DNA from: a virus
DNA: 38,773 bases
Strand: one strand, 5' to 3'
Virus record (IMG/VR): IMGVR_UViG_3300049215_000821
Location: 1 to 38,773 of that record
The translations under genes and the position numbers were made by a program. Numbering within the stretch: position 1 is the first letter of the stretch; each line of letters begins with the position of its first letter. Positions 1 to 38,773 of this stretch are shown one piece after another. The notes under the pieces are model-generated. The model had not been told where the DNA came from and did not search any database. It worked only from the letters and a program-made list of their open reading frames with translations.

Positions 1-56
1 CTTGATAACCTCCATAACCTCCTATGCATCTCGATGCTCTTACCCGGTTCTTGGTT

Positions 57-287
57 TCAGCGGCGCGTCGATGTCATAGTCGGGTGCAGGTCGGTCAGCA
101 ACAGGAACAGCTCCCAGCGCGCGGCATCGATGACGCGCACGCCGCGCTCGTACTCGCTCCACCGCGAGCTGCAGCGCAAGCGGACGCGCGCGGATGCCTC
201 TGCCTGCGAAAGCCCGGACGCCAGGCGGGCACGCTTCACGTCGCGTGCGCTGCGTTTGTCAACGGAAAATGGCTTGTGGTTTTTCAC
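57..287 (-). CDS. small XRE-like helix-turn-helix protein
   Basis: This 76-residue basic protein has a helix-turn-helix-like stretch at residues 14-60, with LASGLSQAEASARVR followed by SRWSEYERG. That pattern is typical of XRE/Cro-type DNA-binding proteins. It is the last gene of the leftward accessory operon. It starts at GTG (287), which overlaps the TGA of the upstream gene (GTGA), and a strong AAGGAGA lies about 5 nt upstream. It may be a small regulator, but its target is unknown. The DNA-binding call is a motif reading; a repressor role is inference only. Confidence 0.75.
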   Translation of the reverse strand: MKNHKPFSVDKRSARDVKRARLASGLSQAEASARVRLRCSSRWSEYERGVRVIDAARWELFLLLTDLHPTMTSTRR

Positions 288-769
288 TGCGACTCTCCTT
301 GACCTCGCAAATGGCGGACGATCCAGTCCCGCATGTGCTGCCAGCGCCTGTGGCGGGCATCGGCACGCACAACGCGCATGGATCCCCGGTATTCAGCGGG
401 ACGCAGCGGGCCAGGAATTTCGACCCAATCGTAGTCATATGGAAAACTCTCGTCGTTTTCCCACATGATCTCGCGAGCCATTGCCTCGGAGATGTCAAAG
501 GTGCCGGCAAGGCGCTCCCAATCCTCCGAATCGATCGACGAGAGATCTAGACCTCGCGCGTGACCGACGACTCCGAGAGTGCAAAACTCCCCGTCCGTCT
601 CCAGCTCACCAGTCGTCAGCGTCTTTTCCGGCATTGCATCGAGCGCGGCGAGAGCCTCACGCAAGAATGCCTGCCCTCGCTTGCCTCTGATTGCCGAGGC
701 GACTGCGCCTCGCCACCGAATGAGCGACCAGGTGTTGTCGCCATCTTCACTGTATCCGCTGCGGCTCAT
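284..769 (-). CDS. conserved phage protein of unknown function
   Basis: The 161-residue protein begins MSRSGYSEDGD and contains the block RWRGAVASAIRGKRGQAFL followed by an acidic middle (residues about 55-110). I recognise this arrangement from hypothetical proteins of many proteobacterial phages, but no function is known to me. The start at 769 is chosen because its ATG overlaps the TGA of the upstream gene (ATGA); longer upstream reading in this frame overlaps that gene and is arginine-rich shadow sequence. No membrane segment or catalytic motif is visible. Co-transcription with the HTH gene downstream is likely. Confidence 0.8.
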   Translation of the reverse strand: MSRSGYSEDGDNTWSLIRWRGAVASAIRGKRGQAFLREALAALDAMPEKTLTTGELETDGEFCTLGVVGHARGLDLSSIDSEDWERLAGTFDISEAMAREIMWENDESFPYDYDWVEIPGPLRPAEYRGSMRVVRADARHRRWQHMRDWIVRHLRGQGESQ

Positions 770-1323
770 GGCTGATCTCCCTGCGCTGCCGGTGCGCGCT
801 CGGCGGCGCGGTCCAGGCGTTCGATTTCTGCGAGGATCAGCGCGCCAGCTTTGACGAGATTGCGACGGCGGTCGCTCGGCTTCCACCACTCCTTTGCCCA
901 CGGCCAATACGCAGAAGGCGAGCCGTCCGACATCTGCATGTCATGCCCGCCAGCGTGCAGCGCATAGACGCCAGCAGCATCCGCCATCTCGCCGCCGCTA
1001 TGCTCGTCGTCGTGCTCCGGCGTCCAGCCCTCGTGCAACACTTGGCGAGCGCGCTCGGCGAGCAGGTCCCGCGCTGCGTCCGTTGCAGTAGCTTGCGAAA
1101 GGCCGTCTCGAATAGCTCGGCGCTTGCCTTCATCGATACCTTCGAGATACGCGGATTTTTCTTCCGGAGTGCGAGGGCGCAGTTCGTCTGAATATTGAAT
1201 GTACTGCCCCTGCGAGCGTCCCGCATTGTTGCCAGCGTTCCACCCGGCGACGAACCAGTCTTCACGCGTCCAGTGCTGCGTCGAGGTGAGTGCGCGAAAT
1301 GCGCGTTGCTGTTGGTCGTTCAT
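766..1323 (-). CDS. phage accessory protein of unknown function
   Basis: This is a 185-residue soluble protein. Residues about 80-175 (AARDLLAERARQVLHEGW, then HDDEHSGGEMADAAGVYA and YWPWAKEWWKPSDRRRNL, ending in AEIERLDRA) match a block common in hypothetical phage proteins, where it is often the C-terminal module of otherwise variable proteins. The ATG at 1323 has GGAG about 9 nt upstream. The gene sits between the DUF932 gene and the 161-residue gene in one leftward unit driven by promoter A. Function is not known. Confidence 0.8.
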   Translation of the reverse strand: MNDQQQRAFRALTSTQHWTREDWFVAGWNAGNNAGRSQGQYIQYSDELRPRTPEEKSAYLEGIDEGKRRAIRDGLSQATATDAARDLLAERARQVLHEGWTPEHDDEHSGGEMADAAGVYALHAGGHDMQMSDGSPSAYWPWAKEWWKPSDRRRNLVKAGALILAEIERLDRAAERAPAAQGDQP

Positions 1324-1385
1324 GATGCTTGCTCCAGTTCCGGCAGCGGCAACCGGCCTGCGTATTTGGGGATAAGCGCGACCGT

Positions 1386-2003
1386 CTAGGCGATGCCACC
1401 GCCGAGCGCCGCCTTCACCTGCACCGGATCGAAGTTCGTGTTGTGCGGGATGGTGATGTTCGGGTTCTTGCGCGCCTCACGCTCGGCCATAGCCAACGTG
1501 TTCGCGCAGACCACGCGCACCGTCGTGAACTGCGCAGTGGTGGCGAGCGTGCCGTCGCACGACGTCGCCAGCAGCAGATAGCCACCCACCAGATCGTTGC
1601 CGACCACACGCGCGGTCTTGCCGATCTCGGCCAGCGCCCAAATCCGGCGACCGCCGCGCAGCGCGCCTGCGGTGTGGATATTGAAGCCGCCAGCGCCGAC
1701 CAGGTCGCGGAAGAATTCGAGCACGTCGTGCGGCTGCACCACCTTGTAGCGAGCGCTCACGACCGACAGCGGTGCGTTCGTGTCGCCGCGATACAGCACG
1801 TGCTTCTCGTCGAAGTTGTGCATCGCGCCGTTCATGTACTGCACCGGTGCGCGCTCGATCTTCCAATCCAGGCCGGCCGCGCGTTGCCATTCCTCGATGG
1901 TGGCGTTCGGGTCGACTTGCTGGCCCAGGCCGTGCCAGGGGGTTGCGCCGATGAATGCCATTTCAGCGGTGCCGTTCGCGCGGATGGAAAGTTCGTGTGC
2001 CAT
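1386..2003 (-). CDS. DUF932 phage/plasmid-like protein, apparently C-terminally shortened
   Basis: The 205-residue product carries the DUF932 (TIGR03299-type) signature: MAHELSIRANGTAEMAF, TPWHGLGQQV, the Y+VVQPHDVLEFFRDLV region and TTVRVVCANTLAMA. These proteins are common on phages and plasmids; their biochemical role is not established. The ATG at 2003 has AAGGAG about 10 nt upstream and fits the family start. Members usually run to roughly 300 residues, but this one stops at TAG (1386-1388) just after VKAALGGGIA, where others continue. The same frame then stays open for 21 codons to a TGA that overlaps the next gene's ATG, suggesting a deletion or premature stop. Confidence 0.85.
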   Translation of the reverse strand: MAHELSIRANGTAEMAFIGATPWHGLGQQVDPNATIEEWQRAAGLDWKIERAPVQYMNGAMHNFDEKHVLYRGDTNAPLSVVSARYKVVQPHDVLEFFRDLVGAGGFNIHTAGALRGGRRIWALAEIGKTARVVGNDLVGGYLLLATSCDGTLATTAQFTTVRVVCANTLAMAEREARKNPNITIPHNTNFDPVQVKAALGGGIA

Positions 2004-2073
2004 TTGGGTTTGCTCCTTGGTTGCGTTGAGTGTTTCGGTGGGTCGGTAGCGCATTGCGTTAACCGATGGCAGA

Positions 2074-2129
2074 ACTGTAGACACTATGCGCAACGGAGTG
2101 AAGCGCTACTTCTAGAGTGTTTCCTCTAA
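2074..2129 (-). promoter_or_regulatory. promoter A with upstream 18-bp palindrome
   Basis: Read leftward, a palindrome TTAGAG-GAAACA-CTCTAG (2112-2129) is followed after 9 bp by a -35-like TTCACT (2097-2102). A 17-bp spacer and the -10-like TACAGT (2074-2079) come next. Promoters B, C and D have the same order and spacing. It faces the DUF932 gene and its three downstream genes. The palindrome lies upstream of the -35 box, which suits an activator site better than a blocking operator; that is inference. Confidence 0.72.
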
Positions 2130-2130
2130 A

Positions 2131-2889
2131 TCAGGCGCGCAGGGATTTCTTCGGGAACACGCGCAGGCCGGGGATGTTGGTGTTGGCCTTCAGGCTGCGC
2201 ACGTACTGCCGCACCGCCGTGGTATCGAGCGTCAGCAGGTTCGACAGCTCCGGGTGCGCGGCGATGTGCTTGATGATCGACGGCATATCGACGACCTCGA
2301 AATCCCACGTCTCGGACGTGGAAACGCCCTTGACCTTCGGCGCCACAGACGCGATGACAGGCGCCGTCAGCACCTGGGCGGTGGTGGCCAGCGTTGCGGC
2401 CGTCGCGGCGTGCTCTGCGGCACGTGCGGCGGCCAGCGGGTCGTTCGTCTCGGCGGCCTTCGCAGCGGCTTCCTCGGCGCGCTTGCGCTCGGCCTCGGCT
2501 TGCTCTGCCAAACGGCGCCGTTCTTCTGCAGCGGCCGCCTCGGCCTTGCGCCGTTCCTCCGCAGCGATGCGCTCCTGTTCCTCGGAGTAGGCGAGCATCT
2601 TGCGCTTGAGCGCTTGCTCTGCTCGTGCCAGCAGATCAGCCGGACCACGGAACAGATCGTTCACGGCCTTCAGTGCCGCGTTGATCGGCTTCGTGATGCT
2701 CGTGCGCTGTTCCTCCAGCTTGTCGGCGCGGGCCTTGATCGCCTTGAGTTCGTCAGCAGCGAGCTGGTAGGTCTCGGGCGAGTCGACCACGAACGTTTCG
2801 ACGAGCTGCAGCGCGGACTGCGCGCGCTGCGTGACGAGAGCGGCGTCGGGAATCGACAGGGATGCGATGGGTGCGAGGATGTCAGACAC
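2131..2889 (-). CDS. coiled-coil phage protein next to recombination genes
   Basis: The 252-residue product has a long charged helical region (about residues 40-165) rich in A, E, K and R, with EERRKAEAAAAEERRRLAEQ at its core. A compact C-terminal domain follows (WDFEVVDMPSIIKHIAAHP, then VRQYVRSLKAN and IPGLRVFPKK). Proteins of this shape are often encoded next to phage recombinases and exonucleases, but I know no demonstrated function. It starts at GTG (2889), overlapping the exonuclease stop by 8 bp, so the two are translationally coupled. The coiled coil is seen; a role in recombination is inferred from position. Confidence 0.8.
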   Translation of the reverse strand: MSDILAPIASLSIPDAALVTQRAQSALQLVETFVVDSPETYQLAADELKAIKARADKLEEQRTSITKPINAALKAVNDLFRGPADLLARAEQALKRKMLAYSEEQERIAAEERRKAEAAAAEERRRLAEQAEAERKRAEEAAAKAAETNDPLAAARAAEHAATAATLATTAQVLTAPVIASVAPKVKGVSTSETWDFEVVDMPSIIKHIAAHPELSNLLTLDTTAVRQYVRSLKANTNIPGLRVFPKKSLRA

Positions 2890-3451
2890 GTTTGCTTTCC
2901 TTGAAGTGGTGAATGGTGAGACAGGACAGGAACACCGGCCAGTCGCGCGGATCGTTCAGCTCGACCAGGCGATACGTGCCGTCCGGCTTAAGCTGAATCG
3001 CGGCGCGCCGCGTGATGGTCGGGTCCCCCTTCGCGGCCAGATACGCGGCCGTCTGCGGCCCGACGCTCGGATACACGCCGACGCTGGTCTTGATGTCGCC
3101 GAGCCACTTGGCGCCGTCAAACCCCAGCACGCGGTCGAGCTGGCCAGCGTAGCGATGCAGCGGGTGGTAGACGTATTCTTCGGTCGACAGCACCTGAACG
3201 CGCTTCTCGACGCGGAAACGGCGCCAGGCGTCCAGGTACGGCGCGACGTCGTCCTCGACACTCGCCTCGTCCAGATCGTCGGCGTCATCCAGCTCGCAAG
3301 CCAGGTGCACACGCGTGCCGAGATCTGCCTTCGCCGCAAGCACGTCAGGCGGCACGTGCCACAGCTCGTCGAGCGGCTCCAGCACACCTGTCACTCCTGG
3401 AACGGGCGCCCCGTTCCAGAAGTAGCGGTGATTCTCGTCGCGGGTCAGCAT
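2882..3451 (-). CDS. PD-(D/E)XK phage exonuclease (RecB/Cas4-like fold)
   Basis: This 189-residue protein carries the RecB-family nuclease motifs in order: GTRVH (about residue 46), AGQLDRVLGF (metal-binding Asp near 106), LGDIKTS (Asp and Lys near 119-121) and PQTAAYLA (the Q motif near 133). Such enzymes resect DNA ends for phage recombination, usually with a single-strand annealing protein. The gene directly upstream is the candidate partner. The ATG at 3451 overlaps that gene's stop (TGATG); an in-frame GTG sits one codon earlier. Fold assignment is confident; exonuclease polarity is not deducible. Confidence 0.87.
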   Translation of the reverse strand: MLTRDENHRYFWNGAPVPGVTGVLEPLDELWHVPPDVLAAKADLGTRVHLACELDDADDLDEASVEDDVAPYLDAWRRFRVEKRVQVLSTEEYVYHPLHRYAGQLDRVLGFDGAKWLGDIKTSVGVYPSVGPQTAAYLAAKGDPTITRRAAIQLKPDGTYRLVELNDPRDWPVFLSCLTIHHFKESKRV

Positions 3452-4566
3452 CACGAAGCGGCGATCAGCTCGACCTTGATCTCTTCGAACTGCGCGGTCG
3501 TCATCTCGCCCAGCTCGCGCACCTGGAAGCGCGTGAGCACCGTCGATTCCTCGATGCCCACCTGCTTGATCTTCTGCTTCAGGTAATTCACCTGGCCATC
3601 AGTGATGCGCGGATCGCCGCCCATCGGCAGGTCACCTTGCTTCTGGTCGGCGGCGGCCGGAGCCGGTGCCGGCGCGGGCGTTTCCGTTTTCGCGGCAGCG
3701 GGCGCAGGGGACGGTGCGGGCGCGTTGTCCTTGGCCTCCGACTTGCGGCGCGGGCCGGTGGTGGTCTTCGGCGTGGCCTCGCCTTCCTCGGGCACTTCGA
3801 ACCAATCGCCAGGCACGCTCATGTCGTCGCGCAGGCTTGCATAGATGCGCTTGAGCATCACCACCTGCGCCGGCTGGATTGCATCGAGACGGCGCTGGAT
3901 GCGCTTCTCGATCATCTCCTTCGTGACGCCGAACTCGCCGAATGCGTCGACCATCTTCTGCATGGCCTCGGGGCTTGTGTCGGCCTTCGAGCGCAGCGTG
4001 AGCGCGGCTTGATCCATCGCCGCATCGGTGACGTCGCCGGGGACCAGCGCCAGGATGCACGCGCGCGTGCGACGCTGCGCCTGGTTGGCGATCAGCTCGT
4101 AGATGTCGCGCTCGTCCGTGAGCTTGTAGCCGCCGCGCTTCGTGTCGCGCCAGTGGCGCACGATGAACTGCATCGGCTTGCGGTTGCGATTCTCCAGGTC
4201 GACAGCGAATGCCTCGACCTCGCTGAACGGCACGCCGTCCGGGCCGATGCCGCGCGACAGCTCGCGGAATCCAAACTCCATGTTGCCCCACTGCTGCGCG
4301 ATCGCCTCGGCAGCGCGGATGCTCGGCCCGATGATGTCGGTGCCACCGCGAGCGAACTGATACTGCGCCTTCTCGGCCAGCGTCGGCCGCGTGAAAGCGT
4401 TGAGAATCCTGTCCATGTTCGCCACGACGTTGCGCGGGAATTGCTGCGCCATCAGGTACTTGACCTGCATCTCGGCGAGTTCGCGGTGTTGGCTCTGGCG
4501 AGCGCCTGCGGTTTCCGTTGCGGCGACTTCCGATGGGCCGAACGGCGATGCGACGAGCTGATTCAT
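3451..4566 (-). CDS. candidate phage single-strand DNA annealing/recombination protein
   Basis: The 371-residue protein has a conserved N-terminal half including QYQFARGGTDIIGPSIRAAE, WGNMEFGFREL, SEVEAFAVDLENRNR, FIVRHWRDTK and ANQAQRRTRACILALVPGDV. An Ala/Pro linker (about 275-320) follows. The C-terminal helical domain (ITDGQVNYLKQKIKQVGIEE to the end) resembles the small tail found on phage Sak/ERF-type annealing proteins. It does not show clear RecT, ERF or Red-beta signatures to my reading, so the role rests on position beside the nuclease and this tail. GAAGGAC precedes the ATG at 4566. It could be a distinct annealing-protein family. Confidence 0.6.
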   Translation of the reverse strand: MNQLVASPFGPSEVAATETAGARQSQHRELAEMQVKYLMAQQFPRNVVANMDRILNAFTRPTLAEKAQYQFARGGTDIIGPSIRAAEAIAQQWGNMEFGFRELSRGIGPDGVPFSEVEAFAVDLENRNRKPMQFIVRHWRDTKRGGYKLTDERDIYELIANQAQRRTRACILALVPGDVTDAAMDQAALTLRSKADTSPEAMQKMVDAFGEFGVTKEMIEKRIQRRLDAIQPAQVVMLKRIYASLRDDMSVPGDWFEVPEEGEATPKTTTGPRRKSEAKDNAPAPSPAPAAAKTETPAPAPAPAAADQKQGDLPMGGDPRITDGQVNYLKQKIKQVGIEESTVLTRFQVRELGEMTTAQFEEIKVELIAAS

Positions 4567-4577
4567 GGGTGTCCTTC

Positions 4578-4763
4578 TCATAGGTGGGTTGTGAGATACA
4601 GCACGTAGCAGCACATGCCGCCGAACCACGCCAATCCCCCGAGCACGATCCAGTCGAGCCAGTGCGTGGCTTTTTTCTCGCGCGTCCAGTTTGCGTAGGG
4701 ACCGAACGCTTCCTGCAGCGTGCGCGGCGCGCGGTAATCGTGCGGGCGATGATGGTTCAGCAT
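4578..4763 (-). CDS. small single-pass membrane protein
   Basis: This is a 61-residue protein with a polar N-terminus (MLNHHRPHDYRAP) and one clear hydrophobic segment near the C-terminus (WIVLGGLAWFGGMCCYVLYL). The ATG at 4763 has CGGAGAG about 7 nt upstream. A longer in-frame start at 4898 lies inside the structured leader and has no ribosome binding site, so I reject it. It lies between that leader and the candidate annealing-protein gene. Function unknown. Confidence 0.6.
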   Translation of the reverse strand: MLNHHRPHDYRAPRTLQEAFGPYANWTREKKATHWLDWIVLGGLAWFGGMCCYVLYLTTHL

Positions 4764-4781
4764 GTCTGCTCTCCGGGTTGT

Positions 4782-4908
4782 GCTCTCACGGATGTCGCCC
4801 GTCCATCCGGGGCGGCGCCACCGCGTCCTTGCCTCATGTCTCGGCGGGCGAAACACGCAAAGAAGCGAGTGGTGGCTACCGCGTCCGGCGAGCGACATCA
4901 GTGAGAGC
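4782..4908 (-). ncRNA. structured leader, domain 2 (17-bp stem)
   Basis: GCTCTCACGGATGTCGC at 4782-4798 pairs with 4892-4908 over 17 positions with a single mismatch, enclosing 93 nt. Inside, GCCACC (4817-4822) can pair with GGTGGC (4871-4876). The 3' arm in the leftward transcript ends about 20 nt before the ATG of the 61-residue membrane protein, so it would form part of that gene's leader. No convincing ORF fills the region. The strand is assigned from the flanking operon. Function unknown. Confidence 0.5.
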
Positions 4909-4920
4909 GCTCATTGCCTC

Positions 4921-5040
4921 TGGTGGGTCCGCTGGGCCTGGCTACCAAGGAGAATGCCTTTCCAGGGATACGGGCTATTTATCGTCGCCGCGCCGACGTG
5001 ACACAGCGGACCCACCATAGGCCCCTCTCGCGAGGGTGGT
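4921..5040 (-). ncRNA. structured leader, domain 1 (14-bp stem closing two hairpins, plus GNRA hairpin)
   Basis: TGGTGGGTCCGCTG (4921-4934) is perfectly complementary to 5004-5017, closing a 69-nt interior. That interior holds two hairpins: CCTGG/CCAGG (4937-4941 with 4962-4966, extended by AAGG/CCTT) and CGTCG/CGACG (4983-4987 with 4994-4998). In the leftward transcript it is preceded by CCCTC-GCGA-GAGGG (5023-5036), a hairpin with a GNRA-type loop. The outer ACCA/TGGT pairing of that hairpin would compete with the 14-bp stem. This resembles a regulatory RNA, antitermination element or DNA-level site; no known family is recognised. Confidence 0.55.
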
Positions 5041-5061
5041 TCAGTGGCGTCGGTTAAGCGA

Positions 5062-5265
5062 TCAGCACCAGACAGCGCGGTCCATCGCAGCCAGTTCGCG
5101 GCCAGCGTTGATAGCAGCATCCGCTTGGTTCGTCGTCTTCAGGACGGCCGGCCCTTCGATTGCAATGCTGCGTGCGCCGTAGCCGCGCACAACGTGCATG
5201 AAGTAAGCCACTCGGCAAGCGTTCGCGCCGTACTTGTTCACCGCGCGATTGGTGTTGTTGGTCAT
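5062..5265 (-). CDS. small phage protein, first gene of the promoter B operon
   Basis: The 67-residue product begins MTNNTNRAVNKYGANACRV and continues with AYFMHVVRGYGARSIAIEGP, ending in AINAGRELAAMDRAVWC. It has no membrane segment and no motif I can name. GAGGGG lies about 8 nt before the ATG at 5265, deciding the start over a longer in-frame version that would cross promoter B. It is the first gene after the promoter, followed by the structured untranslated region. Function unknown. Confidence 0.65.
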   Translation of the reverse strand: MTNNTNRAVNKYGANACRVAYFMHVVRGYGARSIAIEGPAVLKTTNQADAAINAGRELAAMDRAVWC

Positions 5266-5317
5266 CGTGATCCCCTCATCAGTAGCGCGCTTCTGCGCGC
5301 TCGTCGTTGAAGGCTGA

Positions 5318-5372
5318 ACTGTAGCGCATGGCGCCAGACATGAAAGCAAAACTGTTAGAGTGTTTGCTCTAA
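5318..5372 (-). promoter_or_regulatory. promoter B with upstream 18-bp palindrome
   Basis: In leftward reading: palindrome TTAGAG-CAAACA-CTCTAA (5355-5372), 9 bp, -35-like TTTCAT (5340-5345), 16 bp, -10-like TACAGT (5318-5323) within CTACAGTTCAG. It drives the 67-residue gene, the structured leader and the recombination genes. Architecture matches promoters A, C and D. Confidence 0.75.
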
Positions 5373-5391
5373 TTCGCATTCACACCACTCG

Positions 5392-5413
5392 GGGAAAGCG
5401 CCGGGCAGGCGCT
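5392..5413 (-). terminator. hairpin terminator at the end of the late operon
   Basis: On the minus strand, six nucleotides after the holin stop, AGCGCC-TGCCC-GGCGCT forms a GC-rich 6-bp stem followed by TTTCCCC. The U-tract is short, so strength is uncertain. Its place between the last lysis gene and promoter B fits a terminator closing the long late transcript. Confidence 0.5.
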
Positions 5414-5418
5414 GATGA

Positions 5419-6042
5419 TTACTGCCCGGCTGCGGCCTTGATGGCCTGGGACACGGACTGCTGCAGGGCGTCGGTCTTTTTCTCGCTGCCCATGCTGCCG
5501 CCGTAGATGAAGTTGATGACGGTCTGCGCGTTCGCCGCGACGTAGCCAACGATCGAGCCGACCAGGCCCGAGATCGCGGCCACCACCGACACGTCGTGGA
5601 TGGTGATGCCACCGTTGAGCAGCGTCCAGCAACCCCACAGCACGGCGCCCATGATGAGCGTGAACGTGGCCAGCACACCGGCCGCGATCCACCACACCGC
5701 CTCGCGCGCCGCGTTGGTCGAGCGCGCCGATGCGCGATCATCGGCCGCGATCTTCTCGCGCGCGGTGGCCTCGGCTTCCAGCTTCTCGATGTGGTCGTAG
5801 CCGAGCTTCTGCATCGTCTCCTGATGCGCGAGATCTGCTTGCTTCAGCGCGAGCAGTTGCTCGGGCGTGGCGCCCTTGATGGCGGCCATCACATCGTCCG
5901 GCGTGGCCTTGTCCGGCGACAGACCGAGCACACCGCAGATCGCCTGCACCGCGACGCCAGCCACCGGCGTGCCCAGCGTGCCGGCGATCCATGGCGCGAT
6001 GGTGCCGATCGCGCCTTTGACCTTCCCCCAATCGATATCCAT
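5419..6042 (-). CDS. holin of the 3-TM gene-transfer-agent type
   Basis: The 207-residue protein matches the layout of the GTA_holin_3TM family (PF11351). There is a hydrophobic N-terminal segment (about 10-40), a charged middle with ATPEQLLALKQADLAHQETM and a DDRASAR motif, then two strong membrane segments (WWIAAGVLATFTLIMGAVLW and VSVVAAISGLVGSIVGYVAA). Such proteins are thought to form inner-membrane lesions that let the endolysin out. AAGGAGG precedes the ATG at 6042. It is the last late gene, close to the endolysin; no Rz/Rz1 pair is evident nearby. Confidence 0.82.
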   Translation of the reverse strand: MDIDWGKVKGAIGTIAPWIAGTLGTPVAGVAVQAICGVLGLSPDKATPDDVMAAIKGATPEQLLALKQADLAHQETMQKLGYDHIEKLEAEATAREKIAADDRASARSTNAAREAVWWIAAGVLATFTLIMGAVLWGCWTLLNGGITIHDVSVVAAISGLVGSIVGYVAANAQTVINFIYGGSMGSEKKTDALQQSVSQAIKAAAGQ

Positions 6043-6065
6043 GGTCCGCCTCCTTGGCGCGGGCA

Positions 6066-6269
6066 CTACTTGCTGGCCTTTCCCAGCTCGAACGCGGCTG
6101 CGACCTTTTCCTCCACGCTGCGCGCGTCCTTCACGATCGCGTCGAGTGCCGCGTGCACGGCGCCCAGGTGGAACGCTGCCTCGATGCGTTCTTCGACGCT
6201 GCGCGCGTCAGCTTTCAGAGCGGCGATCTCGGCCTCGGCCTTTTGCTTCAATTCATCGATGAACGACAT
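6066..6269 (-). CDS. small helical protein with an internal duplication, lysis region
   Basis: This 67-residue, probably all-helical protein contains two near-copies of one unit: DARSVEERIEAAFHLG (residues about 21-36) and DARSVEEKVAAAFELG (about 48-63). The spacing is 27 residues, and the ACGCTGCGCGCGTC stretch is repeated at DNA level. It sits between the holin and the 98-residue membrane protein genes, so it may act in or modulate lysis, but nothing in its sequence shows that. It has no signal peptide or membrane segment. Confidence 0.7.
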   Translation of the reverse strand: MSFIDELKQKAEAEIAALKADARSVEERIEAAFHLGAVHAALDAIVKDARSVEEKVAAAFELGKASK

Positions 6270-6278
6270 GCAAGCCTC

Positions 6279-6575
6279 CTATTTTTGGCGATCCTGCTTC
6301 AGATCGAGCTTGTCCTCGATCCTGCGCATGCTGGTGACGGTTTCGTTTTGCAAGGCCCGAATGGCGCCGAAAATCTTGTCGCCCATGTCTTTGAAATCGG
6401 CCTTGCTCGTGTAATTGGATGGGAGTTCGACGCGGAGATCAGACAGCGACTTTGCCATCGCCTCGTCTGATTTTTCGAGTCGGTCCATCCTCTGAAAAAG
6501 TGCCTTCATAAGCCACCCGAGGGTTCCTGCGACCAGCAAGATCGCAATGTTCAGAGCTGTTTGCAGTTCCACCAC
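6279..6575 (-). CDS. N-terminally anchored membrane protein of the lysis module
   Basis: The 98-residue product has a single N-terminal membrane helix (ALNIAILLVAGTLGWLMKAL) followed by a charged, coiled-coil-like region (MDRLEKSDEAMAKSLSDLRV to RRIEDKLDLKQ). Similar small anchored proteins are encoded next to many phage endolysins; they may be accessory holins or spanin-like, but no family is certain. It starts at GTG (6575; a second GTG is the next codon) with a G-rich GGGGGGT upstream. It follows the endolysin gene by 37 bp. Confidence 0.75.
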   Translation of the reverse strand: MVELQTALNIAILLVAGTLGWLMKALFQRMDRLEKSDEAMAKSLSDLRVELPSNYTSKADFKDMGDKIFGAIRALQNETVTSMRRIEDKLDLKQDRQK

Positions 6576-6612
6576 TTGACCCCCCGGTCAGACTTCACGT
6601 TTGTTATCCCGT

Positions 6613-7149
6613 TCACTGGCAACGCTGGAGAATCCAGCCATAGGCGTACTTCCGATTTGTCGGATTCTTCTCGGCCAGGCCGATGTAGTACGTCGCTTGA
6701 AAACCGTTCAGTGCGCGGAGCATCACGGCCTCGCCGTTCTCGCCGCGCTGATCGAGAAAGCCCTTCAGGGCTGCGCAAGATGCAGGCCCGAGCTTGCCGT
6801 CAACGGTGAGCGATGCCCCCATCACGTTGATCGTCCGCTGCAGCCACTGCGATACCGTGCCAGGACCAACGTTCACGCCCGCATCCGCGAGCTTGGCCGC
6901 GATCTTGGGGGAGATCGCGTCGACCGAAGCGAAACCCGGCTGGGTCCAATATCGCGCCGTGTAAATCGTGCGCGCTTCGTCCTCGGTGAGATTCTTCACG
7001 TCGTCCGGCGTGACCGGCTTTCCTCGCCAGCTATGCAGCGTTTCGAGCGTGATGCCGAACTTGGTCGGGCCACCAGGATCATCCGGGTCGTTGGTATATT
7101 CACGACCCTCGTTCTGGATGATCTGGTCAAGGATGGCGTCGAAAGACAT
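6613..7149 (-). CDS. endolysin, glycoside hydrolase family 108 type
   Basis: The 178-residue enzyme begins MSFDAILDQIIQNEGREY. It has the GH108 catalytic region with Glu14 in NEGREY and DPDDPGGPTKFGIT, and a C-terminal peptidoglycan-binding-3-like half (VNVGPGTVSQWLQR, DGKLGPASCAAL). It should cleave peptidoglycan glycan strands once the holin opens the membrane. There is no signal peptide, as expected for a holin-dependent enzyme. The start is uncertain: ATG at 7149 fits the family N-terminus, but ATG 7179 and GTG 7191 are in frame and none has a good ribosome binding site. Confidence 0.9.
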   Translation of the reverse strand: MSFDAILDQIIQNEGREYTNDPDDPGGPTKFGITLETLHSWRGKPVTPDDVKNLTEDEARTIYTARYWTQPGFASVDAISPKIAAKLADAGVNVGPGTVSQWLQRTINVMGASLTVDGKLGPASCAALKGFLDQRGENGEAVMLRALNGFQATYYIGLAEKNPTNRKYAYGWILQRCQ

Positions 7150-7218
7150 GGATGTGGTGGGTTGTTTGGCTGTGCGCATTTTCTCGCGCACAGCGCTGGT
7201 GTTAAAGGAAAGTCTCGC

Positions 7219-7923
7219 TTAACTGTGGTTCGGGAATGGCGCGCTCGGCGGCGTGAAATTAGCGGTGTAGCGCGCAAAGCCCTTGGTGATCCGCAGCTCG
7301 TCGATCTGACCGTAAAACTGGCCCGCGCCGTCGCGGCTTGCCTGTGCGATGCGAATCGGATTCGCCGTGTAGTTGTTCGAATCGGTATAAGGCGAGCCGG
7401 TCGCAACGCCATCGATGTAAAGCGTGGTTGTGCCACTGGCACGGCACACCGCGACGTGCGACCAGGTATTCAGCGCGAGAGCCGATGCTCCTGTAATTCG
7501 ATCGCCGCCGTTCACAAAGAACCGCACCTGCTGGTCGGACCCGATATAGATCGTCGGAACAATCCCTTCCGCGCCGGACGGACGGAAGTCGATCACGATG
7601 GAGAATGAGCCGGGCGCGGACGTCATGCGCACGAATTGCTCGATCGTAAAATCGCCAGTGCCGAATTGCAGCGTCGCATCAGATGCGAGACCCAGGTAAT
7701 CGGTGGTCGACGAAAAGATCGCCGAGCCGGTGCCGAACTTAGGGTTCGATGTCGTGACATGCGCCCCGCCTGTCGCGTTGACCGTCTTGGCGTAGCTACT
7801 CGAATCAGGAAACGACGTGCTCCCATTCGAGCCATCGCAGTGCAGCAGCAGCGAGACGGCCGAGAAATGCGGATCACCGCCACCGCCGCCGCCAGAGCGA
7901 TACCGCGTAAAAGCCGGGATCAT
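7219..7923 (-). CDS. tail tip/fibre protein with LamG (concanavalin-like) domain
   Basis: The 234-residue protein has a Gly-rich N-terminal linker (RYRSGGGGGGDPHF) followed by a LamG/jelly-roll lectin domain: LLLHCDGSNGSTSFPDSS, GDFTIEQFVRM, LNTWSHVAVCR, TTTLYIDGV and GQIDELRITKGFARY. Such domains in phages bind surface glycans or decorate the tail tip. Its ATG (7923) overlaps the stop of the DUF2793 gene (ATGA), so the two probably work together at the distal tail. The domain is clear; receptor binding is inferred. Confidence 0.85.
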   Translation of the reverse strand: MIPAFTRYRSGGGGGGDPHFSAVSLLLHCDGSNGSTSFPDSSSYAKTVNATGGAHVTTSNPKFGTGSAIFSSTTDYLGLASDATLQFGTGDFTIEQFVRMTSAPGSFSIVIDFRPSGAEGIVPTIYIGSDQQVRFFVNGGDRITGASALALNTWSHVAVCRASGTTTLYIDGVATGSPYTDSNNYTANPIRIAQASRDGAGQFYGQIDELRITKGFARYTANFTPPSAPFPNHS

Positions 7924-8609
7924 GCCATGTCTCCACCAAGCACCCACACATCGGTCGCGATCTGCGTGAGCACCAATGTCGAATACTGCGCGCGCGCGTT
8001 GAGCGTGCTCGGCGTGTTCACCGTTACGCCAGAACCCGCCGCGATCGATGTCTGGCCGGCGCCGATCTGCGAGATCTGTACCTGGGTGCCGACAGGAAAC
8101 GCCACAGACGAGTGAGGCGGCGCCGTGACGGTGTTCGCTGACGCGTTGTTCATTGTCACGACGCCCTGATTCGCGCTCGACGACGGCGCATCTGTGAGCG
8201 CAAGCGTGTAGGACGTGCCTGTCTGCGGGTTCACGGGAAGCGGGGAACCTCCACCACCACCGCCGCCAGATGCAACCCAAGCAGAACCGTTGTAGGCGTA
8301 CGCGCTCCCATCTGCCTGGTTATACACACGCCAGCCATTGCGCGGCGCAATGAATTGCCAGGCGCCACGAATCCAGGCTGTGATCTGATTTTGGTGGCCG
8401 ACCCAGGCGCCGGTCGGACTGCTCGCCACCACATATGCATCGCCGTTGCTCGGCGAGCCAGGCGGCGTTGCCGTGGTCATATTGATGACGATCGGCTGCA
8501 CCAGCACATCGAGCGCATCCCACGCTGCATTGTGCTTTGCAGTCCAACCGTTCTCGCCTGGGTCGTACCCGGACCAGAGGCCGATGTTTCCGTTCTGCGA
8601 AGATGGCAT
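7920..8609 (-). CDS. DUF2793-containing tail fibre/tip protein
   Basis: The 229-residue protein has the DUF2793 signature in its first half: GYDPGENGWTAKHNAAWDAL, PPGSPSNGDAYVV, GAWVGHQNQITAWIRGAWQF and GWRVYNQADGSAYAYNGSAW. A Gly stretch and a beta-rich C-terminal part follow. DUF2793 occurs in tail-fibre proteins of proteobacterial phages and prophages. The ATG at 8609 is 2 bp after the upstream stop with GGGAGCG in front; a TTG two codons earlier is possible. It lies between the J-like gene and the LamG gene. Confidence 0.85.
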   Translation of the reverse strand: MPSSQNGNIGLWSGYDPGENGWTAKHNAAWDALDVLVQPIVINMTTATPPGSPSNGDAYVVASSPTGAWVGHQNQITAWIRGAWQFIAPRNGWRVYNQADGSAYAYNGSAWVASGGGGGGGSPLPVNPQTGTSYTLALTDAPSSSANQGVVTMNNASANTVTAPPHSSVAFPVGTQVQISQIGAGQTSIAAGSGVTVNTPSTLNARAQYSTLVLTQIATDVWVLGGDMA

Positions 8610-8611
8610 GT

Positions 8612-10813
8612 TCAAACGCTCCCGTAATCGTTGCCGTAGTTCAACCCGTAGCCGACGCGAGGCGTGAGCGGCAGGGCTTGAGATTGGAAACTGGTGATGC
8701 CACCGCGCACAGCAGTGACGGTGATCTGCACATGCGAGTGCGTGTCGTCAGGAGTTGGCCACGTCCATGACGTGCCGCTGACGCTCGTCGCGGTGTAGAA
8801 AGCGGTGCCAAACTGGTCGCGCAGTGTGATCGTGTAGGTCGTGCCAGCCTCGGGCGTCACGTTCGGCTGCGTGTTGTCGATGAGCTGGTCGGCCTGCGTC
8901 AGCCGGTTGCGCTCGCGCCAGGCCAGCGCCAGCGGTCCCGAGAGCTTCGTCACGGTATCCCAGCGCGCACCACCGACGGTGAGATAAGCCGGCGCGTACG
9001 GCATGAATTGCCGCTCGACGATCGGCACGCTGACGATCGGCGTCGCTGCGAGATCGAGCAGGTCCTGCGTTGTGGCCGTCTGCGGCTTGATGTCGACCGT
9101 TTCGCCCTGGAAATACTGCACGCCATCGGTGCCCACGTAGTTGTCGGAAAACCATATGCGAGCACCTGCGGCATGCGATGCAGGCACCGTGTCGACGCAC
9201 CCGCGCGCAATCACAACAGCCCCGGTGATCGCGTTGATCGATTGCACCGAGACAATCTCGTTCTCGATCATTGCGGCGCCGCCAGGCGACACCAGGTCGA
9301 GATCAAGACCTGACAGAACCGTGATGCTCGTGTCGAACGGCCCGATGTTCGATTGCAGCACGCCGGTCGGACAGAAGTTCTCGGTGCCGCGTTGCTCGAA
9401 CGCCGCGCCGCCGACGCGAGTGTTCACCTTGTAGTTGATCGAAAGCCCGCTCGGACGCGCGCAAACGATGCCCGCGTATCCGGCGTTCGATGGCAATGCG
9501 GAAAGATCGGGCGACGAGAGCGTGCGCGCCAGGTCACGATAGGTGGCCTCGAATCCCTTGGTGTAGGGCGCGGGTGTTGCGGTGGTCGTGGGCACCACCC
9601 AGCCAGTGTTCTGCACCACGACGTAACTCGCATCTGGCAACGAGAACACGTCCTCGATTGCGGTGATGGTGATTGCGCCCTGCACCAGGGTGCCATAGTC
9701 GACCTCGCCAACACGGAACACCATGCTGTTGATGCCAAAGTCGGGGAAGTTCAGCACGAACAGGCCGCCAGGCAGTAGCTGGCTTGCAGTGCGGTCGAGC
9801 TTGACCTGCAGTTTCTTGAGCGGCACAGACACGGCGCGCAGCTCCCGCTGTGCTACACGAGCAGCGATGTCCTGAGATGCGATGCCGGGATAGTCGCGCG
9901 TCGCGCTCACGACCACGCCCTGTGCCTGCACGGCGCCGAGTGCCTGCACCTGCGTGTACTGTTTGGCCTTCAGCGTCGGATCATTCCAGCGCACGATGAT
10001 CTCGTTCGTCGCGCCGGTGATGCTAGGTGATTCCAGGCTGATGAGTTCGACGACGTTGTCGCGCGTGAACGTGGGCAACGTGGAGACGTTGTAGCCCCCG
10101 CGAATCAGGTTGAACTGGAACAGACCGGTGCTCTTGTTCTGCACCAGTACGCCGCCCGAGTAGTCCATGATCTGCTGCAGCCAGGATTCGATCGAATCCT
10201 GGCGAAGCCACAGCAGACACAAACCCAGGCCTTCGCTGTAGAGCTGGTCAGCCGACGCTTGGAACGCGGTCAGGTCGATGATCCCTGTCGGGTATCCCAT
10301 GCCCCAATCGCGGTTGGTCAGCGTCTCGTAGACGATGTGCGCAGGGTTCATGCCCACGGCGCCATTCGACAGCGTGATCGCCGCTTTCGAGGAATACCAC
10401 GGCGCGTCGTTCTGCCAGCCCTTCGTCGCGCGCCGCACCCTGAATGCCCACGGCTTGGGATACGGGTTGTTCGCGCCGATGTAGCCCTGATTGAAAACCA
10501 CGGACATCAAGCCGCGATACGCGCTCTGGATACCACCGATGATGTTCTGCAGGTACGAGTTCGCGCCCTGCGTTGGCTCGCCCATCATCACGTCGAGCGT
10601 GCCCTGTACGCCGCCTTCTTTTTGGTCCCCACCGTAGACGTTGAACGCATCGATGTAGATCGAGCCAGATGCGTTCTGCGAGCCATTCCAGAGCGTCAAG
10701 TCGCCGCCGCGAATCTCGACGAGCGAATCGACGGGGCCGTGACACAGACCCGCGTGCAGACCCATGTAGTAGCGGTAGCCGGTGGTCTGGCCGCTTTTGC
10801 TGCTGCCGCCCAT
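8612..10813 (-). CDS. tail tip attachment protein, gpJ-like
   Basis: At 733 residues it is the largest tail protein after the tape measure. It begins with a tip-module pattern (LHAGLCHGPVDSLVEIRGGD, then RGLMSVVFNQGYIGANNPYP) and has central hub-like beta domains (DYSGGVLVQNKSTGLFQFNL). The C-terminal half includes Ig-like repeats ending in an FN3-like segment (TYTITLRDQFGT). Position after the small tail proteins and before the fibre genes matches gpJ of lambda-like phages. Its role would be host recognition and closing the tail tube. Assignment is by position plus overall pattern. Confidence 0.8.
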   Translation of the reverse strand: MGGSSKSGQTTGYRYYMGLHAGLCHGPVDSLVEIRGGDLTLWNGSQNASGSIYIDAFNVYGGDQKEGGVQGTLDVMMGEPTQGANSYLQNIIGGIQSAYRGLMSVVFNQGYIGANNPYPKPWAFRVRRATKGWQNDAPWYSSKAAITLSNGAVGMNPAHIVYETLTNRDWGMGYPTGIIDLTAFQASADQLYSEGLGLCLLWLRQDSIESWLQQIMDYSGGVLVQNKSTGLFQFNLIRGGYNVSTLPTFTRDNVVELISLESPSITGATNEIIVRWNDPTLKAKQYTQVQALGAVQAQGVVVSATRDYPGIASQDIAARVAQRELRAVSVPLKKLQVKLDRTASQLLPGGLFVLNFPDFGINSMVFRVGEVDYGTLVQGAITITAIEDVFSLPDASYVVVQNTGWVVPTTTATPAPYTKGFEATYRDLARTLSSPDLSALPSNAGYAGIVCARPSGLSINYKVNTRVGGAAFEQRGTENFCPTGVLQSNIGPFDTSITVLSGLDLDLVSPGGAAMIENEIVSVQSINAITGAVVIARGCVDTVPASHAAGARIWFSDNYVGTDGVQYFQGETVDIKPQTATTQDLLDLAATPIVSVPIVERQFMPYAPAYLTVGGARWDTVTKLSGPLALAWRERNRLTQADQLIDNTQPNVTPEAGTTYTITLRDQFGTAFYTATSVSGTSWTWPTPDDTHSHVQITVTAVRGGITSFQSQALPLTPRVGYGLNYGNDYGSV

Positions 10814-11010
10814 TATTCGGCCTCCTTGCGTGCGCGCTCACACACGCGCAGCGCGAATGCGTCTCCGGTCGACTCCAGCGTCTCGACCGGCAAGCCATGC
10901 ATGACGAACTCGCGCACGCTGAACCCGTGATGTTCGAGCCACGCCCGCATGCCGCGCGTGCAGAGCATTTCCTCGCGCACGTGGCGAACGGTCACGATTA
11001 CCTGGCTCAC
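10813..11010 (-). CDS. small tail-region protein
   Basis: The 65-residue product begins (V/M)SQVIVTVRHVREEMLCTRG and contains MRAWLEHHGFSVREFVMHGL. It starts at GTG 11010 in a GTGA overlap with the preceding gene and ends at TAA in a TAATG overlap with the gpJ-like gene, so translation is coupled on both sides. It is not a recognised family; small genes in this position are common in phages with BR0599-type hubs. The longer in-frame reading upstream is shadow. Confidence 0.7.
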   Translation of the reverse strand: MSQVIVTVRHVREEMLCTRGMRAWLEHHGFSVREFVMHGLPVETLESTGDAFALRVCERARKEAE

Positions 11011-11234
11011 TTCTTGCCTCCCGACTTGATCGGTGTCACGCGCAAATCGCCGTACCACAGCACCATCCAGTTCTCGATCCACACCTCGCCGAACACGACG
11101 GGCACGGGCGTGCCCTGGTCGACAGTCGGTACGCTGACGTCCTGCAGGGTTGCGGCTGGCGGGTCTTTCGGCCGTGGGCGCAGTGCGGCGCTCAGGATGT
11201 ACGACACCACCATGATGACGAGTGAAATCCACAT
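11007..11234 (-). CDS. small tail-assembly protein with N-terminal membrane-like helix
   Basis: This 75-residue protein begins with a hydrophobic helix (MWISLVIMVVSYILSAAL), then RPRPKDPP and a beta-rich region (VPTVDQGTPVPVVFGEVWIE, NWMVLWYGDLRVTPI). The GTPVPVVFG block is often seen at the N-termini of gpJ-like tip proteins, so this may be a split-off tip module or an assembly factor. It lies between the hub gene and the 65-residue gene. Function is inferred from position. Confidence 0.75.
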   Translation of the reverse strand: MWISLVIMVVSYILSAALRPRPKDPPAATLQDVSVPTVDQGTPVPVVFGEVWIENWMVLWYGDLRVTPIKSGGKK

Positions 11235-11245
11235 CGCGCGCGCTC

Positions 11246-12070
11246 CTAGTAGACGGGGTTGGCAAGACTGCCATCCATCGGGTTCTTGGTGGGAATGTTG
11301 GGCTGGCCGCCGAAGTTGAGATTATTGCCGAACTTCTGGCAATCGCTGAGAGTTCGGTTGCAGCCAGGGTAGACATTCACCGACAGGCCCGCAACGAGCT
11401 GCGATGACCCGTAGGCCAGCGTGAGAGTGGTGCCGCTCACCGAATCTATCGTGCGCCGTTCGGTGTAGCCCATGCCGCTGTCCCACTCAATGAATCCGCC
11501 GACGAAACTCAGACCGGCAGGGGGATTAAACCCGGCCGACGTGATCGAAAATCCGCTGACCGACTGAATCGCCGCCGTCACGCGATACAGCGCCGGGTTC
11601 ACGGTGCATGCAGTGCCGTACAGCACGTGCGGGCAATTCAAACCCCAGCGGCGCCGCAGGCCCATCGTCTGCACGCTCGTGTACACCGGCTCGCACTGGA
11701 ACTCAACGGTCGAGCCTTTCCAGGTGGGCGAAATCACGCGGCCGATCCAATCGACAATGCCTTGTTGGTCCGGGTCTGTGTAGTGCAACGCCGTGACGGT
11801 GAGCAGCATGTCACCCGCAGGCGGATACTGCGCAAAGATGTTTGCCAGATCGACGCTGCGCGGCATCGTCACGGTCATGATCTGCTGGCGGATGTCGTTC
11901 GACTGTTTCGGCGCCGACCGCGAGATCGAGACGGGCTGAAAAGTGATGGCGCCGTATTGGATCGGACGGTCGGCCGTCGTGTAGCGCCAGTGCGCGATAC
12001 CGATGGAAAAATCAAACAGCAGGATCGGCTCGCCGCTCGCTTCCGAATTCTCGTACGCGTTGAACGTCAT
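11246..12070 (-). CDS. tail hub protein, BR0599/DUF2163 type with C-terminal Cys cluster
   Basis: The 274-residue protein matches the phage BR0599-type hub family (PF09356). It has an N-terminal beta domain (LLFDFSIGIAHWRYTTADRP, SISRSAPKQS), then GLRRRWGLNCPHVLYGTAC and VYPGCNRTLSDCQKFGNNLN with NFGGQPNIPTKNP. In gene-transfer-agent hub proteins the equivalent cysteines hold an iron-sulphur cluster; here the cysteines lie in CPHVLYGTAC and GCNRTLSDC. It should sit at the distal end of the tail tube. It overlaps the upstream tail gene by ATGA. Confidence 0.88.
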   Translation of the reverse strand: MTFNAYENSEASGEPILLFDFSIGIAHWRYTTADRPIQYGAITFQPVSISRSAPKQSNDIRQQIMTVTMPRSVDLANIFAQYPPAGDMLLTVTALHYTDPDQQGIVDWIGRVISPTWKGSTVEFQCEPVYTSVQTMGLRRRWGLNCPHVLYGTACTVNPALYRVTAAIQSVSGFSITSAGFNPPAGLSFVGGFIEWDSGMGYTERRTIDSVSGTTLTLAYGSSQLVAGLSVNVYPGCNRTLSDCQKFGNNLNFGGQPNIPTKNPMDGSLANPVY

Positions 12071-13776
12071 AGGTCATCTCCGACCGCGCGCCACGGCGTG
12101 ACTGCCGTCGCCAGGCCATCGGCTGCGGTGTGGTGTTGGATCTCGATCGAGTCGGAATTCAGCCGGCAGGGCGCCATGTAGCTGATGCGGCGCACCTGCG
12201 ACGGCGAAATGTTGACGCCCAGCGAGCTATCCAGAGTGAGGCGCTCGGTGTTGGAATCGAGCGCGACTGCGCCAGTGACGCGGCGATAGAACAGCGAGCC
12301 GTTCATCAGCTCGACGCGAATATCGCGCCGATTGCGCTGGCCAGACAGATAGAGAGCCGCGCCCGTCAGCTCGACGTCGATCGACGGTTGCCCTGCTGTC
12401 ACGCTCGCCGCCAGGATCAGGTCCGCGTTGTAAGTGGGCACCCACATCACACCTTGGCGCCCCTTGAGCATGTACATCAGCGAACGAAACGCTGCGCGTG
12501 TGGCGCGGCCTTGCATAAACCAGGCGTGCGACAGCACGGGGAATCCGATGCGCGCGCGATCGTCCACGGTAATCGTGCCGGTGTCGTTGTCCATCGTCAC
12601 GGCCTCGCGTTCGTACGTCGAGTCGCTGCCAGCGCCCTCGTCCGGTGCCATTTCCAGCACCGGGTATCCGCGATAGCTCGGCAGGCCGGTTGCCGCAGGC
12701 CAGTCGCACGGCTCGACGATCACGAAACTCGGCTTCGCGCTCGCGTACTCGCCGTTGTCGCGCGTGATCTTCGGATACGACGTCAGGCGGGCCGACCGCG
12801 CCGGGTAGAGTTTCGATCCATTCGGCCACTTGTTCGCAGTCGGGTGCGCCAGGCCGATGGATGTGCTCGAAACGGTCAGCACCTGCAGCACCTCGTACTG
12901 CCCGGCATCCGAGATGAGCGCGGCCAAGCCGCCCGCGACGAAATCGCGGTTGACGGTGTCGCACGGCACGGCCGTCGCGCCAGGCAGCAGGTCGGCAGTG
13001 AGCTTCTGGCCATCCGGCCAGATCGGCAATGCCCAAACGCGCGACGACCACGCGAACAGCACCGCCTCGATGAAACGGCGGTCTTGGCGCCAGAGCTGCG
13101 CGTCAAACTCGATGGTGCGACGCGGCGCGATGCGCAGTGCTCGGCGCTGCTCGATGCCGGACCACGACTGCAGGATGTCGGTCTTGTACTCGATACGCTC
13201 GACGACAGGCTGCGCCCAATCGGGCGTCAGCGCCCAAGCCGAGATGCGATTGCCCGTGACAGTGAGCGTCACGTTCTCGCTGTCAGCAAACTGCCATGTG
13301 TAGGTGCCGGCGATGGTCGGTGGCCCTTCCGTGCTCACCGTGACGGTGTAGCGCACCTCTTGGTTCGGCGCGAACACCTGCGGCAGCATGCCGCCGCCAG
13401 CGAGATTAATCCCGTCGACGTTCACGCCATTGATCGCATTGAGCGTCTGCGCGGTCTCCAGCCACGCATTCCAGACGCCTACTGACTGCGTCACGTTGGA
13501 CACCACGTTGCCGAGCGCCATCAGCGCAGGCGTGACATGAATGCGGTAATACCAATCCGTCAGTGCGAAGGAAGTTGCACGCACGCCGACCTTTGCGCCG
13601 TGCGCAGTGGCCAGCGGCAGATTCGTCGTCCATGCACCGCTTGGCTTTCCGCTTGTCATGTACCCCGTGGTGTAGGGAAATGCGGACACCACACGACTAT
13701 CAAGCGCGCCGCCCTCTAGGCCGGATGCGGCCGGGTAGACCGAACCCGATGCGATGGTGCCCGCGAATGAAGTCAT
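12067..13776 (-). CDS. distal tail/tail assembly protein
   Basis: This 569-residue beta-rich protein has stretches such as RIEYKTDILQSWSGIEQRRA, RRTIEFDAQLW and LPGATAVPCDT. I recognise the first (a KTDI+ with GIEQR motif) from tail proteins of proteobacterial siphophages that precede BR0599-type hub genes. The place between the paired virion proteins and the hub suggests a distal tail (Dit-like) or baseplate component. It has no enzymatic motif. Exact homology cannot be settled without a profile search. Confidence 0.75.
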   Translation of the reverse strand: MTSFAGTIASGSVYPAASGLEGGALDSRVVSAFPYTTGYMTSGKPSGAWTTNLPLATAHGAKVGVRATSFALTDWYYRIHVTPALMALGNVVSNVTQSVGVWNAWLETAQTLNAINGVNVDGINLAGGGMLPQVFAPNQEVRYTVTVSTEGPPTIAGTYTWQFADSENVTLTVTGNRISAWALTPDWAQPVVERIEYKTDILQSWSGIEQRRALRIAPRRTIEFDAQLWRQDRRFIEAVLFAWSSRVWALPIWPDGQKLTADLLPGATAVPCDTVNRDFVAGGLAALISDAGQYEVLQVLTVSSTSIGLAHPTANKWPNGSKLYPARSARLTSYPKITRDNGEYASAKPSFVIVEPCDWPAATGLPSYRGYPVLEMAPDEGAGSDSTYEREAVTMDNDTGTITVDDRARIGFPVLSHAWFMQGRATRAAFRSLMYMLKGRQGVMWVPTYNADLILAASVTAGQPSIDVELTGAALYLSGQRNRRDIRVELMNGSLFYRRVTGAVALDSNTERLTLDSSLGVNISPSQVRRISYMAPCRLNSDSIEIQHHTAADGLATAVTPWRAVGDDL

Positions 13777-14681
13777 GCGTTTTTCCTGAAGGCGTAGCCG
13801 TAGTTACCGCTGCTCGGATTTGGGCTACCGTAAATGTTGGTGTTCGGATTCTTGGCGATCACCGGGAAGATCTTCCACACATCCGATCCGATCGTGATTT
13901 CATCCTTCGGGTTGTTGTTCAGGATGTTGACCAGACGCACGTCAGCAGGCTCGCCCACGTAGCTGTAAATTCCACCGACTGCGCGCTCGCAAAACACCGG
14001 GATCGACAGAAGGATCGGCAGACCGTTAAAGGTGTTTGGCGAGCGACGCATTGATGCACTTTGAATGCCGCCAATCTGAAAGGCAATCACCCTTTTGTTC
14101 GGCGACGACGCCTCGCGGTAGAACCACCGGAACGTGCTGTCGACCGTCACACCAACGCAGTTGTATGCAGTGAACTTCCCGAATCCCCACGGCAGCGAAT
14201 TGATGCCATCGGCGTCGGGGTAACTCGCGTAGTTCGTTGTGTAGCTGCTCCAATTAGTGGCTTCGACGTAGATGCACGGCGCCGCACCACCGGCCGCGCG
14301 GAGCGCGCCTGCATGGATGTGAGCAAAAACGTTGGCACTTAGCTCGATAGCCAGGTGCAAATATGCATCGCTGCCGCTCGACCCAAAGAAGTGATATGCG
14401 GTGTAAGGCCCCGGCACCATGTTGCACACGGTGCCAGGCGATGCTTGAGCTTGCGCGTTCGGTGCTGACGAACCGTTGAACCCGGTGGCACCGTACACCG
14501 TGATGTAGTTGTCGGAAGATGGCGTCACGAAATTCAGGTAGCACGCGCCTTTGTGAACGGCGAGCCACCACCCGCCGCTGTATGCCGCGTTGTTATCGAC
14601 CGTAAATCCTGCGGACGCTGCGAATGTGGCCAACGCCTGAAGCACTGCGGTCGGGTTGGATGCTGCTCCTGTTGCATACAT
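13773..14681 (-). CDS. phage virion-associated protein, paralogue 1
   Basis: The 302-residue protein begins with a helix (AVLQALATFAASAGFTV) and continues as a beta-rich fold with WWLAVHKGACYLNF, DNYITVYGATGFNG, YHFFGSSGSDAYLHLAIELS and a C-terminal SDVWKIFPVIAKNPNTN. Its layout parallels the gene immediately upstream: an N-terminal helix, YLN.., a WF/HF motif before a beta hairpin, and W+(I/V)F near the end. That suggests an old duplication. Members of this type are annotated as virion structural proteins; the exact place in the tail is unknown. It starts 12 bp after the upstream stop. Confidence 0.75.
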   Translation of the reverse strand: MYATGAASNPTAVLQALATFAASAGFTVDNNAAYSGGWWLAVHKGACYLNFVTPSSDNYITVYGATGFNGSSAPNAQAQASPGTVCNMVPGPYTAYHFFGSSGSDAYLHLAIELSANVFAHIHAGALRAAGGAAPCIYVEATNWSSYTTNYASYPDADGINSLPWGFGKFTAYNCVGVTVDSTFRWFYREASSPNKRVIAFQIGGIQSASMRRSPNTFNGLPILLSIPVFCERAVGGIYSYVGEPADVRLVNILNNNPKDEITIGSDVWKIFPVIAKNPNTNIYGSPNPSSGNYGYAFRKNA

Positions 14682-14693
14682 GTCGCAATCCCC

Positions 14694-15614
14694 TCAAACC
14701 ATCTTGATCGCACAGTACGCGTCAGCGAACGTGCGGTGCGCATTTTGGAAAACCGTCCAGGTGTTCGTCCCGTCGTTGATCGTGTTCTCGCTGCTTTGCG
14801 AGAACCCCGCGACGAATCCGACGCCATCCAATTCGCCGCGACAGTTTGGAGACGGCGAAGATTCCTCAAGCCGGGCGGGCAGAATCACATAACCGCCGTC
14901 GAGATTAGGCGCCATCCACGTCAGCCGCCCATTGTTGCCCTTCTGGTCGTAACCCCAAGGCCACACGTTTTGATCCGTCAGGTAACCGCCGTAGTACGCC
15001 CAATTCTGAAAACCGTTCCAGGAATTGTCGACCCCACAGACCTGCAGATTGATCGGATCGAAAAATGCGTAGTGATGTACGCTTGTGTCACTGAAGCGGA
15101 TGTCCATCGTGTCGGACATCGCGCCAACCGCAACCGGATATGGGTACTGGCCAGGCGTGCCGTAGGGCAAGAATTTGCCCATGTACATCGACTCGTAGTT
15201 CGTCGAAATCTTGGCGACCACGATCACACGCTGGCCATTGGCGACAAACCAGTACGGAGTCGACTGATTCCAGAGCGGCAAGAACACGCCGCCCGAAATG
15301 CCGGGCTGGTTGATGAACGCAGAACTCGCGTTGTATCCCTGCGCGCCGCGCAGCTCGAAGTTGTAGTAGTCGCTCGCGGTGTTGTGATATGCGCGGATGT
15401 TCAGGTAGATCGCCTCGGTGCCGGATAAGCCAGGCGCCTTCAGATAGGTCTCGAAGTCGACGGTGTCGTTGCCGGTTGTGTACGGCGTCGAGTTGGTGGC
15501 TAGTTCGGTCCAGTTCTGGCCTGCAGCGGTGAGCGTCGCATCCGTCGTGAGAAATGTGCGCAGCTTGTTCAGCAGGTCGAGATAGTTGGTTGCGGTGCCG
15601 GTTTGTACGCTCAT
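14694..15614 (-). CDS. phage virion-associated protein, paralogue 2
   Basis: The 306-residue protein has an N-terminal helix (YLDLLNKLRTFLTTDATL) and a beta-rich body with AIYLNIRAYHNT, YYNFELRGAQGYNA and the striking PYWFVANGQRVIVVAKISTN followed by YESMYMGKFLPYGTPGQYPYP. This last block recurs in virion proteins of diverse tailed phages. It lies directly downstream of the tape measure gene and upstream of its apparent paralogue. The role is structural by family and context; the position in the particle is not known. Confidence 0.78.
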   Translation of the reverse strand: MSVQTGTATNYLDLLNKLRTFLTTDATLTAAGQNWTELATNSTPYTTGNDTVDFETYLKAPGLSGTEAIYLNIRAYHNTASDYYNFELRGAQGYNASSAFINQPGISGGVFLPLWNQSTPYWFVANGQRVIVVAKISTNYESMYMGKFLPYGTPGQYPYPVAVGAMSDTMDIRFSDTSVHHYAFFDPINLQVCGVDNSWNGFQNWAYYGGYLTDQNVWPWGYDQKGNNGRLTWMAPNLDGGYVILPARLEESSPSPNCRGELDGVGFVAGFSQSSENTINDGTNTWTVFQNAHRTFADAYCAIKMV

Positions 15615-15617
15615 GGT

Positions 15618-18446
15618 TTAGCCCAATGCCTGACGAACGCGCGAAGGATTGCGCGAAATGATGTTGATGATCTGCTGCTCGCCGACTGCGCTGTCTAGGT
15701 GCTCGCCCAGCAGCGACGCGTCCGGCACGTTCACGAGCTTGACGTTCACGCCACCGCCGCCGCCCGCAACCATGCCGCCCTGAGCGTAGCGCTGCACACC
15801 AGGTGCGCGGCCTTTCGAGAAACCCGGTGTGCCGTTGATTGCATGCAGCAGAGCGAGCACGCCGGGCTTCGCCACGGCAGCAGCGTTCACGACGAACTCT
15901 CCATCCGAGAGCATCGCCGGGATGCTGTCGCTTGTCGACGTTCCCGGTCCTTGGATGTGGCCGCCAGTTGCCGCCGCGACGGCCGCACCTTCACCGCCGC
16001 CGCTGAATATGCTGCCCAGGCCCGAAAGAAATCCGCTACCACCACCGGCCGCACCGCCTGCCGACATCGTCGCAGCAGCAGCCGTGAGCTGCGCAGCAGC
16101 AGCGGTCAGGCTCGCGCCCGCCGTTGTGAGCGTCGTTCCCGCAGTGGTCAATGCGACGCCACCAGCGGCGCCACCGGCCTCCCCAGCAGCACCACCACCG
16201 CCGCCACTGAACAGGTTGCCGATCGCGCTCAGGATGCCGCCTGCTCCACCTTCGCCGCCGCCCCCGCTGCCCGACAGCCACTTGACGAACTGCTTGGCGA
16301 GAAATTCCGATTCCATCTTGGCAAGCGACTGGATGAACGACAGCGCCATGCCACGGAACGCATCGCCCGCGTTCTTCGCATGCGTCACGATGTCGAACAG
16401 CATGGTCGACACGCCGTTCTGGAACGCGTTCTCGGCCGTCTGCTTGAGCGCGGCCATATGCTGGCCGGCTTCGTCGGTCGCCGTCTTGATCTCGTCGATC
16501 TTCAGGCGGAACTGCTCGGCCTGGGCGATCACAGTCGGGTCGCCGGTGGCCTTGGCGAGTTCCTCCAGTTTCCGCGCCGTCTCGTCCAGCAACGGCAGGC
16601 GCGAGCGCTCCAGCTCGATGATTTGCTGCTCGCCCTGGATCGGGAACAGGACGCCGGCCTTCACCTGATCCTGAATCGCCTTGATCTTCGTCGTCAGGCT
16701 GGTGAGCGTGGCGTCAGCGTCGCGCTTCGTCTCGTCGTAGTTGATCTTCGCCAGGCCCTGATCCTCGTGCTTCTGCAGCACGGCGTCGATCTCAGGCTGT
16801 GGCGCGCCGCTCTTTTGCAGTTCGAGTGCGAGCTTCTCCTTTTCGAGCTGCAGTTGAATGCGAGCCGCATCGGTCTTCTTGCCTTCGAGCGTCAGGAGCT
16901 TCGCCTGTGCGGTGAGCTGTTCCTCGTGCAGCTTGCGCTGCTCCTGCAGCTCCTGCGACGTCAGGCCATTCATCTCGATCTGCCGCTCGATCTCCTTGGC
17001 CTGGATTTCGCCGTCGAGCTTCACCAGTTCGGCGCGCGTCTGCAACGCGTGAGAACCGTCGTCGCCCAGCGGCGCTGGCGTGGCAGCAACGGCCGCACGG
17101 CGCCGCTTCAGGATCGAGATTTCCTCGTCGATCCTGGCGTTCAGCATGTTCTTGCGGTCAGCGAAGTATTGCGCGAGCGCGATCTTGCCCTGCTCGTAGG
17201 CTTGCCTCTCGGCTTCCTCCTTGAGCTTGGCCTGCGCCTCGAACACGCGCAGCTCGGCATCGAGCATCGCGTTGATGAGCGCCATGCGAGCGTGCCCGAG
17301 CGCACTCATGTCCTTCTGCACCTGAGTGATTGGGACGTCCTCGCCGCCCTTCGTCTGCGGCTTCTGCGGACCTTCGGTGACGGCCTTCCAGAAATCGCTT
17401 GCTGCCTTCTTCGTGTTGGCGAACGAGTCATCATTGATGCCATCTGCCACAGCAAACCCAGGCATCGACAGCTTGAATGCAGCCTTGGCTTTCTCCCACA
17501 GGCTCGCGCTGCTCATGATGGTCTGCACGTTCTTCTCGATGCCGACACTGATGGCGCCCAGGCCCTCGCCCACGGCCGCACCGATCGTCTGCATGCCCTT
17601 CACCACCACGTTGACGAGCCAGCCGACGATCTCGCCCAGCGCCTTGAATCCGCTTGCGCCCTTGTTGGTGTCGCGGACCATACCGTTCATCGCATCCTGC
17701 ACGCCGGGCATCAGGCCGGTCAGGAATTGCGTCGCCAGGCCCTTACTCGTCTCGCCCATCTCCTTCATCTCGCGCTTCACGCGGCCCATGGCGGCGATGG
17801 TGTCCTTGTCGAGATACAGGCCCATCTCCTTCAGCTTGTCGAGCAGCGTGCCGAATCCCTCGTGCGCGACCTTGTCGAGCGCCGCCTGCATGCCCTGCGC
17901 GCCCTTGCCGAAAAACTGAACCCCGATCGCGGCCCGCTGCGCGGGGTCCTGCACGCCGGCCAGCTTCTTCGTGACCGTTTCCAGCTTCTCGTCGAGACTC
18001 ATCTTCGAGAACTCGCTCGACTTGATCCCGAGTTCGGCCAGCGCGACGGCCATCTTCTTCGAACCCAGCTCGGCCTGGCCCGACGTGACGGCGAACTTCT
18101 GCAGACCCTTGTTCATCGCCTCCTGCGCGGCCTCACTCGGCCCGGCCGCCTTCATGTAGACCTGGATCGCGTCGGTCGACAGGCCGGTCTGCTTGGCGAG
18201 CTTGCCCATGGCGAGCGCATTTGCCTCGACCTCCGACGTCAGCGATTTGAACTTGGCCACGATGGCGCCGACAGCAAACGCCGCAGCGAGCTGGGCAGCG
18301 TAGCCCTTCACGGCGCCCGCGAGCTTGTCGAAAGCCGTCTTGCCCTCGTCGCCGGTCTTTTTCGCCTCGTCACGGATCTGCTTCATCGCGTTGACGACCT
18401 CGGCGACGCCTTCGGCGCTGAGTTTTACGCGAACGTCATCAGCCAT
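15618..18446 (-). CDS. tail tape measure protein
   Basis: This is the longest gene, at 942 residues. The N-terminus (MADDVRVKLSAEGVAEVVNA) and a hydrophobic segment (AAQLAAAFAVGAIVAKF) are followed by FGKGAQGMQ. A long helical, charged coiled-coil body (about 400-680), Ala/Gly-rich low-complexity stretches and a C-terminal GGHIQGPGTSTSDSIPAM then DGEFVVNAAAVAK motif, widespread in lambda-like tape measures, complete it. It sets tail length and helps DNA ejection. The start overlaps the stop of the frameshifted chaperone extension by 8 bp (ATGGCTGA). Confidence 0.95.
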   Translation of the reverse strand: MADDVRVKLSAEGVAEVVNAMKQIRDEAKKTGDEGKTAFDKLAGAVKGYAAQLAAAFAVGAIVAKFKSLTSEVEANALAMGKLAKQTGLSTDAIQVYMKAAGPSEAAQEAMNKGLQKFAVTSGQAELGSKKMAVALAELGIKSSEFSKMSLDEKLETVTKKLAGVQDPAQRAAIGVQFFGKGAQGMQAALDKVAHEGFGTLLDKLKEMGLYLDKDTIAAMGRVKREMKEMGETSKGLATQFLTGLMPGVQDAMNGMVRDTNKGASGFKALGEIVGWLVNVVVKGMQTIGAAVGEGLGAISVGIEKNVQTIMSSASLWEKAKAAFKLSMPGFAVADGINDDSFANTKKAASDFWKAVTEGPQKPQTKGGEDVPITQVQKDMSALGHARMALINAMLDAELRVFEAQAKLKEEAERQAYEQGKIALAQYFADRKNMLNARIDEEISILKRRRAAVAATPAPLGDDGSHALQTRAELVKLDGEIQAKEIERQIEMNGLTSQELQEQRKLHEEQLTAQAKLLTLEGKKTDAARIQLQLEKEKLALELQKSGAPQPEIDAVLQKHEDQGLAKINYDETKRDADATLTSLTTKIKAIQDQVKAGVLFPIQGEQQIIELERSRLPLLDETARKLEELAKATGDPTVIAQAEQFRLKIDEIKTATDEAGQHMAALKQTAENAFQNGVSTMLFDIVTHAKNAGDAFRGMALSFIQSLAKMESEFLAKQFVKWLSGSGGGGEGGAGGILSAIGNLFSGGGGGAAGEAGGAAGGVALTTAGTTLTTAGASLTAAAAQLTAAAATMSAGGAAGGGSGFLSGLGSIFSGGGEGAAVAAATGGHIQGPGTSTSDSIPAMLSDGEFVVNAAAVAKPGVLALLHAINGTPGFSKGRAPGVQRYAQGGMVAGGGGGVNVKLVNVPDASLLGEHLDSAVGEQQIINIISRNPSRVRQALG

Positions 18447-18801
18447 TGTTCTCGGTCCTCGTCACGATCGAATCGCCGCGCAGAATCTTCGGCAGAGGTG
18501 GCGGCTTCACATCGCCCTTCGTGTACGGCGCCTGGGGCGCCCACACCAGTACGGCCAACTCATAATCCTTGCGTGCGCGCTCGCGCAGCAGATGCGCGTA
18601 ACGCAGCAAACCCTCTCGCACCGGCCACTGCAAAATCACCTGCGCGCGGTCGGGGTCGTATTCCGCCAGTTCGCGGATCAGGTATCCCCAATCCCCGTAG
18701 TGGAGGCATCCTCGTTCGCGCGGCGCGCGTCCTCGCCCTTCGCCGTCGCCGAAGATCTCGTCGAAGTCGGCGAAGATGAGAGCGCGCTCACGAAAAAAAA
18801 A
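18439..18801 (-). CDS. tail assembly chaperone, frameshift extension (T part of G/GT)
   Basis: After a -1 shift in the T run, the alternative frame stays open for about 120 codons to TGA at 18439-18441. It reads FFFRERALIFADFDEIFGDG, then LHYGDWGYLIRELAEYDPDR, VILQWPVREGLLRYAHLL and RARKDYELAVLVWA. This is coding-quality sequence with no start of its own near its beginning; only internal GTG codons exist (for example 18639). By analogy with lambda gpGT it is made as a low-level fusion of about 233 residues that recruits the tape measure and tail tube proteins. The frame and heptamer are seen; frameshift use is inferred from family behaviour. Confidence 0.8.
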   Translation of the reverse strand, partial: FFFRERALIFADFDEIFGDGEGRGRAPRERGCLHYGDWGYLIRELAEYDPDRAQVILQWPVREGLLRYAHLLRERARKDYELAVLVWAPQAPYTKGDVKPPPLPKILRGDSIVTRTENNG

Positions 18802-19139
18802 GCGAGAATCCCGCCGATCTTCATGCGCAGCTCGCGCTTCGACGCTTCATCGGTGACGTTGCCGAAAAACTCGGCCGTCTGCGCGGCAAGGGCGGGCGTC
18901 CATTCCTTCGGGTCCATGCCGGCCGGCATCATCATGCCGCCGAGGATTTCCAGGACGGCGCCGCTCTCCCAGGCAATCGTCGCCAGGCGCTCGATGAACT
19001 CGTCGTGCGACTCGCCCTCGCGCAGGGCGGCGTCAGCCAGCCCGGCCTCGCGCACCTTGCGCGTGACCCAAATGTCGTGTGCGAACGTGCCGTTCTTGAT
19101 CTGCTCGAACGCACGTCCTTCGATGACGATCTTCTGCAT
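18678..19139 (-). CDS. tail assembly chaperone, gpG-like
   Basis: The 153-residue zero-frame product begins MQKIVIEGRAFEQIKNGTFA, with HDIWVTRKVREAGLADAALR and a helical body. It ends in a low-complexity Ser/Thr/Arg tail after ILAFFFVSALSS. The tail is the sequence read when the ribosome does not shift. Its place between the tail tube and the tape measure genes is the canonical one. GAGAGG precedes the ATG at 19139; an upstream in-frame ATG (19208) is less likely. Confidence 0.85.
   Translation of the reverse strand: MQKIVIEGRAFEQIKNGTFAHDIWVTRKVREAGLADAALREGESHDEFIERLATIAWESGAVLEILGGMMMPAGMDPKEWTPALAAQTAEFFGNVTDEASKRELRMKIGGILAFFFVSALSSSPTSTRSSATAKGEDARRANEDASTTGIGDT
18793..18801 (-). promoter_or_regulatory. 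programmed -1 frameshift site, nine T residues
   Basis: On the minus strand GC-TTTTTTTTT-CGTGAG contains the slippery heptamer T-TTT-TTT (or T-TTT-TTC) in the zero frame GCT TTT TTT TTC. Shifting back one base joins the gpG-like frame to the open downstream frame that ends just inside the tape measure gene. Such sites between G and T are near universal in siphophages. Confidence 0.82.
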
Positions 19140-19230
19140 TTGCTTCTGCCTCTCAGGTGGAAAAATGGGGCCGGGCACTTTCGCGCGCGGCCCCAAACTC
19201 TCAGGCACCCACCGCCTTCAAGGAGACTCG

Positions 19231-20016
19231 TTACGCGGTCTGGATCAGGCGGTACAGCGGCTCGTTCGGGTGGCCGATCGGGTCCTGGATCACCATGCCC
19301 TCGATCGTCCAGTTGCCGAAGTCGTCCGCGATGAAGCCCAGGTTGCCGTTCGGCGTGAACATCACGTGCCAGAACTCGGCCTCGAAGGTCGGACCCTTAA
19401 CGGGGTTGCCCTTGAAACGGATGTACATGTCAACGCTCGATGCCACGCCGCCGACCACCGTGTTGAACTGGTACGTCGCGTAGGTGTAGTCGACGGTCAG
19501 CGTGTCAGTCGGCAGGATCGAGCCGCCTGGCAGGATTTGAATCCGGCCGCTCGCCGCATCGATCGCGTAGTCGGTCCCGAGCACCTTCGTGGAGACCCCG
19601 TCGTGCAGCGTGACCGCCGAGATGTTGCGGAACTTGGTCGGATAGAACGCGCCAGCAAGCGGCGCGCTCGTCAGCGTCTCGCCGGTCACGCTCGCGCCCG
19701 TGACATTGATGCTGCCCTGGTTGCCCATCAGCGCGTTCGCCAGGTTGAACAGGCTGTACTCGTCGCCGGTGATCTTCAGCGAGTGCGTCTGGCGCGTCAC
19801 GGCGCGAGCGTAGAGCGCCGACGACGGGTCCATCGACTCGTACTTTTCCTTCACGTCGGCCTTCGGCGTCAGCTCCAGGCCCGTGCAGTTGCCGAGATCG
19901 AATTCGCCCGTGCGCACGAGTATTCCGTTGACGAGCTGCAGACGATCGCCGTAAATCTTGCCGCGCCCGAGCATCACATTGTTCGGGTTCGGCGCCATTG
20001 CCAGTGGTGCGGTCAT
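19231..20016 (-). CDS. major tail tube protein
   Basis: The 261-residue protein has the tail-tube pattern: an N-terminal GRGKIYGDRL, GEFDLGNCTGLELTPKADVK, a YESMDPSSALYAR loop, and beta strands including RQTHSLKITGDEYSLFNLAN and DTLTVDYTYATYQFNTVVGG. It ends in EFWHVMFTPNG and FIADDFGNWTIEG. Position between the tail terminator and the chaperone pair matches lambda gpV. It polymerises into the tail tube. Structure-level homology is confident by context; no alternative is apparent. Confidence 0.88.
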   Translation of the reverse strand: MTAPLAMAPNPNNVMLGRGKIYGDRLQLVNGILVRTGEFDLGNCTGLELTPKADVKEKYESMDPSSALYARAVTRQTHSLKITGDEYSLFNLANALMGNQGSINVTGASVTGETLTSAPLAGAFYPTKFRNISAVTLHDGVSTKVLGTDYAIDAASGRIQILPGGSILPTDTLTVDYTYATYQFNTVVGGVASSVDMYIRFKGNPVKGPTFEAEFWHVMFTPNGNLGFIADDFGNWTIEGMVIQDPIGHPNEPLYRLIQTA

Positions 20017-20031
20017 GATGAAATCCTCCGA

Positions 20032-20481
20032 TTATTGGGTCTTCGTTGCGTCGGCCCGAAGCGTCTGGTACTCGACACGGAAGTCGACCGCCGCCGCCGC
20101 GACTTGAAAAGTGCCTTCGTCGTACTGCCAGTTGATCTCGTGCTCGACCGTATCGTTCGCCAGGCCGCCGAACTGCTGGCCACCGAGCGCCTGGGTAAGC
20201 CAGGCCAGAATCGGGTCAAGCGCCTGGTCAGCGGGATCGCCCTGGGCGTACACCACAAAGCGCAGGTAAAGATCGCGCGTGATGATCGGCCCCCAGCGAC
20301 CGGTCGCGGACCTGTCGTTGATGACTTCGCGGAAAGGGAAGCAGGTGATCGCAGGCAGTTGTGCCTGCTCGCTCGGCTGCATGATCGTTCGCACACACGC
20401 AGGCACGCCAGTCGGGGCGCCGACGTTCACTGCAACGACCGCCGCCGCGATGATTTGCTCTCGAATTGTGCTCGTGCTCAT
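20032..20481 (-). CDS. tail terminator protein, gpU-like
   Basis: The 149-residue protein begins with a helix (MSTSTIREQIIAAAVVAVN). It contains AQLPAITCFPFREVI, an ITRDLYLRFVVYAQGDP strand pair, a helix (ALDPILAWLTQALGG) and a final beta strand, the usual pattern of minor tail U / tail terminator proteins. Such proteins cap the tail tube as a hexameric ring and join it to the head. It lies directly after the FII-like gene and before the tail tube gene, in canonical order. Confidence 0.8.
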   Translation of the reverse strand: MSTSTIREQIIAAAVVAVNVGAPTGVPACVRTIMQPSEQAQLPAITCFPFREVINDRSATGRWGPIITRDLYLRFVVYAQGDPADQALDPILAWLTQALGGQQFGGLANDTVEHEINWQYDEGTFQVAAAAVDFRVEYQTLRADATKTQ

Positions 20482-20482
20482 G

Positions 20483-20794
20483 TCAGTTTGTGCAAAGCAA
20501 GTGCGTCATGGCGCCATCCGTCTGCTGCAATCGATCGCGGATCGTGTAGGTCACACCGTCCACGGTGATTGGCTTCTGGATAGCGTTGTTCGACGCCAGG
20601 CTCGGGAATGCGCTGGTTTGCAGCATCACCGTAATCGCCTTGTTCACAACGCCCGCGATACCGTTTTCTTTCAGCGTCACGTTGTCCACGTAATCGACGA
20701 TGCCCTTCTGGTCCGTGATGCCGTCGAACACCACTGGCACGCCGAAGTCGGCGAGCATCGCGGGAAGGTCGGCATCACGGTAGAAGGTCGGCAT
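20483..20794 (-). CDS. head-tail joining protein, gpFII-like
   Basis: This small beta-rich protein (103 residues) contains DLPAMLADFGVPVVFDG, QKGIVDYVDN and a C-terminal VDGVTYTIRDRLQQTDG. That matches the Phage_attach/FII pattern, in which an N-terminal ATLAxFGVPV-type motif and a PxVxVxGxxYxVxxxxxxxxG ending are typical. It would form the head-tail interface ring. It sits 2 bp upstream of the tail terminator gene and is preceded by the 61-residue head protein. Confidence 0.82.
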   Translation of the reverse strand: MPTFYRDADLPAMLADFGVPVVFDGITDQKGIVDYVDNVTLKENGIAGVVNKAITVMLQTSAFPSLASNNAIQKPITVDGVTYTIRDRLQQTDGAMTHLLCTN

Positions 20795-20797
20795 CGA

Positions 20798-20983
20798 TTA
20801 CTCCTTGGCTTGGCCGTTGCCGGTGGTCGGCGCCGTGCTCGGGGCTTCGGCCGGGGACAACGCCCCCAGCTTCACCAGGTGCTCGGCATCTTCCTCATCC
20901 AGCTTGACCACATCACCTTCCTTCAGGTCTTTCTTCGTCAGGCCGGTGATGTGCCAGTTCGCGCGGAATTGCTTGTCAGCCAT
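20798..20983 (-). CDS. small head-region protein
   Basis: The 61-residue protein has the core NWHITGLTKKDLKEGDVVKL followed by DEEDAEHLVKLGALSPAE and a disordered Pro/Thr/Ala tail. Small proteins of this kind are found between the capsid and head-tail joining genes of many lambda-like phages; their role is not established, but assembly or packaging-linked functions have been proposed. It starts 6 bp after the capsid gene stop. Confidence 0.75.
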   Translation of the reverse strand: MADKQFRANWHITGLTKKDLKEGDVVKLDEEDAEHLVKLGALSPAEAPSTAPTTGNGQAKE

Positions 20984-20989
20984 GATGGA

Positions 20990-21952
20990 TTAGCTCCCCA
21001 CCGCGTTCTGGAACAGGTACGCGACGTTGGACGCGGCGATGATCTCCTTGAGCGACTCGCCCACGCGGACGCGCGTACCACCGCGCAGACCGATGTCCGG
21101 GTCGTTCTCGATCACGCCGGCCAGGCGCTGGCCCCATTCGGCGGTGTAACCGAAGGTGATGATGCCGGTCGGCGACGAGACCACCGGCGTGCGGTAGTAC
21201 ATGATCGCGTCAGTGCCCCACACGCGCTGCAGGCTCACGGACTGGCCCTTCTTCGCCGTATTGATCCAGCCCTCGCCGACGATGATCTCGTCGAACTCGA
21301 ACAGGTTGGCGAGGAACTGCTGCGGGACGATGCCGGTGTCGCCGGTCGTGCCGTTGTACGCCTTCACGATCGTCGGGTGCGATGCCAGGCGCGTGAACAC
21401 GCGGCGGCCCATCACCATCACGTTCGGGCGGATGATGAGCGAGTCGCGGGCATCCGTGATGTCCTGAATGGGCGTGCTCGTGGTGAATTGATCCCACTGA
21501 GCGCCGCCAGACAGCGTGCGCTTGTTCGCGGTCGGGTAGTTCGCCGGGTTGCGCACCAGGTTGGCGACGCGGACTTCGCGGTCCAGCGCGATCAGATCGG
21601 TCAGCAGCTCGGTGCTACGAGCTTCCGGGTCGATCGGGTACACACCTTGCGTCTTCATCGCAGCGCGAGCGTTGTTGATGTCTGCCTGCGGGATCGCTTC
21701 TTCCAGACCGAAATCCAGCGTGGTCGCGGTCTGTTCGGTTGCGGTCCAGTCGATCTCGTTGACGTCGCCCTTGCGACCGACACGGGTGTCGGGCACGGTG
21801 AACGCATCACCGAGCGTGTACTGAGACCACTTGAACACCGAGCTGTCCACCGGGATGCGCGGAAGCACATCGTCCGCGACCAGGCGCTGGTTACGATATG
21901 CCAGCGTGATCGCGGTCAGCCGGGGCTGAATGACAAACGGAGCTTGTGCCAT
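20990..21952 (-). CDS. major capsid protein
   Basis: The 320-residue protein shows a pattern common to lambda gpE-class capsid proteins of proteobacterial phages. It has an N-terminal RLTAITLAYRNQRLVADDVL, VFKWSQYTLGDAFTVPDTRV, an acidic loop (QADINNARAAMKTQG) and a long helix (LLTDLIALDREVRVANLV). NVMVMGRRVFTRLASHPTI and FGYTAEWGQRLAG near the end complete it. It follows the decoration protein gene and scaffold, in canonical order. It would form the icosahedral shell. Confidence 0.92.
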   Translation of the reverse strand: MAQAPFVIQPRLTAITLAYRNQRLVADDVLPRIPVDSSVFKWSQYTLGDAFTVPDTRVGRKGDVNEIDWTATEQTATTLDFGLEEAIPQADINNARAAMKTQGVYPIDPEARSTELLTDLIALDREVRVANLVRNPANYPTANKRTLSGGAQWDQFTTSTPIQDITDARDSLIIRPNVMVMGRRVFTRLASHPTIVKAYNGTTGDTGIVPQQFLANLFEFDEIIVGEGWINTAKKGQSVSLQRVWGTDAIMYYRTPVVSSPTGIITFGYTAEWGQRLAGVIENDPDIGLRGGTRVRVGESLKEIIAASNVAYLFQNAVGS

Positions 21953-21980
21953 ATTCGATTTCTCCTAATTCGTTCTGGCC

Positions 21981-22352
21981 TTAGCCGTGGATTTGGCCGA
22001 GTGCGATCAACACCTCGATCACGTCACCGGAAACGCCGCCGTAGCGAGCGCGGCCAATCACATTGGCGACTGCGCCCGATGCCGGCGCTGCGGTGATGGC
22101 GTGACCATTCGCATCGCTGGTGAGCCAGTCGCCCGCGTTCACGGTCCCGCCGAGTTGCACGTACGGCGTGCCCCCGTGCACTACGTCAGCGCGCTCGCCT
22201 TGCGCAGCAGCGATTTCGGTCGTCACGCCCATCAGCGAGTCGGTCGCGGCAGCGGCGGCAACGACCGTGAAGTCGGCCGAGAACTTGACGATCTGGTACG
22301 GCGTCAGCGCGCCACCTGCGTCGTAGGTCTTGATGAAACCGGGATTAGCCAT
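21981..22352 (-). CDS. capsid decoration (cement) protein, DUF2190-like
   Basis: This 123-residue Ala/Gly-rich beta protein has the DUF2190 pattern: KTYDAGGALTPYQIVKFSAD, DSLMGVTTEIAAAQGERADV, YVQLGGTVNAGDWLTSDANG and GDVIEVLIALGQ. Members of this class form trimers or spikes that stabilise the expanded capsid, like lambda gpD. Its ATG overlaps the protease/scaffold stop by 8 bp (ATGGCTAA), ensuring coupled expression. It lies between scaffold and capsid genes. Confidence 0.85.
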   Translation of the reverse strand: MANPGFIKTYDAGGALTPYQIVKFSADFTVVAAAAATDSLMGVTTEIAAAQGERADVVHGGTPYVQLGGTVNAGDWLTSDANGHAITAAPASGAVANVIGRARYGGVSGDVIEVLIALGQIHG

Positions 22353-22884
22353 GACGGGCCTCCTTCTTCATTTGGGCGGTGACGTGGGCGACGGCTTCGG
22401 CGGTGCTCATGCGGACGCCCATCTTTGCCTGCTCGGCCTGGTAAATCTGAGCGCGCTTGGCAACAACGGCGACCTGCTGCATGCCGATGCCGCGCGCCTT
22501 CTTGCCGGGCTTCCCACCGGACGGCGACGCGCTGGCGGAATCGTCGTCAGCCATCTCCTCGTCGTCCTCTTCGTCTTCGTCCTCATCGCCCGGAGCCGGT
22601 GCGGCAGCGTTGGGCACGGTCGATGCGTTCGCGTCGGAGCGCAGGGCGGCCAGGCGATCTTCCTTCTTCGCCTTTTCCGCCTGCAGCACCTTCACGGCCG
22701 CTTCCGGGCCACTGGTCTTGCCGTCGAACTTGAGCGATGCGATCAGGGCCTCGTGGCCCGGCATCGATTGAGCTTCCACATCCTGGATGCGTTGGCGTTC
22801 GGCTTCGGCGCCGGTTTGACGGCCCTCCGCAATCAGCGCCTCGGCGACCTGCGGATGTTCAGCCTTGAGCTTCTGAACGTCCAT
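22345..22884 (-). CDS. internal scaffold protein (Nu3-like) nested in the protease gene
   Basis: An in-frame ATG at 22884 (MDVQKLKAEHPQVAEAL) has a strong AAAGGAGAG about 7 nt upstream, inside the protease gene. It would give a 179-residue protein made only of the C-terminal part: helical, with EAERQRIQDVEAQS, KVLQAEKAKKEDRLAALRS, an acidic run and a basic C-terminus. This copies lambda, where scaffold Nu3 starts within protease gene C. The ribosome binding site is seen; independent translation is inferred. Confidence 0.7.
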   Translation of the reverse strand: MDVQKLKAEHPQVAEALIAEGRQTGAEAERQRIQDVEAQSMPGHEALIASLKFDGKTSGPEAAVKVLQAEKAKKEDRLAALRSDANASTVPNAAAPAPGDEDEDEEDDEEMADDDSASASPSGGKPGKKARGIGMQQVAVVAKRAQIYQAEQAKMGVRMSTAEAVAHVTAQMKKEARHG

Positions 22885-23841
22885 GTCGGACTCTCCTTTG
22901 CTGGTTGATTGAGCTTCTGCCGTCTGCGAAACACCGTCGCCTTCGGCCACTTGCGTGGTTACTGCTGGGGTTGCGCTCGCTCCCGGTTCGTCCTCCGCGC
23001 TGGAGAATTCGCCGCTTGCCAAGCGCCCGATGAGTTCGTCAAGGGTGGCAACACCGTCCACCAATCCCGCGCTCACCGCTTGCTGGCCGATGAAAATGCG
23101 ACCATCGGCCATGTTCTCGATCACCGTCTCGGCCGTGGTGCCGCGATTGCGCGCCACGTCGTTGACAAAAATGCTGTAGGTGTAGTCGACCTGATCCTGG
23201 ATCGTCTGCCGACCTTCAGGCGACAGCGGCGCGTACTGCGACGCGATGCGCTTGTACTTGCCCGCCGCGATCTCAGTGGTTTTTACTCCGCGCTGCGCCT
23301 CAGACCCGGACACATCCATGTGAGCTGTCACCACGCCGATCGAACCGATTGTGGTGGTGTCGCTGCTGGCGAACACCTGGTCGGCCGCGCTGCCAATCCA
23401 GTACGCAGCGCTCGCCATCGTGCCGTCCGCCAGCGCGAGAATCGGCTTCTTGCCACGAGCGTTGTAGATCAGGTTCGACAGCTCCTGCGTGCCGTCGACG
23501 GTGCCACCAGGCGAGTCGACGCACAGGATGATCGCGGACACGGCCGGATCATCGACCGCCGCCTGAATGTCCTGGCCGAGCAGTTGCATGCTCGTGCCGC
23601 CGCTGATCTGCATCAGCAGGTTCATGCGCTTCGCCAGCACGCCATCAACGGGAATCACGGCGACGCTGCCAACCATGTAGTAGCCGCTCGTAGAACCGCG
23701 CAAGGGCTGACCGATGCGGGCCTCGACGCTCTTCAGGTCGATCTTTTCGCCACGGCAGTGCCGGCCGTAGATCTCCTGCACCTCGCGGTACATGTCCGGC
23801 GTCACCGCCCAGGGTGCGCTCACGATATCGATCAGGCGCAT
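22345..23841 (-). CDS. S49-family head maturation protease with C-terminal scaffold domain
   Basis: The 498-residue protein has an SppA/ClpP-like S49 domain (residues about 50-290). It includes VAVIPVDGVLAKR, ILCVDSPGGTVDG, the nucleophile region DGTMASAAYWIGSAADQVFA (Ser about 144), TIGSIGVVTAHMDVSG and the Lys-bearing GKYKRIAS (about 195). After a linker, residues 320-498 form the helical scaffold with an acidic run (DEDEDEEDDEE). Like lambda gpC it would process the scaffold and proteins at the portal. The ATG at 23841 has GGAG upstream; it lies after the portal gene and a possible small ORF. Confidence 0.93.
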   Translation of the reverse strand: MRLIDIVSAPWAVTPDMYREVQEIYGRHCRGEKIDLKSVEARIGQPLRGSTSGYYMVGSVAVIPVDGVLAKRMNLLMQISGGTSMQLLGQDIQAAVDDPAVSAIILCVDSPGGTVDGTQELSNLIYNARGKKPILALADGTMASAAYWIGSAADQVFASSDTTTIGSIGVVTAHMDVSGSEAQRGVKTTEIAAGKYKRIASQYAPLSPEGRQTIQDQVDYTYSIFVNDVARNRGTTAETVIENMADGRIFIGQQAVSAGLVDGVATLDELIGRLASGEFSSAEDEPGASATPAVTTQVAEGDGVSQTAEAQSTSKGESDMDVQKLKAEHPQVAEALIAEGRQTGAEAERQRIQDVEAQSMPGHEALIASLKFDGKTSGPEAAVKVLQAEKAKKEDRLAALRSDANASTVPNAAAPAPGDEDEDEEDDEEMADDDSASASPSGGKPGKKARGIGMQQVAVVAKRAQIYQAEQAKMGVRMSTAEAVAHVTAQMKKEARHG

Positions 23842-23941
23842 TTGCGTTCTCCGTTTTCGGCGGCGCATAGCCGTGCCGCGCCATCACTGCCTCGACGATG
23901 CGCTCGATATTGCAGACCGGGCACTCGCATCCCGGCGTCAT
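23645..23941 (-). CDS. possible small Cys-rich ORF between portal and protease
   Basis: An ORF starts at an ATG overlapping the portal stop (ATGA, 23938-23941) and reads MTPGCECPVCNIERIVEAV, then MARHGYAPPKTEN. The C-X-C-X2-C start and helix look protein-like. The frame then runs about 200 nt into the protease gene as a 98-residue product whose later part is Arg/Pro-rich shadow-like sequence. It could be a short genuine gene whose end is hidden in the overlap, or only a coupling ORF. No function is assigned. Confidence 0.35.
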   Translation of the reverse strand: MTPGCECPVCNIERIVEAVMARHGYAPPKTENANAPDRYRERTLGGDAGHVPRGAGDLRPALPWRKDRPEERRGPHRSALARFYERLLHGWQRRRDSR

Positions 23942-25596
23942 GCGTTTTCAAGATCGCTCGCATCATCGTTGTCCGGTGCATCATCGCCGCCGTCCGCGCC
24001 AGGCTTGGTCGGCTTCGGCTGCGGCGCGGGCGTGCTCAAGTTCGCAGGATTGAGCGGGGCGTACACCGTCACCAGGCCCAGCTCCTGCATGCGTTCCTCT
24101 TCGCGCGCACGGCGCTCGATCGTCGCGTCCCAATCGGAGCCAGTGATTGCCACGCATTCATCCGACAGGCTCGAAAGATTCAGCTCCAGGCGCCCCTTCG
24201 CGGCGTTGATTTCCTTAAGTGGATCGATCTGACCCGGCGCATCGCCAACCCACACCGCGCCGCAATACGCGGCGCGGACGATCGGATCGTCGAAAAATCC
24301 CGGCGCATCGATGCGGCCGAGCGCGACGGCTTCCTCCAGCCATGCCTCGTAGATCGGCTGACAGAACATCGAAGCCAGCCACTCGCGGCGCGACTTGTAG
24401 AAGCGCCACGCCTCCAGAAGCGCTGCCCGCGCGGCCGAGTAGCTCGCGGTGAAATGCTTGACCAGCACTTCGAACGGCAGCTCCAGCGCGACGCCGATCT
24501 GCCGCAGGACTGCGATGACGAACGGATCGAACGCCTGGTTCGGGCGCTTCGGGTCCGCGAACTGCACCTGCTCGCCTGGATTCAGGTCGAGAATGGCGCC
24601 CGGCCCCATCTGCAGCGTCGCGCCAGGCTTCGAAGTCGATGCGTTCATCACGTCTGCGCCGGGATTCAACCCCTGGCCATCCTCGGAAGTGATGAACACG
24701 GTGAACATGCCCGAGATCACGGCGGCCGTAACCTCGGCGCCGGTGTAGTCGCCGAGCTGCTTCAGCAGCTCGATCACCGGAGCGATGTACGGCACGCCGC
24801 GCGTCTGGCCAGGGCGGCGCTTGTCAAACAGGTGCAGGATGTTGCGACGGCCGGTCTTAGCGCCGAATGCAGGCACGACGTCCCATTCGAGCTGGAACGG
24901 CATCAGGCCACCAGGGTGCTGACGCAGGATGTCGTATGCGATTGGTGCACCGTTGGCGTCCATGCGCACGCCCTGAGCGTGCGTCTCGGTGTTCATCGCG
25001 TAGCCCTTGTTGACCACGCGGTCGGCCTCGATGAGCTGCACCTTCGTCTCGTAGACGCTGCCCGGACGCTTGATCATCGGCAGCGACGCCAACACGTCCC
25101 CGCTCTCCAGTGCGGAGCGGAATGCCAGCGCCTGGATCGCGTAAAAATCCTGCGTGCGCGCGGCATCGCAGGAGTTCGCATCCTTCGCCCACAAACGGAA
25201 CTCGCGTTCGGCCTTGCGCTGCCATTCCTGCGCCTCGTCTTCGGTCATGCCGAGCGTGGCCGCGTCGATGGTGCTGCGCATCACCAGGCCGGTGCCAACG
25301 GCCGTCGTGACCACCGTGTTCACGGCGCCCAGCGCCAGCGGCTGATTCCGCATTGCATCACGCGAACGGTTGCGCAACCAGCGCAGGTCGTAGACGGTGT
25401 CGGAATCGGCGCTGCCGCCGTAGGGTGCCCAATTCTGCGTGGCGCGACGATCGAAACGCGCGCCAAACCACTGCCCAGCGATCGCCATCTGCACGCGCGA
25501 ACGCATGCGCTCCAGGCCAGCAGCGGGATTGAGATAGCCGACGACGCGATCGATGATCGTCGGCTTCGGGATGTTGACAGGCAGGCGGGCGCTCAT
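23938..25596 (-). CDS. portal protein, lambda gpB-like
   Basis: The 552-residue protein matches the lambda-type portal family (PF05136). It has an N-terminal NPAAGLERMRSRVQMAI, WFGARFDRRATQNWAPYGGS, a RWLRNRSRDAMRNQPLALGA region, VQLIEADRV, QLEWDVVPAF, RNILHLFDKRRPGQTRGVPY and the late FEVLVKHFTASYSAARAALL. The C-terminal tail is acidic and disordered. It forms the dodecameric DNA entry ring and docks terminase. Its ATG (25596) overlaps the gpW-like stop by ATGA. Confidence 0.95.
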   Translation of the reverse strand: MSARLPVNIPKPTIIDRVVGYLNPAAGLERMRSRVQMAIAGQWFGARFDRRATQNWAPYGGSADSDTVYDLRWLRNRSRDAMRNQPLALGAVNTVVTTAVGTGLVMRSTIDAATLGMTEDEAQEWQRKAEREFRLWAKDANSCDAARTQDFYAIQALAFRSALESGDVLASLPMIKRPGSVYETKVQLIEADRVVNKGYAMNTETHAQGVRMDANGAPIAYDILRQHPGGLMPFQLEWDVVPAFGAKTGRRNILHLFDKRRPGQTRGVPYIAPVIELLKQLGDYTGAEVTAAVISGMFTVFITSEDGQGLNPGADVMNASTSKPGATLQMGPGAILDLNPGEQVQFADPKRPNQAFDPFVIAVLRQIGVALELPFEVLVKHFTASYSAARAALLEAWRFYKSRREWLASMFCQPIYEAWLEEAVALGRIDAPGFFDDPIVRAAYCGAVWVGDAPGQIDPLKEINAAKGRLELNLSSLSDECVAITGSDWDATIERRAREEERMQELGLVTVYAPLNPANLSTPAPQPKPTKPGADGGDDAPDNDDASDLENA

Positions 25597-25868
25597 TGGC
25601 TCTCGAACGGCTTGCGGCCGTCGTATGTACCGCCCGGCATGCCCTTGCCATCCGGCGCGCCGTAGCGAACGCGGACGCCGCCCCGGCCGGATGCCAGGCG
25701 CTGCACCTTGCGCTCCCAAAACTCGATGTTGTTGCGGATTTCGGCGGCGTTGGCTCGCGTCAGCGAGCGGCCACCGACGCTGTAGGACTGGCCGGAAGCG
25801 ACGGCATCATCCGCCGCCATCCAGGCGTCGAGCTTGGCTTGCGCCTGCGCAAGAGTGATCCCGGCCAT
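25593..25868 (-). CDS. head-tail joining protein, gpW-like (DUF6148 type)
   Basis: The 91-residue protein begins MAGITLAQAQAKLDAWMAAD and continues AVASGQSYSVGGRSLTRANA then EIRNNIEFWERKVQRL. This is the DUF6148/gpW-like arrangement of a helix, a short beta hairpin with a tyrosine and a second helix. In lambda the W gene follows terminase A directly; here about 3 kb of foreign genes and a facing operon separate them. It would bind under the portal to complete the head. Confidence 0.87.
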   Translation of the reverse strand: MAGITLAQAQAKLDAWMAADDAVASGQSYSVGGRSLTRANAAEIRNNIEFWERKVQRLASGRGGVRVRYGAPDGKGMPGGTYDGRKPFESQ

Positions 25869-25962
25869 GTGTGTGAGCGCTCGCTGGTGAAATCTGCGCG
25901 ATTCTCACCCGACACAAGGGGAACAAACAACGAAAGTCTCTCTATACAAGGCAAGCGGTGTT

Positions 25963-26017
25963 TTAGAGCATTTGCTCTAACAGTTTCACTTCAATGTTTG
26001 ACGCATTGCGCTAAAGT
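25963..26017 (+). promoter_or_regulatory. promoter C with upstream 18-bp palindrome (rightward)
   Basis: A perfect 8-2-8 palindrome TTAGAGCATTTGCTCTAA (25963-25980) is followed by 9 bp, -35-like TTCAAT (25990-25995), 16 bp and -10-like TAAAGT (26012-26017). It is the only one of the four such promoters pointing right. It drives the two 26-residue peptides and the coiled-coil gene, with the first ATG about 20 nt past the predicted start site. Confidence 0.78.
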
Positions 26018-26042
26018 TCAGTCGTTACCAGCGAGCCGAGAC

Positions 26043-26123
26043 ATGCAAAATACCGCCGCAGACTTCTTTTTCGCCTTCACCATCGCCGTCATCATCGGTG
26101 CGATGTTCGCCTACGCCTTTTGA
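26043..26123 (+). CDS. 26-residue hydrophobic membrane peptide 1
   Basis: A tiny ORF encodes a polar start (MQNTAADFFF) followed by one membrane-spanning segment (FAFTIAVIIGAMFAYAF) to the stop. It is the first ORF after promoter C with a GAG-containing purine stretch upstream. A second peptide of identical length follows 13 nt later. Small membrane peptides of phage accessory operons can act in lysis timing or superinfection exclusion, but neither can be shown here. Confidence 0.6.
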   Translation: MQNTAADFFFAFTIAVIIGAMFAYAF

Positions 26124-26136
26124 ACGAGGATTCGAA

Positions 26137-26217
26137 ATGACAGCCCTCATCCTTATCGCCTGCGCCGTCACCGGCTGGATCATCTCGCGCCCGATCGTGC
26201 GCGCCCTCGGCCTCTGA
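26137..26217 (+). CDS. 26-residue hydrophobic membrane peptide 2
   Basis: The ORF starts at ATG 26137 with GAGGA about 7 nt upstream and encodes a membrane segment (ALILIACAVTGWIIS) followed by a basic end (RPIVRALGL), consistent with a cytoplasmic C-terminus. It stops 2 nt before the next ATG. The tandem of two equal-length peptides with distinct sequence suggests a two-part membrane device or independent small proteins. Function unknown. Confidence 0.6.
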   Translation: MTALILIACAVTGWIISRPIVRALGL

Positions 26218-26219
26218 GC

Positions 26220-26411
26220 ATGGGCACCTACGCAGTCCGCCGCATCAACGACCTGACTGACCAGGTGAACGACCTGTACCGGGCGCTGTCCGCGCTGGTC
26301 GTCGAAGTGGAAGCCGCAGAGCGCGCGCGCCGAGAGCGCGGAGAGTCGCCGCTACTCGCAGAGTCGACGCTGAAGCGCGCGAATGAGGTGCTCGAACGCA
26401 ACACCAATTAG
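26220..26411 (+). CDS. small coiled-coil protein, last gene of the rightward operon
   Basis: The 63-residue protein begins MGTYAVRRINDLTDQVNDLY and is predicted to be a continuous charged helix (ALSALVVEVEAAERARRERG), ending in LKRANEVLERNTN. It starts 2 nt after the second membrane peptide and ends 4 bp before the converging endonuclease gene stop. No homology is recognised. Its codon use is high-GC like the phage core, unlike the neighbouring restriction genes. Confidence 0.65.
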   Translation: MGTYAVRRINDLTDQVNDLYRALSALVVEVEAAERARRERGESPLLAESTLKRANEVLERNTN

Positions 26412-26415
26412 GCTG

Positions 26416-27198
26416 TTACTGGATCACGCCTGCAGCGCGCCATCTGTCCATGGCAGGGTCGAGATAGAACCGAAAGAAGTGTTCGAACGAGATGACGTTC
26501 GGGGCTTGTTCGTAGTCAGGTCGGCAGTGCTTAATTCGCTCGGGGACAACCAAGTTGATCCGCGACCTGAGCATCTCGCCAAGATCGCGCACTGCCACTT
26601 CTTCGTCGATGGTCGCGAGGAAGAAACCCAAACCGCGCGTGCCTTCCGTCACAATCTGTCGCCACCGTTCGCGCAGCGTCCGCTTCACGGTGAAGATGAT
26701 GCAATCCGGTGCGTTGTGATGGAAGTGCTCGATCGATGGCAGGATGAAATCCGGCTGGCCGTTGATGATCGCCTGCGGGGTGAACGGATATTGCAGACGA
26801 CGAAACAGCTCCTTTATCAGATACTCAAAGGTCTTGCCCGCGCGCGGCCTTCGCCCCTGCGTCAGTCCCAAATAGAAGCGATCGAGTGCGTAGAAGTAGC
26901 CGCCGACGAGACGAACACCATCCTCGCCAGTGGATGGATTGCCGACCATCGGCACAAAAACTGCGGCCATGGCCTCCCGACCCGCATCCTTCTCGGACTC
27001 CAGGTAATCGCGGTAGGCATCGATCTGCACCTGCTCAACTAGAGCACTGAAATTGGTCTTGATCCAAGCCGCATCGTTGTCGCGGCCAGCGAGCGCTCTT
27101 GCAACTGCTCTAGTCGCGATCGCTTGACCGGATGTAATCCGGCGATTGAATTCTTCCTTTAACCTTTCCTTTATCTCTTCGTCGGTTGGCGCGCGCAT
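26416..27198 (-). CDS. type II restriction endonuclease, EcoRII-C/PspGI-like (predicted CCWGG)
   Basis: The 260-residue protein has the EcoRII-C type PD-(D/E)XK core: RAGKTFEYLIKELFRRL (Glu about 125), GQPDFILPSIEHF (Asp about 150), then IIFTVKRTLRERWRQI (Lys about 172 and the RERWRQ tract). In EcoRII and relatives this block reads KPDF...P and K-T-x3-RWRQ. It lacks the separate N-terminal effector domain of EcoRII and is close to PspGI in size, so simple type IIP cleavage is likely. It follows the glycosylase gene directly (TGA-ATG). The CCWGG prediction leans on the partner methyltransferase. Row 26461-26520 has 50% GC, against about 63% in the portal gene. Confidence 0.85.
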   Translation of the reverse strand: MRAPTDEEIKERLKEEFNRRITSGQAIATRAVARALAGRDNDAAWIKTNFSALVEQVQIDAYRDYLESEKDAGREAMAAVFVPMVGNPSTGEDGVRLVGGYFYALDRFYLGLTQGRRPRAGKTFEYLIKELFRRLQYPFTPQAIINGQPDFILPSIEHFHHNAPDCIIFTVKRTLRERWRQIVTEGTRGLGFFLATIDEEVAVRDLGEMLRSRINLVVPERIKHCRPDYEQAPNVISFEHFFRFYLDPAMDRWRAAGVIQ

Positions 27199-27888
27199 TC
27201 ACACACTCTTTCGTGTTGCATATAGGCATTTTTCCCGAAGGGGACAAATATCACAGCGCGGTACTGGGGTGCAAATCGAGCGCGTGAAATCGAGTAGCGC
27301 GTAGCCAAACGCGCGCGCATTTCGACTTGGCTGAACCTGTTCTGCCAGTGAGATGAACCACCGCGCTCGTCGCGTCTCCGGTCCGGTCACATGACCGAAG
27401 TAGCGACCGTACAGACGAACGATGTTTGCATCGATCATCCTCGTCGGCTTTCCAAGATGAAGCGTTCTGAACGCCGAGGCCGCGTAGTCACCCACGCCGG
27501 GGAGCGCCTGTAGGCGTCCGATGGTTGTTGGGATATGCCCGCTGCTTTCGGAAAGCGTATTCACCAGGCGCCTGATGATTCTCGCCCGCCATTCCAGGCC
27601 GAGAGGCTGCAGGACACGCTCGACCACTCCAGCGTCTTCGCTCGCGGCCACATTGGGTGCAGGGTATCGCTTGATGAATTCCTGATAGACGGGCACGACC
27701 TGATCCGCACGCGTGCGCTGAAGCATGACCTCGGCGATCAGGCCGTGAAACCGGTTGGTTGTGAAACGCCACGGGAACGGCGCGAAATTCGCGCGTCCCC
27801 ACCGGAAAAGAATCTTGCGGAAAAAGGCTAAACGGCCGCTATCAGGCGGAGTTGCTTCGGGCGCGAGATGGACTCTTGGTGCAGGCAT
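27199..27888 (-). CDS. T:G mismatch DNA glycosylase, Mig.Mth-like (HhH-GPD, iron-sulphur)
   Basis: The 229-residue protein belongs to the endonuclease III/MutY superfamily: FAPFPWRFT (39-41 PWR), [13 protein letters not shown], the helix-hairpin-helix [10 protein letters not shown] (129-138), catalytic Asp153 in [15 protein letters not shown], and a C206-X5-C212-X2-C215-X5-C221 cluster. Tyr135 replaces the lysine of Nth, as in Mig.Mth, the thymine glycosylase encoded beside a cytosine methyltransferase in Methanothermobacter. It would repair T:G mismatches left by deaminated 5-methylcytosine. The first Cys spacing is one shorter than in Nth. Its ATG overlaps the methyltransferase end by 61 bp. 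Confidence 0.87.
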
Positions 27889-28922
27889 TCGACCAAACGC
27901 TTCGCGATCGACTCGATGACTGGAAGGACCACCGAGTTTCCGAATTGCTTGTAGGCTTGCGTGTCCGATACAGGTATCTCGAACGAATCAGGAAACCCCA
28001 TCAACCGAGCGCACTCCCTCGGGGTAAGCCTTCGCGGGGTCTGTCGCGGACCGCGCGGAATCAGTATCTCAGACCCGTCCTTGTAGTAGCGCGCGCTGAG
28101 CGTTCTCGTGACGCCGTCCAGATCGGCCAGACCGAACCCGAAACCATTGCCAGCCGCCTTATGCTTTTCGGCGTAGTCGCGCAGGTATTTCCAGAGATGC
28201 GGCGTCAGCCCATACTTGGACGGCACGTCTGATTCGAGCACGTTCCGCAGCTTCGGATGGAGATCAGGAAATGGGGGGAAAGAAAACGCGCGCGGCTCCC
28301 TGAAGCCGACGATGTAAATGCGCTCTCTATGCTGGGGGACAAGCGACCTAGCATCGATCACGGCGTAGTGCACGTCGTAGTCGAGTTCGCCCTCCAGCGT
28401 CTCCATGATTACTTTGAATGTCCTACCCTTATCGTGATGCTGCAAGTTCTTCACGTTTTCGAGCAGAAACGCAGCGGGGCGCTTCTCTTTGAGAATGCGC
28501 TTGATGTCAAAGAACAAAGTGCCCTGGGTGGGGTCGTCGAAACCGTGAGCGCGGCCCAGAGCATTCTTCTTGGACACTCCTGAGATCGAGAAAGGCTGGC
28601 ATGGAAAGCCCGCGACCAGAATCTCGTGATCTGGTATCTCCGACGCATCGATCTTCGTTATGTCGCCATGAGGCTTGTCGCCGAAATTCGCTTCGTAGGT
28701 TTGCGCGGCGAACCGATTCCATTCCGATGTGAACACGCAGCGGCAGCCAGCGCGCTCAAACGCTGTGCGCGTGCCGCCGATCCCGGCGAAAAGGTCAATG
28801 AATCTCGGGACGTCGCGATTGCCATTGGAGCGTAAATTCCGCGTCTCCAAAGCACGAAGGTGGTTGCCGTTTTTAGTTTTGTTTTGAGGCACTTGGCTCT
28901 CATCTTTTAGCATGGTGGGCAT
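27828..28922 (-). CDS. DNA C5-cytosine methyltransferase, Dcm/M.EcoRII-like (predicted CCWGG)
   Basis: The 364-residue enzyme has all C5-methyltransferase motifs: [10 protein letters not shown] (41-50), [11 protein letters not shown] with catalytic Cys108, ENV (155-157), [11 protein letters not shown] (197-207) and [10 protein letters not shown] (326-335). The recognition domain (about 235-325) contains [44 protein letters not shown] and [13 protein letters not shown], then [15 protein letters not shown]. That is remarkably close to Dcm and M.EcoRII, which methylate the inner C of CCWGG. It is first in its cassette, so protection can precede cutting. No strong ribosome binding site is seen before ATG 28922. 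Confidence 0.94.
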
Positions 28923-28953
28923 GGGTTTTCAATGTTGAAGTGGTGGGTGGATG

Positions 28954-30828
28954 TTAATCACCTGTGGGAATCCCGGGATTTCGCACACCGCGAATACGTC
29001 TTTGCGCATTGAGCGGCTGCCCGCTTTCCAGCATCTGCTGGAGCAGCCCGAGATCGCGGTACAGGTTCGGATTCACGAACGTCTGCAGCACGAATAGCAG
29101 ACCGAGCGCATACACCTCCAAGTCGAACGCCTCGTTCCGTCCCGTCGATACGTACTCGATCTTCACGGTGCCACGGCGCGGATCCTTCTTCTTGAGCTTC
29201 TTCTCGCTGGTCATCTGGTCGAGATACTGCTCGGGCACCCACACCGGCATGTGCATGTAGCCCGGCCCGGCCTGCTCGATGCGCATCCGCGAAAGCAGCC
29301 GGTCCTTTGCCGCCACAGTGGCGATCCGGTAGAGACGGATGTGCGATCGTTTGGCCGTGGCCTCCATCGCCATGCCAGGACGACTGAGATACTCGGACCC
29401 TTTGAGCGCGACGACACGCTCGGACTGGCGCGGCTGCACGTAGTCGTACACCGCGTCCGCCTGGTCGCCCGAGTCGACGCCGAAGATCGCAACACGCATG
29501 CTGCGGTTGGTGCCCGACACCGGGAAATCCCGGCGACGCCACTCATCCAGGCGCATCCAGACCGACGCGTCACTGCTCGGGTCGCCCCAAAAAATCTCGT
29601 AGTCCACGAGCCACGATTCCTCGCCCGCGCCGAATGCAACGAGCTTGGCCTCGACGCGATCGCCCTGCACGTCGGCCGAGCCGACCAGAACCGCCGCCGC
29701 GTGCGGCACCACGCCGCGATCGTACTTCTCCAGGCGCCGCGCCAGCACATTCGCGTTCAGCGCCAAGCCCTGCTCTTCCCACGTCTCGGCGAGCTTCGTG
29801 TTTGTCCACGCCTTGAGCTTCTCGGGTACGTCCTTCGACTTCAGGAAGTCGGACGCCATCTCGGCCCACGAATAAAACGGCGAGTAGAGTGCGTTCAGGT
29901 GATAACCGACCGTCTCGCCGTCGCTGGGCGCCGTCGCCTGCCACTTGCCAGCGGCCAGCATCTGGCTCTTGAACCGTTCCTCAATGAGCACGCCGCATTC
30001 TTCGCACAGATAGCGCGCGGTTTTCGGCAGGTGGCGGCCGTTCGCGTCGCGCTCCCAGCGCAAACGCGGGGTTCCGTCCTCATCCTTCCAGCGTAGGTGT
30101 TGCATGTGGCCGCAGTGCGGGCACGGCACGAAGTAGTAGCGCCTATCGGAGCGCATGAACTCCCGCTCGATCGCGGAGAAACCTTTGATCGTCGGCGTGC
30201 TGGTGAGCAGGATTTTCTTGCGGCTGCGGAACGTCACCGTCCGCTGTGCCGCCAGATCGAGAGGGTCGCCTTCGCCGTCGACGTCGTGCGGCCAGCGATC
30301 GATCTCGTCGCCGTACAGGTAGCGGATCGGCATCGACGCGAGCGAGCTGGCGCTGTTGGCGCCCGACAGGATGAGCATGCCGCCGTCGAATTCCTTGACG
30401 AACATGTTGTTCGCCGAGTCGCGCGACGCGGGCTTCGCAAACCGCTCGGCCAGCGCGGGCGTCTCGCGGATCATCGGGTCGATCCGCTGCAGCACGTTCT
30501 TCTTCAGGTCGTTCAGCGTCGGCATCACGAACAGCGTCGGACCCTGCGCGTGGTGCGCGATGTAGCCGAGCCAGTTGTTCGCGCCCTCGGTCTTCGAAGT
30601 TTGCGACGCCCACATCAGCACGACTCGCTGCGTCGGCGACTGTGGCGACAGCATCTCCATCGGCTCACGCTGGTACGGCACGCGTTCGGTACGCCAGCGG
30701 CCAGGCTCGGCCGCCGCCTTGCCGGACAGGATGCGGTGCTCATCCGCCCACTGCCACACGTTCAGGTCTGGCGGCGGCTCCCAGCCAGCGATCCACGCTT
30801 CCTGGACGATGTGCTCTGCGGTTTGCAT
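28954..30828 (-). CDS. terminase large subunit, GpA family
   Basis: The 624-residue protein matches lambda gpA-type terminases (PF05876). It has DLNVWQWADEHRILSG, a Walker-like WASQTSKTEG (73-82), GPTLFVMPT, LYGDEIDRWPHD (Walker B region), KILLTSTPTIKG, CPHCGHMQHL and CEECG zinc-type pairs, and a nuclease half with VGSADVQGDRVEAKLVAFG and GVDSGDQADAVYDYV. It packages DNA into the prohead and cuts concatemers. Its start overlaps the TerS stop (TGATG). A GpA-type enzyme suggests cos-like packaging, but I could not identify a cos site. Confidence 0.95.
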   Translation of the reverse strand: MQTAEHIVQEAWIAGWEPPPDLNVWQWADEHRILSGKAAAEPGRWRTERVPYQREPMEMLSPQSPTQRVVLMWASQTSKTEGANNWLGYIAHHAQGPTLFVMPTLNDLKKNVLQRIDPMIRETPALAERFAKPASRDSANNMFVKEFDGGMLILSGANSASSLASMPIRYLYGDEIDRWPHDVDGEGDPLDLAAQRTVTFRSRKKILLTSTPTIKGFSAIEREFMRSDRRYYFVPCPHCGHMQHLRWKDEDGTPRLRWERDANGRHLPKTARYLCEECGVLIEERFKSQMLAAGKWQATAPSDGETVGYHLNALYSPFYSWAEMASDFLKSKDVPEKLKAWTNTKLAETWEEQGLALNANVLARRLEKYDRGVVPHAAAVLVGSADVQGDRVEAKLVAFGAGEESWLVDYEIFWGDPSSDASVWMRLDEWRRRDFPVSGTNRSMRVAIFGVDSGDQADAVYDYVQPRQSERVVALKGSEYLSRPGMAMEATAKRSHIRLYRIATVAAKDRLLSRMRIEQAGPGYMHMPVWVPEQYLDQMTSEKKLKKKDPRRGTVKIEYVSTGRNEAFDLEVYALGLLFVLQTFVNPNLYRDLGLLQQMLESGQPLNAQRRIRGVRNPGIPTGD

Positions 30829-31442
30829 CAATCGGCGCTGCGTTCGGGTGGCTTGACGTTGGCAATCTCGGCGCACACGCGCCGGACTTCATCGGTGAGC
30901 AGACGGTGCACCTCGTGCTGGTCCGGGTTCCCCACCACCAGCGGCGCGATGCGGTCGGGCAGCGCCATCAGCATGTCGCGCGCCTTGCGCCCGGCGTTGA
31001 ACATGGCCACGCGCACGGCATCGGCCGGCAGCAGCTTCCCGGCCTTTTCCTCGTAGTCGAGTTTTGCCAGGCGCGCCTGGTACGCCTCGCGGATTGCGCG
31101 GCTTTGCGCGTACGTCGGACCGGAACTTCCACCAGGTTCGGCGGACGCGGGCGGCGCAGACGGTTGCGGGGTGGGTGCTGGCGGCGCGGCGCCTTGGCGC
31201 GGCTCGTACGCGGCCGTCGCGGTCTCCTTTCGACGCTTCGGCTCGCCTGAGATGCGATTCAGCGGCTTCGCCTGGTCGGTGTTGGCCGCCCATTCACGAT
31301 CGGCCAGCTCCGGGTCCGCGATCTTCGGCTTGCCAGCGGGGTCATGCGCGATCGACTTGACCAGGCGCCCCGATTGGATCGCCTTCAGCACCGCGACGTG
31401 CGAGATTCCGCGCTCCTGCGCGTACTTGCGGATCGAGATCAT
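30828..31442 (-). CDS. terminase small subunit-like DNA-binding protein
   Basis: The 204-residue protein opens with a winged-helix/HTH region (ISIRKYAQERGISHVAVLKA then IQSGRLVKSI), as in Nu1-like small terminases. It has a Pro/Ala-rich linker (about 80-105) and a C-terminal helical part (YEEKAGKLLPADAVRVAMFN, ARDMLMALPDRIAPLVVG) typical of DUF1441-type small terminase subunits. It would bind the packaging site and recruit the GpA enzyme encoded immediately downstream. The ATG overlaps the methyltransferase stop (ATGA). Confidence 0.83.
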   Translation of the reverse strand: MISIRKYAQERGISHVAVLKAIQSGRLVKSIAHDPAGKPKIADPELADREWAANTDQAKPLNRISGEPKRRKETATAAYEPRQGAAPPAPTPQPSAPPASAEPGGSSGPTYAQSRAIREAYQARLAKLDYEEKAGKLLPADAVRVAMFNAGRKARDMLMALPDRIAPLVVGNPDQHEVHRLLTDEVRRVCAEIANVKPPERSAD

Positions 31443-32818
31443 GCGTCAACGGGCTTCCGGGCCTCGGCCATCTCGTCGAACGTGATGCCGTCGTCCTCGT
31501 GCACGGCCTTCTTGCCAGTGAAGTCTTGCCAGCGGCGCACGATCACGTCGACGAACTTGGGGTCCAGCTCCATGAGCCGCGCTCGTCGGCCGAGTTTGTG
31601 CGCTGCAATCAGCGTCGAACCCGAGCTGCCGAATAGGTCGAGCACCACGGCGCCCCGCTTTGTCGAGTTCTCCAGCATGCGCTCGATCAGCGCCACCGGC
31701 TTCATCGTCGGGTGCTCGCCATTGCGCGCGGGCTTTTCCTCGAAAAACACCGTGCCGCGCACAGGCTCGACAGTCAGGTTCTCGCCGCGCACGATCATCG
31801 TCGTCTCGCCGAGCGTGATCTGCCATTCGTTGTCGCCCACCTGCGTGAAAGGCGAGTCGTCCATCTCCAGGATCGTGGTCTTGTTGCGCTCACCGAACCA
31901 GATGTGCGCCGCGCCTTCCTTCCAGCCGTAGAGAATCGGCTCGTGCTGCCACTGGTAATCGGATCGGCCCAGCACCAGCGAGTTCTTGCGCCAGATCAAG
32001 CAGCTCGACAGCTTGAAGCCCGACGCCTGAAACGCGGCGCGGAAGTTCAAACCTTCGGTGTCAGCGTGCGCGATGTAGGCAGGCGCCCCGGCGCGCATCA
32101 CAGCGAACGCGGTGGTGAAAGCGTCGACCAGGAACTGGCGGAACTCGCCGTCCTCCATGTCGTCGTTCTGGATCTTGCCCGCCGCGCCCTCGTAGGCGAC
32201 GTTGTACGGCGGATCGGTCCACATGCAGTCGGCGGCCAGGCCATCCATCAGCCGCTCGGCGGCCTCAATGTTGGTGGAATCGCCGCACATGACGCGATGC
32301 TGCCCGAGAATCCAGACGTCGCCCGGCACCGAAGTGGGGAAGTACGGCGCCTCGGGCACGGCGTCCTCGTCCGTTTCACCACCAGCGTCGCCATCATCGC
32401 CTTCAGCGAGCAGCGCGTCGATCTCGTCATCGTTGAATCCGGTCAGCTCCAGGTCGAAACCATCCGCCTGCAGCGCGGCCAGCTCGCGCGCCAGCATCGC
32501 GTCGTCCCATCCGGCGTCCAGCGCGAGCCGGTTGTCGGCCAGGATGTACGCACGGCGCTGGGCGTCGGACATGTGCGTGAGCAGAATGATTGGCACGTCG
32601 GCCATCTTCAGCTTCATCGCGGCCATCAAGCGGCCATGCCCGGCGATGATCCCGTCGTTTTCGTCGACCAGGATCGGATTTGTAAAGCCAAACTCCAGAA
32701 TCGAAGCCGCGATCTTCTCGATCTGGGCCTCGGAGTGGGTGCGCGCGTTGTTCGCGTACGGTTTCAGCCGCTCGACCGGCCAGATTTCGATGGCGTTCGC
32801 CATCAACGGACTCGTCAT
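31439..32818 (-). CDS. ParB-like domain/DNA methyltransferase fusion
   Basis: This 459-residue fusion has an N-terminal ParB/sulfiredoxin-like domain (PVERLKPYANNARTHSEAQI, IIAGHGRLMAAMKL, ILADNRLAL). An acidic linker (about 138-156) and an amino-methyltransferase domain with catalytic TDPPYNVAYEG (201-211), EHPTMKPVALIERMLENS and SAM-binding VLDLFGSSGSTLIAAHKLGR follow. The motif order fits a beta-class N6-adenine or N4-cytosine enzyme. Such fusions are common in phages and may protect phage DNA from host restriction. No partner endonuclease is adjacent, so it looks like an orphan separate from the CCWGG cassette. Confidence 0.92.
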   Translation of the reverse strand: MTSPLMANAIEIWPVERLKPYANNARTHSEAQIEKIAASILEFGFTNPILVDENDGIIAGHGRLMAAMKLKMADVPIILLTHMSDAQRRAYILADNRLALDAGWDDAMLARELAALQADGFDLELTGFNDDEIDALLAEGDDGDAGGETDEDAVPEAPYFPTSVPGDVWILGQHRVMCGDSTNIEAAERLMDGLAADCMWTDPPYNVAYEGAAGKIQNDDMEDGEFRQFLVDAFTTAFAVMRAGAPAYIAHADTEGLNFRAAFQASGFKLSSCLIWRKNSLVLGRSDYQWQHEPILYGWKEGAAHIWFGERNKTTILEMDDSPFTQVGDNEWQITLGETTMIVRGENLTVEPVRGTVFFEEKPARNGEHPTMKPVALIERMLENSTKRGAVVLDLFGSSGSTLIAAHKLGRRARLMELDPKFVDVIVRRWQDFTGKKAVHEDDGITFDEMAEARKPVDA

Positions 32819-33336
32819 CCCTGTTCCCCCGTGTTGGTTACCACTTCCGCGCCGGGCGTTACCACGCGGCCCGGTAACTTGAAAAAGTTAGCGCCCGCTA
32901 ACTTTGCCTCGGGATCGCCGGTCCCCGCAGGTCCTGACTCGCCAAAGGACCCACCCGATCGGCGACGGCCCGCCAACCCCGTCATTTTAGCCGCCATGGC
33001 GCTTTTTTCGCTCGGCCCAGCCTGGGGTAGCCACGCAGCACGAGACGCGCTCAGAACGCGTCCTATCGCGTCGCTCGCCACAGCATCAGCACGCTCACGC
33101 TCGGGCACGACTTCGTAGAGCGACTCGCGGCCGTAGTCCCACGTGTGTCTCAAGCCGATGCGCCGGACCAGGCCAGCATCGAGCAGCTTGTGCAGCGCGA
33201 TCACGATGTACGCCTCGGTGGTTCCCAGGCGCAGGAACTCCCGCGCGACGAACGGACCGGACGCGGCATTCATGATGCGCTGCGTCAGTGGTTCCTTCCC
33301 CTTCCTCTTCTTCACTCCCGCCCCCTCGTTTTTCAC
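32815..33336 (-). CDS. phage protein with winged-helix-like N-terminus
   Basis: The 173-residue protein has a basic start (VKKRKGKEPLTQRIMNAA), then a winged-helix-like region (FVAREFLRLGTTEAYIVIAL, HKLLDAGLVRRIG). The later two-thirds is low in secondary structure, rich in Gly/Ala/Ser. It may regulate or bind DNA near packaging genes, but no family is recognised. It starts at GTG 33336 (GTGA overlap) and ends at ATGA with the methyltransferase fusion, so it is embedded in the operon. Confidence 0.7.
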   Translation of the reverse strand: MKNEGAGVKKRKGKEPLTQRIMNAASGPFVAREFLRLGTTEAYIVIALHKLLDAGLVRRIGLRHTWDYGRESLYEVVPERERADAVASDAIGRVLSASRAAWLPQAGPSEKSAMAAKMTGLAGRRRSGGSFGESGPAGTGDPEAKLAGANFFKLPGRVVTPGAEVVTNTGEQG

Positions 33337-34073
33337 TTTCGCTTTCTAGCCAGCTCCGCGATGACGGCTGTCTCCATGTTCTTCTTGAACAGACGCTGCC
33401 CTTCACCCTTTGCCAGCGACAGGAATCCCAGCCGGGGAATCAGCGTCTGCGTCGGCACGAACTTGTACAGGAGGGTCGTGTCGCGTTTGCCCTTGCCGGT
33501 GCGCTGGAACACGCCGACGCCAGGGATCATGTAGGTGTGCTCCTTGCCTTTCCACACCTGCCCCGCGCCTGCGGCGCGAGTGAAATCCGCACGCATCGAT
33601 TTCGTCTGTGCAGCAGTGCTGCCCTTGATGGTCTTGCGCTGCTTGATCTGCGCCGCCGAGAGCGCGGGCTGCAGGTTGAGAGCGGTCATCAGCAGATTGC
33701 CCGGCACCTGCGCGTCGAGCGTCGGGCGAGCTGGCGAACCCGGCACCGGCATTGCAACGCGCTTGCCGATGAACGGTGGGCGCTGCGCGCCCTTCTCGAA
33801 ATCCGACAGCAGCAGGCGCGGCTTCTGGCCCACGGAGATCTCCGCATACGGCCGCGACTGGCCGATGCTGGCGAACGGCTTGATGATCGCGGCCTGGCGG
33901 ATGACGAAATCTTTGCGCACGTGGAACTTCGAGCGCACATTGTCCTGCGCGAGCTTCTGCACCTGCTTGGCCGTCTCGTTCACCGCGTTGACTGTCGCGT
34001 ACGCGATGTTCTTCTCGGTCAGCTTGAAGCGCTCCTGCAGCTCAGACGTGTCGATGTCGACGTCGATTTTCAT
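33333..34073 (-). CDS. minor tail protein Z-like protein
   Basis: The 246-residue basic protein opens MKIDVDIDTSELQERFKLTE and has VNAVNETAKQVQKLAQDNVR then FHVRKDFVIRQAAIIKP, resembling the Minor_tail_Z pattern (AINRVAxxAxxxAxxxVxxxTKVRRKxVxxR). The C-terminal part has TYMIPGVGVFQRTGKG and an LYKFVPTQTLIPRLGF strand pair, as in tail completion proteins. Its place between the helicase loader and packaging genes, far from the tail module, is unusual. It overlaps the DnaC-like gene by ATGA. The call is tentative. Confidence 0.6.
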   Translation of the reverse strand: MKIDVDIDTSELQERFKLTEKNIAYATVNAVNETAKQVQKLAQDNVRSKFHVRKDFVIRQAAIIKPFASIGQSRPYAEISVGQKPRLLLSDFEKGAQRPPFIGKRVAMPVPGSPARPTLDAQVPGNLLMTALNLQPALSAAQIKQRKTIKGSTAAQTKSMRADFTRAAGAGQVWKGKEHTYMIPGVGVFQRTGKGKRDTTLLYKFVPTQTLIPRLGFLSLAKGEGQRLFKKNMETAVIAELARKRK

Positions 34074-34846
34074 GCCTTGCCCCGGTGAGATTCCCAATCG
34101 AACACGACGAACTCGCCGCCGTCTTCCCGCAGTCTGTCGTAAATGCGCTCGCCGAGAAAGGCACGAACGCCGTCGGTCGAAAGATTCGAGAGCAGCAACG
34201 TCGGCTTGCGCTTCTCGTATCGCTCGTTCAGCACGTCGAACATGATGAGCTTCTCGGTGTCGCTGCCGAACTGCACACCGACCTCGTCCAGGATCAACAG
34301 ATCAGGGAAAACCAGAGCCGCTATAGCCTGGCTTTCGGTTTCCTCGCTGTCGCGGCCCCACGTGTCCTTCACGCGGCGCACCGCTCGCATCACGGTCGAG
34401 AACAGGACGCTGCGCCGATCGCGGTGCATGATTCGCAGGCCGATGCCGACCGCCAGGTGCGTCTTGCCTGTGCCCGGCTTGCCAACGAACACTGCCGAGC
34501 GTCCGGTCTTGAGCACTTCGTCGAACTCGTCGGCATAGCGGTTGGCGAAGTCGAGCGCGGCGCGCTGGGCATCGGTGGCGGCAACGAAACTCTGCAGGCT
34601 GCGGTCCTGAAACCGCTGCGGAATCCCGGATGCGCCGAGCTTGCGCTGCCAGGCGGCGATCTTTTCCTCGCGCGCCTTCCGATCGGCGTCGGCTCGTTCC
34701 TTCGCCTCGCGTTCCTCGACGCATCGCGGGCACTTCGACCAGATATTGCCGAAGTAGCAGACGCTTTCGTACGCGCCGTGTGTCTCGCACGTCGCATTAG
34801 CCGTCTTCGGCACCACATTGAAACCGATCTCTGCCAGCTTTTTCAC
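34070..34846 (-). CDS. DnaC-like replicative helicase loader (AAA+)
   Basis: The 258-residue ATPase has an N-terminal cysteine cluster (Cys20, 30, 39, 42; WSKCPRC) and a charged helix. The AAA+ domain carries Walker A GKPGTGKTH (122-130), Walker B LLILDEVGVQF (183-193), a sensor-like PTLLLSNLS and Arg-rich GERIYDRLREDG. This is the DnaC/IstB-type layout of phage helicase loaders, which recruit host DnaB to the phage origin with the upstream O-like protein. It starts at GTG 34846 in a GTGA overlap. Confidence 0.93.
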   Translation of the reverse strand: MKKLAEIGFNVVPKTANATCETHGAYESVCYFGNIWSKCPRCVEEREAKERADADRKAREEKIAAWQRKLGASGIPQRFQDRSLQSFVAATDAQRAALDFANRYADEFDEVLKTGRSAVFVGKPGTGKTHLAVGIGLRIMHRDRRSVLFSTVMRAVRRVKDTWGRDSEETESQAIAALVFPDLLILDEVGVQFGSDTEKLIMFDVLNERYEKRKPTLLLSNLSTDGVRAFLGERIYDRLREDGGEFVVFDWESHRGKA

Positions 34847-35604
34847 AGTCGCCCTCCCTGGCCGTAATTCATGCTGCCGAAGTCATCGCTTCGCGGTGCG
34901 GGTCGCGCGTGTGTCGGTGGCTTGGCGTATTCGGCGGCTTTGCGAATCCAGTTGCGCCAGGCTCCCGCCCAATCCGTGATCGCGGTTTTGAAGGTGTGGT
35001 CGCGCAGCTTTGCCGTCTCGATCTCGATATTCACGGCTGGATGGTTCTGCTTTGCCCATTCGCGCATTTCGTCCGTCAACGAGAACGACTCCGGGCATTT
35101 TCGAGAGGCGCGCTTGCGCGCACTTTCCGCAGCGGCACTCTCTGAAGAGTCTGATATACCGTTGTCTTTCTTCTCTTCTCTTCTCTTCTCTTCTCTAGGT
35201 CCGCAAAACGGCGCATTTCGTCCGCCATCGTTCCGCGTTCCGTCCGCATCGGATGCGGACAAGGATCGGGAATTGGCCTTGCGCTGGGCTTCCATGCATC
35301 GACGCTTGGCAGAGGCGCCGTTGTGCTCATCGAAACGAACAAGCCGTATTCCGCCCTCGGCTTCCTCGATCCACCGCACTTCCTGCAGGGCAGCGCCCAG
35401 GCCGCGCACGCCAGTCTTACGGTCAATACCTGACGCGCTCAGGCCCGGCATAAAACCATCGGCCGTGTGCTCGTCGGCAGTCGCCCACAGCCAGTACAAG
35501 CCGCCGATGATCGGTGCTTCGCCCGATCCAGTGATGTCGCAAAGGCGAGATACCCGTGGGTCGTCCCACAGGTTGTTCCGCATCTTGATCCAGTCTCCGG
35601 CCAT
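34843..35604 (-). CDS. phage replication initiator, O/DnaT-like
   Basis: The 253-residue protein begins MAGDWIKMRNNLWDDPRVSR and has GGLYWLWATADEHTADGFMP, an N-terminal winged-helix region common in phage replication proteins. A low-complexity charged linker (REEKRREEKKD, about 136-146) and a C-terminal helical part (SLTDEMREWAKQNHPAVNIE, FKTAITDWAGAWRNWIRKA) resembling DnaT/O C-termini follow. It would bind the origin and load the DnaC-like protein. The linker is encoded by a pentamer repeat tract and a 19-bp near-palindrome lies just upstream in the gene, which may be the origin itself. Confidence 0.85.
   Translation of the reverse strand: MAGDWIKMRNNLWDDPRVSRLCDITGSGEAPIIGGLYWLWATADEHTADGFMPGLSASGIDRKTGVRGLGAALQEVRWIEEAEGGIRLVRFDEHNGASAKRRCMEAQRKANSRSLSASDADGTRNDGGRNAPFCGPREEKRREEKKDNGISDSSESAAAESARKRASRKCPESFSLTDEMREWAKQNHPAVNIEIETAKLRDHTFKTAITDWAGAWRNWIRKAAEYAKPPTHARPAPRSDDFGSMNYGQGGRL
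35171..35260. repeat. TTCTC pentamer tract and 9-1-9 inverted repeat within the replication gene
   Basis: Plus strand 35171-35195 is five perfect tandem copies of TTCTC. At 35242-35260 GTCCGCATC and GATGCGGAC form an inverted repeat with one base between. CGTCCGCCATCG (35219-35230) is nearly repeated at 35241-35252. In lambda-type phages such iteron-plus-inverted-repeat clusters within the O gene are replication origins. The repeats are seen; origin function is inferred. Confidence 0.5.
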
Positions 35605-35607
35605 GGT

Positions 35608-36072
35608 CTATGCCTGCCTCGTGCCGTATTGGGCAATGAGCAGCGCCTCAGCGCGGCCGTGGTCTTTCTTGCGCCCGAGCGGCGCGTCAGGGAACAGGCG
35701 CTGCGCTAGGGCGCGCGACGCCTCTTTGTCGTTCGCCAGGCCCATCGCCTTTTTCCATTTGCCCGGCGTCACCAGCACGAGCGAAATCCCGAGCGCTGCA
35801 AGCACGCCCTCGACCACGCCCGCGCTGTGCATGAGCGAACCCTGCGACGCAACGCCCTGGCCCGGCATAGTTGAGACGCGCTCGACGTATGCGACGCGGA
35901 TGCGGTCCGCATGCGGGCGCAGTACTCGCGCAAGTTCGGCCGCATTCACGACGTTGCGCACTTTCGCGCTGGTGCCGTTCGCCATCACCGGCATGTCTTC
36001 CACGATGAAACCGTCCGCGTTGACGATGGCGATCGCGCCGGTGAGACCGGGGTCAATTCCCAGGATGCTCAT
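35608..36072 (-). CDS. RuvC-like Holliday junction resolvase
   Basis: The 154-residue RNase-H-fold protein has GIDPGLTGAIA with catalytic Asp7, RVAYVERVSTMPG with Glu64, KWKKAMGL and the C-terminal KKDHGRAEALLIAQYG with Asp137 and Glu142. This is the layout of compact phage RuvC-type resolvases that resolve branched DNA before packaging. It sits upstream of the replication initiator gene with a 3-bp gap and overlaps the upstream small gene by ATGA. Confidence 0.9.
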   Translation of the reverse strand: MSILGIDPGLTGAIAIVNADGFIVEDMPVMANGTSAKVRNVVNAAELARVLRPHADRIRVAYVERVSTMPGQGVASQGSLMHSAGVVEGVLAALGISLVLVTPGKWKKAMGLANDKEASRALAQRLFPDAPLGRKKDHGRAEALLIAQYGTRQA

Positions 36073-36356
36073 GCTGCACCCCCGGTCTTGGGCAGCGCGG
36101 TGTAGAGTGGTTCTTGCGTCCAGCCACGGCTTATTTCGCCATCGTCAAGTTCGCGCTCGGAAACTTCCGTGTGGGCACCCTGACGATGCAACCAATCCAC
36201 GGGCCGCGCATCAGCCTGCGCGCGAGCAATACCTTCCAGAGCAAGCATGGCTTCGTACAGCAGCAGAGACGCGGTGTTTTCGCGGCCGTTTGGCCCAAGC
36301 CATTCCTTGATGCGCTTCGCAACATCTGCAGGCGATTCATTTTTAGCGGTGCTCAC
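36069..36356 (-). CDS. small early phage protein
   Basis: The 95-residue protein starts (M)STAKNESPADVAKRIKEWLG and has a helical middle (LLLYEAMLALEGIARAQADA). It ends with the short pattern GWTQEPLYTALPKTGGAA, where a W.xEPLYTxLP-like tail recurs in many small phage proteins. It begins at GTG 36356 with GGGGG upstream. It overlaps the resolvase gene by ATGA. No function known. Confidence 0.7.
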   Translation of the reverse strand: MSTAKNESPADVAKRIKEWLGPNGRENTASLLLYEAMLALEGIARAQADARPVDWLHRQGAHTEVSERELDDGEISRGWTQEPLYTALPKTGGAA

Positions 36357-36359
36357 TTT

Positions 36360-36599
36360 TCAGTCCCCCTTGATTCGCCGCGCCCACGCCTTCACACGGT
36401 CGTGGCCGCCAGCGGCGTCGTCCTTGAAACCCTCGTCGAGCGCCGCACGGTATTCCGGTGTCATCCGGCCCGCGCGCTGCGACAAGAAAAACTCCATGCC
36501 CTGTGCCAGCGCACGCGCGCGGCACTCCTGGCAATCCTTGCGAAACAACCCGGTGCGCGGGTTCACCTGCGCAACGGCACAGCAATCGCACTGCGTCAT
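36360..36599 (-). CDS. small Cys-rich, possibly zinc-binding phage protein
   Basis: The 79-residue protein begins MTQCDCCAVAQVNPRTGLF and has a second Cys pair in RKDCQECRARALAQG. The four or five cysteines form a zinc-ribbon-like arrangement in the N-terminal third. The rest is a basic helical region (MTPEYRAALDEGFKDDAAGG). The start at 36599 is fixed by an ATGA overlap with the upstream gene; the longer in-frame version reads arginine-rich shadow. It may bind nucleic acid or a partner protein. Function unknown. Confidence 0.7.
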   Translation of the reverse strand: MTQCDCCAVAQVNPRTGLFRKDCQECRARALAQGMEFFLSQRAGRMTPEYRAALDEGFKDDAAGGHDRVKAWARRIKGD

Positions 36600-37087
36600 G
36601 CGGCGCGCACCACCTTCACGCCAGGCCCGGCGTTCCCGGCCAGCGCCTGGCTGCATCGATTGGTCACGATCTGGCGCGCTCGGTCGAACTCTCCCAGGCT
36701 GCAGAATCGGAGCTGGATGTCGTGCAGGAACAGACCCTCCACGAGCGCATCAACCTCCGGCGCCCGCAACGTCCACGAGCCGGTCGCGCTGCAGCGATCG
36801 CGCACGGATGACAGTGCATCCTGCGCACGCTGGAACCAGCGTTTGCTGTCCTCGTCGGCGAGGATGCCCAGCAGAGAAAGCGCCTCGGCCATGTTCATGG
36901 CGTCTGCCAGGTCCGCCCAATTGCGCGGGCACTCGATGCCCTTGCGAAAATCGCCGAGCGCCCGATGAAGCGCGGCTTTCAGCTTCTCGACGTCGTCTGC
37001 GGGTAGCTTCCGCGCTGACTCGATCGCCACCTCGATCGGGTTCGTCCAGACCGGGCGCGGCTTGCGATTTGAGCGTTTGCGGCTCAT
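36596..37087 (-). CDS. phage protein of unknown function
   Basis: The 163-residue helical protein starts MSRKRSNRKPRPVWTNPIEV and contains ESARKLPADDVEKLKAALHR, NWADLADAMNMAEALSLLGI and DRCSATGSWTLRAPEVDALV. The ending includes QLRFCSLGEFDRARQIVTNR. I recognise this combination from hypothetical proteins in the early regions of Burkholderiales phages, where it lies near replication genes. There is no membrane segment and no catalytic motif. ATGA overlaps connect it on both sides, so it is one of a chain of coupled early genes. Confidence 0.75.
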   Translation of the reverse strand: MSRKRSNRKPRPVWTNPIEVAIESARKLPADDVEKLKAALHRALGDFRKGIECPRNWADLADAMNMAEALSLLGILADEDSKRWFQRAQDALSSVRDRCSATGSWTLRAPEVDALVEGLFLHDIQLRFCSLGEFDRARQIVTNRCSQALAGNAGPGVKVVRAA

Positions 37088-37413
37088 GGGTTCACCCTGA
37101 TCGTCACGTGCGCAGGCCCGAATGTCACCGAATTACGCTTCGGCAGTCCGGCGCGAATCAGCGTCTCGTCGAAGCCAGGATCGGGCCGCAGCGGACGAAG
37201 AATGTCATCGCCAAACGCTCGAACAGTCGTGGTGCTCCCATCAGGGAAAAGATGCTTGATCAACGGGCCTTCATACGTCCAGCATGGCCTGCCGTTTTTG
37301 GAATGCCGCGTCAGCCCGACGACTTTAATCACTTTGCCGAGATGCTGTTCTTCTTCGGGGACACCCGCGCCGCACACCACGGCCATGTCTCCGGGTTTGC
37401 AGCGCAGCGTCAT
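37084..37413 (-). CDS. small beta-rich phage protein
   Basis: The 109-residue protein begins MTLRCKPGDMAVVCGAGVPE and reads GKVIKVVGLTRHSKNGRPCW then TYEGPL, with FGDDILRPLRPDPG near the middle. The layout (R.GDMA..., GKVV+VV, W.YEGP, DxxLRPLR) recurs in small phage proteins of unknown role and suggests an SH3-like or KOW-like barrel. The ATG at 37413 overlaps the upstream gene's stop by ATGA; the longer reading upstream is shadow. Confidence 0.78.
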   Translation of the reverse strand: MTLRCKPGDMAVVCGAGVPEEEQHLGKVIKVVGLTRHSKNGRPCWTYEGPLIKHLFPDGSTTTVRAFGDDILRPLRPDPGFDETLIRAGLPKRNSVTFGPAHVTIRVNP

Positions 37414-37703
37414 GGCCGGGCCTCTTGCAGTTGAACGTTGGCACGCGCGGCGCGCATGACCTCGATGTGGTCGTGGATGTCCTGCAAGGTGATCCGACCG
37501 CCCGCGATCTTCACGTACCCGCGCATCTTCGTCGGGCGCGGCTCCGTCTCGGCGCGCAGGTGCTGGTAGATGGCCACGTAGGTGAGCGCGTAGTCCTGGC
37601 CGAGCTTGCGCATTTCCTCGGCGAGCTTCGAGACGCCGAACTCCTTCACCCACGCCGCGAACTTCGTCTCTGTGACGGCCGCTTCCTGCAGACTCTCTTT
37701 CAT
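37410..37703 (-). CDS. Cro-like helix-turn-helix protein
   Basis: The 97-residue protein contains FAAWVKEFGVSKLAEEMRKL, LTYVAIYQHLRAETEPRPTK and VKIAGGRITLQDIHDHIE. The last block, a PRPxKxRxxVxxxxGRITLxDIxxH-type ending, is typical of small HTH regulators of phages. It is the second gene of the promoter D operon and a candidate ligand of the shared 18-bp palindromes, but that pairing is only inferred. GGGGG precedes the ATG at 37703. Confidence 0.72.
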   Translation of the reverse strand: MKESLQEAAVTETKFAAWVKEFGVSKLAEEMRKLGQDYALTYVAIYQHLRAETEPRPTKMRGYVKIAGGRITLQDIHDHIEVMRAARANVQLQEARP

Positions 37704-37936
37704 GAAACCCCCTTGTTGTTGAGCTGGCGCGTAAGCCAGGCATTGAAAAAGCGCCGCACGCAATACGAGCGAGCGACGCTGATAAACGTGAACCACACGG
37801 TGATGGCGAGATTGGTGGACAGCGGCACGTGCACGCCGTAGAGAGGAAAGATCACGAGCTGCGACAGCAGCGCGACCCCGAACCCGATGAGTGTGCTGGC
37901 GCACGACTCGATGAGACTGCCAACGCGGCTCTGCAT
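37700..37936 (-). CDS. small two-helix membrane protein, DUF7220-like
   Basis: The 78-residue protein begins MQSRVGSLIESCASTLIGFG and contains QLVIFPLYGVHVPLSTNLAI then WFTFISVARSYCVRRFFN, a pattern common to DUF7220-type phage proteins. Two membrane segments are evident. ATG 37936 has GGGGGT 9 nt upstream; TTG 37945 is possible but too close to that site. It is the first gene of the promoter D operon. Function unknown. Confidence 0.82.
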   Translation of the reverse strand: MQSRVGSLIESCASTLIGFGVALLSQLVIFPLYGVHVPLSTNLAITVWFTFISVARSYCVRRFFNAWLTRQLNNKGVS

Positions 37937-38007
37937 TGCGGACAAACCCCCGGTATAGCGCTCACGCGGAGCGTGGCGCGGTTTTTGATTGGTCGCGGTG
38001 TGGCTGA

Positions 38008-38063
38008 ACTGTAGGGCTTTGCGGGGAAAGAGTTAAGGCAGGCTTTTAGAGCAAAGGCTATAA
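38008..38063 (-). promoter_or_regulatory. promoter D with upstream 18-bp palindrome
   Basis: In leftward reading: TTATAG-CCTTTG-CTCTAA (38046-38063), 9 bp, -35-like TTAACT (38031-38036), 17 bp, -10-like TACAGT (38008-38013) within CTACAGTTCAG. It heads the early operon of regulators and replication genes. The left palindrome arm has one change from the consensus. Confidence 0.72.
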
Positions 38064-38103
38064 GTGCGCACTCACATTCGCCCCGGCCAAGTAACAGTCA
38101 GGT

Positions 38104-38123
38104 AACAAAACGACCGTTTTGTT
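38104..38123. repeat. 20-bp perfect palindrome in the right intergenic region
   Basis: AACAAAACG and CGTTTTGTT form a perfect 9-2-9 inverted repeat, preceded by two GTAACA copies 11 bp apart. It lies between promoter D and the attachment-like core. It may be an operator, an integrase arm-type site or, as RNA, part of a weak terminator; the central loop is too small for a simple hairpin. The rest of 38064-38323 shows no complete gene. Confidence 0.5.
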
Positions 38124-38151
38124 TGGGGATTTTTGGAGGGGCAGTGCTGGA

Positions 38152-38343
38152 TCACTCCAATGAAACCAGCGGGTTGCGACCATGCGCGGAAGTTTCGATT
38201 CCTACCGCGCTCACCATCTTCTTTATATTCAACATCTCCACGTTGCCAACCAGCAGTTTGGGCACATCTGGGCACAACTGAGCGGCCACCTGGCGCAGCG
38301 GAGCGCGCAGCGCCTCCGTCTGCATGTGGTCGTACACCTTCAT
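38152..38343 (-). pseudogene. possible C-terminal remnant of a tyrosine integrase
   Basis: The minus-strand frame reads MKVYDHMQTEALRAPLRQVA and then AQLCPDVPKLLVGN before running through the tRNA-like core as MVSAVGIETS to TGA. The first block resembles the end of tyrosine recombinases, where a conserved Tyr is followed by a helix, and the gene direction toward a tRNA-like site is typical of int-attP. Nothing upstream in any minus frame continues it past about 38440, so the catalytic domain is missing. The identification is weak and relies on context. Confidence 0.33.
38194..38216 (+). other. attP-like core matching a tRNA 3' end
   Basis: The plus strand reads TTCGATTCCTACCGC and then GCTCACCA. 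This is a T-loop, T-stem 3' strand, acceptor strand (CGCGCTC), discriminator A and CCA of a tRNA. Upstream bases do not complete the T stem and no 5' acceptor strand lies within 80 bp, so it is not an intact tRNA gene. Such 3'-end copies are the usual cores of temperate-phage attachment sites. Confidence 0.6.
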
Positions 38344-38773
38344 CGACACGCCCGACGCGCTGCTCCTACAGCAGACGGCGACCACGCGCGTGTGGCTCGG
38401 CATCTCAAGTCTCAGCGGAACGAGCCTGCAGACCGACAACGTCGGAACCTCAGGCGGTCAGTTCGTCGGTTTCCGCTACTCGACGCACGCGGGAGACACG
38501 AACTGGCAGGCGGTCACCGCCGATGGCAGTGCACAGACCGTGACCGACACGGGAGTCGCGGCGGACACGAACATGCACGTGTTCAGGGTCGCGCAGGTGT
38601 CAGGCACGGGGTACGAGTTCTACATCGACGGAAATCTCGTCGCGACGAACACCACCCACCTACCCAGTTCAGGCGTCGGTTGCTTCGACATCGCGCAGCT
38701 GGACGCGCCTGGCGCTTCGTCCGGCACACCGGGCTTCGTGTGTTCCTATCTCTACTGGTGGGCGGCGTTCTAG
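38324..38773 (+). CDS. virion protein fragment, concanavalin-like, N-terminus missing
   Basis: The 149-residue reading (TATTRVWLGISSLSGTSLQT, FVGFRYSTHAGDTNWQAVTA, TNMHVFRVAQVSG, GYEFYIDGNLVATNTTHLP) is a jelly-roll, lectin-like fold of the kind found in phage structural proteins and appendages. Codon use is clearly coding. There is no ribosome binding site before ATG 38324 and the frame is open back to 38282, so the N-terminal part of the gene seems lost. It ends on the last base of the window. It is the only large plus-strand gene in the genome. Confidence 0.65.
   Translation: MWSYTFIDTPDALLLQQTATTRVWLGISSLSGTSLQTDNVGTSGGQFVGFRYSTHAGDTNWQAVTADGSAQTVTDTGVAADTNMHVFRVAQVSGTGYEFYIDGNLVATNTTHLPSSGVGCFDIAQLDAPGASSGTPGFVCSYLYWWAAF

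Follow-up and report, generated by a model that had tools for sequence, protein, structure and literature searches.

A large structured untranslated region between two small genes of a RecT-encoding phage

We found that a 298-nt region of a 38.8-kb virus record (4764-5061, minus strand) has the potential to form a real and stable RNA fold. Gene and fold predictions support this potential and place it, untranslated, in a probable early operon. In the record's dicodon gene map, no stretch free of predicted genes is longer. (This ranking counts 27202-27888 as a gene, from its match to HhH-GPD.) A first-pass annotation of the DNA had noticed the structure, and our analysis confirms the observation and finds it to be stronger than first described. 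The element, a putative phage-borne structured intercistronic RNA, belongs to no Rfam family and fails the testable features of put, nut, and the Pistol ribozyme. At a guess, the element most likely serves to control or to cut the operon's message. Tentatively, we prefer to see it as a cis-acting intercistronic RNA at which RNase III-like processing would divide the RecT operon from the first small gene. In what follows, the window is the single virus record that we analyzed, with all of its 38,773 bases.

We predicted genes with a dicodon gene finder, which was trained on the long open reading frames of all of the loci that we fetched, and we annotated the neighboring genes with PHROGs and Pfam. 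The gap sits between two coding genes that share one strand, at the junction of the late (lysis) module and the recombination module. The gene order on the minus strand is a 67-aa gene, the structured region, a membrane protein gene, recT, and an exonuclease gene. The 67-aa protein (5062..5265; dicodon score 20) is the first small gene. It belongs to no known family and had no matches in the PHROG and Pfam searches, and it has distant relatives in loci L010-L012 (51-52% by tblastn). The second small gene (4578..4763; dicodon score 20.6) encodes a probable membrane protein of 61 aa, whose RTLQEAFGPY motif is common to other phages and whose relatives are in loci L013-L021. It is followed, still on the minus strand, by a RecT-like single-strand annealing protein (3451..4566; phrog_3657, E = 1e-79), which matches records titled "RecT-like ssDNA binding protein", by a phage exonuclease (2882..3454; phrog_298, E = 1e-22), and by a further gene of the recombination module (2131..2889; phrog_10477 "exonuclease", E = 8e-28).

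The reading frames that overlap the stems have dicodon scores of -6.6, 2.9, -17.5, -8.5, and 1.6, as compared to about 20 for each of the flanking small genes. We rejected a protein-coding reading of 4764-5061 because of these low scores (-17.5 to 2.9), so the earlier statement that no convincing gene covers the stems holds.

We then examined the predicted fold, which has three parts. Nearest to the first small gene is a GNRA hairpin (5023..5036, minus strand; CCCUC-GCGA-GAGGG), which is formed with a pair probability of 1.0 and is just where the first-pass annotation put it. Hairpin I (4917..5021, minus strand) has a 3-bp helix and then a perfect 14-bp stem around about 69 nt. This 14-bp stem (5017-5004 with 4934-4921) had been reported before and we recovered it exactly. 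Hairpin II (4782..4908, minus strand) is a 51-bp rod. Its base has 8 bp, one mismatch (1x1), and another 11 bp, and short bulged helices follow; the rod includes 5 G-U pairs besides the bulges. A stem of 17 positions with one mismatch (4908-4892 with 4798-4782) had been noticed here. It is present, but it is just the base of the longer rod. The pair probabilities for the 14-bp stem, the base of the rod, and the GNRA hairpin are all near 1. Two hairpins had also been proposed inside the 14-bp stem. One of these (4998-4983) is fairly stable, with a pair probability of about 0.75, but the other (the CCUGG/CCAGG hairpin at 4966-4937) is weak, at about 0.14.

Hairpin II has a predicted energy of -79.7 kcal/mol (z = -7.3), and its minimum free energy structure is identical to its centroid. 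The z-scores are -3.2 for hairpin I alone and -4.6 for the entire region. In a genome-wide scan of the minus strand in segments of 150 nt, 4774-4923 ranked as the second most structured of 773. (By z-score, the most structured segment of the record is 7074-7223 on the minus strand, at -7.2, which is at the start of the endolysin gene and has a hairpin around 7164-7200.) Furthermore, the window contains one perfect Watson-Crick stem of at least 14 bp with a loop of up to 150 nt, versus 0.03 expected from shuffled sequences.

The first-pass annotation suggested that alternative folds would compete with the 14-bp stem. These alternatives turned out to be energetically remote: a fold in which the 3' arm of the stem is kept single has an energy of -37.0 instead of -58.1, or about 21 kcal/mol worse. 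Because freeing this arm is so costly, switching between folds is unlikely at equilibrium. The plus and minus strands fold with nearly equal stability (-149.5 and -150.1), so the sequence leaves the strand undecided, and even the type of nucleic acid.

We also found a probable promoter for the operon. A palindrome, TTAGAG-N6-CTCTAA (5355..5372), is probably a regulator site, and the putative -10 region, CTACAGTTCAGCC (5312..5324, minus strand), is about 31 nt downstream of it. If one mismatch is allowed, the palindrome has four sites in the window (5355-5372, 2112-2129, 25963-25980, and 38046-38063), versus 0.01 expected. Perfect copies of CTACAGTTCAGCC are found only at 5312, 2068, and 38002, where the spacing from a palindrome is similar in all three cases, and a perfect CTACAGTTCNGCC lies about 31 nt downstream of three of the palindromes on the minus strand. 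The fourth palindrome goes with a variant, CTAAAGTTCAGTC, at 26011 on the plus strand. Across the four sites (three on the minus strand and one on the plus strand), the -10 regions read CTA(C/A)AGTTC. If TACAGT is the -10 box, then the palindromes are centered near -53, a location typical of activator sites (P2 Ogr has such sites). The four sites seem to define one class of phage promoter, in which a regulator site is centered near -53, and they are reminiscent of activator-dependent promoters.

Given this promoter, transcription probably starts near 5311. The structured region begins about 250 nt past this probable start, and we infer that it is probably transcribed. The first-pass annotation had placed a structured untranslated region early in a recombination-operon transcript, after the first small gene, and this placement agrees with our map of a probable operon. 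None of the three remaining promoters of this class has a comparable gap downstream in the record's gene map. No intrinsic terminators were predicted on the minus strand of 1-7500, so the element itself is not a terminator.

We searched for relatives of the element in several ways. A scan of the whole window against Rfam 15 gave no matches at or above the gathering threshold, which bears out the earlier remark that no family was recognized. At the DNA level, the element had no homologs in the phage and plasmid collections. Among 399 Burkholderiales genomes and 401 Roseateles-family genomes there were only short chance matches, the best of which falls inside a coding gene (lpxD-like). A search via the neighboring genes (RecT, both small genes, a holin-like gene, the exonuclease, and the phrog_10477 gene), with RecT relatives taken from IMG/VR and GTDB, did not find a related element at any of them. 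Covariance models for the two hairpins (R1 and R2), which were built from this single sequence, match only the element itself within the window. Beyond the window they gave only weak matches, with the best in L023 (E = 0.08). (L023 is the closest RecT relative, at 81%. Its match to the hairpin II model, at 1175-1267 on the minus strand, is a long hairpin with tandem G-U pairs, and it belongs to an early gene's leader on the opposite strand.) One genome without homologs cannot show that there is selection for structure. Judged by the refuting condition of the first-pass annotation, these searches failed to turn up relatives, which differs from showing that relatives have lost the element. We also considered known kinds of elements. 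No tRNA or tmRNA was found, and we rejected the ends of a transposon (MITE) because no direct target-site duplication flanks the 14-bp repeat.

If the element is a processing site, then transcription from near 5311 would proceed through the first small gene, the GNRA hairpin, hairpin I, and the rod of hairpin II. A host nuclease of the RNase III type would cut the rod as double-stranded RNA, so that the message for the membrane protein, RecT, and the exonuclease would begin with just a short leader. Hairpin I and the GNRA hairpin would serve as a stabilizing cap at the 3' end of the message from the first small gene. We infer both the cut and its importance from the fold and its setting. RNase III needs roughly two helical turns, as in the early sites of T7 and the leader of lambda N. 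A site for this enzyme calls for a nearly unbroken helix of about 20 bp or more. The base of the rod (8 bp, the 1x1 mismatch, and 11 bp, with pair probabilities of about 1.0) fits this length and approaches the required two turns, which supports processing. Other features argue for processing as well: the gap is noncoding and has coding genes of one strand on both sides, there is a single well-defined rod whose end (4782) is about 19 nt ahead of the next gene's start codon (4763), the promoter upstream, on the same strand, belongs to a class that is used four times, and the minus strand has no predicted terminator here.

Like the RNase III stems of T7 and lambda N, the element places a long paired stem between or before early genes on what would be one transcript. 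Unlike those stems, it is much larger, it comes with another hairpin besides the rod and with the GNRA hairpin, and its cleavage is a prediction. A simple processing site would not require anything as elaborate as hairpin I together with the GNRA hairpin, which counts against processing. The failure to find any homolog, and hence any covariation, also counts against it, as does the nearly equal fold stability of the two strands.

A serious rival, although a somewhat unlikely one in our judgment, is that the element acts in the manner of put or nut: the nascent RNA would bind RNA polymerase, either alone or with host Nus factors, and the polymerase would then resist pausing and termination along the remainder of the operon. 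HK022 putR lies about 270 nt from the point where its transcript starts (PMC9378689), and the element, about 250 nt past a putative promoter and after the first small gene, would have a similar early-operon position. The two adjacent stem-loops are also the general layout of putL and putR. The RNA of put suppresses termination and binds to the zinc-binding domain of beta'. But put is about 70 nt and comes as a pair of related copies, each behind one of the genome's early promoters, while hairpins I and II span 240 nt (4782-5021; the element is about 240-255 nt), include a 51-bp rod, and are found in a single copy. We rejected membership in HK022 put based on size and copy number, so put membership, at which the first-pass annotation had hinted, is not supported; neither Rfam nor sequence comparison found a relative of put in the window. 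A lambda-type nut site (boxA/boxB) was rejected as well, as there is no YGCTCTTTAA-like site in 4764-5061 with up to two mismatches and we did not recognize an N-like gene, though N proteins are poorly conserved. Also, no terminator that would need read-through is predicted downstream on the minus strand.

Structured leaders at the start of some other RecT operons would seem to favor antitermination. Strongly structured gaps are found upstream of RecT in L056 (z = -6.7), L030 (z = -4.9, with the boxA-like CGCTCTTTAACA), L036 (z = -6.7), L031 (z = -6.0), L111, and a few others. However, z-scores below -4.5 were found for 7 of 76 gaps upstream of RecT versus 7 of 96 other gaps in the same phages, in a comparison that is somewhat conservative because some of the control gaps separate converging genes and would be expected to hold terminators. 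As the control gaps are structured just as often, most of the support for a class of structured leaders in RecT phages is removed, and we rejected this class. The leaders do not have any word of 8 or more bases that is common to at least three of them. The leader of L056/L002 (a RecT relative from IMG/VR) is like the element in that it is noncoding and upstream of a RecT operon. It has a 15-bp perfect stem around about 107 nt, just downstream of operator-like repeats. But it has no sequence similarity to the element and its inner fold is different, so the analogy is one of position only. (In L030, the leader of a Marinobacterium RecT operon has, at 3980-4130, a 12-bp hairpin, GGGCAGCAACC/GGTTGCTGCCC, followed directly by CGCTCTTTAACA. 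This closely resembles the boxA found in rRNA leaders and may mark an antitermination site.)

Other explanations seem less probable. The element might be a phage RNA that acts in trans, as a small RNA, a decoy, or a protein-binding RNA, and that would be transcribed from the early promoter and perhaps excised from the operon message. Its compact, extremely stable, and self-contained fold of about 255 nt is consistent with this, and two larger phages (L151 and L152) also have strongly structured, gene-poor stretches behind a similar promoter. But we did not find any relationship between the element and those sequences, there is no promoter or terminator of its own directly at the element, and nothing in Rfam matches it, so we consider a trans-acting role to be unlikely. 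(L151 and L152 are phage contigs of about 111-113 kb. In both of them, at 1471-1945 and 489-985 respectively, this promoter layout leads into a strongly folded region of about 300-450 nt that is partly conserved and shows few traces of a gene. These regions contain repeats, TCCC(T/A)AT(C/G)AGTGTCGG, and may be phage noncoding RNAs.) It is similarly unlikely that the inverted repeats act as DNA, in a replication origin, a single-strand initiation site, a cruciform, or a packaging site. Since both strands fold about equally well, fold stability does not favor an RNA role over DNA palindromes. The location in the largest noncoding gap, where the lysis and recombination modules meet, would also suit a DNA site, and a terminase of the lambda gpA type suggests that the genome may have a cos site somewhere. 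On the other hand, the region has no iterons (just one imperfect pair of 12-mers), the small terminase gene (30828-31442) is 26 kb away, and a DNA cruciform would not need the rod's 5 G-U pairs and bulges. The origin or packaging role that was suggested in the first-pass annotation is neither supported nor contradicted here. Finally, the rod ends so close to the start codon at 4763 (about 19 nt) that the element might be a leader that governs how the 61-aa membrane protein is translated, whether as a riboswitch, a thermometer, or a protein-binding site. This seems doubtful indeed, as the main helices are extremely stable (pair probabilities of about 1.0), the alternative fold that we tested is about 21 kcal/mol worse, and no known riboswitch matched.

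A ribozyme was also considered. The hairpin CGUCG-GCGCGG-CGACG and the AUAAAUA that follows it resemble the Pistol ribozyme (RF02679) and its linker. The match (4961-4998, minus strand) scores 21.5 bits, below the gathering threshold of 34.5, with E = 0.07-0.17. We rejected the Pistol ribozyme because the alignment covers just P1 and the linker and misses P2, P3, and the pseudoknot. The match is probably due to chance.

Few phage RNAs are known to have RNA polymerase or their own message as a target, and to our knowledge put is hardly found outside of the lambdoid phages. If the element is a processing stem, then it is ordinary; if it suppresses termination without a protein, then it would be a second put, unrelated to the first. 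It is quite improbable that the element represents a new class of large phage RNA with its own promoter class and without a sequence relative in Rfam, whether for protein-independent antitermination or for action in trans. The element is compact (255 nt) and has a defined probable promoter and three clear helices, so a reporter could readily test it.

We also noticed two other features of the window. On the minus strand, at 26416-28922, are genes for a cytosine DNA methyltransferase, an HhH-GPD protein, and an EcoRII-C-type restriction enzyme in a row. These form a restriction-modification set between the terminase and the structural genes, and the HhH-GPD protein is perhaps a mismatch-repair glycosylase. 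At the right end (38324-38773), there is a 149-aa open reading frame with a good coding score on the plus strand, although nearly all of the other genes are on the minus strand. Its product reads like a carbohydrate-binding or fiber-like protein.
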